A DNA stretch of 64,000 nt from Lutibacter sp. (GTDB lineage: Bacteria > Bacteroidota > Bacteroidia > Flavobacteriales > Flavobacteriaceae), in the NCBI GenBank assembly GCA_030694935.1, contig JAUYUA010000038.1, forward strand, positions 1 through 64,000, in the 5' to 3' direction. Under the pieces are notes generated by a model that did no database searches, had not been told where the DNA came from, and saw only the letters and a program-made list of their open reading frames with translations. How positions within the stretch are numbered: position 1 is the stretch's first letter; each line of letters starts with the position of its first letter. Positions 1 through 64,000 of this stretch are shown piece after piece. Both the position numbers and the translations under genes were made by a program.

Positions 1-798
1 CTCGGTAATTCCGTTGTCACCAATAGTTACAACATTTAATTTTAATCCGTTTAGTACTAATCCTTTATCACGATTTTTGCCAAAAATCATAGGTTTGCCA
101 TGCTCGAGGTAAATTTGTTTATCTTCTTTTACATCTTTATCAGTAAATTGAGTAAAGCAATTGTCATTAAAAATCACACAGTTTTGTAATACTTCAATTA
201 AAGAAGTCCCGTTAAATTTATTTGCCTCAATAAAAATTTGTACCATAGCTTTGGGATTATTTCCACCAATTCTGGCAAAGAAACGTGCATGAGCACCTAT
301 TGCCAGTTCTCCCGGAGAAAAAGGAGCTTGTGTGTTTCCGTAGGGAGATGATTTTGTTTTTTGACCTATCAATGAAGTAGGAGAAAATTGCCCTTTGGTT
401 AAACCATATATTTCATTGTTAAACATCACCATGTTTAAATCGATGTTTCTTCTTAATAAATGAATAAAATGATTTCCGCCAATGGCCATTGAATCACCGT
501 CACCGGTCATAATCCAAACACTTAAGTTGGGATTTGCCAATTTTACGCCTGAAGCAATTCCGGGTGCTCTGCCATGAATGGTGTGCATTCCGTAAGTGCT
601 CATATAATAAGGAAAACGTGATGAGCATCCAATCCCTGAAATAAATACGACGTCCTCTTTATTAACGCCCATTTCAGGAAGTGCTTTTTGCATAGACCGC
701 AAAACCACGTAATCGTCGCAGCCAGGACACCACCTAACTTCCTGATCACTTGTAAAATCTTTGAATGTATATTTTTTTACAGCTGTTGTAGTTTCCAT
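1..798 (-). CDS. korB: 2-oxoacid:ferredoxin oxidoreductase, beta subunit (3'-truncated by window edge)
   Basis: This is the thiamine-diphosphate-binding subunit of a 2-oxoacid (probably 2-oxoglutarate):ferredoxin oxidoreductase, which decarboxylates the 2-oxoacid to an acyl-CoA and passes electrons to ferredoxin. Translation from the ATG at 798 gives METTTAVKKYTFKDF, then a WCPGCDDY metal-site motif, GIGCSSRFPYYMSTYG, the HGRAPGIA segment and the TPP/Mg motif GDGDSMAIGGNH. All match the KorB family order. The frame stays open to position 1, so the C-terminal end lies outside the window. It follows korA with only 2 bases between, so the two are clearly co-transcribed. Substrate choice between 2-oxoglutarate and pyruvate is inferred from the fused KorA architecture, not proven. 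Confidence 0.93.
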   Translation of the reverse strand, partial: METTTAVKKYTFKDFTSDQEVRWCPGCDDYVVLRSMQKALPEMGVNKEDVVFISGIGCSSRFPYYMSTYGMHTIHGRAPGIASGVKLANPNLSVWIMTGDGDSMAIGGNHFIHLLRRNIDLNMVMFNNEIYGLTKGQFSPTSLIGQKTKSSPYGNTQAPFSPGELAIGAHARFFARIGGNNPKAMVQIFIEANKFNGTSLIEVLQNCVIFNDNCFTQFTDKDVKEDKQIYLEHGKPMIFGKNRDKGLVLNGLKLNVVTIGDNGITE

Positions 799-800
799 AA

Positions 801-2654
801 TTATACCAATAATTTAAATTGTTGAACTAGTTCGTCGTTAGAGAATGGCAATCCTTGAATTTTGTTGTGTTGAGAAAATTCAAATTTAGGGAATCTGGTT
901 TTTAAAATAGAAACAAACTGACCGGCATTCAATTCACAAACAATTATTTTTTTGTATTTAGATAAAATTTCTTCTGTATTTTTTGGCATTGGATTGATAT
1001 AATTAAAATGTGCAAATCCAATATTTTTGTAGCCTTCATCGCTAATTTGTTTAACGGCAGAATGCAAAGAACCATAAGTTCCGCCCCATCCAATCACCAA
1101 TAAATCACCCGATTCAGCAAATTCTGTTTTTAATTCAGGAATGTTATTTTCAACCAGTCTGACTTTTTCGGCTCTGATATGCGTCATTTTCTCGTGGTTT
1201 ACTGGTTCATAACTAATGTTGCCTGTAACAAAATCTTTTTCCAATCCGCCTATTCTGTGTTCCATTCCCGGTGTTCCCGGAACTGGCCAATTACGCGCCA
1301 AAGTTTTTTCATCTCGGTCATACGGACTCCAATTTTCTTTGATTTCTGTAACCTTGTGGTTTTTAATTTCTGGCATATCAGCAACAGATCTAATTTTCCA
1401 AGGTGCAGAACCGTTGGCAATATATCCGTCTGTCAATAATATAACCGGAGTCATATGTTCCAAAGCAAGTCGGGCCGCTTCATAAGCAAAATTAAAGCAG
1501 TTAGCAGGCGTGCTTGCGGCAATCACAATAACCGGACTTTCACCGTTTCTTCCGTACATCGCTTGCAATAAATCTGATTGCTCTGTTTTTGTCGGCAATC
1601 CTGTTGAAGGCCCACCACGTTGTACATTAATAATAACCAAAGGCAATTCAGTCATCATCGCCAAGCCAATAGCTTCGCCTTTTAAGGCCAATCCTGGACC
1701 TGAAGTTGTGGTAATTGCTAAATCACCGGCAAATGCGGCTCCAATGGCTGAAGTAACTCCAGCTATTTCGTCTTCTGCCTGAAAAGCTTTTACGCCAAAA
1801 TGTTTGTGTTTAACAAGCTCGTGTAAAATATCGGTAGCTGGCGTAATAGGGTATGAGCCTAAAAACAGTTCTAAACCAGATTTTTCTGCGGCTGCCAATA
1901 ATCCCCAAGCTGTAGCTGTATTTCCGCCGATAATTCTATAGGTTCCCGGTACCATTTTAGCAGGGGAAATTGTATAGGCATTTGGAATCAATTCCAAAGT
2001 TTCGGCAAAATAATAACCGGCATTCAGTACTTTGGTATTTGCTTCAATTAAATGCGGTTTTCCTTTAAATTTTTTATTGAAAAAATCAACAGAATGTTCT
2101 AATGAACGATCGTACATCCAATAAACCATTCCCAAAGAAAACATATTTTTGCTTCGGGTAATGGATTTGTTGTCCAATCCTTCCACGTCTTTTAAGGCTT
2201 CTTTGGTCATTGAAGTCATATCAACCTGAATAACGCGGTAGTTTTCCAAGCTTCCGTCTTCTAACGGATTGTTTTTATACTCTGCCTTGTCTAAATTTTT
2301 CTTTGTAAAGGAATCCGTGTCCACAATAATGGTATGACCCGGCTTTACGGCATATAAATTGGTTTTTAAAGCAGCGGGGTTCATTGCAACCAATAAATCC
2401 ACATTGTCTCCAGGGGTACTTATTTCTACGCTTCCAATATGAACCTGAAATCCTGAAACACCATATAAACTTCCTTGTGGAGCTCTAATTTCGGAAGGAT
2501 AATTTGGAAAAGTTGCAATATCATTCCCAAACATTGCCGAGGTATCAGTAAACTGGGTTCCTGTTAACTGCATTCCGTCTCCTGAATCCCCAACAAACCT
2601 GACAACTACTGCTTCCAGTACCTCAGGTTGAAGAATTGTTTTAGTTGTAATCAT
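801..2654 (-). CDS. korA: 2-oxoacid:ferredoxin oxidoreductase, fused gamma/alpha subunit
   Basis: 617 aa, the pyrimidine-domain subunit partnering KorB. Residues about 15-200 form the gamma-type domain, with VGDSGDGMQLTG near residues 21-32. Residues about 245-617 form the alpha (pyrimidine-binding plus domain II) part, with GSYPITPATDILHEL and TTTSGPGLALKGEA. The gamma-alpha fusion is the usual form of 2-oxoacid:acceptor oxidoreductases in Bacteroidota. It is the first gene of the pair, with korB downstream. A -7 box on the minus strand at 2722-2729 (TACCTTTG) gives a leader of roughly 60 bases. The divergent ferredoxin gene is a plausible electron acceptor. The family is clear; 2-oxoglutarate as substrate is the likeliest reading. 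Confidence 0.93.
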   Translation of the reverse strand: MITTKTILQPEVLEAVVVRFVGDSGDGMQLTGTQFTDTSAMFGNDIATFPNYPSEIRAPQGSLYGVSGFQVHIGSVEISTPGDNVDLLVAMNPAALKTNLYAVKPGHTIIVDTDSFTKKNLDKAEYKNNPLEDGSLENYRVIQVDMTSMTKEALKDVEGLDNKSITRSKNMFSLGMVYWMYDRSLEHSVDFFNKKFKGKPHLIEANTKVLNAGYYFAETLELIPNAYTISPAKMVPGTYRIIGGNTATAWGLLAAAEKSGLELFLGSYPITPATDILHELVKHKHFGVKAFQAEDEIAGVTSAIGAAFAGDLAITTTSGPGLALKGEAIGLAMMTELPLVIINVQRGGPSTGLPTKTEQSDLLQAMYGRNGESPVIVIAASTPANCFNFAYEAARLALEHMTPVILLTDGYIANGSAPWKIRSVADMPEIKNHKVTEIKENWSPYDRDEKTLARNWPVPGTPGMEHRIGGLEKDFVTGNISYEPVNHEKMTHIRAEKVRLVENNIPELKTEFAESGDLLVIGWGGTYGSLHSAVKQISDEGYKNIGFAHFNYINPMPKNTEEILSKYKKIIVCELNAGQFVSILKTRFPKFEFSQHNKIQGLPFSNDELVQQFKLLV

Positions 2655-2721
2655 AATTAATGTAAATTAAAAAAATTTGTTTAAATTTATTGAAAATTAT
2701 TGTAAGTTCAACATAAAGCGC

Positions 2722-2729
2722 CAAAGGTA
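2722..2729 (-). promoter_or_regulatory. -7 promoter box for korAB
   Basis: On the minus strand the bases read TACCTTTG, an exact match to the Bacteroidota TAnnTTTG -7 consensus, about 70 bases before the korA ATG. A clear -33 element was not identified. Confidence 0.55.
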
Positions 2730-2787
2730 TATTTACTTTTTTAAAGAGTAAATGACTTTTATCACATAGACTTGCAATAATTTTATA

Positions 2788-2795
2788 TAATTTTG
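2788..2795 (+). promoter_or_regulatory. -7 promoter box for the ferredoxin gene
   Basis: TAATTTTG matches TAnnTTTG and lies 31 bases before the ferredoxin ATG. Together with the box at 2722-2729 it makes a compact divergent promoter region. Confidence 0.5.
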
Positions 2796-2825
2796 TTGAA
2801 TATTTAATAATAAAAATTAGTAATC

Positions 2826-3176
2826 ATGGCGATTAGAATAACAGACGAATGCATTAATTGTGATGCATGTATTTCAGAATGTCCAAATAATGCGATATAC
2901 GAACCAGATGGAGATTGGTCGTACTCAGATGGAACTGCTTTAAAAGGTACGATAACTTTGCCTAATGGCAAACAAGTTGACGCCGATAAAAGAAATGAAC
3001 CAATATCTGATGAATTTTATTTTATTGTAACTGATAAGTGTACAGAGTGTAAAGGTTTTCATGACGAACCACAGTGTGCCTCAGTTTGTCCGGTTGATTG
3101 TTGTATTCTTGATGAAGAACATGTGGAAACTGAAGACCAATTAGTTGGTAAAAAAGAGTGGATGCACGGAGAATAA
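2826..3176 (+). CDS. 2x[4Fe-4S] ferredoxin with extended second cluster loop
   Basis: 116 aa soluble electron carrier. The first cluster ligands are C9, C12, C15 and C19 (CINCDACISECP). The second set starts C72-x2-C75, then an eight-residue loop (KGFHDEPQ) before C84 and C88-P, as in Allochromatium-type ferredoxins. Further cysteines at 92 and 93 complete the first cluster. A 40-residue insert between the two halves (about 30-68) is longer than in clostridial ferredoxins and is common in the Bacteroidota form. It is divergent from korAB, so it probably accepts electrons from that enzyme. A terminator follows at 3191-3223. Confidence 0.92.
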   Translation: MAIRITDECINCDACISECPNNAIYEPDGDWSYSDGTALKGTITLPNGKQVDADKRNEPISDEFYFIVTDKCTECKGFHDEPQCASVCPVDCCILDEEHVETEDQLVGKKEWMHGE

Positions 3177-3190
3177 TTTCTTCAAAATTC

Positions 3191-3223
3191 ATAAAAAAGC
3201 ACCGTTTTCACGGTGCTTTTTTA
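3191..3223 (+). terminator. Rho-independent terminator after ferredoxin
   Basis: The arms AAAGCACCG and CGGTGCTTT flank a TTTT loop, and a T run follows. It ends the ferredoxin transcript. Confidence 0.85.
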
Positions 3224-3270
3224 GTTTAGGAATGTTGCATACTTACAGAAGCTTGAGTTAACGAAAGCAT

Positions 3271-3308
3271 TTAATCTCCCTTCCCTTGGGGAAGGGCTGG
3301 GGATGGGA
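3271..3308. repeat. Short G/C-rich inverted repeat (CCCTTCCCTTGGGGAAGGG type)
   Basis: CCCTTCCCTTGGGGAAGGG folds on itself and is followed by GGGGATGGG just before the lepA stop codon. Related degenerate blocks occur at 11119-11145 and 43123-43172. It lies at the 3' end of lepA and may act as a terminator or simply be a dispersed repeat. Confidence 0.5.
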
Positions 3309-5105
3309 TTAATCGTTCAATTTTAAAACGGCCATAAAAGCCTCTTGCGGAATTTCAACATTTCCAACTTGTCTCATGCGTTTTTTTCCTTTCTTTTGTT
3401 TTTCCAACAGTTTTCGTTTACGTGAAATATCACCGCCATAACATTTTGCGGTCACATCTTTTCTAAGTGCTTTCACCGTTTCACGCGAAATAATTTTAGC
3501 GCCAATAGCCGCCTGAATCGGAATGTCAAATTGTTGGCGCGGAATTAACTGGCGCAGTTTTTCACACATTTTTTTGCCGATATGATAGGCGTTATCCGTA
3601 TGAATTAAGGAAGAAAGTGCATCCACAACGGTGCCGTTCAATAAAATATCAAGCCTTACCAATTTTGAAGCTCTCATTCCAATAGGATGATAATCAAAAG
3701 AGGCATATCCTTTAGAAACCGTTTTTAACCGGTCGTAAAAATCGAAAACAATTTCAGCCAATGGCATTTCAAAAGTCAATTCAACACGCTCTGGCGTTAA
3801 ATAAGTCTGGTTGGTAATTTGTCCGCGTTTTTCAATACACAAACTCATCACCTGTCCAATAAAATCGGATTTGGTAATAATGCTTGCTTTTATATAAGGT
3901 TCTTCAACCCTGTTTAATTTTGAAGGTTCGGGCAAATCGGTCGGATTGTTCACTAAAATTGGAACATCGGAATGTTTGTTGCTAAAAGCGTGGTACGATA
4001 CGTTTGGAACGGTGGTAATTACCGTCATATCAAACTCGCGTTCCAATCTTTCCTGAATAATTTCCAAATGCAGCATTCCCAAAAATCCACATCTAAATCC
4101 AAATCCTAATGCTGCGGAGCTTTCAGGAACAAACACCAAAGATGCATCATTCAGCTGCAATTTTTCCATAGATGATCGTAGCTCTTCATATTCATCGGTA
4201 TCAACCGGATAAATCCCTGCAAATACCATAGGTTTTACATCTTCAAAACCATCAATTCTGCTATCGGTCGGATTTAAGGCGTCGGTAATGGTGTCACCAA
4301 CTTTTATTTCAACAGCGGTTTTTACGCCCGTGATCAAATAACCTACATCACCAGCTTTTACGCTTTGTTTTGCAACTTGCGTTAATTTTAAGGTACCAAC
4401 TTCATCGGCATTGTATTCGTTGCCCGTTGCCATAAATTTTATGCGTTGCCCTTTTTTAATTTCACCGTTAAAAATCCTGAAATAAGTTTCAACGCCACGG
4501 TACGAGTTGTAAACCGAATCAAAAATCAATGCCTGCAATGGCGCATTCACATCACCTTTTGGGGCAGGTATTTTTTCAATAATGGCTTTTAAAATATTTT
4601 CAATGCCCAAACCTGTTTTTCCGCTTGCGTGAATCACGTCTTCAGGCTCACAACCTAACAAATCAACAATATCATCGGTAACTTCTTCCGGACTCGCGCT
4701 TGGCAAATCCACTTTGTTTAAAATTGGAATAATCTCTAAATCGTGTTCCAAAGCCAAATATAAATTTGAAATGGTTTGCGCCTGAATACTTTGCGCAGCA
4801 TCAACAATTAACAAAGCGCCTTCACAGGCGGCAATGGATCGGGAAACTTCGTAAGAAAAATCTACGTGGCCTGGCGTGTCAATTAAGTTTAAAATATAAT
4901 TTTCGCCTTCATACATATATTCCATTTGAATGGCGTGGCTTTTTATGGTAATGCCGCGTTCACGTTCCAAATCCATACTGTCCAGCAGCTGGGCTTGTTC
5001 TTCACGTGCCGTTGTGGTTCCGGTAAAACTTAATAACCTGTCGGCAAGCGTGCTTTTTCCGTGGTCAATATGTGCAATAATGCAAAAATTTCTGATGTTT
5101 TTCAT
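3309..5105 (-). CDS. lepA: Elongation factor 4 (back-translocating GTPase LepA)
   Basis: 598 aa, full family length. The G1 loop AHIDHGKST is at residues 11-19, G3 DTPGH at 76-80 and G4 NKVD at 130-133. EF-G-like domains II, III and V follow, then the LepA-specific C-terminal domain with the basic [16 protein letters not shown] stretch and a final [10 protein letters not shown]. The protein binds ribosomes and helps stalled or mis-translocated complexes in the cytoplasm. The start ATG at 5105 lies about 30 bases after a TATATTTG box at 5135-5142. It is a single gene separated from its neighbours by repeat-rich spacers. Confidence 0.98.
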
Positions 5106-5134
5106 GCGTCGTTTTCCTTTCTCGTTATTTAGCG

Positions 5135-5142
5135 CAAATATA
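5135..5142 (-). promoter_or_regulatory. -7 promoter box for lepA
   Basis: The minus strand reads TATATTTG, followed by GCGC. This predicts a leader of about 24 bases containing a GAAAGG purine stretch upstream of the ATG. Confidence 0.55.
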
Positions 5143-5267
5143 ACGAAATAAGGGTTTGAAAATACAGCGGTTTTAAATGTTTACCATTCAAGCAAGTCGG
5201 CAATAAATAAATTTTAGTTTTTTGGGATTTCCCGCATTTTTGGTAGACCTGCCGTCGATTTTGGTGG

Positions 5268-5289
5268 GCCTGCCTGCCGGCAGGCAGGC
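5268..5289. repeat. 22-bp perfect GC-rich palindrome (GCCTGCCTGCC/GGCAGGCAGGC)
   Basis: Two 11-base arms, GCCTGCCTGCC and GGCAGGCAGGC, meet with no loop. A second palindrome, CCCGCCAGCTGGCGGG, lies at 5294-5309. The same core recurs at 12916-12937, 16997-17013 and 43137-43158, always between genes, and is far more GC-rich than its surroundings. It looks like a dispersed palindromic element rather than a regulatory site for one gene. Confidence 0.8.
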
Positions 5290-5293
5290 GTTC

Positions 5294-5380
5294 CCCGCCA
5301 GCTGGCGGGTCCAGGCTTTTCGCTGCAATCTTTTTATCGGCGAAAAACCTCTAAAAAGTATTTTCGCTGCAATCCTTAAC
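5294..5380 (-). repeat. Structured RNA-like repeat, copy A
   Basis: Read on the minus strand it runs GGATTGCAGCGAAAATAC, TTTTTAGAGG, TTTTTCGCCGATAAAAAG, ATTGCAGCGAAAAGCC, then the GGCGGG palindrome. Two near-identical ATTGCAGCGAAAA boxes flank a U-rich/A-rich stem. Copies B (8316-8412, plus strand) and C (12963-13056, minus strand) keep the boxes and the stem while the sequence around them drifts, which suggests a conserved fold. From memory it resembles the Flavo-1 RNA motif of Bacteroidota; a covariance search would settle this. Confidence 0.55.
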
Positions 5381-5392
5381 CAAATTGATTTA

Positions 5393-5420
5393 CGCCCTTC
5401 GGCTCCGCTCAGGGTGACGG
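5393..5420. repeat. Dispersed 28-bp repeat (CGCCCTTCGGCTCCGC...), intergenic copy
   Basis: The copy reads CGCCCTTCGGCTCCGC then TCAGGGTGACGG. It matches 62078-62105 at 26 of 28 positions. That second copy lies inside the polysaccharide deacetylase gene, read in frame as VTLSAVEG. It is a short mobile-like repeat. Confidence 0.75.
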
Positions 5421-5611
5421 ATTTACGATTTTAGAATTTTAAAATGTCAAATTTTATTTGCGGATTTTGCGAATTTTCTTAGCGTTCTTTGCGGTTAAAT
5501 GCAAATTTCAATTGAATTGATTTTTTATAATTTTTATTTGGTTTCTATCATAGAATACTCAAATCCAATCAACAAATATTCATATTAATTTACCCAAAAC
5601 CCCAATGTTTG
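5421..5611. other. Repeat-rich spacer between lepA and the beta-propeller lipoprotein gene
   Basis: No gene is seen. The block near 5475-5512, including TCTTTGCGGTTAAATGCAAA, has a close relative at 13323-13365 in another spacer, so most of this stretch is dispersed repeat material. Confidence 0.5.
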
Positions 5612-6718
5612 CTATTCCACCCAGTCGGCTATAAATAAATTGGTGTCGCGTGTGCCGTTATTGTTTCTGTTAGATGAAAAAACAATTTTTTTTCCATCGG
5701 GCGAAAACATCGGAAAAGCATCAAAAACCGTGTCCCAGGTAATTTGTTCCAAACCTGTTCCGTCAACATTGATCATAAATAAATTAAAGCTCGATTTCGT
5801 TTTATGGTTGGAGGAAAAAATAACTTTTTTGCCGGATGGGTGAAAAAACGGCGCCCAGTTGGCACTGCCCAAATTGGTGATTTTTGTCAATTCGCTGCCG
5901 TCAATATTGCACGTGTACAATTCCATATTTGTGGGTTGCACCAAACCAACAGCCAATAAATCTTTGTATTCCTTGATTTCTTCTTCTGTTTTCGGACGTG
6001 AAGAGCGGAATATTAATTTGGTGCCGTCGGGCGAAAAGAATGCGCCGCCGTCATAACCCAATTCAAAAGTGACCTGTTTTACGTTTGATCCGTCAATATT
6101 CATCGTAAACAATTCCAAATCGCCGGTTCTTGTTGAGGTAAACACCATTTTATCGCCTTTTGGAGAAACGGTTGGTTCGGCGTCATAACCAGGCTCAAAA
6201 GTGAGTTGTTTTAGCTGATTTCCTTTGGTGTCGGCCACAAAAATGTCGAAACCTTCATACACTGGCCAAATATATTTGTTGCCGTAATCTTCTTTTTTTG
6301 GAACGGGCGGACAAGCTTTATCGGCCAAATGCGTGGAAGAATAAATAATGGTTTCATCTCCCGGCAAAAAATAACTGCAGGTGGTTCTTCCTGCTCCGGT
6401 ACTAATCATTTGCGGAATTTGCCCTTTGCTTAAATCATCATCAATATTCATCGTGAAAATTTGATCGCATTCCAATCCCCAGGCTTTTGTGTTCGCCTGA
6501 AAAGTGAGTTTAGTATTGTCGAAACTCCAGTAAGCTTCAGCATTGTCGCCGCCAAAAGTGAGTTGTCTTATGTTTTTTAAATGTTTTTCCTGCGGATAAT
6601 GCATCGTGTTCACAATTTTTGTTGCGCCCGATTTTCCGTCGTAAGCAGTTTTATTTTGGGAAGATTTGCAGCCTAAAATGAGCGTAGCTATAAGAAGAAT
6701 TGACAATCTTAATTTCAT
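5612..6718 (-). CDS. TolB/PD40-type beta-propeller lipoprotein
   Basis: 368 aa. The N-terminus MKLRLSILLIATLILGC is a lipoprotein signal peptide with lipobox LILGC, so the mature protein should be lipid-anchored at Cys17. The rest consists of repeated WD40-like (PD40) blades with the pattern SPDGKKIVFSSNR, seen as SPKGDKMVFTSTR, SPDGTKLIFRSSR, PSGKKVIFSSNH and SPDGKKIVFSSNR. This is the TolB-like propeller fold, usually a protein-interaction platform. It lacks the TolB N-terminal domain and is not next to pal or tolA, so a true Tol role is unlikely. A TATTTTTG box lies upstream at 6739-6746 on the minus strand. The precise function is unknown. Confidence 0.88.
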   Translation of the reverse strand: MKLRLSILLIATLILGCKSSQNKTAYDGKSGATKIVNTMHYPQEKHLKNIRQLTFGGDNAEAYWSFDNTKLTFQANTKAWGLECDQIFTMNIDDDLSKGQIPQMISTGAGRTTCSYFLPGDETIIYSSTHLADKACPPVPKKEDYGNKYIWPVYEGFDIFVADTKGNQLKQLTFEPGYDAEPTVSPKGDKMVFTSTRTGDLELFTMNIDGSNVKQVTFELGYDGGAFFSPDGTKLIFRSSRPKTEEEIKEYKDLLAVGLVQPTNMELYTCNIDGSELTKITNLGSANWAPFFHPSGKKVIFSSNHKTKSSFNLFMINVDGTGLEQITWDTVFDAFPMFSPDGKKIVFSSNRNNNGTRDTNLFIADWVE

Positions 6719-6848
6719 AATTGTGTTTTTAATAAGTTCAAAAATACAATTTATTTTGAATGATTAAATTATGGAAATGAAATTATTGTTTAGCTCAATT
6801 ATGCAGTAGCGTTCAGTTTTAAAACAATCCAAATTTAAAATAAGGGCA

Positions 6849-8189
6849 CTATTTCTTTAAAAAGGATTGTAACCAATACCCCGATTTTTTTATCGTTCTT
6901 TCTTGAGTTTCAAAATCATTGTATATAATACCAAATCTTGGTTTAAAACCATCTGCCCATTCAAAATTATCAACCAAAGTCCAAATAAAATAACCTTTTA
7001 GTTTGATGCCTCTCTTAATTGCTTTCGAACAAATTACAAATGTTTTTTTTAAATATTTTATCCGATTTTTATCTTCTACTTTTCCGTTTATCAATGCGTC
7101 ATCAAAACAAACGCCTGATTCAGTAATGTAAATGTGTTTGACATTTTTGTATTTACTGAATTTTTTAAGCATTTTATACAAGCCTTTTGGGTATATTTCC
7201 ATGCCCATATTGTTGATTTTTACATTTCTTTTTACTGCAGGAATTTCATTTGCGAAAAGTATAGGCGGAAAAAGGCTGTATTGGGCTACAATTCTGAAAT
7301 AATACTGAATTCCAATATAATCAAAATCAAATTTCATCAATTCTTCATCGCCATCTTGAAAATATTTTTCTATTCGTTTTAAGCCAGGAATTTCTTTTGT
7401 AGGATAGCCTAAACCTAATGAAGGTTCAATAAAAAACCTGTTTAGTAAAGCATCAAGTCGTTTTGCGGCTTTGCGATGCCTGCTAAATAAATTTTTAGGA
7501 GTAACTGCAGAACAAGAAAATGAAGTTCCAATAAAGGCATCAGGAATGTTTTTTCGAATTATTCTGCCTCCTTCAGCTTGACAAAGCGTTGTGTGGTGAG
7601 CGGCAGGCAAAAAATTTTTGAGACCTTTTTTTCCAGGCGCATGAATTCCCAAAAAATATCCCAAACCAATAAAACTCATAGGTTCGTTGAGCACAATCCA
7701 TTTTTTTGTTTTCGAACCATATTCTTTTGTGCAAAAATCTGCGTAATAAGAAAACCAACCAATAATTTCCCTATTGGTCCAACCGCCCAAATTTTCCAAA
7801 GCTTGCGGTAAATCCCAATGGTATAGTGTAACCCAGGGCTCTATATCATTTTCAAGACAACAGTCAATAACAGCATGATAATAATCGATTCCTTTTTGAT
7901 TTGGTTCACCAATGCCCAGCGGGAAAATTCTTGACCAGGAAATAGAAAAGCGAAAAGCACTTAAATTCAGTTCTTTTATTTTTTTGATATCATCTTCGTA
8001 ATGATGATAAAAATTGGTAGCCGTATTCCCGTTTGCTTTCAGAAATTTTTTATCGTTGGTAAAAGTATCCCAAATAGAGTTTTCTTTACCGTCGGAATCC
8101 CAAGCGCCTTCAGTTTGATAGGCTGATGAAGCTACACCCCAAATAAATTTTTTTGGAAAATCTTTACTGTTTATTTTACCTGAATACAT
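6849..8189 (-). CDS. Glycoside hydrolase family 1 beta-glucosidase
   Basis: 446 aa, the normal length of a bacterial GH1 enzyme. The family signature FIWGVASSAYQTEGAW is at residues 15-30. The general acid/base Glu169 is in VLNEP, and the nucleophile Glu357 is in YITESG, where Ser replaces the usual Asn of TENG. TLYHWDLPQAL and the late FIWTLVDNFEWADGF motif complete the active site. It hydrolyses beta-linked glucosides or galactosides by the retaining mechanism. There is no signal peptide, so it is cytoplasmic and would act on imported disaccharides. No sugar transporter or regulator is adjacent, so the substrate cannot be inferred from context. Confidence 0.95.
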   Translation of the reverse strand: MYSGKINSKDFPKKFIWGVASSAYQTEGAWDSDGKENSIWDTFTNDKKFLKANGNTATNFYHHYEDDIKKIKELNLSAFRFSISWSRIFPLGIGEPNQKGIDYYHAVIDCCLENDIEPWVTLYHWDLPQALENLGGWTNREIIGWFSYYADFCTKEYGSKTKKWIVLNEPMSFIGLGYFLGIHAPGKKGLKNFLPAAHHTTLCQAEGGRIIRKNIPDAFIGTSFSCSAVTPKNLFSRHRKAAKRLDALLNRFFIEPSLGLGYPTKEIPGLKRIEKYFQDGDEELMKFDFDYIGIQYYFRIVAQYSLFPPILFANEIPAVKRNVKINNMGMEIYPKGLYKMLKKFSKYKNVKHIYITESGVCFDDALINGKVEDKNRIKYLKKTFVICSKAIKRGIKLKGYFIWTLVDNFEWADGFKPRFGIIYNDFETQERTIKKSGYWLQSFLKK

Positions 8190-8315
8190 TGTCGCTGAAT
8201 AAATCCATAAAATTATGCATTGTGGCGTTCCTGAAAAAGTTTTCTATGCTATGAAAACATTAAGTTTTGGAGTGAATAACGCACGTTTCATAAAAAAACA
8301 CAATAATTGAACCCG

Positions 8316-8412
8316 CGTTAGGGATAGCAGTGAAAATCCTTTTTTGATTCGCTTTTTCGGCGAATTGAAAAAGATTGAAGCGAATGGCCCGCCCGCATTT
8401 TAGGCGGGAACG
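8316..8412 (+). repeat. Structured RNA-like repeat, copy B
   Basis: On the plus strand it reads GTTAGGGATAGCAGTGAAAA, then TCCTTTTTTGATTCG, a CTTTTTCGG turn, CGAATTGAAAAAGATTG, AAGCGAATGGCC and a CCCGC/GCGGG hairpin. The CCTTTTT...AAAAAG and TTCG...CGAA arms pair. It has the same layout as copies A and C but the opposite orientation, and it fills the spacer between the GH1 gene start and the ATPase gene end. Confidence 0.55.
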
Positions 8413-8452
8413 CCCAAATTTTTTTAGAAATAGGTTGCTGTTGTTTTAGCGT

Positions 8453-9589
8453 TTAGGTGATTCTTAAAAAATCATCAATTTGTTCTGGCGTTACCACTAA
8501 AGTTTTTAATATAGGGTAATTATTAATAAAGGTTTTTGGAAAATTTTTCACTGTTTTTTTGGGATTCCATTTAAATTCATAAACAGAAAAGGCTCCGTCA
8601 ATTTCTTCAATCCAATCAATTTCTTGTTGTTGATAGGTTCTCCAAAAATAAAATCGCCCATGCCATTGGCTATAATTCAATACTTTCAATCTCTCTGCAA
8701 TTATAAAATTTTCCCATAAAGCGCCTGTGTCTTGACGAAACTCCAAAGATTTAAAATTTCCAACAATAGCATTTCTGATGCCATTGTCGTAAAAATAAAT
8801 TTTGCGCGAAGTGTTTATTTCATTTCGAACATTTCTGCTTAAAGGGTTTAGCCTAAAAACAACGAAAGCTTTTTCCAACAAAGAAATATACTGTTCAATG
8901 GTAGCCCTGTCGGCTCCAACAGTTTGCGAAAGTTCATTATAATTAACTTCAGAACCCAATTGCAAAGCCAGCGCCAATAATAATTTATCCAGTATTTCCG
9001 GTTTGCGGATTCCTTGGAATTGCAATAAATCTTTATATAGATAGCTTCCTGAAATTTGTTTTAAGGTTTCTTCGACATTCTCAGAATTTGTGATGACTTC
9101 AGGATACATTCCGTAAATCATATATCTTGACAGGTTTTTAGCATTATTCACATAGCCAAAATGATGTTGAAGCTCGCCGTAAGTAAAGGGAAATAAATTG
9201 AATTCCCATTTTCTGCCAGTCAAAGGTTCATTAAGTTCATTGGAAATCTCTAAGGCTGATGAACCGCTGACCACCAATCTGACGTCTTTGATTTGGTCGT
9301 GTATAATTTTTAGAAGAATCCCAATGTTTTTAATGCGTTGCGCCTCATCAAAAAAAACAGTTTTGTGATTTCCGATAATGTTCCTCAATTTGTTTTCTCC
9401 GGCATTTTCAAGCAATATCCGGTCTTCAGGATCGTCACCATTCATAAACAGGTAATTTCCTTCAGTTTCACAAAGCGATTTCAGGAGGGTGGTTTTCCCA
9501 ACTTGTCTTGGACCAATGACAATTAAAACTTTGCCCGAATTCCATTTATCAAGCAAATTATCTTTTAGTTTCCGGGCTATTTGAAGCAT
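8453..9589 (-). CDS. AAA-type ATPase with DUF4143 C-terminal domain
   Basis: 378 aa. The P-loop GPRQVGKT is at residues 26-33, and the Walker B VFFDEAQ ends at about residue 84. A sensor-like VVSGSSALEIS follows. A winged-helix segment (about 200-250) leads into the DUF4143 region with YFYDNGIRNAI, and a restriction-nuclease-like tail has EIDWIEE and VYEFKW. These ATPases are widespread, patchily distributed and often repeated in a genome. Their physiological role is not established, although an accessory or mobile lifestyle is commonly suspected. Here the gene stands alone, is flanked by repeats and has a 22-bp direct repeat just upstream at 9643-9696. The family call is firm; the function is unknown. 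Confidence 0.9.
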   Translation of the reverse strand: MLQIARKLKDNLLDKWNSGKVLIVIGPRQVGKTTLLKSLCETEGNYLFMNGDDPEDRILLENAGENKLRNIIGNHKTVFFDEAQRIKNIGILLKIIHDQIKDVRLVVSGSSALEISNELNEPLTGRKWEFNLFPFTYGELQHHFGYVNNAKNLSRYMIYGMYPEVITNSENVEETLKQISGSYLYKDLLQFQGIRKPEILDKLLLALALQLGSEVNYNELSQTVGADRATIEQYISLLEKAFVVFRLNPLSRNVRNEINTSRKIYFYDNGIRNAIVGNFKSLEFRQDTGALWENFIIAERLKVLNYSQWHGRFYFWRTYQQQEIDWIEEIDGAFSVYEFKWNPKKTVKNFPKTFINNYPILKTLVVTPEQIDDFLRIT

Positions 9590-9642
9590 ATTAGACGATT
9601 TATATTATTCATAGTTCATACAAATATATAAAAATTTCGATT

Positions 9643-9696
9643 ATAATCTATTATTTATATATAATTAGAAGAACATAATCTATTATTTATATATAA
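9643..9696. repeat. Pair of perfect 22-bp direct repeats upstream of the DUF4143 ATPase gene
   Basis: The 22-base unit begins ATAATCTATTATTTATAT and ends ATAA. It occurs at 9643-9664 and again at 9675-9696, a period of 32 bp or three helical turns. The repeats lie 54-107 bp before the ATPase start codon, so they could be an operator for a dimeric regulator. No regulator is adjacent. Confidence 0.75.
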
Positions 9697-10074
9697 AAAT
9701 GAGATTAGACATTCTATCGATAATTTAAATGAGTCGTTTTTCCCTGCTTCAAGTTATTTATTGTTGAGATACAGTGGATTAATTAATTTGAGTTCAATGT
9801 TGTATTATAAAAATAATTAATCGCAAAGTAAATGCGACTTAATAAACAGGACGCCCCGCTGGGGTTTGTTTTCAATGAAAATCTATTTGCTATAAACAGG
9901 TCGTCCCGATGGGACTAAAAATAGCTCCGTAGGAGCAATCTGCCAGTTTTGAGAAATTTAGCCAGACAATAATGTTTCCAATATGTCAATATAATCATTT
10001 ACCGAAACAAGTTCAAAAACAATAAATTTAAATTTCTGGAAAATTTTGTATTTTTGCAGACTTAAATTTTTGAT
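9697..10074. repeat. Spacer with two hairpin-bearing ATAAACAGG repeat units
   Basis: Unit 1 (9842-9867) reads ATAAACAGGACGCCCC, then GCTGGGGTTTG. Unit 2 (9892-9936) reads ATAAACAGGTCGTCCC, GATGGGAC, then GCTCCGTAGGAGC. The pairs GTCCC/GGGAC and GCTCC/GGAGC are perfect short stems. This looks like a dispersed Bacteroidota intergenic repeat. A dusB promoter box (TATTTTTG, 10049-10056) lies near the end of the spacer. No gene is seen. Confidence 0.6.
10049..10056 (+). promoter_or_regulatory. -7 promoter box for dusB
   Basis: TATTTTTG matches TAnnTTTG and lies 19 bases before the TTG start of dusB. This gives a leader of only about 13 bases and supports that unusual start. Confidence 0.5.
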
Positions 10075-11055
10075 TTGATAAAGATAGGAGACATAAAATT
10101 GTGCGATTTTCCGCTATTGTTGGCGCCGATGGAAGATGTAAGCGACCCGCCGTTTAGGGCTTTGTGCAAAGAACAGGGCGCAGATGTGGTGTATACCGAG
10201 TTTATTTCTTCGGAAGGATTGATACGCGATGCCGCTAAAAGCAGAAAAAAACTGGATATTTACGAAAAAGAACGTCCGGTTGGCATTCAAATTTTTGGCG
10301 CAAATTTAGAATCGATGTTAAGAACGGTGGAGATTGTTGAGCAATCGAATCCCGATATTATCGACATTAATTTTGGCTGTCCGGTAAAAAAAGTGGTTTG
10401 TAAAGGTGCCGGAGCCGGTATATTAAAAGACATCGATTTGATGGTGCGTTTAACCGAAGCGATGGCAAAACACACCAAATTGCCCATAACCGTTAAAACC
10501 CGTTTGGGTTGGGACGAAAATTCCATAAAAATTGTTGAAGTGGCCGAACGTTTGCAGGATGTTGGCTGTAAAGCAATTTCCATTCACGGCCGCACACGTG
10601 CCCAAATGTATAAAGGCGAAGCCGACTGGAGCCATATTGCCGCTGTGAAAAACAATCCGAGAATGCACATTCCCATTTTTGGAAACGGCGACGTGAATTC
10701 ACCTGAACGCGCTATGGAAATGCGCGATAAATTTGGATTGGATGGCGCTATGATTGGCCGCGCAAGCATTGGAAATCCGTGGTTTTTTAAACAAGTGAAG
10801 CACTTTTTTGAAACGGGAGAACATTTACCCGAAATTACGGTGGCCGATCGTGTTGAAATGGCACGCCGTCATTTACAAATGGAAATCGAATGGAAAGGTG
10901 TTGAAATTGTGGGTGTTATGGAAACCCGCCGTCATTATACCAATTATTTTAAAGGCATTCCCGATTTTAAAGAATACCGCTTAAAAATGGTTAAGTCCGA
11001 TTCTGCGCAAGATGTGTATGATGTTTTTGAGGAAGTGCTTCAGAAGTTTGCATAA
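10075..11055 (+). CDS. dusB: tRNA-dihydrouridine synthase (DusB-type)
   Basis: 326 aa FMN enzyme that reduces specific uridines in tRNA to dihydrouridine using NAD(P)H. LLAPMEDVSDPPFR (residues 15-28) is the FMN-binding start of the barrel. The catalytic Cys102 is in DINFGCPVKKV. The FMN-phosphate region has HGRTR and IPIFGNGDV, then GAMIGRASIGNPWFF. The start is TTG at 10075: no in-frame ATG lies upstream after the promoter box, and the first internal ATG would remove the first beta strand. It stands alone. Assignment to DusB rather than another Dus subtype rests on overall similarity. Confidence 0.93.
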   Translation: MIKIGDIKLCDFPLLLAPMEDVSDPPFRALCKEQGADVVYTEFISSEGLIRDAAKSRKKLDIYEKERPVGIQIFGANLESMLRTVEIVEQSNPDIIDINFGCPVKKVVCKGAGAGILKDIDLMVRLTEAMAKHTKLPITVKTRLGWDENSIKIVEVAERLQDVGCKAISIHGRTRAQMYKGEADWSHIAAVKNNPRMHIPIFGNGDVNSPERAMEMRDKFGLDGAMIGRASIGNPWFFKQVKHFFETGEHLPEITVADRVEMARRHLQMEIEWKGVEIVGVMETRRHYTNYFKGIPDFKEYRLKMVKSDSAQDVYDVFEEVLQKFA

Positions 11056-11208
11056 GACGGTTTAAAGTCGAAAGCTGAAAGTCGAAAGTCTCAAAGTCAA
11101 AATTTATTGAATCAAAATTCCCCTCTCGAGAGGGGTTAGGGGTGTGTAATTCAATCTCTATAAAACTCATAAACCCTACGATTTAACAACTCAACAATAA
11201 AAACAAGT
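11056..11208. repeat. Spacer of degenerate GTCGAAAG repeats and a CCCCTCTCGAGAGGGG palindrome
   Basis: AAAGTCGAAAGCTGAAAG and variants run from about 11064 to 11100, a degenerate short tandem repeat also seen at 52588-52650 and 61682-61716. CCCCTCTCGAGAGGGG (16-bp perfect palindrome, near 11121-11136) follows. No gene is seen. Confidence 0.6.
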
Positions 11209-12411
11209 TTACTCAACTATTTTTTTAGAAATTCTGCTGCTGGCAATTTTCGAGGCCATCAATCCCAAGACAAGAATGGTCACAAGTACCGTTATAACAT
11301 TTAAATAGGTAAACTCAACAGGATAGGCCAAATGTTGCGTAATCATAAATAAGCTATATTTTTTCTGAAGCAACACCAACACAATTCCTGCTGTTAGCCC
11401 AACCGTTAATCCGAAAAGTGTCAGCAAAAATCCCTGAAAAATAAATATCCGTTTAATTTCTTTGATGGAAGCGCCCAAATTATACAATGTTTTAAGGTTG
11501 TCCCTTTTGTCTAAAATCATCATAATAATAGCCCCAATCACATTGAACAACGCGATAATCAGAATCAGCGTAAATATTAAATAGGAAGCCAAATTCTCCG
11601 TATTCAGCATTTTATAAAAAACAGCATTTAATTGTTCCCGGGTTTCCACTTTAAAATCGGCGCCCAAATTATTTTTAAGCTGCGCAATAATTTGAGCACG
11701 TTCATTGCTGTTTTTAACTTTTAATTCGACGCCAGAAATTTGGGTCGGATCGTAATTCAACAGTTCCTGCGCCAATTCCAAAGAAATAAACACGTATTTT
11801 TTGTCTATTTCATCGGTCAAAGCAAAAACGCCGATGGGTGTGGTGTTAATTTTTGTAAAAGCGTTTGCGGGATCGGTAATGTAGCCGCTTCCCGGTTTTG
11901 GAACGTAAATTTTTAAAGGTTCCAAAAAATCATAAACGCCAATCGACAATAAGTTTGAAATTCCGTTGCCCACAACTGCCCCGGAAGGCATATCTGCGTC
12001 TAGCCAAGTGCCGGAATAAACCGTGGTGTCCATGCGGTTCACTTTTGCGTAGTTAAGGTCAACTCCTTTTATATAGGCAATATGGGTTTTTTCATTAAAA
12101 TCGAAAAAAGCCCGTTCTTCAATGACTTTTGAGTAAGAAGCGATGCCGTTTTGATTGTTGATGAGCGTTTCAATCTTAGAATTAAAATCGAACGATTTTC
12201 CTTTTACGGCGGTAATTTTAATATCGGGATCCGAAGTGTTTAAAAAGCCAATGCTGAAAGTTCGCAGTCCCGAAAAGCCCGAAAGCACAATAAACAAAGC
12301 CAAAGTTCCAATAATTACGCCAATTGCGGCAATAAAAGTGATAATATTGATGGTGTTGTTGCTGCTTTTTGAAAATAAATATCGCTTGGCTATGTAAAGG
12401 GAAAAATTCAA
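11209..12411 (-). CDS. FtsX/LolE-type ABC transporter permease
   Basis: 400 aa. The order is one N-terminal membrane helix (about 20-45), a large periplasmic MacB-like domain (about 50-270) and three C-terminal helices (about 275-300, 320-350, 368-390). This is the FtsX-fold layout of lipoprotein-releasing permeases such as LolC/LolE. The start codon is TTG at 12411, one base after the rbfA stop. The family's usual N-terminus MNFSLYIAKRYLFSKSSNN begins exactly there, which supports the choice. No ATPase subunit is adjacent, so it would use a LolD-like ATPase encoded elsewhere. A role in outer-membrane lipoprotein trafficking is likely but inferred. Confidence 0.85.
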   Translation of the reverse strand: MNFSLYIAKRYLFSKSSNNTINIITFIAAIGVIIGTLALFIVLSGFSGLRTFSIGFLNTSDPDIKITAVKGKSFDFNSKIETLINNQNGIASYSKVIEERAFFDFNEKTHIAYIKGVDLNYAKVNRMDTTVYSGTWLDADMPSGAVVGNGISNLLSIGVYDFLEPLKIYVPKPGSGYITDPANAFTKINTTPIGVFALTDEIDKKYVFISLELAQELLNYDPTQISGVELKVKNSNERAQIIAQLKNNLGADFKVETREQLNAVFYKMLNTENLASYLIFTLILIIALFNVIGAIIMMILDKRDNLKTLYNLGASIKEIKRIFIFQGFLLTLFGLTVGLTAGIVLVLLQKKYSLFMITQHLAYPVEFTYLNVITVLVTILVLGLMASKIASSRISKKIVE

Positions 12412-12412
12412 A

Positions 12413-12805
12413 TTATCGCTTTTTGCGTTCGTTTAAAATGTCGGGATTTTTAATCGGATTTTCCTGTTTGCCTTTTAAGGCATTGTCAATATCTTCAATA
12501 TAATCCAAACTGTCATCCATATAAAAAAACAGTTCGGGCATTCTTCTTAGCTGTTCTTTGGTTCGTTTTGCCATTTCGTAGCGAATGGTAGCCGTATTTT
12601 CGTGCAAACCTTTAAGAATAAGGTCTCTTTTTCCCTGCGGAAAAACGCTGATGTACACTTTCGCATTCGATAAATCGGAAGTCACAAGCACTTTAGTAAC
12701 AGATATAATTATCCCTTTCATTCCATCCTGTGCGGCGTGTTGCAAAACATCGGCAAGATCTTTTTGTAAAACACCCGCAATTTTTTTTTGTCTGTTTGTT
12801 TCCAT
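12413..12805 (-). CDS. rbfA: Ribosome-binding factor A
   Basis: 130 aa KH-like protein that binds the 30S subunit during late maturation of 16S rRNA and in cold adaptation. METNRQKKIAGVLQKDLADV is the typical flavobacterial RbfA start, and the core includes VYISVFPQGKRD and the AxG-like ELFFYMDDSLDYIEDID end. It is the first gene of a two-gene unit with the permease. A TATTTTTG box at 12810-12817 lies only four bases before the ATG, so the transcript may begin at or very near the start codon. Confidence 0.95.
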   Translation of the reverse strand: METNRQKKIAGVLQKDLADVLQHAAQDGMKGIIISVTKVLVTSDLSNAKVYISVFPQGKRDLILKGLHENTATIRYEMAKRTKEQLRRMPELFFYMDDSLDYIEDIDNALKGKQENPIKNPDILNERKKR

Positions 12806-12809
12806 AATG

Positions 12810-12817
12810 CAAAAATA
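12810..12817 (-). promoter_or_regulatory. -7 promoter box abutting the rbfA start codon
   Basis: The minus strand reads TATTTTTG, then CATT and the ATG. With the usual spacing from this box to the first transcribed base, the mRNA would have almost no leader. This is an inference from the consensus, not measured. Confidence 0.45.
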
Positions 12818-12915
12818 GTATTTAAATATACAATAATTCTGTTTTTGTTTTTGATTGTTTAGGGAATGTTAGCTTAATTCATATAATTACAGGAGTTTAT
12901 TTAAATTTGTTTTGG

Positions 12916-12937
12916 GCCTGCCTGCCGGCTGGCAGGC
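12916..12937. repeat. GC-rich palindrome, second copy (GCCTGCCTGCC...)
   Basis: It has the same core as 5268-5289 with a one-base centre change, so the arms are GCCTGCC...GGCAGGC. It is followed by CCCGCCAGCTGGCGGG near 12964-12979, as in the first copy. The two elements therefore travel together. Confidence 0.75.
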
Positions 12938-12962
12938 CTGCCCGCCTTTTCGGAGGGCGTTA

Positions 12963-13056
12963 CCCGCCAGCTGGCGGGTCGGGCTTTTCGTTACAATCTT
13001 TTTTACTTCGCCGAAAAGGCGAATCAAAAAAGTATTTTCACTTCAATCCCTAACGC
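12963..13056 (-). repeat. Structured RNA-like repeat, copy C
   Basis: The minus strand reads TTAGGGATTGAAGTGAAAAT, ACTTTTTTGATTCGCC, TTTTCGGCGAAG, TAAAAAAGATTGTAACG, AAAAGCCCGACCCGCC. TTCGCC/GGCGAA forms a perfect stem. Copy C is the longest match to copy B. It lies in the spacer between rbfA and mce. Confidence 0.55.
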
Positions 13057-13106
13057 AAATTGAATTACGATTTTGGATTTACGATTTTAGAATTAAAAAA
13101 TATTGA

Positions 13107-13472
13107 CAGGGCGAAATTCGTAAATCGTCAATCATAAATCCAAAATTAACTTTGTTCTGAAGGGTTAAAATAGAAATTAGCCATTAATTGATTTATGGTG
13201 ATTTAAAACTTTGTGAATCTTTGTGTTTTTCTTTGTGAATCTCTGTGTCACAAAGTTAATTACAGTGGGTTTCTCGGAGAACCACGAAGTTTCACAAAGA
13301 AATAATTAAGCTTTTAGCGAACCTTGCGTAAAACTTTGCGCCCCTTGCGGTTAAATACAAATTTCGTTTGATTGGATTTACAATTTGTCTATTTATGATT
13401 TTAAGTTACCTTTAACCAATAACATATAACCAATAACATTTAACTTTTCAACCTTCAAAATGAATAAAACCA
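13107..13472. repeat. Repeat-rich spacer before the methylmalonyl-CoA epimerase gene
   Basis: It contains CTTTGTGAATCTTTGTG and ACCACGAAGTTTCACAAAG type blocks (about 13206-13300), which are inverted copies of each other and recur at 61131-61222. A CCTTGCGGTTAAATACAAAT block is shared with the 5.5-kb spacer. No gene is seen, and no TAnnTTTG box was picked out with confidence. Confidence 0.5.
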
Positions 13473-13874
13473 ATGAACAAAATAGAACACCTTGGCATTG
13501 CCGTAAAAGATCTGGAAAAATCGAACGAACTTTTTGCTTCCCTTTTTGGCAAACCGCATTATAAAACAGAAGATGTGGAAAGTGAAGGCGTAAAAACTTC
13601 TTTTTTTCAAGTGGGCACAAACAAAATTGAATTGCTGGAAGGTACCAATGAAAACAGCCCGATCTCAAAATTTATCGAAAAAAAGGGGGAAGGTATTCAT
13701 CATATTGCTTTTGCTGTTGACGATATTTTTAGCGAAGTGGCGCGTTTAAAAAGGGAAGGATTTATCATTTTAAACGAAATTCCCAAAAAAGGCGCCGACA
13801 ATAAATTGGTGGTTTTTTTACACCCAAAATCCACCAATGGCGTTTTAATTGAATTGTGCCAGGAAATAATATAA
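13473..13874 (+). CDS. mce: Methylmalonyl-CoA epimerase
   Basis: 133 aa VOC-fold metalloenzyme that interconverts the R and S forms of methylmalonyl-CoA, linking propionyl-CoA and succinyl-CoA. It has two paired beta-alpha-beta-beta-beta modules. MNKIEHLGIAVKDLEKS carries the first metal ligand His6. FFQVGTNKIELLEGT, GIHHIAFAVDDI and the terminal NGVLIELCQ carry the remaining expected ligands. Length and motif order match bacterial Mce. It is a single gene here; the mutase is not in the window. The ATG at 13473 is the only start preserving the first strand. Confidence 0.93.
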   Translation: MNKIEHLGIAVKDLEKSNELFASLFGKPHYKTEDVESEGVKTSFFQVGTNKIELLEGTNENSPISKFIEKKGEGIHHIAFAVDDIFSEVARLKREGFIILNEIPKKGADNKLVVFLHPKSTNGVLIELCQEII

Positions 13875-14153
13875 CGTACTTCAGGTTGTTTTTAAGTGTT
13901 AGTTTTTAAGATCAATATTTAGCCGATTTTCCGTTAGGCAGTGAGTTTTTTTAGTCATTTTAACGAAAAAACGTAAAGGAGTGAAGCCATGAAGTAAGTG
14001 CTGCAATGTAATCTGGCGAATCGCCAGCGGTTGTTTCGGCTTACAAAAGTATTTAAGCGGTGTGCCAAATACTTGATATCTGCATTGATGCCAAAAAACA
14101 AAGAAGCACTTGCTAATTGCGCAATTTTTTTCTTTTTAAACAGCGAAACCGTC
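13875..14153. other. Unexplained spacer with a perfect CTGGCGAATCGCCAG palindrome
   Basis: No convincing gene is seen. The 15-bp palindrome lies at 14013-14027. The stretch around it (about 13960-14130) has a base composition and word use unlike the neighbouring spacers, and short open frames on both strands have no recognisable product. It may be a relic or an unrecognised repeat. Confidence 0.4.
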
Positions 14154-14549
14154 TTAGAGATTTGGGGCGGTAATCGATTTTGCATTGCAAATTTTGCAAA
14201 TTCCTGAAATCCAAAAATTAATATTTTGTAAGATATAATCTTTTGGAATTTTTACTTCAATTTCTTCATTTATACACTCCACTTTATGGCAAACAGTGCA
14301 TTTAAAATGATAATGATTGTGAAAATGAACTTCTTCACAAGATTTGCATTTAAAATAATAGGAAGTTCCATCATCAGAAATCACTTTATGAATGATGCCG
14401 TCATCTAAAAAACTCTGTAAAATTCTATATATTGTCACCTTGTCATATTGAGTTAACTCATTGAAGATGTCTTCAGGTTTTAGACCATAATTACTTTTTT
14501 TAAAGCAATCTAAAACGGCAATTTTTGATTTTGTGGTTCTTTTCATCAT
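14154..14549 (-). CDS. Fur-family metal-responsive repressor (possibly Zur)
   Basis: 131 aa. The N-terminal winged helix (about 1-62) has the family's DKVTIYRILQSFLDDGII recognition region. The dimerisation domain carries the structural zinc pairs C84/C87 and C118/C121. An additional C68-x2-C71 pair and the His cluster H75, H77, H79, H81 precede it, giving an unusually metal-rich hinge. It is divergent from a TonB-dependent receptor, and the 76-base gap holds a 20-bp near-palindrome at 14571-14590. Repression of the receptor under metal sufficiency is the natural reading. Zinc is favoured because the receptor plug resembles the ZnuD subgroup, but iron or manganese cannot be excluded. Confidence 0.88.
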   Translation of the reverse strand: MMKRTTKSKIAVLDCFKKSNYGLKPEDIFNELTQYDKVTIYRILQSFLDDGIIHKVISDDGTSYYFKCKSCEEVHFHNHYHFKCTVCHKVECINEEIEVKIPKDYILQNINFWISGICKICNAKSITAPNL

Positions 14550-14570
14550 TTCTTAATGCAAACTAGTTGC

Positions 14571-14590
14571 AATAACATTTAATTGTTATT
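14571..14590. promoter_or_regulatory. Candidate Fur/Zur operator between divergent genes
   Basis: AATAACATTT-AATTGTTATT is a 20-bp palindrome with 9 of 10 arm positions matching. It directly abuts the TACCTTTG -7 box (14590-14597) of the receptor, and a TAGTTTG-like box for the regulator lies on its other side. A bound repressor would block both promoters. Confidence 0.6.
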
Positions 14591-14597
14591 ACCTTTG
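14590..14597 (+). promoter_or_regulatory. -7 promoter box for the TonB-dependent receptor
   Basis: TACCTTTG is an exact TAnnTTTG match 28 bases before the ATG, and its first base overlaps the palindromic operator candidate. Confidence 0.6.
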
Positions 14598-14625
14598 CAA
14601 AAATAATTATAAATTTAAAACAATA

Positions 14626-16851
14626 ATGAAGCAATTAATTTTATTTTATTTTCTGATGGGTACTGCAATACTTTTTTCACAAAATAAATTTGAGGGTAAG
14701 ATAATCGATTCAAAAACTAAAAATCCAATTGAAGGAACGGTAATTTATTTTCCTGATTTGAACAAAACTTCGATTAGTGATTATAAGGGTTTATTTTCAA
14801 TGTCGGCTTCTAAAAAAAAGATATTGGTTGAAATTTCTATTATTGGATATGAGTCAAAAATTCTATACCTTGAGGAAAACAGTTTTACAACGATAGAATT
14901 ATCAGAAAAAAATCTTGAACTGGAAGAAATTATTGTGACAGGAAATTTAAATGCCCGCAAAGAAAAAATTCCGTTTGCTATTGAAACCATAAAAAAAGAA
15001 GAGCTTTTTTCATCCGGAAAACTATCCTTGGCTGAAAATTTATCAAAAATTGTGGGAGTTAGCTTCTCAAGTAGCGGTTTAGCTTCAACAAAGCCCGTTA
15101 TTAGAGGATTGACCAACACAAATATTGTATTTCTGAACAACGGAATTAAGGCAGAGAATTTCCAATTTTCTAGCGCTCATCCATTTATTTCTGATGAATT
15201 TTCAGCAAGAAAAATTGAAGTTATCAAAGGACCATTTTCTTTAATTTATGGTTCAGATGCCGTTGGTGGCGTTATCAATGTTATTTCAGAAAATCCAGCT
15301 CCGTCAAAAACCTTGGAAGCAAACATAAATTCACAATATCATAGCAATACTGATGGTTTAGTGACTAATGTTGGGGTAAAAGCAGGTGGTGAAAAATGGT
15401 TTGGAGGAATAAATTTCACTCGAAAAACACATAAAGATTATGAAGATGGAGATGAAAAACAAGTTGACAATAGCCGGTTTGAAGATTTGAATTTGGGCGC
15501 AAATGCAGGATACAGAACTTCTTTTGGAAACTTTAGTTTAAGTTATGATTACTCTTTGCCTAAATATGGTTTAACCAACCAAAAATCGGTCGATTTTGTA
15601 AATAATGATTATCGTATTCTAAGAAATTGGTATCAAGAATTGGAAAATCATTTAATAATATCAAAAAGTAAGATTTTCATCAAAAACAACATTGCAGATA
15701 TTGATTTTGGGTTTCAAAAAAACAGGAGGGTAGGTGTAAGCGATCCTTCAAACACCAATCCTGAAATGATTTTTGCTTTGATGGATTTACAAACGTTTTC
15801 TTATAATGCCAAATACTCCATTAATAAAGAAAGAAACAAACTTATTGTTGGTTTTAATGGTGCTGCAATTGAAAATGATTCGGATGATTTTTACCAAAAC
15901 AGCAACCCTATGCCCGATGCTAAAATTAATGATATTGGTTTATTTGCAGTAAATGATTATCAATTTAATGATAATATAAATTTAAATGCGGGAATTAGAT
16001 ACGATAGCAGAACAATGGAATCGAGTCCTTATCAAAGTGCTGGTTTAAACAAGTATACTGTTGATAATAAATACAATAGCTTTAGCGGTTCAATAGGATC
16101 TACCTATAAAGTAAAAAATCAATTGTTCAAACTTAATGTTTCTTCGGGTTACAGAAGTCCGAATATTTCAGAATTGTCACAAAACGGAATTCATTCCAAT
16201 CGTTTTGAAAGAGGCGATTTGAATTTGCAAGCCCAACGCAATTATCAATTTGATTTTAATTATCATTTTCATACCAAAAATTTTGTTTTCGATTTTAGTC
16301 CGTTTTATAACAACGTTAACAATTACATTTATATCGTTCAAACCGATGTTAATGCGCCTTTTGGTGGTGGAAAAATTTGGCAATATCTTCAAAATGACGC
16401 TAATTTATACGGAATGGAATTTAGTGTAGATTATCATCCGGTAGCTTGGTTAGGCATTCATTCTAATTATACTTGGACCAAAGGCGAATTAAAAGATGGC
16501 GGTTATCTAACCCAAATTCCACAAAACAGATTGGTTGCCGAATTAAAATTTTCAAAAGAAAAATTAGCTTTCCTAAAGCAACCTTATTTTGTTATAAACT
16601 ATACCAATTTCCAGGATCAAGACAAATTGGGTCCATTTGAAACCTTTAGCAATGCTTATAATTTAGTTGATTTGAATATTGGTTCAGAAATTTTAATGGG
16701 CAAACAAAAATTAAACTGGTATATCGCCGCAAATAATATTTTTAATGAGGTATATATTGATCATTTATCGGCCTTTAAACCGCTTAATTTGAATAATATA
16801 GGGAGAAATATTGTTTTAGGGTTGAATATCCCTTTAACGGTAGGGCTTTAA
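14626..16851 (+). CDS. TonB-dependent outer-membrane receptor, probable metal or metal-chelate uptake
   Basis: 741 aa. A signal peptide (residues 1-18, ending near FSQ) is followed by a CarboxypepD_reg-like beta-sandwich (about 20-95, FEGKIIDSKTKNPIEGTV). The plug (about 105-225) has KPVIRGLTNTNIVFLNNG and IEVIKGPFSLIYGSDAVGG. The 22-strand barrel ends in IVLGLNIPLTVGL with a C-terminal hydrophobic residue. The plug wording resembles the ZnuD/heme-type receptors. With the divergent Fur-family gene it makes a self-contained regulated uptake unit. No SusD partner is present, so it is not a glycan SusC. The substrate is inferred. Confidence 0.9.
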   Translation: MKQLILFYFLMGTAILFSQNKFEGKIIDSKTKNPIEGTVIYFPDLNKTSISDYKGLFSMSASKKKILVEISIIGYESKILYLEENSFTTIELSEKNLELEEIIVTGNLNARKEKIPFAIETIKKEELFSSGKLSLAENLSKIVGVSFSSSGLASTKPVIRGLTNTNIVFLNNGIKAENFQFSSAHPFISDEFSARKIEVIKGPFSLIYGSDAVGGVINVISENPAPSKTLEANINSQYHSNTDGLVTNVGVKAGGEKWFGGINFTRKTHKDYEDGDEKQVDNSRFEDLNLGANAGYRTSFGNFSLSYDYSLPKYGLTNQKSVDFVNNDYRILRNWYQELENHLIISKSKIFIKNNIADIDFGFQKNRRVGVSDPSNTNPEMIFALMDLQTFSYNAKYSINKERNKLIVGFNGAAIENDSDDFYQNSNPMPDAKINDIGLFAVNDYQFNDNINLNAGIRYDSRTMESSPYQSAGLNKYTVDNKYNSFSGSIGSTYKVKNQLFKLNVSSGYRSPNISELSQNGIHSNRFERGDLNLQAQRNYQFDFNYHFHTKNFVFDFSPFYNNVNNYIYIVQTDVNAPFGGGKIWQYLQNDANLYGMEFSVDYHPVAWLGIHSNYTWTKGELKDGGYLTQIPQNRLVAELKFSKEKLAFLKQPYFVINYTNFQDQDKLGPFETFSNAYNLVDLNIGSEILMGKQKLNWYIAANNIFNEVYIDHLSAFKPLNLNNIGRNIVLGLNIPLTVGL

Positions 16852-16996
16852 GTTGTTGCTGCCAACAATTTTTATCGAATGTTAGTTGGGTTTGCAATAA
16901 ATACAATTTGAGTATAATTTTATGGGAATTCGTGCGCAGTTAATGTTATAATTATGGACTTCCCGGTTCTGGAGCCTTACATTCGTTGGTTTGAGA

Positions 16997-17013
16997 CCTG
17001 CCTGCCGGCAAGG
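16997..17013. repeat. GC-rich palindrome core, third copy
   Basis: CCTGCCTGCCGGCAAGG shares its core with the palindromes at 5268, 12916 and 43137. It is followed by CTGGCGGAGTCGAGTGAAG. Confidence 0.65.
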
Positions 17014-17061
17014 CTGGCGGAGTCGAGTGAAGCCGTAAATGTGACCACTTTTAAAACTAAG

Positions 17062-17097
17062 AAAGCCTTATAAACATTGAGTTTGTGAGGCTTTTTT
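17062..17097 (+). terminator. Strong hairpin terminator downstream of the TonB receptor
   Basis: The arms AAAGCCTTATAAAC and GTTTGTGAGGCTTT pair over 14 positions (G-U pairs included) with an ATTGA loop, and a T run follows. It lies 210 bases after the receptor stop, so it may originally have served another transcript. Confidence 0.75.
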
Positions 17098-17705
17098 ATT
17101 TATATGGCATTAGTGCGCTCTATCGGGCTTTTTATTTGCCAAAATTAAATTGGAGGATGGTGATTTTTGTCATATCCTGTTGTTATTAAACTGTTTATTT
17201 TTGGGCCATTAAAGAATTACACCTATGATGTACGCTTATCAATTATTGTACGAAAAAGTGCAAAGAGTTGAAGTGCCCGACGCTTCAAGCATCATGTCGT
17301 TTCTTGAAATCTAAAAAGAAACGCATTATTCCCTTCCAGGGATACTTAGCAAAATTATCCTGTAACATTTCGTGATTTTTTTAAAGACCGATGGTCTTAA
17401 TTTTATTAAAAAAAACCAGTTTATGGGAGCGAAAAAAAATAATAATTTAACAAATTCAATACCTAAATTTCTTGGATTCCCGGAATATTTTGATAGCGCT
17501 GCTTGACGGTTAGTTTTTGGGGCTCCTACTTTTTAATTATATAAAGCAACCTTTTTTAATTTTTCTTCTGATTATTTAATAATTACAGATACTCTTATTA
17601 TTATAAATTCAAAAATAAGAATTAAATTTGTTGAAAATATATAAAAAATGTATTTAAATTGAAAAAAAGAAGAGTCAATTTATAAATATAACAAAATAAA
17701 ATAAT

Positions 17706-18089
17706 ATGTTAAAATCGATGATTAGATTGCGAATGAGCTCACATGATGCTCATTATGGAGGAAACCTTGTTGATGGAGCACGAATGCTTCAGTTATTTGG
17801 TGATGTTGCCACAGAACTTCTTATTTTAAGAGATGGTGATGAAGGTTTGTTTAAAGCGTATGATATGGTAGAGTTTATGGCACCTGTTTATGCGGGTGAC
17901 TTTATTGAAGCTGTTGGTGAAATAATTGAAGAAGGAAACTCTAGCAGAAGAATGAAATTTGAAGCCCGTAAAGTGATCGCGCCTCGTCCTGATATTTCAG
18001 ATTCAGCCTGCGATTTTCTTGAAGAACCTATCATTGTTTGTCGCGCCACAGGAACCTGTGTTACGCCAAAAGCGAGTCAGCGTAAATAA
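17706..18089 (+). CDS. kal: 3-aminobutyryl-CoA ammonia-lyase
   Basis: 127 aa hot-dog-fold enzyme that removes ammonia from L-3-aminobutyryl-CoA to give crotonyl-CoA in lysine fermentation. It begins [20 protein letters not shown], with [16 protein letters not shown] and the [18 protein letters not shown] strand typical of the family. It is the first gene of the operon, with kce eight bases downstream. The identity rests on family resemblance together with the following kce-kdd-kam genes, which make the assignment secure. No -7 consensus is visible in the AT-rich DNA upstream, so a different sigma factor or activator may be involved. Confidence 0.92.
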
Positions 18090-18097
18090 CTTATTTT

Positions 18098-18922
18098 ATG
18101 GAAAAATTAATTATCACAGCCGCAATTTCGGGTGCGGAAGTTACAAAAGAACACAATCCTGCAGTGCCTTATACTGTTGAAGAATGTGTTCGTGAAGCCA
18201 GTTTGGCTTACCGGGCAGGTGCAAGCATCATTCATTTGCACGTTCGTAAAGACGACGGCACGCCCACACAAGATAAAAACCGTTTTAAAGAGGTGATGGA
18301 TGCAATTAGGGTTAAATGTCCCGATGCAATTATTCAACCTTCAACCGGTGGCGCAGTTGGGATGAAAAATGATGAACGGCTACAGCCAACCGAGCTTAAC
18401 CCGGAAATGGCAACGTTAGATTGTGGCACCTTAAACTTTGGAGGCGACGAGATATTTGAAAATACCGAAAATACCATCAAATATTTTGGACAGCGAATGA
18501 TTGAAAAAAACATCAAACCAGAATTGGAGGTTTTTGACAAATCTATGATTGATATGGCGCTGCGTCTTCATCAAAAAGGATTTATAAAATCTCCTATGCA
18601 TTTTGATTTTGTGATGGGCGTTAACGGAGGCATTTCGGGAACCTTAAGAGACTTTGTTTTCTTGCGTAACAGCATTCCTTCCGATTCCACCTACTCGGTT
18701 GCGGGCGTTGGAAGATTTGAATTTCCATTGGCCGTTGCCGCCATTATTGATGGCGGTCATGTAAGGGTTGGTTTGGAAGATAATTTATACATCGCCAAAG
18801 GTGTTTTAGCCAAATCGAATGGAGAATTGGTTGAAAAAGTGGTACGATTGGCTAAGGAACTTGGTCGTGAAATAGCAACTCCGGCCGAAGCAAGAGAAAT
18901 TTTAGGGTTAAAAAAACAGTAG
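18098..18922 (+). CDS. kce: 3-keto-5-aminohexanoate cleavage enzyme
   Basis: 274 aa zinc-dependent TIM-barrel enzyme (DUF849/BKACE family). It condenses and cleaves 3-keto-5-aminohexanoate with acetyl-CoA to form 3-aminobutyryl-CoA and acetoacetate. The start MEKLIITAAISGAEVTKEHN and the metal-binding HLHVR in IIHLHVRKDDGTPTQD match the family. QPSTGG and VRVGLEDN, with the catalytic acidic residue, follow. Its product is the substrate of the preceding kal gene. Together with kdd downstream this leaves little doubt that it is Kce rather than another BKACE enzyme. Confidence 0.95.
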   Translation: MEKLIITAAISGAEVTKEHNPAVPYTVEECVREASLAYRAGASIIHLHVRKDDGTPTQDKNRFKEVMDAIRVKCPDAIIQPSTGGAVGMKNDERLQPTELNPEMATLDCGTLNFGGDEIFENTENTIKYFGQRMIEKNIKPELEVFDKSMIDMALRLHQKGFIKSPMHFDFVMGVNGGISGTLRDFVFLRNSIPSDSTYSVAGVGRFEFPLAVAAIIDGGHVRVGLEDNLYIAKGVLAKSNGELVEKVVRLAKELGREIATPAEAREILGLKKQ

Positions 18923-18938
18923 AAAACTGTTAAATTAT

Positions 18939-19982
18939 ATGATGAAAAAAGGAAATAAATACGGTACGCACAGGGTTATTGAACCCTTAGGCGTTTTACC
19001 GCAACCTGCAACGAAAGTTGATAACAATGTTACTGAAATATACGACAACGAAATCTTGGTTGATGTTGATATTCTAAATATCGATTCAGCCAGTTTTACC
19101 CAAATTAAAGAACAGGCCGGTGGCGATATCGAAAAAATAAAAGAGATTATTTTAGAAATAGTTGCTGCCCAAGGCAAAATGAAAAATCCTGTTACAGGAT
19201 CTGGTGGCATGTTCATAGGAACGGTTTTACAAATAGGGGAAGCATTGGCAGGCAAAAGAGATCTAAAAGTTGGAGATAAAATTGCAAGCCTTGTGTCTTT
19301 ATCATTAACGCCACTCAAAATTGAAAAGATTATCGAGGTTAAAGCATCGATTGATCAGGTGATTGTAAATGCAAAAGCTATTTTGTTTGAAACGGGTTTA
19401 TACTCAATATTACCGACTGATATGCCTGATTCATTAGCACTTGCGGTACTCGACGTATGTGGAGCTCCGGCACAAACAGCGCGTTTGGTAAAATCTGGTG
19501 ACACGGTTGTTATTATCGGTGCCAGCGGAAAATCGGGCATGCTGTGCTGTTACGAAGCAAAAAGAAGGGCTGGCGTTAATGGGAAAGTGATTGGCGTTGA
19601 TTATAGTGACAAAGGTTTGGAAGCTTTAAGAAAATTAAATATCTGCGACGAAATAATTAAACTGGATGCAACAAATGCACTTAGCTGTTACGATGCCATT
19701 TCAAAAGTAACAAATGATGAGCTTGCCGATGTTGTGATTAACAATGTAAACATTCAAAATACTGAAATGGGCTCTATCTTAATGTGTAAAGACAGAGGTG
19801 TGGTTTACTTCTTCAGTATGGCAACTTCCTTCACAAAAGCCGCTTTAGGAGCTGAAGGTGTCGGTAAAGATATTGACATGATTGTTGGCAACGGTTATGC
19901 AAAAGATCACGCAGAAATAACATTAAATATATTAAGAGAACATAAAGGCATAAGGGATTTATATGAAAGTCTTTATGCATAA
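18939..19982 (+). CDS. kdd: L-erythro-3,5-diaminohexanoate dehydrogenase
   Basis: 347 aa. It oxidatively deaminates 3,5-diaminohexanoate to 3-keto-5-aminohexanoate with NAD+ or NADP+. The N-terminus MMKKGNKYGTHRVIEPLGVL and GSGGMFIGTVLQIG are characteristic. The nucleotide-binding Rossmann motif reads VVIIGASGKSGML, with VIGVDYSDKG as the second strand. It begins 17 bases after kce. A second Met lies directly after the first, so the true start could be at 18942. It is a distant relative of zinc-type alcohol dehydrogenases but keeps its own family pattern. Confidence 0.94.
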   Translation: MMKKGNKYGTHRVIEPLGVLPQPATKVDNNVTEIYDNEILVDVDILNIDSASFTQIKEQAGGDIEKIKEIILEIVAAQGKMKNPVTGSGGMFIGTVLQIGEALAGKRDLKVGDKIASLVSLSLTPLKIEKIIEVKASIDQVIVNAKAILFETGLYSILPTDMPDSLALAVLDVCGAPAQTARLVKSGDTVVIIGASGKSGMLCCYEAKRRAGVNGKVIGVDYSDKGLEALRKLNICDEIIKLDATNALSCYDAISKVTNDELADVVINNVNIQNTEMGSILMCKDRGVVYFFSMATSFTKAALGAEGVGKDIDMIVGNGYAKDHAEITLNILREHKGIRDLYESLYA

Positions 19983-20015
19983 TTAAATTTTTTATCAAAA
20001 CTGAAATTTAAATAA

Positions 20016-21293
20016 ATGAAAACAGCGTATAAAAAAGTAGCCTATAAACACATTCCTTTATTTAAGGACATATCTCAAGAAGATTGGAACGATTGGAGAT
20101 GGCAATTGAGACACGCCATCAGAGATATTCCCACACTTGAAAAAGTAATTATATTATCCGAAGAAGAAAAGGAAAATCTTTCTAAAACATTAAAAAAGTT
20201 TAAAATGGCAATTACGCCGTATTACGCGGCTTTAATGGACAAAGAAGACAGGGATTGTCCGGTAAGAATGCTGGCTGTTCCTGAGCTAAATGAATTGTTT
20301 GTTGATGATTCTGATTTGGATGACCCGCTGCATGAAGATGTGGATTCTCCGGTTCCGGGACTGACGCACCGTTATCCGGACAGGGCCTTACTTCTTGTTA
20401 CCCACGAATGTTCTATGTATTGTCGTCATTGTACCCGAAGAAGAATTGTTGGTGATTCAAGCGAAAAAATGGATAATAAACATCTTGAACAGGCATTTGA
20501 ATACATCAGAAATACGCCTCAACTTAGAGATATCGTTATTTCTGGCGGCGATCCATTAATTTTAAGTGACGAAAAATTAGATTATATTCTAACCGAATTA
20601 CGAAAAATTGACCACATCGAAATTATCCGTATTGGCAGTCGTATGCCTGTGGTGCTTCCTCAAAGAATCACGGATAAATTTTGCGAAATGCTTAAAAAGC
20701 ACCATCCAATTTATGTGAATACGCATTTTAATCACCCAAAAGAAGTTACGGAAGATGCTAAAATTGCTTGTGAAAAATTAGCAAATTCAGGCGTTAATGT
20801 CGGCAACCAATCGGTGCTGCTTAGAGGCATAAACGATTGCTCCAATATTATGAAAAAGTTGGTGCACGAGCTATTAAGAATTCGTGTTAGACCTTATTAT
20901 ATATACCAATGTGATCTTTCTGAAGGAATTTCTCACTTCAGAACAGCCATTTCTAAAGGCATTGAAATCATTGAAAACTTACGCGGACATACGTCAGGTT
21001 TGGCAGTGCCTACTTTTGTGGTGGACGCTCCGGGCGGCGGCGGTAAAATTCCGGTAATGCCAACTTACTTAATATCTCAAAACGAAAAAAGAGTGGTATT
21101 AAGAAATTACGAAGGTGTGATAACGACTTATACACAGCCTACTCATGGAAAGGAGCATGATACTGAAAATTGTAAATTTTGTAAAGACGAAAATTTGGTT
21201 GCTAAAGATGGAGTAGCGATGTTATTGAATAATGACGGACTTTCTCTTCAGCCTGAAAATTTGAAAAGAAAAAACAGATTAACTGTATATTAA
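20016..21293 (+). CDS. kamA: L-lysine 2,3-aminomutase (radical SAM)
   Basis: 425 aa, the length of catabolic KamA. Radical SAM Cys132, Cys136 and Cys139 (CSMYCRHC) bind the [4Fe-4S] cluster, and the family's TRRRIVG follows. [13 protein letters not shown] contains the PLP-binding lysine. The C-terminal tail with [10 protein letters not shown] and KFCKD carries the zinc-ligand cysteines seen in the clostridial enzyme. It converts L-lysine to L-beta-lysine, the substrate of the 5,6-aminomutase KamDE encoded downstream. Epimerisation and EpmB-like roles are excluded by length and context. The operon position is central and the spacing is 33 bases from kdd. Confidence 0.97.
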
Positions 21294-21318
21294 AGAAATA
21301 AATACATGCCGTATTAAG

Positions 21319-22191
21319 ATGAACAGTGTTATTGCAGAACAACTTGTTAATAAAACGACCTTCTTAGTAGGGAATAAAAAGAATGCAGGTAAAACAACTT
21401 TTCTGAATTATGCGCTTACGCAGTTAAGAGAGGTTGTTCAGCCTGCTTTTTTTACCATTGGGATTGATGGTGAAGCAAGTGATTTAATATTTGACACACC
21501 CAAACCAAAAATCTATACTGAAACAGGAGATTACGTTGTCACATCAAGTTTAATGATCAATAAAAGTGATGCGTTGTTTGAAATTATTCATGTGTTTCCA
21601 TACAAAACTGTTTTAGGAAGGCTCGCTTTGGCAAAAACATTGCGAAACGGAACTATAGAACTTGTTGGCTCTGAAGACAATAAGCAGCTCGCTGAAATTA
21701 TAACGTTTCTAAGAAATGAGGAGCACATAAAAACCATTGTCATTGATGGTGCCGCAAGCCGCGTAACGCAAGTGGCTTCAGTTAAAAATAGCTATTTTTA
21801 CTATATTGTTAAGATTGACCAAAAAAGCATCAATTCGGATCTTAATAAATTAAGAACCATTGCATTCATCAGTAAATTTAAAGATATTGATCACATTGAT
21901 GATGTAGAAAATAAAACGGTATTCGAGATCAAAGGCGCTTTAACAGAATCCAAGCTCTCTATGATTCCTGAAAATTGTGATATTTTGTTGCTCAATGATT
22001 TTACAAAAATATTCCTGGATTTTTATCAGGTAACCAAGTTAACGGAAAAACTTGAAATTGCATATAAAATACCTTATCAATTGGTCTCTTTTGTGGTCAT
22101 TTTAAAAGATATATTGAAGGAAGATTTTGTGAAAATAGTAGAAAGCCATAACCTGAAAGAACCAATTTTATACAATCCTTATGAATATTAA
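21319..22191 (+). CDS. kamB: Lysine 5,6-aminomutase reactivase subunit KamB
   Basis: 290 aa. The N-terminal P-loop reads GNKKNAGKTT (about residues 18-27), followed by ALTQLRE and a GIDGEASD switch-like segment. The remainder shows no other recognised motif. In Clostridium- and Porphyromonas-type operons a protein of this kind sits directly before the MutS-like KamC. The two help restore 5,6-aminomutase whose B12 cofactor has been inactivated. The name follows that convention and the gene order, since no biochemical signature beyond the P-loop is visible. It overlaps kamC by 11 bases, indicating translational coupling. Confidence 0.85.
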   Translation: MNSVIAEQLVNKTTFLVGNKKNAGKTTFLNYALTQLREVVQPAFFTIGIDGEASDLIFDTPKPKIYTETGDYVVTSSLMINKSDALFEIIHVFPYKTVLGRLALAKTLRNGTIELVGSEDNKQLAEIITFLRNEEHIKTIVIDGAASRVTQVASVKNSYFYYIVKIDQKSINSDLNKLRTIAFISKFKDIDHIDDVENKTVFEIKGALTESKLSMIPENCDILLLNDFTKIFLDFYQVTKLTEKLEIAYKIPYQLVSFVVILKDILKEDFVKIVESHNLKEPILYNPYEY

Positions 22192-23782
22192 AGACACCAT
22201 ACAATTTGTAGAATTTAACACATTCTATTCGGAGTATGCGCCTTTAACTCCTTATGGATTGCTGGACAAAAACAAATACCAGGTTTTTACGGATGAAAAA
22301 ATACTTGTTTCTGTCTATAATTCCATTGGTAAAATAGTCAGTTTTATCAATGAAAATTCTTTTGAAGCTGATAAAATTGAACATCATTTAAAAAGAATTT
22401 CCCATTTAAATACTTTAGAAAGAAAAACCTTCGATTCTTCAGATATATTTCTGGTGAAAAAATTGTTGGTGAATTTTAAAAGCATCGTTAAACTATTGAA
22501 TGATGAAATAAAAAAAGATTTACAAATCAACTTTTTATCCGAAGAATTATTGAATTTTTTGTCGCTTGATGGATTGAATAAGGAAACCTTTTATTTAAGT
22601 GAACAATACAATACCGAGCTGGGTGAAATCAGAAAAAAAATAGGGGGAACGGATAAAGTTTTGGCTGAAATAAAAAAAGAACGGCTTCTCGAGATTTTAA
22701 AACAACATCATCTTGATTTTAGATTTCGTGATTTTATGATTGCCTCAGAAAGCATTACAAACAATTTAAGTTCTGAGCTGATTTATAAAGAAGTTTACGA
22801 TAAAACTTCCTTATTGCTTAAGCCAATGCTTCCGAAGGAATATTTCGATTTATACAAAAAAAGAGAAGCTTTATTGCTGGAAGAAAATAGGTTGGAACAA
22901 GCTGTTCTTAGTGCAATTTCTGAAAAAATTATTGCTGAAAAAGAACTGATAAAAAACTACATCAATAAAATTGTTTTGCTCGATACCCTTTTTGCAAAAT
23001 CAAGAATGGCTATCAAGTACAAGATGGTTGCGCCTGTTTTAATCGATAAAAAAGCAACTATTGAAGTGGTGAACGGTCAATACCTGCCGCTGGCAAATAA
23101 ATGCGCAAAAACGGGTACCATTTACACGCCTTTAAATGCTGAATTTGACAATAAAACCTGCGTAATTACGGGTTCAAATATGGGCGGTAAAACAGTGCTT
23201 TTAAAAACAATCGGGTTTATGCAGCTGCTGACCCAAATGGGTTTTTGGATTCCTGCCATAAAGTTTAAAACAGCCGTATTTGAAAATATCCATTACATTG
23301 GCGAAGACCTTTCAGAAAAAGTGGAAGGCCTCAGCAGTTTTGGATTCGAAATACACAATCTTACAAAAGCCATCAATGATTTTGGAACAAATACCTTGCT
23401 TCTGATTGATGAGTTTGCAAAAACAACAAACTCCACGGAAGCAAAAGCAATCATTGCCGCGATGTTAAAAAGCTTCTCTCAAAAAGAAACCGTTTGCAGC
23501 TTTTTGTCAACACATTTTATGGAATTGCCTGAATTTGAAAAAGTGTCTTTTTATAAAATGAAAGGGCTGGATTATTCAGCATACAAGAAATATTACAACA
23601 AAGAAAAACAATATTCATTGCGTGAGAGAATTATGTTAATCAATTCTTTTATGCGTTATGAAATTATAAAAACGGACAATAAAGACAGGACTTATGATGC
23701 CATAAAAATTGCAGATATATTAGGATTAAATGATGAAATTATTAGCTATACAAAAGCGTATTTAAGTGAGAATTATGACTAA
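22181..23782 (+). CDS. kamC: Lysine 5,6-aminomutase reactivase ATPase KamC (MutS-like)
   Basis: 533 aa MutS-superfamily ATPase without the mismatch-recognition and connector domains of MutS. A helical lever/clamp-like region (about 100-290) precedes the ATPase. Walker A is GSNMGGKTVLLK, the Walker B line is TLLLIDEFAKTTNSTEA, and a SFLSTHFMEL signature follows. It is the putative ATP-driven partner of KamB in exchanging damaged adenosylcobalamin on KamDE. The overlaps on both sides (11 bases with kamB, 8 with kamD) show that the genes are co-translated. It is not a mismatch-repair protein despite the family resemblance. Confidence 0.88.
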   Translation: MNIKDTIQFVEFNTFYSEYAPLTPYGLLDKNKYQVFTDEKILVSVYNSIGKIVSFINENSFEADKIEHHLKRISHLNTLERKTFDSSDIFLVKKLLVNFKSIVKLLNDEIKKDLQINFLSEELLNFLSLDGLNKETFYLSEQYNTELGEIRKKIGGTDKVLAEIKKERLLEILKQHHLDFRFRDFMIASESITNNLSSELIYKEVYDKTSLLLKPMLPKEYFDLYKKREALLLEENRLEQAVLSAISEKIIAEKELIKNYINKIVLLDTLFAKSRMAIKYKMVAPVLIDKKATIEVVNGQYLPLANKCAKTGTIYTPLNAEFDNKTCVITGSNMGGKTVLLKTIGFMQLLTQMGFWIPAIKFKTAVFENIHYIGEDLSEKVEGLSSFGFEIHNLTKAINDFGTNTLLLIDEFAKTTNSTEAKAIIAAMLKSFSQKETVCSFLSTHFMELPEFEKVSFYKMKGLDYSAYKKYYNKEKQYSLRERIMLINSFMRYEIIKTDNKDRTYDAIKIADILGLNDEIISYTKAYLSENYD

Positions 23783-25352
23783 ATCAAAATTAAATCTGGA
23801 CACGGACAAGATTGCGAAAGCACGAGAACTTTCAAAACAAATAACGGCACCGGTTCAGAAATATATTGAGAAACACACCACGGTTGCCATTGAGAGAACA
23901 ACACTTAGGATGATGGGCGCAGATGGCGTTGACAGTATTGGTGTGCCAATTCCAAATATGGTTGTTGACCAAATAGGTGATCATATTTGCTATGGTGCCG
24001 CAAAATATTATATCAATGCCTTGCTTAAAAAAGGGGTAACTCCTGAAGAACTGAATAATGAAATTGCAAATGGTTTAGATCTTACAAAAATTGATTTTGT
24101 TGACTTTTCCTATATCGAAGAAAAAGCGCAGGAATTGGTTGAAGCCTTTGCCACAAAAGTGAAAGCGAATGTTGCCTACAGAGCCGAAAAAATCAATACA
24201 TATAAAGAGAAGGAGAATTCTCCGCTATTATATCTTATTGTTGCAACAGGCAATATCTATGAAGATGTAAAACAAGCGCAAGCCGCCGCCAAACAGGGCG
24301 CTGATATTATCGCTGTGATTAGAACCACAGGTCAAAGTTTATTGGATTTTGTTCCTTTTGGGCCTACAACAGAAGGTTTCGGAGGAACTTATGCCACGCA
24401 GGAAAATTTCAAAATAATGCGCAAAGCCTTGGATGAAACTGGAGAAGAAATTGGAAAGTATATCCGATTGGTTAATTACTGTTCGGGTTTATGTATGCCC
24501 GAAATAGCAGTTATGGGCGCTTTGGAAAGGTTGGATATGATGTTAAACGATTCTATGTATGGCATTTTGTTTAGAGACATCAATATGTACAGAACTTTTG
24601 TTGACCAAAAATTTTCAAGAATGATCAATTCATTTGCCGGAATTGTGATCAACTCTGGCGAGGATAATTATTTAACAACTTCAGATGCTGTTGAGAAAGC
24701 TTATACGGTTACTGCCTCTCAGTTTATCAACGAAAGATTTGCTTATGAATCGGGTTTGCCGGCTAGATTAATGGGGTTGGGGCACGCTTTTGAAATGAAT
24801 CCGGATATCAAAAATGGTTTTCTTTTAGAAATGGCGCAAGCGCAAATGGCTAGTGAAATATTCCCTGAAGCTCCTTTAAAATATATGCCGCCCACAAAAT
24901 ATATGACAGGAGATATTTTTAAAGGATTGGCAATGAATACCTTGTTTAACTTTATTGCAAAATCTACAAATCAAGGAATTTTATTGCTCGGGATGCTTAC
25001 GGAAGCTGTTCACACGCCGTTTATGCAAGATCGGTTTTTAGCGGTTGCCAATGCCAAATATGTGTTGAATAATATGGCTGATTTCTCTGATGATATTGAA
25101 TTCAAAAAGGATGGGATTATGCAAACCAGGGCAAAAGTTGTGCTGGATGAAACCATTGAGTTTCTTGAAGAAATTAATAAAACGGACTTATTTAATGCCA
25201 TTGAGTCTAAAATGTTTGCAGAAGTAAGCCGACCAAAAAACGGAGGTAAAGGATTAAGTGGTGTAGCTGAAAAGGCTCAGGATTATTACAACCCTTTTTA
25301 CACGTATCTTGAAAATGAATTAAATATTGTAAAAGAAGGAAACAAGTTATGA
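23775..25352 (+). CDS. kamD: Lysine 5,6-aminomutase alpha subunit
   Basis: 525 aa from the ATG at 23775, which overlaps the kamC stop in ATGACTAA; a GTG nine bases earlier is in frame but less likely. Family features are PVQKYIEKHTTVAIERTTLR near the start, then VPIPNMVVDQIG and TTEGFGGTYATQENF in the TIM-barrel. The large subunit holds the PLP and substrate side of the adenosylcobalamin-dependent enzyme that moves the terminal amino group of beta-lysine (or D-lysine) from C6 to C5. It needs KamE for cobalamin binding. Confidence 0.96.
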   Translation: MTKSKLNLDTDKIAKARELSKQITAPVQKYIEKHTTVAIERTTLRMMGADGVDSIGVPIPNMVVDQIGDHICYGAAKYYINALLKKGVTPEELNNEIANGLDLTKIDFVDFSYIEEKAQELVEAFATKVKANVAYRAEKINTYKEKENSPLLYLIVATGNIYEDVKQAQAAAKQGADIIAVIRTTGQSLLDFVPFGPTTEGFGGTYATQENFKIMRKALDETGEEIGKYIRLVNYCSGLCMPEIAVMGALERLDMMLNDSMYGILFRDINMYRTFVDQKFSRMINSFAGIVINSGEDNYLTTSDAVEKAYTVTASQFINERFAYESGLPARLMGLGHAFEMNPDIKNGFLLEMAQAQMASEIFPEAPLKYMPPTKYMTGDIFKGLAMNTLFNFIAKSTNQGILLLGMLTEAVHTPFMQDRFLAVANAKYVLNNMADFSDDIEFKKDGIMQTRAKVVLDETIEFLEEINKTDLFNAIESKMFAEVSRPKNGGKGLSGVAEKAQDYYNPFYTYLENELNIVKEGNKL

Positions 25353-26077
25353 TGATAAGACCTTACGGAGACACCTTAAACGACGGAGCCGTTCAAATGT
25401 CATTTACCCTGCCTGTGGCACATTCAGCCAAAGCAGATGAAGCTGCAATACTGTTTGGAAAAAAATTGGGCTTTAAAGAGGTTGAGGTAGTTCACTCAAA
25501 TCCGCTTTCCGACGAATTTACATTTTTTGTGGTTTACGGAAAAACAGAAATAAGCATTGATTATGATAAAGTAGTTGTTGAAGAGGTTGAAAAATCTTTG
25601 GATTTCTATGGCGTTAACAATTTTATCAAGGAAAATATAAAAAGAAAAATAGTGGTTGTCGGCGCTTGCTCCGGTACTGATGCACATACGGTAGGAATCG
25701 ATGCAATTATGAATATGAAAGGCTTCGACCAGCACTATGGTCTTGAGAGATATCCTATGATTGAAGCCTTCAACCTTGGCGCACAAGTCCCAAATGAAGA
25801 CCTTATTAAAAAAGCAATAGCATTGAAAGCGGACGCGATTTTAATTTCACAGATTGTAACGCAAAAAGATGTCCATATTCAAAACCTTACAGAATTTATT
25901 GAGTTGCTTGAGGCGGAAGGGCTAAGATCTAAAATGGTCGTGTGCGCTGGCGGACCAAGAATTGGCAATAAATTAGCTTTAGAGCTTGGCTATGATGCAG
26001 GTTTTGGAAGAGGAACCTATCCTGAAAATGTAGCTTCTTTTATTGTTGAAAAAATGCACGAAAGAGGGGTAAAATAG
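25349..26077 (+). CDS. kamE: Lysine 5,6-aminomutase beta (cobalamin-binding) subunit
   Basis: 242 aa. The B12-binding DxHxxG motif is D111-A-H113-T-V-G116, so His113 is the base-off cobalt ligand. Lys124, eleven residues later, matches the spacing of the PLP-anchoring lysine known in the clostridial beta subunit. The Rossmann B12 domain (about 98-240) ends with VVCAGGPRIGNKLALELGYD. The N-terminal dimerisation part begins IRPYGDTLNDGAVQMSFTLP. It overlaps kamD in ATGA. A terminator follows at 26105-26140, ending the operon. Confidence 0.96.
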   Translation: MMIRPYGDTLNDGAVQMSFTLPVAHSAKADEAAILFGKKLGFKEVEVVHSNPLSDEFTFFVVYGKTEISIDYDKVVVEEVEKSLDFYGVNNFIKENIKRKIVVVGACSGTDAHTVGIDAIMNMKGFDQHYGLERYPMIEAFNLGAQVPNEDLIKKAIALKADAILISQIVTQKDVHIQNLTEFIELLEAEGLRSKMVVCAGGPRIGNKLALELGYDAGFGRGTYPENVASFIVEKMHERGVK

Positions 26078-26104
26078 TCTGTGTTTGTTATTTTATTGAT
26101 CTTG

Positions 26105-26140
26105 ATTGCCAAACTGCCTGTTTAGGTTGTTTGGCTTTTT
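26105..26140 (+). terminator. Terminator of the lysine fermentation operon
   Basis: GCCAAAC and GTTTGGC form a 7-bp stem around a 14-base loop, followed by a T-rich tract. Confidence 0.8.
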
Positions 26141-26442
26141 TATGCTCAAAACTTGCCTGATAGTATTCATTTTATTTTGCTGTAAATTGTCAAAATTATT
26201 GTTAAAAACTAAATTTTAATTTGAAAACCTTTTAGTGGTAGGGTTTTTGTAATGTTGTTTGTTATATAGTATGTATGGAGCTTATTTATGTATAAATGGA
26301 ATGAAAAACCAATTAAACAAAAAACGAAAGTGTGAATTATACAACTTTTGTTCAAAGTTTTGTAACATATAGATGCTTTAAACTAAGCAACTTTGCATCA
26401 CTATATTTAAATTCAGATTATAATAATTTAAAACTAAAAAAG

Positions 26443-27285
26443 ATGAGATTAAAAAAAATTTATTTTGTAGCAGTTGCAGCGATGGTTGCGATGCTAGGAT
26501 TCCAGAGTTGCGAGAGTGATGATGAAGGCAATACAGCTAGAGTTCAATTAAAATTAGTTGATGCACCTGGAGATTATTCAGAAGTGAATGTTAATATTGT
26601 GGATATTCAATATAACAACAGTGAAAATGAAGCTGGTTGGGTGAGTTTTGGAACTCCGGAAGATTATCCCATTAATGTTGATTTAACAACGCTTATTGCA
26701 GGAAATAGCCTTTTATTGGCTGATCAAATAATTCCTTCAGGAATGTTAAAACAAATTAGATTGATTTTAGGCGACGGCAATACGCTTAAAATAGAAGGAC
26801 AAGAAACATTGTTGCCACTTAATACGCCAAGCGCTATGCAATCTGGTTTAAAATTAAATATGAATACCACATTGGATGCTGGTTTTACCTACACATTTAT
26901 CCTTGACTGGGATGTGCAAAAATCTGTTGTAAGTACAGGTGCAGGAACCTATAATCTAAAACCTGTGATAAGGGTGAATGCAGAAGTAAGTTCAGGATCT
27001 ATTGAAGGCAATGTATCAGGAGAATTTTTAGTGAACGGATTAAGCGTTTTTAACAATTTAGAAAATGCGATGGTTCAGGTTTATACAACCAATGGTGTTT
27101 ATGTTACAGAATCCGGAACAAATGCAGAAGGTGACTTTTTAATTCAGGGTCTTGCTGCAGGAGATTATAAATTGAAAATAGTGAACCAGGAAGCTTATGA
27201 TGATTATGAATCAGCTTTAATTACGGTAACTGTTGGTTCAGTAATTAAGATTGCCCCTATAGTGTTGATTATTCCAACACTATAA
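26443..27285 (+). CDS. DUF4382 lipoprotein with carboxypeptidase-regulatory-like tail
   Basis: 280 aa from the ATG at 26443, preferred over an in-frame upstream ATG at 26332. MRLKKIYFVAVAAMVAMLGF then QSC is a lipoprotein signal peptide, and a TTTG-type -7 box (CAACTTTG, near 26389-26396) lies between the two starts. The DUF4382 domain covers about 29-190 with RVQLKLVDAPGDYSEVNVNI. A second beta-sandwich (about 195-280) resembles the CarboxypepD_reg/Cna-B fold, with GSIEGNVSG and AGDYKLKIVNQEAYDDYE. Such proteins are surface or periplasmic lipoproteins of unknown role. A terminator follows at 27331-27362. Confidence 0.88.
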   Translation: MRLKKIYFVAVAAMVAMLGFQSCESDDEGNTARVQLKLVDAPGDYSEVNVNIVDIQYNNSENEAGWVSFGTPEDYPINVDLTTLIAGNSLLLADQIIPSGMLKQIRLILGDGNTLKIEGQETLLPLNTPSAMQSGLKLNMNTTLDAGFTYTFILDWDVQKSVVSTGAGTYNLKPVIRVNAEVSSGSIEGNVSGEFLVNGLSVFNNLENAMVQVYTTNGVYVTESGTNAEGDFLIQGLAAGDYKLKIVNQEAYDDYESALITVTVGSVIKIAPIVLIIPTL

Positions 27286-27330
27286 AAGACATACTTGGTG
27301 TTTTTTAAAATCATTTAAATAAAATCATTT

Positions 27331-27362
27331 AAACCCGCTCTAGAGATAAGGCGGGTTTTTAT
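27331..27362 (+). terminator. Terminator after the DUF4382 lipoprotein
   Basis: AACCCGC and GCGGGTT pair with a 12-base loop, and a T run follows. Confidence 0.8.
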
Positions 27363-27720
27363 TTTAATGCTTAAAATATTCAATATGATTAAGCCATTTG
27401 TCCGAATAAAAGTGCATTTTGTTTAATTAATTTATATTTTTTCTCGCAAATGAGATTATAAATATATATTTGCTTCATAATAAAAGATGCAACCAAGAGG
27501 TGAACCATAAAGGGAATAACATTTTTTATGGATTACTTTTAATAAAATGATAACATTTAGAATAAGTTAAAGTGACTAACTTTGTGAGAATTGAGGTGAA
27601 CAATTCAATTACCTATCATCTCACAATAATGTTAAAAGTGGTGCGTTTTAATCCATAGTAATTATAAAATATATAATTTATTTGTCGATTTTTTAAGTTT
27701 ACAGCATATTCAACCCCAAA
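27363..27720. promoter_or_regulatory. Spacer with promoter and long inverted-repeat leader of the PID-CTERM gene
   Basis: TAACTTTG at 27577-27584 matches the -7 consensus and predicts a transcript start near 27591, so the small gene would have a leader of about 130 bases. Within and around the leader, GTGAGA/TCTCAC and GAATTGA/TTCAATT are nested inverted repeats, and TATGGATTA recurs inverted on both sides (about 27529 and 27652). This could fold into a long stem. No other gene is seen. Confidence 0.5.
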
Positions 27721-27930
27721 ATGAATAGAAAAAAAGTTAAGATAATTTTATTGTGTTTTAGTTTTATGCTGTTTACTTTAGCTGCATATTCAAAGCCCAA
27801 GCCTCCCAAACCCGAGGAAGGTGGTGCACCACCTCCGCCACCTGGCTTGCCCATTGATGGCGGTTTATCGCTGTTATTGGTTTCTGGCGTTGCTTATGGT
27901 ATTTATACCTTGAAAAGAAAAAAGGAATAA
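27721..27930 (+). CDS. PID-CTERM-like micro-protein (sorting-signal peptide)
   Basis: 69 aa. A signal peptide (about 1-25, LLCFSFMLFTLAAYS) is followed by a proline-rich spacer (KPKPPKPEEGGAPPPPPG). Then comes a PIDGG motif, a hydrophobic helix (LSLLLVSGVAYGIY) and a basic KRKKE tail. This tripartite motif-helix-basic order matches the PID-CTERM sorting signals of Bacteroidota, thought to be recognised by an exosortase-like enzyme. Almost nothing lies between the two hydrophobic segments, so the protein is little more than the sorting signal. The substrate role and processing are inferred; no exosortase gene lies in the window. Confidence 0.75.
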   Translation: MNRKKVKIILLCFSFMLFTLAAYSKPKPPKPEEGGAPPPPPGLPIDGGLSLLLVSGVAYGIYTLKRKKE

Positions 27931-28515
27931 TTATTTTTCCAACAATCTTGCAACATACTTGCCAATTACATCAAATTCTAAATTAACCACTGTGCCAATT
28001 CTAAAGGCATGAAAATTCGTAAATTCATAGGTATAAGGAATAATAGCCACCGAAAAACTGTTTTTTCGGGAATTTACCACGGTTAAACTTACGCCGTTTA
28101 CGGTGATCGATCCTTTTTCAATGGTAATATTATTGTGAGCATTGTCATATTCAAAACTAAACACCCAGCTTCCGTTTTCATCAACAATATTTGTGCAAAC
28201 CGCTGTTTGGTCCACGTGTCCTTGCACAATATGTCCGTCCAATCTGGCGCCAAGAATCATGGCACGTTCTAAATTTATTTCAGATCCAACAGTCACATAT
28301 TTCAAATTCGATTTGTCAAGCGTTTCTTTTATGGCGGTCACAGTATATTCCTTGCCTTCTAAGTTCACAATGGTTAAACATACGCCATCATGTGCAATAC
28401 TTTGGTCTATTTTTAATTCGGAAGTGAAATTACTTTCAATGGTGATATGAAGATTTTCTTTTTCCTGCTTCAGGTTTTTAACAAACCCCACACTTTCTAT
28501 TATACCGGTAAACAT
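27931..28515 (-). CDS. ribE: Riboflavin synthase
   Basis: 194 aa with two tandem lumazine-binding repeats. It dismutates two 6,7-dimethyl-8-ribityllumazines to riboflavin. MFTGIIESVG is the invariant start. The two repeats carry INLERAM and HIVQGHVD in the first and GSITVNGVSLTV in the second. It stops directly after the end of the convergent micro-protein gene and is divergent from pdxA. A TAAATTTG box on the minus strand at 28551-28558 lies upstream. No FMN riboswitch is visible in the 62-base gap to pdxA. Confidence 0.96.
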   Translation of the reverse strand: MFTGIIESVGFVKNLKQEKENLHITIESNFTSELKIDQSIAHDGVCLTIVNLEGKEYTVTAIKETLDKSNLKYVTVGSEINLERAMILGARLDGHIVQGHVDQTAVCTNIVDENGSWVFSFEYDNAHNNITIEKGSITVNGVSLTVVNSRKNSFSVAIIPYTYEFTNFHAFRIGTVVNLEFDVIGKYVARLLEK

Positions 28516-28536
28516 ATTTTTTTCAATTTAATTGAC

Positions 28537-28558
28537 TACTTTTGATGATTCAAATTTA
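28537..28558. promoter_or_regulatory. Divergent -7 boxes for pdxA (+) and ribE (-)
   Basis: TACTTTTG at 28537-28544 faces pdxA, and TAAATTTG read on the minus strand at 28551-28558 faces ribE. The two promoters overlap within 25 bases. Confidence 0.5.
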
Positions 28559-28577
28559 AGTATAATAAACCTGATTT

Positions 28578-29630
28578 ATGGACAAATCTGAAAAAATAAC
28601 ATTGGGAATTTCTATAGGGGATTTTAATGGCGTTGGCATAGAAATTATTTTGAAAACCTTTTTGGATAAACGGATGTTCGATTTTTGTACACCTGTATTA
28701 TTTGGTTCAGCCAAATTAATTACGGCCTATAAAAAAAATATGGACATCAATCTGCTTTTTAACGGGATACGACAAGTTGACGCCGCTATTCCTGGGAAGT
28801 TCAATGTATTGAATCTATGGAAAGATGAATTTGAAGTTAATTTGGGAATAGCCACTGCCGAATCAGGAAAATACGCATTTTTGTCGCTTGAAGCTGCAAC
28901 CGATGCTTTGGCCAAGGGTGAAATTGATTTGTTGGTAACCGCTCCTATTAATAAGGAGAACATTCAGTCTTCAGCATTTAAATTCCCTGGACATACAGAG
29001 TATTTGGAATCGAAATTGAAAGGAAAAAGTTTAATGATTTTGATGTCCGATACTTTGCGAATTGGTTTAATTACAGGCCATATTCCGGTTTCAAAAGTCG
29101 CAGAATCAATTACGCCCGATTTAATAAAAGAAAAAGTAGCCATCTTATATAAATCATTGGTGGAGGATTTTGCCATCAATAAACCTAAAATTGCCATATT
29201 GGGCTTGAATCCGCATTGCGGCGACCACGGTGTTATTGGTACTGAAGATGATGAAATGATACGGCCAACCATCGCCGAAATACAAAATGAAGGTAAATTG
29301 GTTTATGGACCTTATGCTGCCGATGGTTTTTTTGGATCGGAAAGCTATAAAAATTTTGATGGCATTTTAGCCATGTATCACGATCAGGGATTGGCGCCAT
29401 TTAAAGCATTGTCGTTTGGTGAAGGCGTTAATTTTACCGCCGGCTTAAATAAAGTGAGAACCTCGCCCGATCACGGCACGGCTTACGATATCGCAGGGAA
29501 GGATTTAGCGAACATAAATTCCTTTAAAGAAGCCGTTTTTAGCGGTATTCAAATTTTTAAAACAAGGCGGGAATATAAAAGTTTGACTGAAAACACTTTA
29601 AAAAGTACGCATCAAAAAGAAAATAGATAA
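28578..29630 (+). CDS. pdxA: 4-hydroxythreonine-4-phosphate dehydrogenase
   Basis: 350 aa. It oxidises 4-phosphohydroxy-L-threonine in the DXP-dependent pathway to pyridoxal 5'-phosphate. The start ITLGISIGDFNGVGIEI, PGHTEYLE in the metal site, ILGLNPHCGDHGVIGTED and YHDQGLAPFKAL are family motifs. The C-terminal RTSPDHGTAYDIAGK completes the active site. The last 20 residues are basic and poorly conserved. It is probably transcribed alone from the divergent promoter. The link with the lysine operon is only that KamA and KamDE need PLP. Confidence 0.96.
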   Translation: MDKSEKITLGISIGDFNGVGIEIILKTFLDKRMFDFCTPVLFGSAKLITAYKKNMDINLLFNGIRQVDAAIPGKFNVLNLWKDEFEVNLGIATAESGKYAFLSLEAATDALAKGEIDLLVTAPINKENIQSSAFKFPGHTEYLESKLKGKSLMILMSDTLRIGLITGHIPVSKVAESITPDLIKEKVAILYKSLVEDFAINKPKIAILGLNPHCGDHGVIGTEDDEMIRPTIAEIQNEGKLVYGPYAADGFFGSESYKNFDGILAMYHDQGLAPFKALSFGEGVNFTAGLNKVRTSPDHGTAYDIAGKDLANINSFKEAVFSGIQIFKTRREYKSLTENTLKSTHQKENR

Positions 29631-29669
29631 ATATTAAACATTTATTTTAGTATATATTTTATAATTTTA

Positions 29670-29677
29670 TATCTTTG
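29670..29677 (+). promoter_or_regulatory. -7 promoter box for the yceD-rpmF operon
   Basis: TATCTTTG is followed by CACGC. It predicts transcription from about 29684, which leaves room for the ATG at 29700 but almost none for the TTG at 29688. Confidence 0.6.
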
Positions 29678-29699
29678 CACGCTCAAATTGAAGTTCAAA

Positions 29700-30287
29700 A
29701 TGAAAGATTTAAAGGAGTTTGACATTTCTTTTATTGGTTTAAAAGAAGGAATTCATCAGTTTGAATACACCATTGACAAGAAGTTCTTTGATTTTTTTAA
29801 CTATGATGAATTTTACGGTTCAAACGTAAAAGTAGCGGTGTCATTGTTAAAAAATACAACAATTTTAGAATTGGATTTTGTTTTTTCGGGCTGGGTTGAA
29901 GTGGCTTGTGATTTAACTACCGAGTTATTTCATCAACCGATTGATGCAAACATCCATTTAATTGTAAAATTTGGAGATGAATTTAATGATGAAAACGAAG
30001 AGTTATTAATCATACCGTTTTCTGAAAGCAAAATAAATGTGGCACAATACATTTATGAAGCAATAGTGTTGGCAGTGCCATTAAAAAGAATACATCCGGG
30101 CGTAATTGACGGTTCTCTTCACTCAGAAGTTTTAGAAAAGTTAAAGGAATTTGAAATTAAAGCAGAAGACGAAGAAGAAAATCAGGAAGAACAACAAGAG
30201 GAAAATAAAAATAGGGAAATTGATCCCAGATGGAATAAATTAAAGAATATATTAATAGAAAAAAATAAGAGTAATGGCACATCCTAA
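29700..30287 (+). CDS. YceD/DUF177 family protein
   Basis: 195 aa from the ATG at 29700. An in-frame TTG at 29688 is rejected because it is too close to the -7 box. The family is encoded beside rpmF in most bacteria and is linked with 23S rRNA maturation. [20 protein letters not shown] and [14 protein letters not shown] carry the single conserved cysteine-motif remnant seen in Bacteroidota members. The C-terminus is an acidic Glu-rich stretch (about 155-175), ending [15 protein letters not shown], which is the family's conserved tail. It overlaps rpmF by 14 bases. Confidence 0.88.
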
Positions 30288-30471
30288 AAGAAAGATATCA
30301 AAAACAAGAAGAGATAAAAGAAGAACTCATTACAAAGCAGTAGCTCCGCAAGTAGCTATTGACCCAACAACAGGTGAGGCGCATTTGTACCACAGAGCGC
30401 ATTGGCATGAAGGGAAATTGTACTACAGAGGCCAAATTGTAATTGATTCAGTAGAAGAAATTAAAGCATAA
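30274..30471 (+). CDS. rpmF: 50S ribosomal protein L32
   Basis: 65 aa. The start [20 protein letters not shown] matches L32. The C-terminal Cys motifs seen in zinc-bound L32 forms are absent, so this is the zinc-independent type. In its place it has [20 protein letters not shown]. It overlaps the preceding YceD-family gene by 14 bases and is followed by a terminator, with fabH starting 153 bases later. Confidence 0.96.
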
Positions 30472-30493
30472 TCAGTTATTTTAAAATAACGAT

Positions 30494-30521
30494 AAAAACT
30501 CTCATATTGAGAGTTTTTTTT
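30494..30521 (+). terminator. Terminator after rpmF
   Basis: AAAACTCTCA and TGAGAGTTTT pair with a TAT loop, and more Ts follow. Confidence 0.85.
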
Positions 30522-30623
30522 TACATTTAAGCGTAAAATCGATCAAAACTGATAAAAAGCAGTTAGAAATAAAAATAATTTCATTTCTTTGAAATTCTTT
30601 TTTTTAATAAAAGAGGGTAAAAT

Positions 30624-31619
30624 ATGACGAGAATTACCGCAGTGATCACTGCAGTTGGAAAATATGTTCCTGAAGACATTTTAACAAATAAAATGTTGGA
30701 GAAAATGGTGGATACGCACGATGAGTGGATCACCACAAGAACAGGAATTAAAGAACGAAGAATTTTAAAAGGCGAGGGAAAGGGAACTTCATTTATGGCG
30801 ATTAAAGCGGCTCAACAGTTGCTTGATAAGAAAAAATTAGATCCCAAAGAAATTGAACTCGTTATTGTATGCACCGCTACACCCGATATGCAAGCTGCAG
30901 CCACAGCTGCATTTGTAGCAACTGAAATTGGCGCAACAAATGCTTTTGGTTTCGATTTGGAAGCGGCCTGCTCAAGTTTTTTATATGGAATGTCTGTTGC
31001 CGCAAAATATATTGAATCTGGAAGATACAAAAAAGTGCTGCTTATTGGAGCCGACAAATGTTCTTCCATGATTGATTATACTGATCGGTCAACATGTATT
31101 ATATTTGGAGACGGAGCCGGAGCAGTTTTATTTGAACCAAATAATGAAGGTCTCGGATTACAAGATGAATATTTGAGAAGTGACGGAGCCGGAAGAGAAT
31201 TTTTACAGGTAAAAGCAGGCGGTTCTATCAATCCGTTGACAAAAGAAGGGATAGACAATAAAGAAAATTTTATTTTTCAAGACGGTAAAACGGTGTTTAA
31301 AAATGCAGTTTTCAATATGGCCGACGCAGCTGTTAAAATAATGGAGCGCAATAATTTAACCAATGATAAGATTCAATGGCTCGCCGCACATCAAGCAAAT
31401 AAACGCATTATTGAAGCAACGGCGAACAGAATCGAGCTGGAAAGTTCAAAAGTAATGATGAACATTCAATATTACGGAAACACAACATCAGCAACTTTAC
31501 CATTGCTTTTGGCCGATTATGAACAACAACTTAAAAAAGGAGATAATATAATTTTCGCAGCATTTGGGGGTGGTTTCACTTGGGGATCAATTTACTTAAA
31601 ATGGGCATACAATTCTTAA
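30624..31619 (+). CDS. fabH: 3-oxoacyl-ACP synthase III
   Basis: 331 aa thiolase-fold enzyme that starts fatty acid synthesis by condensing an acyl-CoA with malonyl-ACP. Cys116 in DLEAACSSFLYG is the acyl-carrying cysteine. WLAAHQANKRII contains the catalytic His, and YYGNTTSATLPLLL carries the Asn. In this phylum it commonly primes with branched-chain acyl-CoAs. It is followed by accB and accC, which supply malonyl-CoA, so the block covers the first steps of lipid synthesis. Confidence 0.97.
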   Translation: MTRITAVITAVGKYVPEDILTNKMLEKMVDTHDEWITTRTGIKERRILKGEGKGTSFMAIKAAQQLLDKKKLDPKEIELVIVCTATPDMQAAATAAFVATEIGATNAFGFDLEAACSSFLYGMSVAAKYIESGRYKKVLLIGADKCSSMIDYTDRSTCIIFGDGAGAVLFEPNNEGLGLQDEYLRSDGAGREFLQVKAGGSINPLTKEGIDNKENFIFQDGKTVFKNAVFNMADAAVKIMERNNLTNDKIQWLAAHQANKRIIEATANRIELESSKVMMNIQYYGNTTSATLPLLLADYEQQLKKGDNIIFAAFGGGFTWGSIYLKWAYNS

Positions 31620-31647
31620 CCAATTAACAATTTAAAACCAAATTAAC

Positions 31648-32127
31648 ATGGATTTAAAAGATATTCAAAATCTGATAAAATTTGTAGCCAAATCTGGCGC
31701 AAGTGAAGTTAAGTTAGAGATGGAAGATATTAAAATCACCATTAAAACCGGAACTGAAAGAACTGAAACCGCCATACTTCAGCAAGCGCCATCAGGCATT
31801 CCTCAAATGGCGGCAAGTCCAATGACTTCTCAAGCGCCTGCGCAAGTTGCCGTTGCAGATTCAGTTGTTGCAGAAACTGCCGTAAAATATATTGAAATCA
31901 CTTCACCAATTATAGGCACTTTTTACAGAAAACCATCGCCTGACAAACCAGTTTTTGTTGAAGTTGGTGACATTGTAAGTCCGAATACCGTTGTATGTAT
32001 GGTTGAAGCCATGAAATTATTTAATGAAATTGAATCAGAAGTTTCAGGAAAAATCGTAAAAATATTGGTGGAAGACGGCACTCCTGTTGAATACGGGCAA
32101 CCAATATTTTTAGTGGATCCTTCATAA
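31648..32127 (+). CDS. accB: Biotin carboxyl carrier protein of acetyl-CoA carboxylase
   Basis: 159 aa. The N-terminal helical part (1-45, MDLKDIQNLIKFVAKSGASE) binds the carboxylase. A Pro/Ala-rich linker (about 46-72) leads to the lipoyl/biotinyl barrel. Lys123 in VEAMKLFNEIE is the biotinylated residue, with VEAMKL in place of the usual MEAMKL. It is 28 bases after fabH, with accC 83 bases downstream. Confidence 0.97.
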   Translation: MDLKDIQNLIKFVAKSGASEVKLEMEDIKITIKTGTERTETAILQQAPSGIPQMAASPMTSQAPAQVAVADSVVAETAVKYIEITSPIIGTFYRKPSPDKPVFVEVGDIVSPNTVVCMVEAMKLFNEIESEVSGKIVKILVEDGTPVEYGQPIFLVDPS

Positions 32128-32210
32128 TTTTAATTCCAATTTGCATGAGGATCTAAGTTTCAAAAATTTATTTTGATATTAATCCTCGTCTATAATAATT
32201 TGAAAACGAT

Positions 32211-33563
32211 ATGTTTAAAAAAATATTAATTGCAAACAGGGGAGAAATAGCTTTAAGAGTTATACGAACCTGCAGAGAAATGGGTGTTAAAACGGTGGCT
32301 GTTTATTCAACTGCCGATGCTGAAAGTTTACATGTTCGTTTTGCAGATGAAGCCGTATGTATTGGGCCTCCGCCAAGCAGTGAGTCTTACTTAAAAATGT
32401 CGGCAATTTTGGCAGCTGCCGAAATTACAAATGCCGATGCCATTCACCCCGGATACGGATTTTTATCTGAAAATGCCAAATTTTCAAAATTATGTGAAGA
32501 GCATGGCATAAAATTTATTGGAGCGACTTCAGACATGATTAGCAAAATGGGCGATAAAGCTTCTGCCCGCGCCACTATGAAAGCGGCCGGAGTGCCAACT
32601 ATTCCAGGTTCAGAAGGTTTATTGGAAACTTATGAAGAAGCTGAAAAATTGGCTGATGAAATGAAATATCCTGTGATGTTAAAAGCTACAGCAGGCGGTG
32701 GAGGAAAAGGAATGAGGGCAGTGTATGCCAAAAGCAATCTTCAAACGGCTTGGGATGCAGCCCGGCAAGAAGCATTTGCCTGTTTTGGAAATGACGGGAT
32801 GTATATGGAAAAGCTGATTGAAGAACCACGCCATATAGAAATCCAAATCATTGGAGATTCCTTTGGAAAAGCTTGTCATTTATCAGAAAGAGATTGTTCC
32901 ATTCAACGCCGTCACCAAAAACTGACAGAAGAAGCGCCTTCGCCGTTTATGACTGCGGCATTGCGTAAAAAAATGGGAGAAGCCGCTGTAAAAGCTGCAG
33001 AATACATCTCTTATGAGGGCGCAGGGACCATCGAATTTTTAGTGGATAAACATCGGAATTTCTACTTTATGGAGATGAATACGCGTATTCAGGTAGAGCA
33101 TCCGATTACGGAACAAGTGATAGACTACGATTTAATTTATGAACAAATAAAAGTGGCGGCGGGAATTCCAATTTCAGGTAAAAACTATTTCCCTAAATTG
33201 CATTCTATAGAATGCAGAATAAATGCGGAAGATCCTTATAAAGATTTTAGGCCATCACCAGGAAAAATAACTACTTTGCACATTCCGGGAGGTCACGGAA
33301 TTAGGGTAGATACGCACGTATATGCAGGCTACACGATTCCGCCAAACTATGATTCTATGATTGCAAAATTAATTACAACGGCACAAACCCGTGAAGAAGC
33401 TATCAGTAAAATGAAAAGAGCTTTGGATGAGTTTGTGATTGAAGGGATAAAAACCACGATTCCTTTCCACAGACAATTAATGGACCATCCAGATTATATT
33501 TCCGGTAATTACACCACTGCTTTTATGGAAGGCTTTGAAATTCAGCCTGAAACAGACAAGTAA
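32211..33563 (+). CDS. accC: Biotin carboxylase subunit of acetyl-CoA carboxylase
   Basis: 450 aa ATP-grasp enzyme that carboxylates biotin on AccB using bicarbonate and [23 protein letters not shown] is the family start. The ATP-binding loop reads [11 protein letters not shown], and the catalytic segment contains [18 protein letters not shown], with RINAEDP further on. It is full length and ends with the usual biotin carboxylase C-terminal domain. A long hairpin terminator follows (33582-33618), so the yceD-to-accC block ends here. Confidence 0.98.
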
Positions 33564-33581
33564 AATTTCAAATAGAAATAT

Positions 33582-33618
33582 AAATAAAGGGTATGATTTT
33601 TCATATCCTTTATTTTTT
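33582..33618 (+). terminator. Terminator after accC
   Basis: AAATAAAGG-GTATGA and TCATAT-CCTTTATTT form a long imperfect stem with a TTTT loop, and a T run follows. Confidence 0.8.
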
Positions 33619-33644
33619 TAAATTTACCTTCAGTTAATTACAAG

Positions 33645-34109
33645 ATGAAAGAAAAAGAGTTACACTTTGACGGTATTGATAAGATTATCTTAAAACATTT
33701 AATGGAAGATGCCCGAACACCTATTTTAAGCATTGCGCGCGAAATTGGCATTTCAGGGGCGGCAATTCATCAAAGATTGCGAAAATTGGAAGCGGCCGGA
33801 TTAATTACCGGATCAAAATTCACCATCAACCCGAAAGTATTGGGTTATAAAACATTGGCATTTGTCGGAATTTTTCTGGATTCCGCAAGTAAATATTCCG
33901 CAGCGATTATTCGGTTAAAAGAAATTCCCGAAGTTATTGAAAGTCATTATACCACAGGGAATTATGCCATATTTATCAAAATTATGTGTAAAGACAATGA
34001 GCATCTTATGAAATTGCTTAATCAGGAAATTCAATCTATTAAAGGAGTTGCCAGGACAGAAACCTTTATTTCGCTCGACCAACAAATTGATCGTCAGATT
34101 AAATTATAA
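33645..34109 (+). CDS. Lrp/AsnC-family transcriptional regulator
   Basis: 154 aa. The N-terminal helix-turn-helix (about 8-62) has DKIILKHLMEDARTPILSIA and ISGAAIHQRLRKLEAAGLI. A RAM (ligand-binding) domain follows (about 72-150), with VIESHYTTGNYAIFIKI. This matches global or amino-acid-sensing Lrp-type regulators. It lies downstream of accC beyond a terminator and is convergent with the zinc peptidase gene, so no target is suggested by location. Effector and regulon are unknown. Confidence 0.93.
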   Translation: MKEKELHFDGIDKIILKHLMEDARTPILSIAREIGISGAAIHQRLRKLEAAGLITGSKFTINPKVLGYKTLAFVGIFLDSASKYSAAIIRLKEIPEVIESHYTTGNYAIFIKIMCKDNEHLMKLLNQEIQSIKGVARTETFISLDQQIDRQIKL

Positions 34110-34110
34110 A

Positions 34111-34137
34111 AAAAGCCGAATTAACGGCTTTTTTTAT
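34111..34137. terminator. Bidirectional terminator between convergent genes
   Basis: AAAAAGCCG and CGGCTTTTT pair around AATTAA. A and T runs on both flanks allow it to work for both the Lrp gene and the opposite peptidase gene. Confidence 0.8.
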
Positions 34138-34153
34138 TTTGTGTCAATATTTC

Positions 34154-34852
34154 TTAATCTCTGTTTCCCAAAATGCTAAATCCCCAATAAAGCAGCATAG
34201 CCAAAGATCCAATAGCAGCAACCAAATAAGTTCTAGCAGCCCAAGTTAAAGCATCTTTTGCGCCATCTTGCTCTCTGTTTGTAAGCATGTTGTTTGTTTT
34301 AAGCCAAGCCAATGCTCTGTTGCTGGCATCATATTCAACCGGTAAGGTAATAAAGCTGAATAAAGTTGCAACCGCCATCATGGCAAGTCCGATAACTGCA
34401 ATGGTAAAACCAATGCCAGAATCCCCTGATGCGGCACCCAAAATCAATCCGCCAATAACTAGCCATTGCGAAAATTTAGAAGAAATATTCACCGCCGGCA
34501 CTAGAGTTGAACGCAACTGCAACCATTGGTAAGCTTGTGCATGTTGAACTGCGTGCCCAACTTCATGCGCGGCTACACATGCAGAGGCTGCGTTTCGTTG
34601 TTCGTATACCGATTCGCTTAAATTTACCGTTTTGTCTTGTGGATTGTAATGATCGGTCAATTGGCCGGGTGTTGAAATAATTTTCACATCATAAATGCCA
34701 TGGTCATTTAACATTTTTTGGGCAATTTCCCTTCCGCTTAATCCATTTTCTAGCTGAACTTCAGAATAATATTTAAATTTATTCTTTAATTTTTGGCTCA
34801 CCAACCAACTCACTAAAGATACCAAACCTATAATTATATAAAACCCTATCAT
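34154..34852 (-). CDS. Membrane zinc metallopeptidase, YugP family
   Basis: 232 aa. The HEVGH zinc motif is at residues 96-100, in the middle of the chain. An N-terminal helix (about 3-20) and hydrophobic helices at about 128-150, 152-175 and 205-228 make it an integral membrane protein. The motif SGREIAQKMLNDHGI near residue 38 and VNLSESVYEQRNAASACVAA are typical of YugP. The substrate and role in bacteria are unresolved. It is convergent with Lrp and divergent from the asparaginase gene. Confidence 0.9.
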   Translation of the reverse strand: MIGFYIIIGLVSLVSWLVSQKLKNKFKYYSEVQLENGLSGREIAQKMLNDHGIYDVKIISTPGQLTDHYNPQDKTVNLSESVYEQRNAASACVAAHEVGHAVQHAQAYQWLQLRSTLVPAVNISSKFSQWLVIGGLILGAASGDSGIGFTIAVIGLAMMAVATLFSFITLPVEYDASNRALAWLKTNNMLTNREQDGAKDALTWAARTYLVAAIGSLAMLLYWGFSILGNRD

Positions 34853-34931
34853 ATTTTTCTTTTTTTAATTAATGTATTTATTTTCGGTAAATTTACATCA
34901 TAAATTATTCCAAAATTCAGCATCAGACAAA

Positions 34932-35969
34932 ATGGCAAAAATTCCTCATATCCTATTAATATACACAGGTGGAACCATCGGGATGGTTAAAGATTATAAA
35001 ACCGGAGCTTTAAAAATATTTAATTTCGATAAACTTTTAAAACACATCCCTGAGCTTAATCAATTAAATTGCACCATCCAAAGTATTTCGCTTGATGAAC
35101 CTATTGATTCTTCTAATATGAATCCTGACAATTGGGTTTTTATAGCCGAAATAATTGAAAAAAACTATGAGCAATTCGACGGATTTGTGGTGCTGCATGG
35201 GTCGGACACGATGTCTTATACCGCATCAGCAATCAGTTTTATGTTCGAAAATCTTTCAAAGCCTGTTATTTTTACAGGTTCACAATTGCCAATAGGCGAT
35301 TTAAGAACAGACGCGAAAGAAAATTTAATCACCTCTATTGAAGTTGCCGCAGCACAAGAAAATGACCAGCCAATAATTTCAGAAGTATGTTTATATTTTG
35401 AATACAAATTATATCGCGCAAACAGAACCACAAAAATCAATGCTGAACATTTTGAAGCGTTCACTTCCCCTAATTACCCGCCATTGGGTGAAAGCGGGGT
35501 TCATTTAAAATTTCACAAGCAATTAATTCTTAAACCAAAAAAAGCAAAACCATTTACGGTTCGAAAACGTTTGGACAATAATATTGTGATATTGAAAATT
35601 TTTCCTGGAATCACAGAAAGGGTTGTTGCCAGTATCTTAGGTATTGAAGGATTAAAAGGCGTTATTTTAGAAACATTTGGCTCAGGAAATGCACCAACCG
35701 AAAAATGGTTCATCGATTTGCTTAAAGAAACAATAGATAAAGGTGCACATATTATAAATGTAACCCAATGTATAGCAGGAAGTGTCATTATGGGGCAATA
35801 TGAAACCAGTATTGAGTTAAAAAAAGTGGGAATTATTAATGGAGGTGACATCACAACGGAATCAGCTTTGGCCAAATTGATGTACTTACTGGGTGAAAAT
35901 ATTCCAAAAAACACATTTAAATCCATTTTTGAGACGCAACTAAGGGGAGAAATAAGTGAGCAGGAATAA
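34932..35969 (+). CDS. ansA: Type I (cytoplasmic) L-asparaginase
   Basis: 345 aa from the ATG at 34932. An in-frame upstream ATG at 34872 would add 20 residues with no resemblance to the family. Thr12 in YTGGTIG and Thr93 in HGSDTM are the two catalytic threonine centres. FTGSQLPIGDLRTDA is the substrate-binding stretch. There is no signal peptide, so the enzyme is cytoplasmic and hydrolyses asparagine to aspartate and ammonia. The ATG is preceded by GACAAA; the gene is not in an operon with its neighbours. Confidence 0.94.
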   Translation: MAKIPHILLIYTGGTIGMVKDYKTGALKIFNFDKLLKHIPELNQLNCTIQSISLDEPIDSSNMNPDNWVFIAEIIEKNYEQFDGFVVLHGSDTMSYTASAISFMFENLSKPVIFTGSQLPIGDLRTDAKENLITSIEVAAAQENDQPIISEVCLYFEYKLYRANRTTKINAEHFEAFTSPNYPPLGESGVHLKFHKQLILKPKKAKPFTVRKRLDNNIVILKIFPGITERVVASILGIEGLKGVILETFGSGNAPTEKWFIDLLKETIDKGAHIINVTQCIAGSVIMGQYETSIELKKVGIINGGDITTESALAKLMYLLGENIPKNTFKSIFETQLRGEISEQE

Positions 35970-36264
35970 TCCTTTTTATAACTAAATGGCGCTTTATTTA
36001 TATAATTTTTAATATTTTATGCTAAAACCCCACTATTTTTGTTAATTATAAAAAAAATTATACAGTAAAAATAATCATTTTAAATTGGCTATAAAATTTT
36101 TGCAACTCAACATTTTTTTGTTACTTGCCATACGCAAAAGATGTCTAAACGTAGAGGTATTAGATAAGTTAAAGACTTTAAAATCTTTCTCTTCGCTGAC
36201 TTGTTTGTTTTATAAAAATTATTATATATTTAACCCGTGAAATTAATAAATTAACTATTAGACA
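35970..36264. other. AT-rich spacer before the ExbB operon
   Basis: 295 bases between ansA and the ExbB-like gene. No gene, hairpin terminator or clear TAnnTTTG box was recognised, although the promoter of the four-gene transport cluster must lie here. Confidence 0.4.
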
Positions 36265-37011
36265 ATGAAAAGACTATTTACTATCCTTGCAATCACAGGA
36301 TTATTGTTATTTGGAGCAGCACCTAAAGCTTTTGCACAAGATGCAGCAAACACAGAACAAGTTGCAGACGCAACCGAATCAAAAACATTTCATCAAGAAT
36401 TAAAACAACGTTTCATTGAAGGAGGACCTTTCTTTATGGGAATTGTTTTGGTAACCTTAATATTAGGGTTGGCAATTGCAATTGAAAGAATTATTTACCT
36501 TAACATGGCAACTACCAACACTAAAAAATTAGTAAGCCAAATTGACGAAGCTTTATCAACAGGTGGAGTTGAAGCTGCAAAAGAAGTTTGCAGAAACACT
36601 AAAGGACCTGTTGCCTCAATATTTTATCAAGGATTGGATAGAATGGACGAAGGTGTTGAATCTGCCGAAAAAGCTGTTATTGCTTATGGTGGTGTTCAAA
36701 TGGGATTGTTGGAAAAAAACATTTCATGGTTATCTTTATTTATTGCTTTGGCGCCAATGCTTGGTTTCTTGGGTACTGTAATCGGTATGATTGGTGCTTT
36801 TGACTCTATTCAGGCAGCAGGGGATATTTCTCCAACGGTTGTTGCGGGTGGTATTAAAGTGGCTTTATTAACAACTGTATTTGGTTTAGTTGTAGCTATG
36901 ATTCTTCAAGTTTTTTATAATTATATCATCGCTAAAGTTGATAGTATTGTAAATAATATGGAAGATGCTTCAATTTCGTTGGTTGACCTATTGATTAGAC
37001 TCAAAAAATAG
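36265..37011 (+). CDS. exbB: MotA/TolQ/ExbB proton channel family protein
   Basis: 248 aa. A cleavable-signal-like N-terminus (to about 24, AFAQDAAN) is followed by three membrane helices (about 54-76, 150-175, 190-215). The latter pair lies around PMLGFLGTVIGMIGAFDSI, the ExbB/TolQ signature that lines the proton path. With two ExbD-like partners downstream it should form an energy-transducing motor for TonB-dependent transport or a Tol-like system. The operon order is ExbB, small membrane protein, ExbD, ExbD, PorT-like. Confidence 0.92.
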   Translation: MKRLFTILAITGLLLFGAAPKAFAQDAANTEQVADATESKTFHQELKQRFIEGGPFFMGIVLVTLILGLAIAIERIIYLNMATTNTKKLVSQIDEALSTGGVEAAKEVCRNTKGPVASIFYQGLDRMDEGVESAEKAVIAYGGVQMGLLEKNISWLSLFIALAPMLGFLGTVIGMIGAFDSIQAAGDISPTVVAGGIKVALLTTVFGLVVAMILQVFYNYIIAKVDSIVNNMEDASISLVDLLIRLKK

Positions 37012-37016
37012 TAATT

Positions 37017-37481
37017 ATGAATGATAAAAAATCAAAAATATTATCTTATGTTACCGGATTTCTCGGTTTAATAGGATTGTATTTTTTCGTTAGAATTATG
37101 ATGGTAGGCGATACAGTTCTTCTTGAAGATGCTGATGCACAGAACAGCGTTTTGGCACCATTTATAACCTACTCAATATTTTTATTGATAGCTACTTCAT
37201 TAATTGCGGTAGTATTTTCATTGATAAATTTAACCAAGAATACTGAAGTCTTAAAAAGAACTATGTTGGGAGTTGCCGCTATGGCCATTCTATTAGTGAT
37301 CGCTTATGTATTTGCTTCTGATGCAGCGACTACAGACGGTATGGGCAATGTAATACTTGACGGTGAAGCAGGCAGTGTTTCTAAATGGGTAAGTACACTA
37401 ATTAATTACAGTTTTATATTAGGAGCTATTGGTTTAGGATTCTTCTTATTTGACTTTGTAAAATCACTTGTAAAAAATTAA
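37017..37481 (+). CDS. Small four-helix membrane protein of the ExbBD operon (unknown)
   Basis: 154 aa. Hydrophobic segments lie at about 8-27, 47-68, 82-102 and 127-148, with a short acidic loop (GDTVLLEDADAQNS) between the first two. I recognise no named family. It starts 5 bases after exbB and ends 7 before exbD, so it is in the operon and may be an accessory of the motor. The function is not known from sequence. Confidence 0.82.
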   Translation: MNDKKSKILSYVTGFLGLIGLYFFVRIMMVGDTVLLEDADAQNSVLAPFITYSIFLLIATSLIAVVFSLINLTKNTEVLKRTMLGVAAMAILLVIAYVFASDAATTDGMGNVILDGEAGSVSKWVSTLINYSFILGAIGLGFFLFDFVKSLVKN

Positions 37482-37488
37482 TTAAATT

Positions 37489-38103
37489 ATGGCAAGAAGA
37501 GATATTGGAGAAATTAATGCTGGTTCAATGGCAGACATTGCGTTCTTGCTTTTAATATTTTTCTTAGTGACAACTACGATGGATGTTGATTCAGGGATTG
37601 CGCGTAAATTGCCTGAAAAAACTGATGTACAGTCTGACGTAATTGTAAAGGAAAAAAACGTTATGGATATCGTTGTCAATAGAAACAACCAGTTGTTAGT
37701 TGAAAATGAATATGTAAAAGTAACTGACGTTAAGCGTTTGGCAATTAAATTTATTGATAACGGCGGTGGATTTGGCACACCAGTTGATGGTAAACCAGGT
37801 GAGCCTTGCGATTACTGTGAAGGTGATAAAGATCCAAATTCTTCCGATCATCCATCAAAGGCGATTATTTCTTTGCAAAGTGATAGAGGTACCTCCTATG
37901 GTATGTATATCTCTATACAAAATGAAATTGAAGGCGCATATAATGAGTTAAGAAATACACTTTCTAAAAAATTATACGGCAGAACCTATGATGAATTACT
38001 TAATGATTATAAGGATAATCCTTCAAAAAGTTTACAAGATAAAATAGATGATTTGAAAAATAAATATCCTCAAATTATTACAGAACCTGAACCGATAAAA
38101 TAA
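37489..38103 (+). CDS. exbD: ExbD/TolR biopolymer transport protein, with CxxC insert
   Basis: 204 aa. A short cytoplasmic N-terminus leads into one helix (about 15-33, SMADIAFLLLIFFLVTTTMD) containing the conserved Asp of ExbD/TolR proton coupling. The periplasmic domain contains a Gly/Pro-rich insert, GKPGEPCDYCEGDKDPNSS, with a CDYC pair. The C-terminal half is charged and ends NKYPQIITEPEPIK. It pairs with ExbB and the second ExbD-type protein downstream. Confidence 0.92.
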   Translation: MARRDIGEINAGSMADIAFLLLIFFLVTTTMDVDSGIARKLPEKTDVQSDVIVKEKNVMDIVVNRNNQLLVENEYVKVTDVKRLAIKFIDNGGGFGTPVDGKPGEPCDYCEGDKDPNSSDHPSKAIISLQSDRGTSYGMYISIQNEIEGAYNELRNTLSKKLYGRTYDELLNDYKDNPSKSLQDKIDDLKNKYPQIITEPEPIK

Positions 38104-38112
38104 TAACATATT

Positions 38113-38586
38113 ATGAGTAAATTTAAAATGAGAAAAAAAGGGATGCCCGCTATTTCTACGGCATCTTTACCTGATATTGTATTTATGTTATTGTTCTTTT
38201 TCATGGTGTCAACTACAATGAGAGAAACCGATTTGTTGATTAAAAAACCGGCGCTTCCAGTGGCTAGTGAAGTAAAAAAATTGGAACTTAAGAGCTTGGT
38301 GAGCACTATTTATATTGGTAAATCAAAGGATACCAGAATTTCAGGAGATAAAATACAGGTAAATGATAAAATAGTGGAGGTTAAAGACATTCCAAGTTTT
38401 ATATTTTCTGAAAGAGCTTTAAGAAAAGAAGATGAGGTTAAATTTATGACAACTTCCATTAAAGCCGATAAAGAAGCCAGTGTAGGTACAGTTTTGGACA
38501 TTAAGGAGCAATTAAGAGACATAAATGCATTGAAAATAAGTTTCTCAACTTCAAAAGGAAACGATTTAAGCAGCAATTACAAATAG
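38113..38586 (+). CDS. exbD: ExbD/TolR biopolymer transport protein, second copy
   Basis: 157 aa. The helix has LPDIVFMLLFFFMVSTTMR with the conserved Asp, and the following periplasmic domain ends with KEQLRDINALKISFSTSKG. No CxxC insert is present, unlike the first copy. It lies 9 bases after it, so the two may form a heteromeric ExbD pair. A terminator follows at 38618-38657. Confidence 0.92.
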   Translation: MSKFKMRKKGMPAISTASLPDIVFMLLFFFMVSTTMRETDLLIKKPALPVASEVKKLELKSLVSTIYIGKSKDTRISGDKIQVNDKIVEVKDIPSFIFSERALRKEDEVKFMTTSIKADKEASVGTVLDIKEQLRDINALKISFSTSKGNDLSSNYK

Positions 38587-38617
38587 TAATTAGTAGTATT
38601 TATAACGTTATTAAAAA

Positions 38618-38657
38618 TAAAAAGACAATCAATTGATATTTGGTTGTCTTTTTTTTC
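38618..38657 (+). terminator. Terminator after the second exbD
   Basis: AAAGACAA and TTGTCTTT pair across a 15-base loop, and a long T run follows. It separates the motor genes from the PorT-like gene. Confidence 0.8.
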
Positions 38658-38680
38658 TTTTTATAAAGTACCTTTGATTT

Positions 38681-39358
38681 ATGAGTAAGTATTTGTTAAT
38701 AGTGTTTCTTCTTTTTTATGCCTTGAAACCACTGGCACAGGTGAACAATGATTCTATAATTGATTATAAATATTTGGAAGATCAGTTATATCTGTCATTA
38801 ACCTACACAATTTTAAGCAATAAACCGGCTACAATTTCACAAAAAGGATTTTCAGGCGGATTTTCTCTCGGGTTTATAAAAGACTTACCATTAAATGAAC
38901 AAAGGAACCTTGGATTTGGAGTGGGCGTTGGTTATGCCTATAATGTTTACGTTCAGGATTTGAAAATTTCCAAGGAAAATCAGATTACGGTATTTGAACT
39001 GGCTGAAGAATATAAAACGAATAGGTTTGGGATTCACTCCATTGAATTGCCTATTGAATTTAGATGGAGAACATCAACACCCGAAAAATATACTTTTTGG
39101 CGGGTTTATGGAGGAGCGAAATTAGCCTATTTGGCTTCGGCTAAAACAAAATTTATTGATTCCGATGTAGTGTTAACTACTAAAAACATTCCAGAGTTTA
39201 ACAGATTTCAATATGGAGCCACTTTAGCAGCCGGATATGGAAATTGGAACCTTTATTTTTATTATGGTTTAAGCCCCTTATTTAAAAATGCCGTATTTAA
39301 TGATAAAAAAATTGATTTAAAAGACATCAATATTGGTCTGAAGTTTTACATTATGTAA
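38681..39358 (+). CDS. PorT-family outer-membrane beta-barrel protein
   Basis: 225 aa. A signal peptide (about 1-20, FLLFYALKPLAQ) is followed by an eight-stranded barrel pattern of alternating hydrophobic residues, with LGFGVGVGYAYNVYV and HSIELPIEFRWRT, ending in DINIGLKFYIM. The layout resembles the PorT/SprT family. In gliding Bacteroidota PorT belongs to type IX secretion, but this copy is not beside the usual porT neighbours, so that function is uncertain. Its 3' end overlaps the convergent PAP2-like gene by 13 bases. Confidence 0.75.
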   Translation: MSKYLLIVFLLFYALKPLAQVNNDSIIDYKYLEDQLYLSLTYTILSNKPATISQKGFSGGFSLGFIKDLPLNEQRNLGFGVGVGYAYNVYVQDLKISKENQITVFELAEEYKTNRFGIHSIELPIEFRWRTSTPEKYTFWRVYGGAKLAYLASAKTKFIDSDVVLTTKNIPEFNRFQYGATLAAGYGNWNLYFYYGLSPLFKNAVFNDKKIDLKDINIGLKFYIM

Positions 39359-39951
39359 ATTAGGTAAACAACAAATTGTGAAATAATCCCGATAGCTCCT
39401 CCCAACAGCACTTCATTTAATTGATGGGCACGCAATTTTAACCTAGCAGATGCCACCATTCCAAGCAAAACAAATAACACTGCCAGTATGGTAATGATGT
39501 TTATTTTATAGAAATAACTAAAATAAATTAAAAATCCAATGAGGCCTGAAACGCCCAAAGTATGCAGACTTATTTTAACCTTCAAGTATAAAAACACCGA
39601 GATGCATATTAAACTTAAGCCATAGCCAAAAAAGAAGAGGGCTAAAATATCAACTATTGTCGATTTATATAGCCAATGCCCTATAATAAAAGCGATAGAA
39701 ATAAACAGCAATAGCGGGAATTTTCGTTCTTCAATGGTTACCATATGGTAACTGTTTATCATTTCAAAGCGTTTTAAAAGCCACAATAACAGTACTGGAA
39801 AAATATAAGTCCCAATAAAAATTACTGCCAAAATGAGATGCTCTTGGGGTTTAAAAATAAATTTTGGAATAAAAAGAAAAAACAAGATTGCTCCAACTGT
39901 TGGGAAATTGATTGGATGAAAGAAATAGGAAATAAATTTTGAAAATCTCAT
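39346..39951 (-). CDS. PAP2-like integral membrane protein
   Basis: 201 aa with about six helices. SLHTLGVSG and ARLKLRAHQLNEVLLGG correspond to the second and third PAP2 phosphatase motifs. The final acidic residue of the classical SRxxxxxHxxxD motif is replaced by Glu or Asn (HQLNEVLLG), and the first K...RP motif is not evident. It may be a degenerate or divergent lipid phosphatase. It overlaps the PorT-like gene tail to tail by 13 bases and has rpoN 20 bases upstream in the same direction. Confidence 0.7.
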   Translation of the reverse strand: MRFSKFISYFFHPINFPTVGAILFFLFIPKFIFKPQEHLILAVIFIGTYIFPVLLLWLLKRFEMINSYHMVTIEERKFPLLLFISIAFIIGHWLYKSTIVDILALFFFGYGLSLICISVFLYLKVKISLHTLGVSGLIGFLIYFSYFYKINIITILAVLFVLLGMVASARLKLRAHQLNEVLLGGAIGIISQFVVYLIYIM

Positions 39952-39970
39952 GGTTTTTTACGGCAATTGG

Positions 39971-41437
39971 CTAAAATATTTTTCTTAATCGGGCAACTGG
40001 AATATCTAATTGTTCCCTGTATTTTGCGATTGTTCTTCTTGCGATTGGATATCCTTTTTCCTTTAAAATCAATGCCAATTTATCATCGGTTAAAGGTTTC
40101 TTTTTATCTTCTTTTTTGATAACCGTTTCCAAAATATTTTTTATTTCTCTCGTTGAAACATCTTCTCCCTGATCATTTTTCATTGATTCTGAGAAAAATT
40201 CCTTGATTAATTTTGTTCCGTAAGGTGTTGAGACATATTTACTGCTGGCGACGCGGGAAACGGTAGAAACATCCATTTCTATCACATCAGCGATATCTTT
40301 TAATATCATCGGTTTTAATTTGCGCTCATCACCCGTTAAAAAATATTCTTTTTGATGCCGCATAATGGCATTCATATTTAAAAGCAATGTTTGTTGGCGT
40401 TGTTTTATGGCATCAATAAACCATTTTGCAGCATCCAATTTATGCTTGATAAACATTACGGCTTCTTTTTGGGATTTTGATTTTTCACTGGAATCCTTAT
40501 AGCCGTGCATTAAATTGTTATATTCATTTGATACGTGAAGTTCTGGCGCATTCCTTGAATTAAGCGTAAGTTCCAATTCGCCATCAACAATTCTAATGGT
40601 AAAATCGGGTACAATTTGTTCCGTTATTTTGCTGTTGCCAACAAAGGAACCACCCGGTTTTGGATTCAGTCTTTCAATTTGTTTTATGGAGTCTTTTAAT
40701 GCTTCTTCAGAGACGTGAAACTTTTGCAATAACTTGTTGTAATGTTTTTTTACAAAATGTTCAAAACCGTTTTCTAAGATGTCAATTGCCAAATTTATGG
40801 CTGGTTTTTCTTCCTTGCGTTTTAATTGGATGATTAAGCACTCTCTTAAATCCCGTGCTCCAACACCGGCGGGATCTAATTGTTGAACCATTTTAAGCAA
40901 ACGTTCTAATTCTTCTTTGGTGGTATAAACATTTTCAGTAAAGGCTAAATCATCTAAAATATCGACCAAATCTCGGCGAATATAACCGCTGTCATCAATG
41001 CTTCCAATCAAAAAATCAGTGATAATTTCTTCTTCCTCTGTTAAACGATAGGTATTTATCTGATTTTTTAAATGTTGTGTAAATGATGGACCGGATGCAA
41101 AAGGAATATCTTTTTCTTCATCATCTGATGAATAGTTGTTGGCTTGCGTTTTATAATTTGGAATTTCATCATCACTTAAATATTCATCAATATTGATGTC
41201 ATCTGCGTTGATGCTTTCATTTCCGGTGTCGTCATACTCATCATAAGTGTCGCTTAACTGCGAATTATCATAGTCTTCAGCGTTTTCATCTTGAATTTCT
41301 AAAGCCGGATTTTCTTCTAATTCTTGTTTTAGGCGTTGTTCAAATTCTTGCGTAGGCAATTGAATCAACTTCATGAGTTGAATTTGTTGCGGAGATAATT
41401 TCTGCGATAATTTGAATTGTAAACCTTGTTTAAGCAT
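39971..41437 (-). CDS. rpoN: RNA polymerase sigma-54 factor
   Basis: 488 aa. Region I (1-50) is Gln/Leu-rich (MLKQGLQFKLSQKLSPQQIQ). Region II is acidic (about 48-110). The core-binding region and the DNA-binding part follow, with the C-terminal RpoN box ARRTIAKYREQL near the end. It directs transcription from -24/-12 promoters with enhancer-binding proteins. No activator is nearby. Its ATG is 57 bases before the end of the upstream asnS spacer, with a TATTTTTA-like box at about 41455-41464. It is probably co-transcribed with the PAP2-like gene. Confidence 0.97.
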   Translation of the reverse strand: MLKQGLQFKLSQKLSPQQIQLMKLIQLPTQEFEQRLKQELEENPALEIQDENAEDYDNSQLSDTYDEYDDTGNESINADDINIDEYLSDDEIPNYKTQANNYSSDDEEKDIPFASGPSFTQHLKNQINTYRLTEEEEIITDFLIGSIDDSGYIRRDLVDILDDLAFTENVYTTKEELERLLKMVQQLDPAGVGARDLRECLIIQLKRKEEKPAINLAIDILENGFEHFVKKHYNKLLQKFHVSEEALKDSIKQIERLNPKPGGSFVGNSKITEQIVPDFTIRIVDGELELTLNSRNAPELHVSNEYNNLMHGYKDSSEKSKSQKEAVMFIKHKLDAAKWFIDAIKQRQQTLLLNMNAIMRHQKEYFLTGDERKLKPMILKDIADVIEMDVSTVSRVASSKYVSTPYGTKLIKEFFSESMKNDQGEDVSTREIKNILETVIKKEDKKKPLTDDKLALILKEKGYPIARRTIAKYREQLDIPVARLRKIF

Positions 41438-41513
41438 AAATTATTTTGCTTTTTATAAAAATACGAAAAAAACACCTCATTTACTAAATGAAGTCATTTT
41501 TGACAATTAATTA

Positions 41514-42947
41514 TTAGAATTCTGCATTTTGTGGCGTTCTTGGATAAGGGATTACATCTCGTATGTTGCCCATACCTGTGGTAAACTGCACCAAACGTTC
41601 AAACCCAAGTCCGAATCCACTATGCACTGCCGTTCCAAATTTACGGGTATCTAAATACCACCATAATTCTTTTTCATCAATGCCAAGATCTTTCATTTTT
41701 TGTGTTAAAACGTCCAAACGCTCTTCACGTTGGCTTCCGCCAACAATTTCACCAATTCCAGGGAATAAAACATCCATAGCTCTTACGGTTTTTCCGTCAT
41801 CATTTAAACGCATATAAAATGCTTTAATTTTTGCAGGATAATCATATAAAATTACCGGACATTTAAAGTGTTTTTCAACCAAAAATCGTTCATGTTCACT
41901 TTGAAGATCGGTGCCCCATTCTTCTATCAAATATTGAAACTTTTTCTTTTTGTTTGGTGTTGAATTTTTTAAGATATCTATGGCTTCCGTGTAGCTTACG
42001 CGAATAAAATTATTTTCGACAATGAAGTTCAGTTTTTCAATAAGGCTCATTTCACCGCGTTCCAATGCGGGTTTCAACTTATCTTCCTCCGCCAATCGGT
42101 CGTTTAAAAATGCCAAATCGTCTTTACAGTTTTTCAAAACATAGGAAATAACCGATTTTATAAAATCTTCCGCCAAGTCCATATTGTCATCCAAATTATT
42201 GAAAGCAACTTCAGGCTCAATCATCCAAAATTCGGCCAAATGACGTGTTGTATTCGAGTTTTCAGCCCTAAATGTTGGTCCGAAAGTATATACTTTTCCC
42301 AATGCCATCGCGTAGGTTTCGGCTTCTAACTGTCCCGATACCGTTAAATTGGTTAGTTTTCCGAAGAAATCTTTAGAATAATCAATTTTTCCCGCTTCAT
42401 TTCTTGGCGGATTGTTGGCATCAAGCGTTGTTACGTTAAACATTTCTCCAGCGCCTTCAGCATCAGAGCCTGTAATTATTGGCGCATGAAAATTGTAAAA
42501 TCCGTTTTTTGTAAAATATTTATGCACGGCAAAAGACAATGCCGAACGCACGCGCATTACCGCACTAAAAGTATTTGTTCTGATACGCAAATGTGCATTT
42601 TCGCGTAAAAATTCGAAACTGTGTTTTTTTGGTTGAATTGGATATTCTTCGGGATTTGAATCGCCTAGAATTTCAATTTCTGAAATTTGGATTTCCACAT
42701 TTTGGCCTTTACCTAAGCTTTCAGTCAATATTCCTTTTACGGATATTGCCGCGCCAGTTGTAATGCGTTTTAAAATGCGTTCATCGGTATTTTCAAAATC
42801 AACAATACATTGAATGGTATTAATGGTTGACCCGTCATTTAACGCAATAAAACGATTGGCCCTAAATGTTCTAACCCAACCTTTAAGGTTTACTTCTTGT
42901 GAAAAATTGGTTGATTTTAAAAGTTCAGCCACATTGCTTCTTGTCAT
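41514..42947 (-). CDS. asnS: Asparaginyl-tRNA synthetase
   Basis: 477 aa class II synthetase. The N-terminal OB fold (about 15-110) has [22 protein letters not shown]. Class II motif 2 contains [21 protein letters not shown], and motif 3 [15 protein letters not shown] is near the C-terminus. The ending [15 protein letters not shown] matches AsnRS. It has its own promoter box (TATCTTTG, minus strand, 42968-42975). Presence of asnS means that asparagine is charged directly rather than through amidation. Confidence 0.97.
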
Positions 42948-42967
42948 ATTCTAAATTTTTTGCGTTG

Positions 42968-42975
42968 CAAAGATA
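42968..42975 (-). promoter_or_regulatory. -7 promoter box for asnS
   Basis: The minus strand reads TATCTTTG then CAACG, 21 bases before the asnS ATG. Confidence 0.55.
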
Positions 42976-43122
42976 CGGTTTCAATTGATAATTAAAAAGT
43001 CAAAATTTTCCTAAAGCCTATAGGTGGGAACATTTAATTTGAGGCAGTTGCATATTTGGTTTGTCTTATCCTAATAGCCAAAACTTCTCCTAATAATTTC
43101 AAAAATAAGAAATTTCATCCCA

Positions 43123-43172
43123 ATTTCCCCCTTCGGGCCTGCCTGCCGGCGAGGCAGGGGTTAGGGGGCTTT
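43123..43172. repeat. GC-rich palindrome, fourth copy, inside a CCCCCTTC...GGGG block
   Basis: GCCTGCCTGCCGGCGAGGCAGG (43137-43158, arms GCCTGCC and GGCAGG) is nested inside CCCCCTTCGGG and GGGGTTAGGGGG. The outer arms can pair with each other around the inner palindrome. It lies just after the RND gene stop and may terminate it. Confidence 0.65.
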
Positions 43173-43173
43173 T

Positions 43174-45549
43174 TTATTTATCGCCATTATCATCATCTGA
43201 ATCAAGAATGGCAATGGTTGGCTCTTTAAAATCTTCTTTGTTTGCAATGTTTTTTTCCAATGACAATAATAGTGATGGCAATAACAATAAATTAGAAACC
43301 ATAGCAAATAATAATGTTATGGAAACCAAACCGCCTAAAGCAATGGTGCCGCCAAAACTTGAAATGGTGAACACTAAAAATCCGAAGAACAGCACAATAG
43401 AAGTATAAAGCATACTCACGCCGGTTTCACGAAGTGCATTGTAAACGGATTGTTTTATTCTCCAGTTATTTGCCTTTAATTCTTGGCGGTATTTGGCCAA
43501 AAAGTGAATGGTATCATCGACCGAAATTCCAAAGGCAATGCTAAAAACCAAGATGGTTGATGGTTTTATGGGAATTCCCAAATATCCCATTAATCCAGCC
43601 GTTATTAAGAGTGGAAAAATGTTGGGGATTAAAGAAATTAAAATCATTTTAAAAGAGCGAAACAGGAACGCCATAAAAATAGCTATCAGAAAAATCGCCA
43701 GCGAAAGGGAGATCACTAAATTATGGATTAAATAATTGGTTCCTTTTAAAAATACCAATGCTTTCCCCGTCATTGTCACGCTGTAATTTTCTTTTGGAAA
43801 TTCTTTGTCTATTTTTTGTTGCAAACGTTCTTCAATAACTGCCATTTTATCTGTGCCAATATCCTTCATAAAAGTCGTTATTCGGGCGTATCTTCCGGTG
43901 GAATCTACATAACTGTCCAGTAAATTGGTGTTGGAAGTCGCATTTTTGGCATAAGACAATATCCAGTTTTTTTCTTGGTTGGTAGGCAACTGGTAAAATT
44001 TCGGGTTGCCTTCATAAAAAGCTTGTTTTGAATATTTTACAATGTTTAGAACAGAAATTGGTTTTGACAGTTGCGGAATTTCATCAATGGTTTCTTCCAG
44101 TTCATTCATTCGCTTCAGCGTTCCCAAATTCATAACACCGTTATCTTTTTTGGTGTCAATAATTATTTCTAAGGGCATAATACCGCCAAATTCTTCTTCA
44201 AAAAACACAATGTCTTTAAAGAATTGTTTGCCTTTTGGCATATCTTCAATTAAACTGCCTGAAACCTTAATGGTAAAAATCCCAATCATACTTACAATAA
44301 TCAAAATAATTGTTGTGGCATAAACGGCAATTCTATGATTACGTACAATAGATTCCATCCATTTTACAATAACCTCAATCCATCTACGCTCCAAATGTTT
44401 TAGATGTTTTTCTTTTGGTAAAGGCATAAAACTATACACAATTGGAATAACAAATAATGCGATTAAAAATATCGCAATAATATTAATGGAAGCAATAATC
44501 CCAAACTCTTTTAAAAGCTGACTTTTGGTAAAAATAAAGGTTGCAAAGCCGGAGGCGGTGGTAACATTGGTCATTAAAGTGGCATTCCCAACTTTTGAAA
44601 TTACTCTTTGTAATGATTTTGCTTGATTTCCGTGCTTTTTTACTTCTTGTTGGTATTTATTGATCAGAAATATGGCATTTGGAACGCCAATTACAATAAT
44701 TAAAGGCGGAATTAAGGCCATTAAAACCGAAATTTCATAGCGGAACAAACCTATAAATCCGAATGCCCAAATAACGCCAATGGTGACTACCAATAGCGTA
44801 ATCATTGTAGCCCTTATGGAGCGGAAAAAGAAAAAGAAAATTAAGGAGGTAACCGCTAAAGCCAATCCAACAAAAAGTCCAATTTCATCAATGATATTTT
44901 GAGAATTCATGGTGCGGATATACGGCATTCCTGAAATCCGAACATCAATATTGCTTTCTGCTTCAAATTTTTCAATCGCAGGATTTAAAACATTGAAAAT
45001 AAATTCTTTACGGGCTGGGGTGTTTACAATGTCTTTCTTTAAATAGATAATAGATCTAATAGTTCCCGTTTTTTTATTGAATAAGATATTGTCGTAAAAA
45101 GGAAGATTTTCAAAAAGTTCGGTTTTAATTTTTACAATTTCTTCCTGGGTTTTTGGCTCATCTGTGTAAAGTGGCACAAAATCGAATTTTTCTTCATCAA
45201 CGTTTTTTTTCAGTTCCTTAATATCGCCAATGGCAACTGTAAAGTCGACTTCGGGAAACTGGTTTAAATTTTTGGTTAAGTGATTCCAATCGTTGAAATT
45301 TTTTGGCGTGAACAAAGTTGAATCATCAACAGCCAAAATGATTAGATTGCCTTCTTCTCCAAAAAGTTTTAGGAATTTGTTGTATTCTATGTTGACTATA
45401 TGATTTTCGGGAAGTAAATTGGCTTCTGTGGAAGAAATCCGCATGTATTGCATTTGTGTAGCCAAAAAATAAGTAAAACCGGCAATTATTGCGAGGATTA
45501 AATACCTTCTTTTTAAAATAAAGCGAGTAAGCCGTGTCCAAAAATCCAT
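43174..45549 (-). CDS. RND-superfamily exporter (MMPL type)
   Basis: 791 aa. It has two halves, each with an N-terminal helix, a large periplasmic loop and five clustered helices. The second half ends in ISVDDTIHFLAKYRQELK, the MMPL/SSD signature. The first half has a matching GVPNAIFLINKYQQEVKK segment. Such proteins export lipids or hydrophobic molecules across the inner membrane using the proton gradient. There is no adjacent outer-membrane or fusion partner, so the cargo is unknown. A TACCTTTA-like box lies just upstream. Confidence 0.9.
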   Translation of the reverse strand: MDFWTRLTRFILKRRYLILAIIAGFTYFLATQMQYMRISSTEANLLPENHIVNIEYNKFLKLFGEEGNLIILAVDDSTLFTPKNFNDWNHLTKNLNQFPEVDFTVAIGDIKELKKNVDEEKFDFVPLYTDEPKTQEEIVKIKTELFENLPFYDNILFNKKTGTIRSIIYLKKDIVNTPARKEFIFNVLNPAIEKFEAESNIDVRISGMPYIRTMNSQNIIDEIGLFVGLALAVTSLIFFFFFRSIRATMITLLVVTIGVIWAFGFIGLFRYEISVLMALIPPLIIVIGVPNAIFLINKYQQEVKKHGNQAKSLQRVISKVGNATLMTNVTTASGFATFIFTKSQLLKEFGIIASINIIAIFLIALFVIPIVYSFMPLPKEKHLKHLERRWIEVIVKWMESIVRNHRIAVYATTIILIIVSMIGIFTIKVSGSLIEDMPKGKQFFKDIVFFEEEFGGIMPLEIIIDTKKDNGVMNLGTLKRMNELEETIDEIPQLSKPISVLNIVKYSKQAFYEGNPKFYQLPTNQEKNWILSYAKNATSNTNLLDSYVDSTGRYARITTFMKDIGTDKMAVIEERLQQKIDKEFPKENYSVTMTGKALVFLKGTNYLIHNLVISLSLAIFLIAIFMAFLFRSFKMILISLIPNIFPLLITAGLMGYLGIPIKPSTILVFSIAFGISVDDTIHFLAKYRQELKANNWRIKQSVYNALRETGVSMLYTSIVLFFGFLVFTISSFGGTIALGGLVSITLLFAMVSNLLLLPSLLLSLEKNIANKEDFKEPTIAILDSDDDNGDK

Positions 45550-45601
45550 TCAAAAAAATTTCGGTAAAGGTATAAAAATAGTTCGGCCTAAATGAATTTG
45601 A

Positions 45602-48121
45602 TCAATTAAATCCCAGTCGAATTTTATAGGATATTTTTACAGCCAAATTATCGCTCCATTCTGGGTTTTGATTGGCGCCATATCTATAAAATGTGCTTAA
45701 GCCAAAACCTTTAAACAGGCTTTTAAATTCTAATCCGCTTTCTAAATAGCCGTTATTTAAAGTTTTAAACGCCAATCCGTTATGGTAAGTTGGGTTTTCA
45801 ATGTCGCCAATGGCAGCACTTGTTGCAAAAATTAATTGGGGTTTAAATTTCGGTCCAAAATTAAATGGTTTTAATTCGTGCTTAAGATGAATTGCGGCAA
45901 ATCTGTCTGAAATAAATTCATTATACCCCATAGTTTCAAAGCTGTTTTTGCTTGAAAATCCAATTCTTTTTGCCCAAGGATTTTTGAAAGAAGCATTGGG
46001 AGTCGCATTATATAAATGTGAGATGGGCGCGTCGCCAAAAACAATTCCTCCTTCAGCCACAATATATGTAGTTGCTTTTTGCAGACGTTTTATTTGATGT
46101 GTTGTTCGGAAATTTACCTGAGTAAAATCGAAATCGCCGTTCCATACATTTTCAAAACTTTTTGTGACTTGAAATGTAAATTGCGGAAATTCATTTTTGA
46201 GGGTTAATTTTCCAATTGGGGAATTCATATAAGTGCTTTTTGGATTGTATTGAAACCCAAAAATGGCCGTTGTTAAATTATATTCCGCTAAGTTTTTATC
46301 GGATGAAATAAATTGATAGTCAAACAAAGTATTGTAATCTCCAGTGCTTAATTGAATTTCTGCCTCTAAATTAGGGCGAATGTCGTGCTTTAAATTTAAA
46401 CTATATGTTTTGTAATTGTAAAACTGGTCAAGATATAAATTTCTTAAGTTTAGTAAACTAAATGAAGTGTTTATGGCGATAAAATCTAAAGCGGCAGCTT
46501 CTTTTATATCGTTGGTGTAATTGGCGCCAATCCAAGTGTTTGTATTTTTATTGAGGCGAAATGAAGTGCCTAAAGTGTATTTAAAATCGGCATCTTTTGT
46601 TCCATAGGCAATATAAGATTCCAGTTTGATGATGCTTGAAAAATTTGAATTTGTTTCTCCGCCAAAACCGAATCTGAATCCTTCATAATTGTTGAAATTG
46701 ATTATTTTACCCAGATTTAAATTGATGTATTTTGTAGGATAAATTCCTTTAAACACATGTCTTGCTATGTTAATTTTTTTCTCAACATCATCACCTTCAA
46801 CCGCAACAATGCTGTCTAACATTTTGTAGGTATTTTTTCCTCTTTCAGTGATAGAATCAGTTCTGTATTTGTCCCAAAAATCTTCCTTTTTTTTGGCTGC
46901 ATCATCATTAAATTGTATGGTTGGTGCAGCGCTTTTAACCACTAATGGGGTATTTATTTCAATGTTTGAATTGGTTGCTTTTGAGATAAAATAAGTTACA
47001 TCTCCTTCACTTTTAGTTTTTGTGGATATAATTGAGTCATTTTTTTTCTTTTCGCCAAATTTTATCGTGCCGCCAAATAAGGAAATGCGCTCATTATTGT
47101 CTCCTTTTTTTAAAACCACATCCATTTCTTGCGGAAACCAAATGTTTTCTGGTTTAAGGTAAGTGTAATTTTGCGTTGCTTTCACATTCACCATTCCTTT
47201 TAACTCGGCAATGGCTTTAGTAAGGGCAAAACTTTGCGTATCAATATATAAAACGCCTTCTATGCCTAAAATTTCTTTCTTCTCTTTGGGTTTGAAATAG
47301 ATAAGAATGGAACTTCCAGATACTGTTTTAACCGTATCCAATATTTTGTAATTGTAAGTTTTTAAGGCATCATCAGCAATTGGATTGATATATTTTGTGC
47401 CGGCAAGAACGTAATATTCATTGTAAAAAGACAAATCTTGAAAAGTGACTGCCAACAATTCATAAATTGGTTGTTTTAAACCTGCCATTCGTGATGCCAT
47501 AATCACCTCTTTTTTACCTTTTCCTTTTTGAAATTGAAATTCGGAAATTTTTTCTGAAATGTATAAGTGCGATTTGTCTATTTCCTTTTTGAATTTGAAA
47601 TTGGAAGAATCCAATTTTTTAAATTGTTTTTGGCCTTCCTTAATTACAAAAACAGAATCTATGTTTCCGCTTATTGAATCGGAATTTGCGGTAACCAATA
47701 TTTTATTGTACGTGTTAAATTTGAATGAATTTAACGATTTTTCAATATCATTTTTAGGTTTATTTTTAATGGTGTTTCTAACAATTTGTAATGCCGGATT
47801 TTCTTTGGCAACTATTTGAACTTCTTTTAAGCTTTCAGTCTTTGGATTTAAAGCTATTTTTATATACTTCTCATTTTTGGAAATTGGTACAATAACCGAT
47901 TCATAACCAATATATGAAATGCTGATTTGCGTTACTGATTTGGTTGATTTTATTAAAAATTTGCCATCAACATCAGTCAATGTTCCAAAATTTGAGGAGG
48001 TTGTAATTGTGGCAAAAGGCAACGGTTGATTGGATTTGCTGTCTAATATAATTCCTTGTATTTGGCTTTGTGAAATAGACAATAATGGAAATAGCAATAA
48101 GAAGAAAAGAAGGTGTTTCAT
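45602..48121 (-). CDS. DUF5686/CarboxypepD_reg-like outer-membrane protein
   Basis: 839 aa. A signal peptide (about 1-17) is followed by a carboxypeptidase-regulatory-like beta-sandwich (about 20-105, IQGIILDSKSNQPLPFATI). The long DUF5686 region has alternating strands and ends in LAVKISYKIRLGFN, typical of outer-membrane barrel proteins of Bacteroidota. The role is unknown; similar proteins are widespread in flavobacterial outer membranes. No SusC/SusD-like partner is adjacent. Confidence 0.88.
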   Translation of the reverse strand: MKHLLFFLLLFPLLSISQSQIQGIILDSKSNQPLPFATITTSSNFGTLTDVDGKFLIKSTKSVTQISISYIGYESVIVPISKNEKYIKIALNPKTESLKEVQIVAKENPALQIVRNTIKNKPKNDIEKSLNSFKFNTYNKILVTANSDSISGNIDSVFVIKEGQKQFKKLDSSNFKFKKEIDKSHLYISEKISEFQFQKGKGKKEVIMASRMAGLKQPIYELLAVTFQDLSFYNEYYVLAGTKYINPIADDALKTYNYKILDTVKTVSGSSILIYFKPKEKKEILGIEGVLYIDTQSFALTKAIAELKGMVNVKATQNYTYLKPENIWFPQEMDVVLKKGDNNERISLFGGTIKFGEKKKNDSIISTKTKSEGDVTYFISKATNSNIEINTPLVVKSAAPTIQFNDDAAKKKEDFWDKYRTDSITERGKNTYKMLDSIVAVEGDDVEKKINIARHVFKGIYPTKYINLNLGKIINFNNYEGFRFGFGGETNSNFSSIIKLESYIAYGTKDADFKYTLGTSFRLNKNTNTWIGANYTNDIKEAAALDFIAINTSFSLLNLRNLYLDQFYNYKTYSLNLKHDIRPNLEAEIQLSTGDYNTLFDYQFISSDKNLAEYNLTTAIFGFQYNPKSTYMNSPIGKLTLKNEFPQFTFQVTKSFENVWNGDFDFTQVNFRTTHQIKRLQKATTYIVAEGGIVFGDAPISHLYNATPNASFKNPWAKRIGFSSKNSFETMGYNEFISDRFAAIHLKHELKPFNFGPKFKPQLIFATSAAIGDIENPTYHNGLAFKTLNNGYLESGLEFKSLFKGFGLSTFYRYGANQNPEWSDNLAVKISYKIRLGFN

Positions 48122-48159
48122 TTAATATTTTTTTCAATAAGCAAGAACAAATATATAAT

Positions 48160-48189
48160 AAAAAAGCACCCGTAAGAGTGCTTTTTTTT
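48160..48189 (-). terminator. Terminator after frr
   Basis: AAAAAAGCAC and GTGCTTTTTT pair around a short CCGTAAGA loop. On the minus strand the T run follows the frr stop. Confidence 0.8.
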
Positions 48190-48213
48190 GACAAGTTTAT
48201 CTTTTTATAAGCA

Positions 48214-48768
48214 TTAAACTTTCATAATTTCCTGATCTTTTATTTTGTAGTGATTGTCAACTTCAACAATAAATGAATCTGTTAATTTTTGTATGCTGAT
48301 TTCTGCATTGGCTTTCATATCTTCAGAAACTTCAGCTTTTTTAATCTCGCTCATCGCTTCTCTTCGCCCATTTCTTATGCTCACCTTTGCAAATTCAGTG
48401 GCAACTTTTGCTTGTTTGGAAAGTTCTCTTCGTCTTTCTTCGGTTAAAACTGGCACATTAATAATGATAATGTCGCCATTATTCATTGGATTAAACCCCA
48501 AATTTGCCAGCATAATCGCTTTCTCAATAGGGTGCAACATTTGTTTTTCCCAAGGCTGAACGGTTATGGTGTGCGCATCCATGGTGCTTACGTTTGCAAT
48601 TTGTGCCAACGGAGTTTGAGAGCCATAATAATCAACGTTAACATTCCCTAACATAGCCGGACTTGCTTTTCCCGCCCTGATATTTCTGAACTCTTTTTCT
48701 AAATGCAGAATTGAATTTTGCATCAATTCTTTTGTGCTATCTATTATAAAGTCTATTTCTTCATCCAT
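48214..48768 (-). CDS. frr: Ribosome recycling factor
   Basis: 184 aa. MDEEIDFIIDSTKELMQNSI and the RAGKASPAML motif, with YYGSQTPLAQIANV, are typical. The three-helix bundle that frees ribosomes after termination is complete. It directly follows pyrH, 23 bases away, the conserved pyrH-frr order. Confidence 0.97.
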   Translation of the reverse strand: MDEEIDFIIDSTKELMQNSILHLEKEFRNIRAGKASPAMLGNVNVDYYGSQTPLAQIANVSTMDAHTITVQPWEKQMLHPIEKAIMLANLGFNPMNNGDIIIINVPVLTEERRRELSKQAKVATEFAKVSIRNGRREAMSEIKKAEVSEDMKANAEISIQKLTDSFIVEVDNHYKIKDQEIMKV

Positions 48769-48791
48769 AATTGTTCAAATAAATTTTAGGT

Positions 48792-49499
48792 TTATTTATC
48801 AACTTTTGTTCCAATATTTTCTCCTGAAATCACTTTTTCTAAATTTCCTTCCACATTCATGTCAAAAATAATAATGGGTAAATTATTTTCCTGACTTAAA
48901 GTAAATGCGGTTGTATCCATTATTTTTAGCCCTTTGCTCAAAACATCTTTAAAAGTAATGGTGTCAAATTTTATGGCGTCTTCATTTTTTTCTGGGTCCG
49001 ATGTGTAGATTCCATCAACACGTGTACCTTTTAAAATAACATCGGCACTAATTTCTATGGCTCTTAAAACTGCGGCTGTATCTGTGGTGAAATAGGGATT
49101 TCCCGTTCCTCCTCCAAAGATTACCACACGACCTTTTTCCAAATGGCGAACTGCTCTTCTTTTGATAAAAGGTTCAGCAACCTGTTCCATTTTAATGGCG
49201 GTTAGTAATCTGGTTTTTATGCCAATGGCTTCAATTGCGCTTTGTAAAGCCAAACCATTTATAATGGTGGCCAGCATTCCCATATAATCTGCCTGAACCC
49301 TGTCAATGCCGTTACTTGCTCCAGCAACGCCTCTAAAAATGTTCCCGCCTCCAATTACAATGGCAACTTCAATTCCGTTGTCTACAATTTTTTTGATTTC
49401 TTCAGCATAGGCCGATAAACGTTTTGGATCTATACCATACTGGCGATCGCCCATAAGTGCTTCACCACTTAATTTTAAGAGAATTCTTTTATAAGCCAT
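48792..49499 (-). CDS. pyrH: UMP kinase
   Basis: 235 aa amino-acid-kinase fold. [20 protein letters not shown] and [13 protein letters not shown] carry the phosphate-binding loops. [18 protein letters not shown] binds UMP. It phosphorylates UMP to UDP in pyrimidine synthesis. The TATATTTG box at 49519-49526 on the minus strand gives a leader of about 13 bases. Confidence 0.97.
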
Positions 49500-49518
49500 A
49501 ATTTATTTAAAAGTTATG

Positions 49519-49526
49519 CAAATATA
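49519..49526 (-). promoter_or_regulatory. -7 promoter box for pyrH-frr
   Basis: The minus strand reads TATATTTG then CATAAC, 19 bases before the pyrH ATG. Confidence 0.55.
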
Positions 49527-49632
49527 AGAAATATTGTATAAGTAAAAAGGCAATGTTGATGATGCATAAAAATAGCAAAAAAGTTTCTGCTCAATTTTTT
49601 GTTGAAGTATTTTATTTTGGTCGAAAAGCAAA

Positions 49633-49660
49633 AAAAACTCGCTGATAAGCGAGTTTTTTA
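49633..49660 (-). terminator. Terminator after tsf
   Basis: AAAAAACTCGCT and AGCGAGTTTTTT pair perfectly around GATA. It ends the rpsB-tsf transcript before pyrH. Confidence 0.88.
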
Positions 49661-49678
49661 AATGTATATGATGAACAA

Positions 49679-50644
49679 TTATGCCAACGAAACTCTTTTG
49701 AAGTCGGTAACAGTAACGCCAATCGTTTTTACGTAATCTGCAACTGTTAAATTGTCGTCTTTGATAAAAACTTGGTCTAAAAGACAAAGTTCTTGGTCTA
49801 ATGTTGTGTTGTCAGAAAGAAATCTTTCCAATTTTCCCGGAAGAATTTTATCCCAAATTGCTTCAGGTTTGCCTTCAGCTTTAAGTTCTGCTTTTAAATC
49901 TCCTTTAGCTTTTGCAATAACTTCATCTGTCAATTGCATTCTGGATATGTAAACTGGCACATGTTTAAGGGTTTTACCCAATCGGCCAAGTTCAATATTT
50001 TCCTTTTCTATCACTGCAATTCTGGCTTCAGTTTCAGAAGCTACAAAATTAGGATCGAAATCTTTGTAAGACAACGTTTTTGCGCCCATTGCAGCTGCTT
50101 GCATAGAAACATCTCTGGCAACAACACTTGCACCATCAACATTGTCAGACAATGCAGTTACTGAAGCAATTTTATTTCCTGCGTGAATGTAAGAACCTAC
50201 AAATTTACCTGTCACTTTTTCAAAAGCGCCAATTTCCAGTTTTTCGCCAATAACACCAGTTTGCTCAATTAATTTTTCAGCAACGGTCATTCCTTCAAAA
50301 TCAGCATTTAAAAAATCTTCTTTTGAATTATAGTCGATTGCGATTTCAGCGAATTTGGTGGCCAAAGCAACAAATGCGTCGTTTTTAGCAACAAAATCAG
50401 TTTCACAGTTTAATGAAACGATTACACCAACGGTATTGTCGGCGTTAACTTTTGCAATAACAGCGCCTTCGCTAGAATCTCTATCAGCTCTGTTTGCGGC
50501 AACTTTTTGCCCTTTTTTACGCAAAATTTCAATTGCTTTATCTAAATCTCCTTCGGCTTCAACAAGTGCATTTTTGCAATCCATCATGCCAGCTCCGGTA
50601 GCTTTTCTTAAATTATTTACTTCTGCGGCTGTAATTTGTGCCAT
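49679..50644 (-). CDS. tsf: Elongation factor Ts
   Basis: 321 aa, including the long coiled-coil extension found in Bacteroidota EF-Ts. MAQITAAEVNNLRKATGAGM is the conserved N-terminal UBA-like start. LNCETDFVAKND carries the core contact motif with EF-Tu. It recycles EF-Tu-GDP. It follows rpsB by 55 bases in the usual rpsB-tsf order. Confidence 0.97.
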   Translation of the reverse strand: MAQITAAEVNNLRKATGAGMMDCKNALVEAEGDLDKAIEILRKKGQKVAANRADRDSSEGAVIAKVNADNTVGVIVSLNCETDFVAKNDAFVALATKFAEIAIDYNSKEDFLNADFEGMTVAEKLIEQTGVIGEKLEIGAFEKVTGKFVGSYIHAGNKIASVTALSDNVDGASVVARDVSMQAAAMGAKTLSYKDFDPNFVASETEARIAVIEKENIELGRLGKTLKHVPVYISRMQLTDEVIAKAKGDLKAELKAEGKPEAIWDKILPGKLERFLSDNTTLDQELCLLDQVFIKDDNLTVADYVKTIGVTVTDFKRVSLA

Positions 50645-50699
50645 TTTATTTAATATTTTTATTGAATTTTAACATTCAAAAGTGATACATTAATTTAAT

Positions 50700-51440
50700 T
50701 TATTCTCCTTTTTCGTCAGCTTCAACTTCATCAGACGGTTTGTCTTTTGTTGTTTTTCTGTCAGACAAGCCTTCAGCGATAGCATCAACAATAAAGCCTA
50801 AAACTTTATTGATTGATTTTGAAGCATCATCGTTTGATGGAATTACATAATCCAAACCTCTTGGGTCAGAGTTTGTGTCAACCATAGCGAATATTGGAAT
50901 ATTTAAGTTTTTTGCCTCAGCAACGGCAATGTGTTCTTTTTTTACGTCAATTACAAAAATAGCACCAGGCAAACGAGTCATATCAGCAACTGAACCTAAG
51001 TTTTTTTCTAATTTTTCTCTCTGACGGTTGATTTGTAATTTTTCTCTTTTTGAAAGTGCATCAAAAGAACCATCAACTTTCATTCTGTCAATCACGGTCA
51101 TTTTTTTAACAGCTTTTCTGATAGTCACAAAATTTGTCAACATTCCGCCAGGCCATCTTTCAGTGATGTATGGCATGTTGATGCTGGCAGATTTTTCTGC
51201 AATAATTTCTTTTGCTTGTTTTTTTGTGGCTACAAAAAGAATTTTTCTTCCTGAATTTGCAATTTTTTGAAGTGCCTCAGCAGCTTCATCAATTTTTGCG
51301 GCAGTTTTGTAAAGGTCGATAATGTGAATTCCGTTACGTTCTCCATAAATATAAGGAGCCATGTTTGGATTCCATTTTCTTGTAAGGTGACCAAAGTGTA
51401 CACCTGCGTCTAATAAGTCTTTAATTTCAATTTTTGTCAT
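50700..51440 (-). CDS. rpsB: 30S ribosomal protein S2
   Basis: 246 aa. MTKIEIKDLLDAGVHFGHLT and RKWNPNMAPYIYGERNGIHI are S2 signatures, and VDTNSDPRGLDYVIPSNDDA closes the core. The C-terminal tail is acidic and variable. The upstream gap (51441-51615) holds a strong hairpin that may be an autoregulatory leader. Confidence 0.98.
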   Translation of the reverse strand: MTKIEIKDLLDAGVHFGHLTRKWNPNMAPYIYGERNGIHIIDLYKTAAKIDEAAEALQKIANSGRKILFVATKKQAKEIIAEKSASINMPYITERWPGGMLTNFVTIRKAVKKMTVIDRMKVDGSFDALSKREKLQINRQREKLEKNLGSVADMTRLPGAIFVIDVKKEHIAVAEAKNLNIPIFAMVDTNSDPRGLDYVIPSNDDASKSINKVLGFIVDAIAEGLSDRKTTKDKPSDEVEADEKGE

Positions 51441-51615
51441 TTTGTTATTTAGTTTACGTTCCGTTGAGCTAGCAATAGGTAAGTAGCGGAAACCCGATCT
51501 TACCTATTTGGATGCTAAACTTTTGTCAATCATTGACTGATCAACGACAACTTTGTTATTAATTTTAATTTCAATGAACCACCAAAAAAATTGGTGAAGC
51601 AATTCAAAAAAACGA
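51441..51615 (-). promoter_or_regulatory. rpsB leader region with a strong hairpin
   Basis: On the minus strand AATAGGTAAG (51508-51499) pairs perfectly with CTTACCTATT (51483-51474). A nested CGG-GTTT-CCG turn sits inside. A weaker CACCAA...TTGGTG hairpin lies nearer the rpsI stop, and TGTC...GACA inverted repeats lie between them. Leader hairpins that bind S2 and repress rpsB-tsf are known in other bacteria, and this could be the equivalent. Confidence 0.6.
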
Positions 51616-52002
51616 TTAACGTTTTGAGAATTGGAATTTTTTTCTTGCTTTCTTTTGACCGAATTTTTTACGTTCAACCATTCTTGGGTCTCTTGTAAGT
51701 AATCCTTCTGGTTTAAGAATCAATCTGTTTTCAGCATTTAATTCAACCATAGCTCTTGAAAGCGCCAAACGAATAGCTTCTGCTTGTCCGGTGATTCCTC
51801 CTCCAAAAACATTTACTTTAATGTCAAATGAAGTTACGTGATTTGTTAAAGTAAGTGGCTGTAAAACTTTATATTGTAAAGCGGCTGTTGTAAAGTAGTT
51901 TTTAAATTCTCTTTTGTTAATAGTGATGCTTCCGGTACCGTCAGAAACATAAACACGCGCAACTGCTGTTTTTCTTCTGCCTATTTTGTGTATTATTTCC
52001 AT
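51616..52002 (-). CDS. rpsI: 30S ribosomal protein S9
   Basis: 128 aa. MEIIHKIGRRKTAVARVYVS and the basic C-terminal tail ending KKFQFSKR are S9 features. It follows rplM, two bases away, the universal L13-S9 pair. Confidence 0.98.
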   Translation of the reverse strand: MEIIHKIGRRKTAVARVYVSDGTGSITINKREFKNYFTTAALQYKVLQPLTLTNHVTSFDIKVNVFGGGITGQAEAIRLALSRAMVELNAENRLILKPEGLLTRDPRMVERKKFGQKKARKKFQFSKR

Positions 52003-52004
52003 GA

Positions 52005-52460
52005 CTATTTTAGATCGTTAAGGTTAATGATTTTCGGAGTTTGAGCATTTTGTTGGTGCTCAGTACCTGCATAAACATATAAATTTCTGAAAAGAGCGCT
52101 TCCTAATTTGTTTTTAGGCAGCATTCCTTTTACTGCTTTTTCAATAAGACGGGTAGGGTCTTTCTCGAACATTTCAATAGCAGTTAACGATCGTTGTCCT
52201 CCAGGATATCCAGTGTGACGAATATAGGTTTTGTCACCCCATTTTTTACCTGTCAGATTAATTTTGTCGGCGTTGATTACAACTACATTGTCTCCGCAAT
52301 CCACGTGAGGCGTGTAATTTGTTTTGTATTTACCTCTGATTAGCATCGCTATTCCAGAAGCTATACGACCCAACGTTTGGCCGTCTGCATCAACCAATAC
52401 CCACTCCTTAGTAACGGTATTTTTGTTAGCTGATACTGTTTTGTAACTTAATTTACTCAC
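52005..52460 (-). CDS. rplM: 50S ribosomal protein L13
   Basis: 151 aa from a GTG at 52460, the usual L13 length. VSKLSYKTVSANKNTVTKEW is the flavobacterial L13 start. An in-frame ATG at 52526 lies inside the -7 box region (TACATTTG, 52516-52523), upstream of any transcript start, so it cannot be used, and no other in-frame ATG lies between. The leader of about 50 bases holds a CCCTTTTTAGGG hairpin. L13 and S9 head an operon in front of rpsB. Confidence 0.95.
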   Translation of the reverse strand: MSKLSYKTVSANKNTVTKEWVLVDADGQTLGRIASGIAMLIRGKYKTNYTPHVDCGDNVVVINADKINLTGKKWGDKTYIRHTGYPGGQRSLTAIEMFEKDPTRLIEKAVKGMLPKNKLGSALFRNLYVYAGTEHQQNAQTPKIINLNDLK

Positions 52461-52515
52461 AATTAAATTCTTTGTTATAGTTAAACATTCATTTTTTGTC
52501 CCTAAAAAGGGAGTG

Positions 52516-52523
52516 CAAATGTA
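52516..52523 (-). promoter_or_regulatory. -7 promoter box for rplM-rpsI
   Basis: The minus strand reads TACATTTG then CACTCCC. It lies 56 bases before the GTG start and overlaps the rejected ATG, which decides the start choice. Confidence 0.65.
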
Positions 52524-52526
52524 CAA

Positions 52527-52835
52527 ACTATTTTAGTGATAACAAATAGGGTTTTTGAAAAAAGTTAAAAGTTTGGTTTAAAAGTCAGAAGACGGAAGAC
52601 CGAAGACGGAAGACCGAAGCAGGAAGACGGAAGTTAAAAGTTCAAAGGTGAAAGTTTTTTTTAAATTTTAAAAGTGAAAACATTAATATGTTTTAATCCT
52701 AAATCAAGCTTCTTTTCCTTGGGAAAAGCCTGTCCCGTTTTAGTATGGGAGGCTGGGAATAGGATAAGTTCAAAGTTGAAAAACGCAGCGCAATTTTTTT
52801 ACTTAACAATTCAACAAATAACAAATCAACAAGTA
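52527..52835. repeat. Spacer with degenerate GACGGAAGACCGAA tandem repeats
   Basis: GAAGACGGAAGACCGAAGAC and near-copies run from about 52588 to 52632, merging into AAAGTTAAAAGTTCAAAGGT. A CTTTTCCTTGGGAAAAG inverted repeat (about 52713-52729) follows. No gene is seen. The same style of short tandem repeat occurs at 11064-11100 and 61682-61716. Confidence 0.6.
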
Positions 52836-54842
52836 TTAATTAGCTTTATTGGCCAATTTGTTGGGTGTTATAAACGATTTCTTAGGCAGTTTTAAACCTC
52901 CATTTTTAAACAAGTTGAAAGCAGTTTGGTAATAGGAAATGGATTCTTTTAGAAATTGGGGATCTGTTTTTTTTACGGTTAATTCATTGTTTTCTTTGTT
53001 CCACTGATAAAAAGTGTGTTTTTTATGGTTGTCCAAAATTAAAACGTAGTCTTCTTTTAACAATCCTAATTTTAATTGATTGGCAATTAAAGCTCTTTCA
53101 TCTTTCTTTTGCATTTTTGTGATGTCTTTACCAAAAAGATTGGATTCATAGCTCCAATTTAAATAGCCAAATAAGGTAGGGAAAATATCTATTTGGGAAC
53201 TTAATTTGTTGATTTCTTCCGGATTTTTATTTTTCAGGTTATAAATAAATGCAGGAATGTGGTAGTTTTTTACATCAATTTCTGTCCTTCCTGCGCTGTA
53301 AGCTGCGTGGTCGGCCATAATTACAAATACGGTATTTTTAAACCAGGGTTTGGTTTTTGCTTCCTCAAAAAATTTACGAAAGGCCCAATCAGTGTATTTT
53401 AAAGCACCTTCTCTATTTTTTTCGGAAGGAATGTTAACAATACCATCAGGGTAGGTGTAAGGTTTGTGATTGCTGCTGGTCATTACAAAATTAAAAAACG
53501 GTTTTTTAAGTTTATGTTGCGCATCGGCTTCTTTTAAAACTTTATCATATAAATCGCCATCACAAACACCCCAGGCATTTTCAAAAGTAACTTCATCATC
53601 GGTAATTTGGGTTCTTTGTACCGGAAATACCTCATTAATACGAAGTTTGTTTTTCCTGTCCACAATATTAAAACCATTGTTTCCAAAGAAAATATTCATA
53701 TTGTCAAAATGGCCATCACCGCCATAAAAAAAGGTTCGGGTGTATCCTTTTTGTTTAAAAACTTCACCAATGGTAAATAGGTTGTCATTATTTTCTCGCT
53801 TCACAATGCTTTGTCCCGGGGTTGGCGGAATGGACAATACAATGGCTTCTATGCCTCTAATGGTTCTTGTGCCGGTTGCTTGTAAATTTGTAAAAAAAAT
53901 AGATTCTTTTGCCAATGAGTCTATCGCCGGAACCAAGTTTTTTTCGTTCCCAAATCGTTGCATAAATTGAGCGCTTAAACTTTCCAATCCAATAAAAATA
54001 ACATTTGGTTTTTGTTCTTCTCCGCTGTTGAAAACTTGTCTTTTGATGCTATTAGGGTTTTTGTTTAAAAGATCATTATCTGAAGCGAGTAAATTTCTGA
54101 CAATTTGATAGGAATTATCTGAAGGATTGGTTTCATAAAAATCGTTATAATTCAATTCATTTTCATCAAAAGCGGCAAAAAACGAATAAATACCCGATTT
54201 GCTAATTTCGTTTTCATATTGATTCGCAAAAACTTCAGCATCACTATTTTCAACATTAAAATGAAAACTGCTTAATACGAATATCCAAAAGAAGGCGGGA
54301 ATAATTTTCATTAAAAAAGAATCGGAGTTGTTAAAAGCATCCTTGAAGGCATCTTTCCTTTTGGCTATTTTTATAGAAAAATAAGTGATTACAATTAAGA
54401 TGGCTATAACAATCTCTAAATGAAATGATTGCCTTATGTTTTGAACAACTTCATAGGTGTATAATAAATAATCGACTGCAATAAAATTAAAACGTTTTCC
54501 ATATTCTTCCCAAAAAGCAATTTCTGCCAAAAATGAAAACAACATTAAAAAGAGCATTAATGCATAAGAGAATTTTGTGATAAACTTATCTACTGCACAT
54601 CCATAAAATTGCTTTGGAACCAGCAATAAATAAATGGAAAATAATGCCATCATATAAGAAAGGCTTCCTAAATCAAACAAAAAACCCATTCCAAAAATTT
54701 TGATCAAGTTGATGAAAGAAAAATCAATTTCGCTAAAAGACCAAACATAAAGAGTCAACCTAATGATAAAAGCAAAGGCCAAAAATGATGCTGAAAAAGT
54801 TTTAACTAAAGAAAAGCGCTTAGAAAATAACAGGTTTAACAT
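52836..54842 (-). CDS. LTA-synthase-like sulfatase-fold membrane protein
   Basis: 668 aa. Five N-terminal helices lie within about 1-190. The extracytoplasmic alkaline-phosphatase/sulfatase-fold domain begins near 280 with NVIFIGLESLSAQFMQRFG. TRTIRGIEA contains the likely catalytic Thr. FFYGGDGHFDNMNIFFGNNG and VFVIMADHAAYSAGR are metal-binding segments. Bacteroidota have no lipoteichoic acid, so the enzyme probably transfers or removes phosphoglycerol or phosphoethanolamine on other envelope polymers. It stands alone. Confidence 0.88.
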   Translation of the reverse strand: MLNLLFSKRFSLVKTFSASFLAFAFIIRLTLYVWSFSEIDFSFINLIKIFGMGFLFDLGSLSYMMALFSIYLLLVPKQFYGCAVDKFITKFSYALMLFLMLFSFLAEIAFWEEYGKRFNFIAVDYLLYTYEVVQNIRQSFHLEIVIAILIVITYFSIKIAKRKDAFKDAFNNSDSFLMKIIPAFFWIFVLSSFHFNVENSDAEVFANQYENEISKSGIYSFFAAFDENELNYNDFYETNPSDNSYQIVRNLLASDNDLLNKNPNSIKRQVFNSGEEQKPNVIFIGLESLSAQFMQRFGNEKNLVPAIDSLAKESIFFTNLQATGTRTIRGIEAIVLSIPPTPGQSIVKRENNDNLFTIGEVFKQKGYTRTFFYGGDGHFDNMNIFFGNNGFNIVDRKNKLRINEVFPVQRTQITDDEVTFENAWGVCDGDLYDKVLKEADAQHKLKKPFFNFVMTSSNHKPYTYPDGIVNIPSEKNREGALKYTDWAFRKFFEEAKTKPWFKNTVFVIMADHAAYSAGRTEIDVKNYHIPAFIYNLKNKNPEEINKLSSQIDIFPTLFGYLNWSYESNLFGKDITKMQKKDERALIANQLKLGLLKEDYVLILDNHKKHTFYQWNKENNELTVKKTDPQFLKESISYYQTAFNLFKNGGLKLPKKSFITPNKLANKAN

Positions 54843-54989
54843 AATAAATTAAACAATGATGAATTTTAAATTACTGATTCTGAATTAAATAATTATGCAA
54901 TATTACAAAAACATCTCAACAAATAAACAATTTGTCAACTTAAGCAGTCAAAGGGCAACTTATTAACAAATCAACGTTTCAACGATTTC

Positions 54990-57821
54990 TTAATGTGCTT
55001 CCAGCCAATTTTCACCTTCACCCAATTCAACAATTAAAGGAACGGCAAGCGTATAAGCGTGTTCCATTTCGTGTTTTATCTTAGGTTTTAAAGTTGAAAG
55101 TTCTTCTTTATAAACATCAAAAACCAACTCATCGTGCACTTGCAACAACATTTTCGATTTATAATTTCCTTGCTTCAACATTTTATGAATATTGATCATC
55201 GCAATTTTAATAATATCGGCGGCGCTTCCTTGTATGGGTGCATTTACGGCATTTCTCTCATCGCCAGATCGAACAATGGCGTTTTGTGAATTGATGTTTT
55301 TTAAATACCTGCGACGTCCCAAAATGGTTTCAACATAACCTTCTTCACGCGCAAAAGCAACCTGATTGGCAATATATTCTTTTAATTTTGGAAATGTTTT
55401 GTAATAATTGTCGATCAGTTCTTTTGCTTCGGATCTTGATTTATTTAACTGCTCGGCCAAAGTAAAAGCGCCTTGTCCGTATATAATTCCGAAATTCACT
55501 GCTTTTGCTTCCCCGCGTTGGGTTCTGGTCACTTCATTTAAAGGAACACCAAAAATTTTGGCGGCTGTTGCGGCGTGAATGTCTTCCAAATTTCTGAAGG
55601 ATTCAATCATTCCTTCATCTTCGCTTAAAGCGGCAATAATGCGCAATTCAATTTGGGAATAATCGGCAGCCAACAAAGTGTAATTTGCATTGCGTGCAAC
55701 AAACGCTTTCCTTACCTGACGCCCGCGTTCGGTCCGCATCGGAATATTTTGCAGGTTGGGGTTTACGGAACTTAACCTTCCTGTTGCCGCAACGGCCTGA
55801 CTGTATGTGGTGTGAATTCTTTTTGTTTTTTTGTCTAATTGATTTGGCAACGCATCAACATAGGTATTTTTTAACTTTACCAATCCGCGCCATTCTAAAA
55901 TATCTTTTACGATTTGGTGTTTTGTGGCCAGTTTCGATAAAATTTCTTCGCCGGTTGCATATTGTCCGGTTTTGGTTTTTTTAGGCTTGTCGATTAATTT
56001 TAAATGCTCAAACAACACATCGCCCAATTGTTTTGGCGAAGCCAAATTAAATTCGATGGCAGCTTCTTTGTAAATGGCGGTTTCTAACTGATGAATATCT
56101 TCCGTTAATTTTTTGGAAAGGGAATTTAAATATGCAGCATCCATTTTAATGCCTTCCAATTCCATATCAGCCAAAACGCGAAGCAAAGGCATTTCAATGT
56201 CATCAAATAATTTGGTAAGGTTGGAGCTGTTCAATTCTTTTTCGAAAAAATCTTTAAGCTGAAACGTAACATCGGCATTTTCAACAGCGTATTCCGTTTG
56301 TTTTTTGAGGTCTATTTCACGAATGGAAACTTGGTTTTTTCCCTTTTTACCCACAAAGGCGTCCAAATTAATGGGTTTGTAATTCAAATAAGTCTCTGTG
56401 AGCACTATTAAATCGTGACGCATATCAGGATTTATCAAATAATGCGCCAGCATAATATCAAACAATTTTCCTTTGATTTCAATTTGGTGATTGCTGAGAA
56501 TTTTGATGCTGTTTTTTAGATCGTGGCCAATTTTTTCAATGTTTTCATTTTCAAAAAACGGACGCATTTCTTCTAAAATTTGCTGTGTTTCTTCTTTATT
56601 TTCAGAAAGTGCCACGTAATAACCTTTTCCTTTTTCATAGGAAAAAGCGACGCCTGCCAAATCGGTTTCAAACAAATCTTCGCCAATGGTTTCTATATAA
56701 AAACTCACCGATTTTTGTGTCAGTAATTTCTCCAAAAGCAATTTTCTGGCAAACGGTGAATTTACGGATTGGTATAAATGATTGGTGTTTTCGGTGGTTT
56801 TATCGCCTGCGGAAAAAGTGTCGTTTGCCGAACTATTTTCTGAAGAAGAAAATAAATCGAATTGATGTTCTGCTGCAGGTTGTTGTTTTTTAGTTTCTGA
56901 AGATGCTTCTTTTTGCGTATTTTTTTCTGGTTCTGCGGGCAATTTAAAAATAGCATTAAAGTTTTCGGCAATTCTTCTGAATTCCAGTTCTTTTAAAATC
57001 TCATTAACTTTTTCAAAATCGGGATGGTTTAGTTCGTAATCTTTTTCGTTAAATGTCACCGGACAGTCCAATAAAATAGTTGCCAATTTTTTGGAAAGCA
57101 ATCCAAGTTCTTTGTTTTCTTCCACTTTTTCACGCATTTTTCCTTGAAGTTCATGTGAATGCGCCAACAAATTTTCCATGCTGCCGTATTCTTTAATGAA
57201 CTTTTTGGCCGTTTTTTCGCCAACACCCGGCAATCCGGGAATATTGTCGATGGCATCGCCCATCATTCCCAAAAAATCAATGACTTGTTCCGGACGCTCA
57301 ACTTCAAATTTTTCCTGCACTTCGGGAATTCCCCAAATTTCAATGCCATTGCCCATCCGGGAAGGTTTGTACATAAAAATATTTTCGGAAACCAGTTGCG
57401 CAAAATCCTTGTCGGGCGTCACCATATACGTTTTAAAACCTTCTTTTTCAGCTTGTTTGGCTAGCGTTCCAATTAAATCATCGGCTTCAAAACCCTCTTT
57501 TTCTATGATGGGAATGTGCATCGCTTCCAAAATTTTATGAATATAAGGCACCGCAATTCTTATGGCTTCCGGCGTTTCGAGTCGGTTTTTTTTATATTCA
57601 GGAAAAGCTTCGGAACGGATGTGAGAACCGCCATTGTCAAATGCCACAGCCAAATGGTCGGGCTTTTCGCGCTTGATTACATCGAGCAACGAATTTGTAA
57701 ATCCCAATATGGCGGAAGTGTCCATTCCTTTTGAATTTATCCTAGGGTTTTTTATGAGCGCATAATAGCCACGAAAAATTAAAGCATAAGCGTCTAAAAG
57801 GAAAAGGCGTTTTTGTTGCAT
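54990..57821 (-). CDS. polA: DNA polymerase I with degenerate 3'-5' exonuclease site
   Basis: 943 aa. The 5' nuclease domain (about 1-280) has DAYALIFRGYYAL and the GMMGDAIDNIPGLPGVG H3TH motif. The exonuclease-like domain spans about 355-540. The polymerase domain (about 560-943) has the family's ADYSQIELRI and QVHDELVFDV. In the exonuclease region the usual FDTET aligns with FYIET, so the first Asp is Tyr375. Ser438 replaces the second metal Asp (DLKNS), and Asn515 replaces the third (YAVENADV). Only Glu377 is retained. Proofreading is therefore probably absent, while the polymerase and 5' nuclease parts look intact. Confidence 0.96.
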   Translation of the reverse strand: MQQKRLFLLDAYALIFRGYYALIKNPRINSKGMDTSAILGFTNSLLDVIKREKPDHLAVAFDNGGSHIRSEAFPEYKKNRLETPEAIRIAVPYIHKILEAMHIPIIEKEGFEADDLIGTLAKQAEKEGFKTYMVTPDKDFAQLVSENIFMYKPSRMGNGIEIWGIPEVQEKFEVERPEQVIDFLGMMGDAIDNIPGLPGVGEKTAKKFIKEYGSMENLLAHSHELQGKMREKVEENKELGLLSKKLATILLDCPVTFNEKDYELNHPDFEKVNEILKELEFRRIAENFNAIFKLPAEPEKNTQKEASSETKKQQPAAEHQFDLFSSSENSSANDTFSAGDKTTENTNHLYQSVNSPFARKLLLEKLLTQKSVSFYIETIGEDLFETDLAGVAFSYEKGKGYYVALSENKEETQQILEEMRPFFENENIEKIGHDLKNSIKILSNHQIEIKGKLFDIMLAHYLINPDMRHDLIVLTETYLNYKPINLDAFVGKKGKNQVSIREIDLKKQTEYAVENADVTFQLKDFFEKELNSSNLTKLFDDIEMPLLRVLADMELEGIKMDAAYLNSLSKKLTEDIHQLETAIYKEAAIEFNLASPKQLGDVLFEHLKLIDKPKKTKTGQYATGEEILSKLATKHQIVKDILEWRGLVKLKNTYVDALPNQLDKKTKRIHTTYSQAVAATGRLSSVNPNLQNIPMRTERGRQVRKAFVARNANYTLLAADYSQIELRIIAALSEDEGMIESFRNLEDIHAATAAKIFGVPLNEVTRTQRGEAKAVNFGIIYGQGAFTLAEQLNKSRSEAKELIDNYYKTFPKLKEYIANQVAFAREEGYVETILGRRRYLKNINSQNAIVRSGDERNAVNAPIQGSAADIIKIAMINIHKMLKQGNYKSKMLLQVHDELVFDVYKEELSTLKPKIKHEMEHAYTLAVPLIVELGEGENWLEAH

Positions 57822-57914
57822 GCGGTTTTGTAATAAACTGTTGGTTAAACTGTTAAAAAAAATTATTTGTTTAAGATAATGATTAATATCATTTAATATA
57901 TAACACTATTGTAA

Positions 57915-57922
57915 TATTTTTG
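57915..57922 (+). promoter_or_regulatory. -7 promoter box for the T9SS-type secreted protein gene
   Basis: TATTTTTG matches TAnnTTTG, 26 bases before the ATG at 57949. Confidence 0.5.
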
Positions 57923-57948
57923 TTACTATTAACTTAAGCCCCAAAGTT

Positions 57949-59880
57949 ATGAAACAAAATTACTTATTTTTCTTGGTTTTGTTTTTTATTTGTAAATCTC
58001 TTGGCTATACCCAAATTGTCAATGAAGGCATTTTACAAATTAAAACTGCAACAACCATTTATTTTGGAGATGAATATACCAATAAATCATCGGCCGAACA
58101 TAATAATGATGGCGCATTATATCTAAATCATAATTTTGTAAATAACGGAATTACTACGGCGGCATCTGCTTCAACAACTCATTTTATGAGCACTGCTGCA
58201 ATTCAAGAAATTAAAGGTTCATCAGCTAAAGTGAATTTTTACAATTTGGTTATTAACAATACTTATAAAGGCGTGTCTGTTGTTGATGCTTTTGAATTGA
58301 ATGTTGCAAATGCTGTAACATTAACCAATGGCGATTTACGTTTGGTGGGCGAAGCGCAATTGATACAAACACATACTGGAACGAATGCCAACACAGGCAC
58401 TGGTAAATTGCTGAGGGATCAACAAGGTATTTCATCTAAGTTTGGCTATAATTATTGGTCGTCACCTGTAGCTACTTCTTCAGGAACATTTAAATTAAAT
58501 GAAGGTTTGTTTTATGAAGCTACAGATCCTTTTGCGCCAACTGCATTTGGTTTTACCACAGGACTTGATGGTTTTGCTGGAACCATAAGCGAAAGATGGT
58601 TGTATACTTACTCTCCAAATACTTCCGGCTATGCAGGTTGGGTTAAGATATATCAAAACAGCCCCATATACCCAGGAGAAGGTTTTACGATGAAAGGTAC
58701 TGGAGCGGTAAATCAAAATTATGTTTTTAAAGGCCTGCCAAATGATGGCGATTATTCTTTTACTATAGCCAACGGACATTCTGCGCTGCTTGGAAATCCA
58801 TATCCGTCTGCGTTGGATTCTTATGAATTTATCAATGACAATTTATTGGTTTTTGATGCATTGTATTTTTGGGTTGATGGAGGTTCTCCTTCCCATTATT
58901 TAGCCGCTTACAAGGGTGCTTATGCCGTTAGGAATTTAACTGAAGGCGCACCAGCTTCCGTTCCTGTTGGAATTGCTGACGGAGGAGGGGCACAGCTAGT
59001 TGTTCCTACACAATACGTTGCCGTTGCCCAAGGATTCTTTGTAGAAGCCACTTTAGCCGGGCCTCCTGTAGTTTTTAAGAATTCACAAAGGGCTTTTAAA
59101 ATTGAAAATGGGTCAGATTCAAACTTTTATAAAAATGCATCTTTAAAAAACAGCAATCAAAAATATAATGATGGAAATAAAAGCATCATAAGAATTGGCT
59201 ATGAAGATCCCGAAAAGTTTCATAGGCAGTTGGTCTTAGGTTTTTTACCTAACTCAAATGCCGATTTTAACTACAACCGTGGTTATGACGCTTTAATGTC
59301 TGAGCCAAGAGAAGATGAATTGTTTTTTATTATTGAAAATGACCTTACCAAAAAATACGTGATTCAAGGCGTAAATGCTTTTAATGAAAATGATGAATTT
59401 CCTTTGGGATTGATAATGACCGAAGCCGGCGTGCATACCATTATGCTGGATGCCGTTGAAAACTTTACGGGCAAAGTGTACATTAAAGATATGTTGGCAA
59501 ATATTACTTACGATTTATCTAAAGGCAGTTTTAACCCAAATTTGCCGCCGGGAACTTATTTAGACCGATTTAGGCTTGTTTTTAAAGACAAATCTGCGGT
59601 TATTGTTGCTGAGGATTTAAATCCGGATTTTGGCATTTCTGTTGAAAAAACGTCTGTTTATTATCACGAAAACGGCAGTTTGATTGTAAGGACTAAAAAC
59701 GATTTAGAAGTAAAAAACATCAGTATCTACAATATGTTAGGCCAACAAATAAAACAGGTAAACGACAATATGATCAACAAAAATGTGATTGTAATCCCTT
59801 TCCAACATCCAAAAGGGGTTTATATAGTGGTTGTTGAATCGGCATTGGGCAAAGAGACTTTTAAAATAATAAACAAATAG
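57949..59880 (+). CDS. Secreted protein with type A T9SS C-terminal sorting domain
   Basis: 643 aa. A signal peptide covers residues 1-20 (FLVLFFICKSLGYTQ). The body is beta-rich with no recognised catalytic motif. The last 80 residues (SVEKTSVYYHENGSLIVRT through GVYIVVVESALGKETFKIIN) are the type A sorting domain recognised by the type IX secretion system. The protein is therefore expected on the cell surface or secreted. It lies 20 bases before the following secreted-protein gene. The function of the body is unknown. Confidence 0.88.
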   Translation: MKQNYLFFLVLFFICKSLGYTQIVNEGILQIKTATTIYFGDEYTNKSSAEHNNDGALYLNHNFVNNGITTAASASTTHFMSTAAIQEIKGSSAKVNFYNLVINNTYKGVSVVDAFELNVANAVTLTNGDLRLVGEAQLIQTHTGTNANTGTGKLLRDQQGISSKFGYNYWSSPVATSSGTFKLNEGLFYEATDPFAPTAFGFTTGLDGFAGTISERWLYTYSPNTSGYAGWVKIYQNSPIYPGEGFTMKGTGAVNQNYVFKGLPNDGDYSFTIANGHSALLGNPYPSALDSYEFINDNLLVFDALYFWVDGGSPSHYLAAYKGAYAVRNLTEGAPASVPVGIADGGGAQLVVPTQYVAVAQGFFVEATLAGPPVVFKNSQRAFKIENGSDSNFYKNASLKNSNQKYNDGNKSIIRIGYEDPEKFHRQLVLGFLPNSNADFNYNRGYDALMSEPREDELFFIIENDLTKKYVIQGVNAFNENDEFPLGLIMTEAGVHTIMLDAVENFTGKVYIKDMLANITYDLSKGSFNPNLPPGTYLDRFRLVFKDKSAVIVAEDLNPDFGISVEKTSVYYHENGSLIVRTKNDLEVKNISIYNMLGQQIKQVNDNMINKNVIVIPFQHPKGVYIVVVESALGKETFKIINK

Positions 59881-59900
59881 AAAATCAAAAATTAACGGTA

Positions 59901-60944
59901 ATGAAAACAATCAATACATATATTTTAAGTGCAATATTTATTGCATTTTTAACGGTTAACACAGAAACTTTTGCGCAAGTGGGCATTGGAACCACAAACC
60001 CTGATGGGAGTGCAATGTTAGATATACAATCAAATGCAAAAGGCGTGTTAATACCGAGAATGTTGACAAGCGAAAGAACAGCCATTGCAACTCCTGCAAA
60101 TGGTCTTTTGGTATTTGATACCAACACACAAAGTTTTTGGTTTAGAGATGGAAGTTTGTGGAAAGAGTTGTCATCAGGCACCCCAAATAAAATTATTGAT
60201 GCCGACGGCGATACCCGAATTGAAGTGGAAAAAACTGCTAATGAAGACAAGATTCGTTTTACCACATTGGGAGCCGAAAGAATGATCATTGATGAATTTG
60301 GAAACACCAGAATAGGAAATGGCGCAGACAATACCTATATTGAAACCGACGGTTCTTTAAGTTATGAAGGAGCTGCAACAAGGTACGATGACTTAACAAT
60401 ACCGGTAACTTCAACCAGAATTGGTGCTGCTGGTTACGAACCCACATTTGAAATGCAGGCAACTGGAGGCGGTGGACGTGGCGTTTATGTTTATTATTTT
60501 GCTGGAGGTTCAGTAGAACAAGAGTTGTTTTTTACAGTTCAAATACCGCACGGAAGAAAGTATAATACAAATATTTTTCCACACGTGCATTGGGCTCCTG
60601 AGTCTGATTTGGGAGCAGCAGGCGTTGTTTGGGCACTAGAATACAATTGGGCAAACTTGGGAGAGGTATTGGGTACTACCAATATAATTTATGGTTCCTC
60701 CAAGACCAGTCTTATTGGTGGTCCAGCTAATGCCGACAAGCATTTAATTACAGCATTCAATGGTGGCGGAGCAGATGAAGGTATAGTTGGCAGTGGCAAA
60801 ACACTTTCAAGTATGCTTATATGTAGGGTTTTTAGAGCTACGCTCCACGCTGACGACACTTATACAGGAAAAGCAGGGCTTCTGCAAATTGATTTTCATA
60901 TTGAGTATGATGCAGACGGCAGCAGACAATTGTATGTAAAATAA
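59901..60944 (+). CDS. Secreted adhesin/tail-fiber-like protein
   Basis: 347 aa. A signal peptide (about 1-25, ending FAQ) is followed by the repeat module VGIGTTNPDGSAMLDIQSNA, GVLIPRM and GLLVFDTNTQSFW, common at the N-terminus of Bacteroidota fibrous or tail-fiber-like proteins. The C-terminal half (about 150-347) has a beta-sandwich-like stretch with FPHVHWAPESD, recalling HxHW motifs in some marine phage structural proteins. No catalytic residues are seen. It probably forms an operon with the upstream T9SS protein. It lacks a clear T9SS sorting domain of its own. Confidence 0.75.
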   Translation: MKTINTYILSAIFIAFLTVNTETFAQVGIGTTNPDGSAMLDIQSNAKGVLIPRMLTSERTAIATPANGLLVFDTNTQSFWFRDGSLWKELSSGTPNKIIDADGDTRIEVEKTANEDKIRFTTLGAERMIIDEFGNTRIGNGADNTYIETDGSLSYEGAATRYDDLTIPVTSTRIGAAGYEPTFEMQATGGGGRGVYVYYFAGGSVEQELFFTVQIPHGRKYNTNIFPHVHWAPESDLGAAGVVWALEYNWANLGEVLGTTNIIYGSSKTSLIGGPANADKHLITAFNGGGADEGIVGSGKTLSSMLICRVFRATLHADDTYTGKAGLLQIDFHIEYDADGSRQLYVK

Positions 60945-61382
60945 ATACTGTTATTGCTAAATCCCTCTTAATTTTTTAACTTGCAATAAACAAGTCGTAA
61001 AACAAAAGTAATATTGCTTTAGGATGAGGTGGATTATTTTTGTTGGTTTTGTTTTTTGATTTTTATTTGTTACTAAGCATAAAAAAGCGTACCTAAAATA
61101 AAATTGTTAAGTTTTTTTTGGCAATTTCTCTCTGTGGTTCTTTGTGTTTTTCTTTGTGAAACTTTGTGTAATGTTTTATTGCACAGAGATACACGAAGGT
61201 AAAGAAGAGATACACGAAGAATTGGGAAATATTTTATGTGATTTATTATAAAATGTTTATTATTTAAACGCATTTGCCTTGAGCTGAAAAAATAAGCCAG
61301 TGTAGTTTGTATAAATAAAAATGTTACATTTGTAGGTATAAGGCTTTTATTTTTTAAACATTTCACAAAAAAATGTTAGGTT
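60945..61382. repeat. Repeat-rich spacer before the thioredoxin-fold gene
   Basis: The block at about 61131-61222 contains CTGTGGTTCTTTGTG, TTTCTTTGTGAAACTTTGTG and the inverted GCACAGAGATACACGAAG. It is related to the CTTTGTG blocks at 13206-13300. A TACATTTG -7 box at 61325-61332 serves the thioredoxin-fold gene. No gene is seen. Confidence 0.5.
61325..61332 (+). promoter_or_regulatory. -7 promoter box for the thioredoxin-fold gene
   Basis: TACATTTG lies 50 bases before the ATG. A TTTG at 61306-61309 could be the -33 element, although the 15-base spacing is short. Confidence 0.5.
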
Positions 61383-61682
61383 ATGGCAAAATTCGGAGAA
61401 TTAATTAGTTCAGAGATTCCTGTGTTAATCGATTTTTACGCAGAATGGGAAGAAGAAAAATCTGACGATGTACACGATATTTTACGTGATGTGGCTGCTG
61501 CACTTGGCGATAAAGCGAAAGTCATAAAAATTGATATTGATAAAAACGAAACCCTTGCAAATGCACTCAGAATTAAAGGGAATCCTACTTTTATTATTTA
61601 CAAAGGCGGGGAAATGAAATGGCGTCAATCTGGTGATCAAGACGCCAATACGTTGATTAGTTTGGTGCAACAATATCTGTAA
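61383..61682 (+). CDS. Thioredoxin-fold protein lacking the CxxC active site
   Basis: 99 aa. The fold is that of thioredoxin, with FYAEW at residues 18-22, IDIDKNETLANALRIKGNPT and the cis-Pro68 in GNPTF. Residues 23-26 are EEEK where the active-site CGPC would be, and the chain has no cysteine. It cannot act as a dithiol oxidoreductase and may be a chaperone-like or binding protein. The length is normal for a single thioredoxin domain. There is no signal peptide, so it is cytoplasmic. Confidence 0.9.
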   Translation: MAKFGELISSEIPVLIDFYAEWEEEKSDDVHDILRDVAAALGDKAKVIKIDIDKNETLANALRIKGNPTFIIYKGGEMKWRQSGDQDANTLISLVQQYL

Positions 61683-61791
61683 AAAGTTGAAAGCTGAAAG
61701 CTGAAAGGCGAAAGCTTAATTATTGATTTTGAATTTTAATTAAGCAATCACACGAATAAACTGTTAATAATTCCCCATTGTGGTTAGAGGA

Positions 61792-62463
61792 CTATTCAAT
61801 TGATTTAAATGAAAAGCCTTTCGCCGAATAATATTCCAACACTTTTGACAATACAAATTTAAGTTTTTCAGAAGCTTTATCGCTGTCATGAAAAACTACA
61901 ATGCTTCCGTTTTGGATATTTCTGATGACGTTTTCCAAACACTTTTCATTGGAAATGTTAGGGTCAAAGTCGGCACTTAAAACATCCCACATAATTATTT
62001 TATAACCCAATTTCCTGATTTTTTTAGATTGGGAAAGGGTGAGTCTTCCGTAGGGAGGCCTAAATAATTTTTGATTTCGCCCTTCGACTGCGCTCAGGGT
62101 GACGGCTTTTAGTGTTGCGTATTCTTCAAAATATTTTTCGGCATCTTCTATGTTTTGAAGGTAAGCTTCAGTTTTTGTTTTCCAGCCGTTTAGATGGTTG
62201 TTGGTGTGATTGCCAACAGCATGTTTTTCTTCAATAACTTTTTTGAAAATTTCCGGGTGTTCCCCAATATTTTTTCCGATACAAAAAAAAGTGGCTTTTG
62301 CTTTGTGTTTTTTAAGTTCGTTTAAAGCCCACTCCGTAATTTCAGGAGTCGGACCGTCATCAAAAGTGAGGTAAAGCACTTTTTCTTTTGAGGATAAACG
62401 CCAAATCCATTTGCTGAAAATGAATTTTAAAAGGCTCGGTGTTTTTATAAAATAAAATTTCAT
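61792..62463 (-). CDS. Polysaccharide deacetylase (NodB family) with a repeat-derived insert
   Basis: 223 aa NodB-fold carbohydrate esterase. The motifs are TFDDGP (Asp35/Asp36), the H86-x3-H90 pair in GNHTNNH, RPPYGR and MWDVLSADF. It removes N-acetyl groups from a polysaccharide such as peptidoglycan or chitin oligomers. Residues 120-128 (AVTLSAVEG) come from the 28-bp dispersed repeat (62078-62105). They sit just before the RPPYGR motif in a loop, so the fold may be unaffected. The N-terminal segment is hydrophobic and may anchor the protein. Confidence 0.9.
   Translation of the reverse strand: MKFYFIKTPSLLKFIFSKWIWRLSSKEKVLYLTFDDGPTPEITEWALNELKKHKAKATFFCIGKNIGEHPEIFKKVIEEKHAVGNHTNNHLNGWKTKTEAYLQNIEDAEKYFEEYATLKAVTLSAVEGRNQKLFRPPYGRLTLSQSKKIRKLGYKIIMWDVLSADFDPNISNEKCLENVIRNIQNGSIVVFHDSDKASEKLKFVLSKVLEYYSAKGFSFKSIE
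62078..62105. repeat. Dispersed 28-bp repeat inside the polysaccharide deacetylase gene
   Basis: The copy reads CGCCCTTCGACTGCGC then TCAGGGTGACGG, matching the intergenic copy at 5393-5420 at 26 of 28 positions. It is in frame on the minus strand and encodes about nine residues. Confidence 0.75.
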
Positions 62464-62533
62464 TTGTTGTGGCAGATTTTAGGATCTCGACTGCACCTTC
62501 AGAAAGCGGGTGCAGTTGAAACCTAATTTATTT

Positions 62534-64000
62534 TTATTCTTCTTCGATTAAAAAATCAAACAATTTTAAATAACCAACATATTCTTCTTTTAAAGTATTT
62601 GCATAAGCGGCATCGTCAAAGCGAACTGCTGTTTTAATAAGTTGATCATACATCAGCAAACTGCGTTCAATATCGTTAAAAACAGCGTCAACAGTGGCTT
62701 CATCAAACTGGCTGTAATACCTCAAGTTTTCTTGTAAAACGATCTTTAATTCTGCAGTTAATTTTCTTGCTTTTTCTTTTTTGTCCAGGCCATAATATAA
62801 GTCCACGTAACCAATAAGCATGCTATAATGCCCAAACATGGCCACCGGCATTTTTTCTAAGGAAAGATCCACAATTTCTTCTGCTTTTTTAAATTGCTTT
62901 TCATCCATTAAAGCCCTGGCCAAACGCTCCATATTGTTGCGATAGGTTACCGAGTTTTTTCGTGTTTCCGGATCTAAGTAAATGTTGTCATCTGTAATGT
63001 TGCGCCAATCCCATTTTTTGACATTTTTGTACATCACATCGGTGTTTATGCGACCCATTTCAAAGAAATTCCCATCATCTGGCGATAAAATCGGCACCAG
63101 TTTGTAAGTCATCCCATCCAATTGCAAATAATTTTTCAGCCAAATGTATTCTTCATCGGCTTGGGCGCCACCTGTAAAATAAATGGGCTGTTTCCAATTG
63201 TTGTTTGCCAAAATATCAATCATTAAGATTCTTGCTTTTGTAAGCGCGCCATCAAACACAATGTCGATATAAGGCAAAATAAGGTCTGCATCTTTTTGCG
63301 CAACAATGCCGTTTTTCAGCACCATTTCTTTATCAACAGGAATCCTGATTTTATTTGTCGGCAGTATTTTTTCTTGAATGCCATCATCATCCAAATCGTA
63401 AAAAGTAATGTCTTGGTCGCTTTCAATCCATTTCATAAAATATTGAATATCCACTACCGAATCTTTTAACTGAGGAATAATTTCAGGGAAATAATAAGCA
63501 ACATCCAACGTTCCCCATTTGTATTGGTCGTGCGTTAATTGCGACGGAATAGGAGCGGCGTTGTATGTTTTTCGCTTCATTTGGTCAATATACCAATCGG
63601 TTTGAAAAAGGCTGGTGTTAATCACCTTTATGTCGGTTCTGTAATTTTCAACTTCCTGCATATACCAAAGCGGGAAAGTATCGTTGTCGCCAATGGTAAA
63701 CAAAATGGCATTTGGAGCGCAAGAATCTAAATAAGCAGCTGAATTTAGGCGAGAAGTATATCGGTTAGATCGGTCGTGGTCGTCCCAATTCTGAAACGCC
63801 ATTAAAACCGGCACGGCCAACAGGGAAACCACAGTAACCGCAATGGCGACCATATTTTTATCGGCGTATTGTTTTAACTTTTGGAAAAGCGCCAAAACGC
63901 CAAATCCCACCCAAATGGCAAAAATATAAAACGAGCCAACCACCGCATAATCTCGTTCCCTTGGCTCAAATGGTTTTGGATTGGTATAAAACACAATGGC
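62534..64000 (-). CDS. DUF2723 (glycosyltransferase family 117-like) membrane protein, C-terminal part
   Basis: At least 486 aa seen; the 5' part runs off the window at 64000, and intact proteins of this family reach about 1100 aa. The visible N-terminal part has membrane helices (about 20-40 and 50-68) after NPKPFEPRERDYAVVGSFY. The periplasmic part has FTIGDNDTFPLWYMQEVEN, typical of DUF2723. Helical, TPR-like C-terminal segments follow. These proteins are thought to be GT-C-type glycosyltransferases of the envelope. The apparent GTG start at 63994 is internal, not the real start. Confidence 0.85.
   Translation of the reverse strand, partial: AIVFYTNPKPFEPRERDYAVVGSFYIFAIWVGFGVLALFQKLKQYADKNMVAIAVTVVSLLAVPVLMAFQNWDDHDRSNRYTSRLNSAAYLDSCAPNAILFTIGDNDTFPLWYMQEVENYRTDIKVINTSLFQTDWYIDQMKRKTYNAAPIPSQLTHDQYKWGTLDVAYYFPEIIPQLKDSVVDIQYFMKWIESDQDITFYDLDDDGIQEKILPTNKIRIPVDKEMVLKNGIVAQKDADLILPYIDIVFDGALTKARILMIDILANNNWKQPIYFTGGAQADEEYIWLKNYLQLDGMTYKLVPILSPDDGNFFEMGRINTDVMYKNVKKWDWRNITDDNIYLDPETRKNSVTYRNNMERLARALMDEKQFKKAEEIVDLSLEKMPVAMFGHYSMLIGYVDLYYGLDKKEKARKLTAELKIVLQENLRYYSQFDEATVDAVFNDIERSLLMYDQLIKTAVRFDDAAYANTLKEEYVGYLKLFDFLIEEE

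Follow-up and report, generated by a model that had tools for sequence, protein, structure and literature searches.

A dispersed 24-nt REP-like unit and its apparent in-frame insertion in a polysaccharide deacetylase gene of Lutibacter sp.

The best-known palindromic inserts that keep the reading frame are those of Rickettsia. The Rickettsia RPEs are palindromic and lie in frame in conserved protein genes, and the available part of the source reports that a decorated Gmk was translated and active (PMC2229807). CGTC REPs, which occur in Bacteroidetes too and are without a dedicated transposase, have been described along with REPs inside genes (PMC3733652, in the portion available). A Bacteroidetes-rich subclass of the RAYT/TnpA-REP systems has REP insertions in tnpA-REP genes (PMC6006769), and REPs have been counted in Flavobacterium genomes (PMC12306157), both according to the accessible parts of these reports. 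In-frame insertion of the REP type is already known from the RPEs and from intragenic REPs; the family described here differs in the build of the unit, its nesting and the stepwise states seen at single sites. No published description of this 24-nt family was recognised in the literature on REPs in Bacteroidetes or inside genes, and no paper was found with literal unit strings (five 18-mers and six 15-mers) or with VTLSAVEG, figures and supplements lying outside the scope of both searches. In an Rfam scan of 36 loci the unit itself matched no family; the hits were to the Flavo-1 RNA next to it and to RNAs of no relation.

The deacetylase gene and its 24-nt insert

The window, that is, the whole stretch of 64,000 nucleotides that was analysed, contains two matches to the repeat against 0.01 expected by chance. 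One lies in a polysaccharide deacetylase gene and the other is intergenic:

61792..62463, minus strand: polysaccharide deacetylase gene carrying the unit; 223 aa, stop included; PF01522
62080..62103, minus strand: unit inside the deacetylase gene; 24 nt, coding for V121-G128 = VTLSAVEG
62103-62100, 62099-62096, 62095-62084 and 62083-62080, minus strand: parts of that unit, namely tag GTCA, left arm CCCT, core GAGCGCAGTCGA and right arm AGGG
5395..5418, minus strand: second unit, intergenic; GTCA, CCCT/AGGG, core GAGCGGAGCCGA
5305..5385, minus strand: Flavo-1 RNA adjoining the second unit; Rfam RF01705, 51.4 bits, cut-off 42

A preliminary description of this DNA had read the host as a polysaccharide deacetylase, and the Pfam match bears this out (PF01522, E 8.1e-29). 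The TFDDG, HxxxH and RPPYG motifs are present together with PF01522, as in NodB/CE4 deacetylases, and we take them to have the roles that they have in that family. The gene copy encodes (A)VTLSAVEG, as had been described, on the minus strand, with six residues between VTLSAVEG and RPPYGR. The same description placed one 28-bp sequence at both 62078-62105 and 5393-5420. The repeat is indeed present at both positions, but the two 28-mers agree at 26 of 28 positions (two mismatches), so 'same sequence' is slightly overstated; nor did an insert length of 28 bp hold, the clean difference between occupied and empty orthologues being 24 nt.

The deacetylase was found in 48 of the 60 genomes searched (genomes carry G numbers, loci L numbers), and 30 loci, all from the same genus, were aligned, with the same-genus matches in G025 and G027 left out. 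VTLSAVEG is present in four of the 30 (G000, G009, G026 and G034, the last at G034:C69, 3405-4070), and one more, from G014, has a variant unit at the same site, with TTTA before the stem and the peptide FTLSLVEG. The 25 others are without the peptide: six of these display a gap of exactly 24 nt (G005, G029, G002, G023, G028 and G031), and the rest have loops of other lengths, which in G004, G001 and G036 are long and unrelated in sequence. The cleanest occupied/empty pair is G014 and G005, in which the four codons before and the five after the insert are identical; no flanking duplication was seen at the insert in this comparison. The orthologue in the named locus L174 (JACUUQ010000042.1, Lutibacter sp. 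Kmv35) is 83% identical.

In a tree of 35 genomes built from five proteins, the four VTLSAVEG carriers fall in one clade with a support of 1.0. This clade also contains G005, G029 and G004, which are without the insert, and G021, in which the deacetylase was not found; G014 lies outside it. The insert may have been gained once and later lost or replaced, or it may have been gained more than once.

The comparison indicates that the 24-nt unit put eight amino acids into the deacetylase and left the gene unbroken. Since 24 is divisible by three and four of the six frames of the unit are open, eight codons are added and the gene need not break. The motifs are conserved, the gene is under purifying selection, and the enzyme may be functional. 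Gene-wide dN/dS values are similar in five pairs that have the insert (0.173, 0.107, 0.126, 0.084 and 0.111) and in three pairs that do not (0.139, 0.135 and 0.162). Predicted structures of two sequences were too poor for placement of the loop (mean pLDDT 46).

Build, copies and nesting of the unit

The unit consists of a tag of 4 nt, an arm of 4 nt, a core of 12 nt and a second arm of 4 nt. The core, GAGCNNAGYCGA, is nearly fixed, and the letters of the 4-bp stem vary with pairing kept. There are 125 exact matches to the core in the genome of origin (3.22 Mb, 107 contigs), as opposed to one for the control, and a 21-nt pattern occurs at 66 places with up to three mismatches, as opposed to none for the reversed control. 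For the 117 cores analysed with their flanks, the number of Watson–Crick pairs, counted outward from the core, is 108, 108, 104 and 106, and then 30, 43 and 40. Over the first four pairs 426 of 468 cells are Watson–Crick, compared with 252±9 (maximum 283) when the right arms were reshuffled. When each of the 33 arm pairs is counted only once, the figures are 105 of 132 and 54±5 (maximum 74), and 14 of the 33 pairs are fully complementary. The other 37 cores in 80 listed named loci give 27 arm pairs and 78 of 108 cells, compared with 39±5 (maximum 58).

G is the first loop letter in 108 of the 117 cores, from which a C-GNA-G turn is predicted. GNA and GNNA loops are reported, in the part of the source available, to form unusually stable DNA mini-hairpins (PMC4686876); the unit shares the C-GNA-G turn in 108/117 cores, but the published examples are short synthetic hairpins, whereas the turn of the unit is a prediction from sequence. 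ViennaRNA gave no extra hairpin stability for five units (z 0.76, 0.63, -0.94, 0.13 and 1.03), and its rules may miss a GNA turn. Because the hairpin energies are unsupportive, covariation is used as the evidence for the stem instead. The tag before the stem is GTCA in 31 of 117 cores, and TTTA, NGGT, CTTG and CCTG also occur; after the stem, CAA (18/117) and CGT (12/117) are commonest, with CCA outside the twelve commonest.

The unit is short, palindromic, alike from copy to copy, present in many copies and mostly extragenic, and so is a REP in the wide sense; 57 of the 66 places lie outside Pfam-supported ORFs, in a scan that did not take in three other ORFs of 119 codons or more. Like the GTAG and CGTC REPs, as the accessible text of PMC3733652 presents them, it is a short dispersed palindrome with a 5′ tag, mostly intergenic and in some cases in frame in conserved genes (17 of 117 unit cores, in 13 Pfam-supported proteins). 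It departs from the CGTC REPs of that text in having a covarying stem of 4 bp, not 8–9 bp, a core of 12 nt between the arms in place of a loop of 4–5 nt (the core may hold non-standard pairs), and CAA or CGT as the commonest letters where the CGTC REPs have a 3-nt tail that is mostly CCA. Several tags occur in the unit, GTCA among them; the CGTC REPs have an unpaired CGTC-like tag at one end. With the RPEs, as far as PMC2229807 is available, it has in common the in-frame palindromic insertion in conserved protein genes; however, RPEs measure 105–146 bp and are Rickettsia-specific, whereas the 24-nt unit occurs in Bacteroidota and other phyla. In the RAYT/TnpA-REP systems (PMC6006769), Y1 HUH enzymes handle small hairpins that have a tetranucleotide on the 5′ side of their foot. 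The unit is likewise a small hairpin with a 5′ tetranucleotide, but unlike the RAYT-linked GTAG REPs of that report it is without a GT[AG]G tag, and none was found near the Y1 genes of its own genome.

An exact 21-nt match was found in 27 of 296 Bacteroidota genomes, the genome of origin included. The exact 24-mer occurs in at least 120 stretches of named records, of which 80 named loci were analysed; among the listed matches are records labelled Chloroflexi, Clostridia, Eremiobacterota and Cloacimonadales, which are possibly wrongly binned contigs. At L343, about 2425–3250 (G000:C10:147924-148750), ten cores in both orientations are clustered between ORFs, with the stems CTTC, CCTC and TGTC and many cores 57 bp apart. 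In the closed genome G011, all 12 copies found are within 40 kb on one strand (C1:1385660-1424144).

Several units adjoin Flavo-1 RNAs, further hits being in L005, L012, L014, L029 and L086 (two). Units with a TTTA tag in L007, L030, L068 and L088 have flanks that by eye resemble Flavo-1 halves (GTTAGGGATTG on one side) and look as if placed within a Flavo-1 element; Rfam made no call on these flanks. At about 5263–5310 of the window, next to the intergenic unit, there is a second repeat type, made up of GC-rich palindromes (around GCCTGCCGGCAGGC and CCGCCAGCTGGCGG).

Nesting of units in each other's loops is a feature of this family, unlike the published GTAG and CGTC REPs (PMC3733652, in the portion available). 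Fourteen of the 117 cores are flanked by the two halves of an outer unit, in whose loop they sit, and seven more have one such half. The extra length is 24 nt at one loop position in 14 of 14, in a search that permitted about 21 to 31 nt, and 11 of the 14 show full complementarity between the outer arms. Six of the 14 resemble copies of one composite, so that about nine forms are counted. A NuoF-like gene displays three states: it is empty in G009, contains one complete unit (CTTC/GAAG) in G004 and contains nested units in G000, where it is 24 nt longer than in G004 and the second unit lies inside the first in the opposite orientation. The exact inner break in G000 is ambiguous because the junction has further base differences, and the single state of G004 possibly arose by loss instead of a gain in G000.

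Units inside other proteins

Twelve of the 66 places fall in ORFs of at least 119 codons, nine of them in eight Pfam-supported ORFs (with three ORFs left out of the scan): the deacetylase, the NuoF-like protein (two places), two Type ISP proteins, a PabB/TrpE-like protein, MetRS, PurL and HsdM. Counted by cores, ORFs of 110 aa or more contain 28 of the 117, and 17 of these are in frame in 13 Pfam-supported proteins. This count adds DNA topoisomerase (two), a 2-oxoacid dehydrogenase E2, diphosphomevalonate decarboxylase, HMG-CoA reductase and pseudouridine synthase, the unit being near the protein end in the last two. The other 11 comprise one ORF core without a Pfam match, two without a proper stem (C7:11898 and C74:52058, which are probably due to chance) and eight outside the Pfam scan. 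The preliminary description had VTLSAVEG-like strings recurring in unrelated Bacteroidota proteins, and VTLSAVEG is indeed found in unrelated Pfam-supported proteins.

The 80 listed named loci contain 88 exact 24-mer copies, 20 of them in ORFs of at least 100 aa. Twelve of the 20 are read as VTLSAVEG, two as PFDCAQGD, five as xPSTALRV and one as HPERSRR; the bias to the first frame has a p of 9e-4 relative to equal use of the four open frames, the loci not all being independent. Pfam support was obtained for 14 of the 18 scanned ORFs, one a UvrB; the remaining two are the deacetylase orthologue of L174 and the ORF of L133, which lies outside the scan. In L171 and L183 the unit may lie upstream of the true start. 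In the genome of origin more frames are used, and units inside genes occur in both orientations. In L195 (Croceitalea dokdonensis), close to where the sequence of that locus ends, a unit (DPSTALRV) lies in an ORF with a UvrB interaction domain; REPs in uvrB of R. conorii are reported in the available part of PMC3733652.

Units also recur in the same loops. In the PabB-like gene (30 aligned) G000 has a unit and its sister G004 is shorter by 24 nt; other units (FILSEAEG and VILSGIEG) are present about ten residues further on in G029 and G011, and a Flavobacterium PabB-like enzyme has VTLSAVEGQ in the same linker. For PurL (30 aligned), 19 sequences have a short loop, three have PFDSAQG at the loop and eight have other longer loops, some of them unit-like. 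LSG(A/V)EG lies in one MetRS linker in 4 of 30, VTLSAVEG is at an identical column in two flavobacterial E1 dehydrogenases, and one site in LeuRS is occupied by VTLSAVEG in one sequence and by VTSSTVEK in another. These cases were drawn from genes already known as unit carriers; tolerant loops explain the recurrence, and a target preference may also play a part.

In the MetRS linker of the genome of origin (L276), decayed units are surrounded by repeated DQSDSQMSTAN blocks, which most relatives lack. In the Winogradskyella LeuRS (L182), KMLRQAQHDK and EMLKQVQHDK adjoin units and seem to be encoded by a different palindromic repeat (GATGCT...CAGCATGAC) within this gene.

Spread of the units and its meaning

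Relatives have the unit present or absent at one site with a clean 24-nt difference, and further copies lie both within and between numerous genes. The best reading of the deacetylase insert is that a dispersed repeat was inserted in frame, as the preliminary description proposed, and neither result named as speaking against it was seen: the peptide is missing from 25 of 30 aligned same-genus orthologues, and the genome holds tens more copies (66 close places, 125 cores). The units probably form a dispersed family of 24-nt REP-like hairpins, a copy of which was inserted in the deacetylase, and would be moved in trans by an HUH (Y1) transposase. The unit would fold as a single-stranded DNA hairpin and be moved by a RAYT-like enzyme of this class; harmful insertions would be purged by selection, leaving as genic copies those in tolerant loops. 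The deacetylase site would be such a loop, of variable length, ahead of the RPPYG motif, and a benefit from the peptide would be unnecessary for the explanation.

Mobility by HUH (Y1) in trans is what we infer from genome comparisons in which co-occurrence is no proof of mechanism. Among 38 same-genus genomes, a Y1 hit is present in 12 of 12 with at least five copies and in 8 of the 26 others (Fisher p 5e-5; Spearman 0.72). By independent contrasts in 35 genomes, copy number correlates with Y1 number (r 0.50, p 0.002). Under a bit-score split chosen after the hits were seen, Y1 below 60 bits alone gives r 0.50 (p 0.002) and Y1 of at least 60 bits r 0.19 (p 0.27); the rve control gives r -0.08 (p 0.65). 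Four of the 20 Y1-bearing genomes have no copy, and five of the 18 genomes without Y1 have 1–3 copies. There are six Y1 (PF01797) hits in the genome of origin, and the surroundings of each, out to 1.5 kb or as far as the contig reaches, contain no core.

A wider proposal is more tentative: the 24-nt units, with their GNA-turn core and a 4-bp stem free to vary, might make up a widespread REP superfamily in its own right. They would move in trans as single-stranded DNA and take single-stranded hairpin loops, their own included, as targets; being codon-neutral in length, they would go on supplying housekeeping proteins, in Bacteroidota and in other phyla, with insertions of eight residues.

The same insertion could have come about with no dedicated transposase, if units spread through template switching, through hairpin-primed synthesis or by being copied from one another during repair. 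The six Y1 genes without a nearby unit would suit this, nesting at one loop position could stem from hairpin replication, and the CGTC REPs are likewise without a transposase in what is available of PMC3733652; it is nevertheless rather unlikely, as copies co-occur with Y1 and not with rve and have an identical 24-nt length at separate sites. It is improbable that genic and intergenic units are retained for a control function in RNA or DNA, as an mRNA hairpin, a terminator or a protein site. Core conservation, stem covariation and the Flavo-1 RNA beside the second unit of the window and several others are in its favour, but most deacetylase orthologues are without the unit, and genic units occur in either orientation and in several frames. 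That the peptide is adaptive and tunes the deacetylase has a very slim chance of being right: it lies six residues ahead of RPPYG and is identical in four genomes, yet loop length varies freely in relatives, the same peptide occurs in unrelated proteins and dN/dS is not raised. Convergence, or an old enzyme part lost elsewhere, is scarcely credible, for although loops of similar length and other sequence occupy the site in G004, G001 and G036, every letter of the 24 nt is matched in a dispersed repeat, copies in other bacteria included, and none of the 25 other aligned orthologues has the peptide.

The unit accounts for the recurrence of peptides such as VTLSAVEG and PFDCAQGD in unrelated proteins, which could mislead homology searches. 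Related genomes show housekeeping genes before and after insertion, one site being seen empty, with one unit and with two nested units, and target choice, tolerance and the enzyme responsible thereby become testable.
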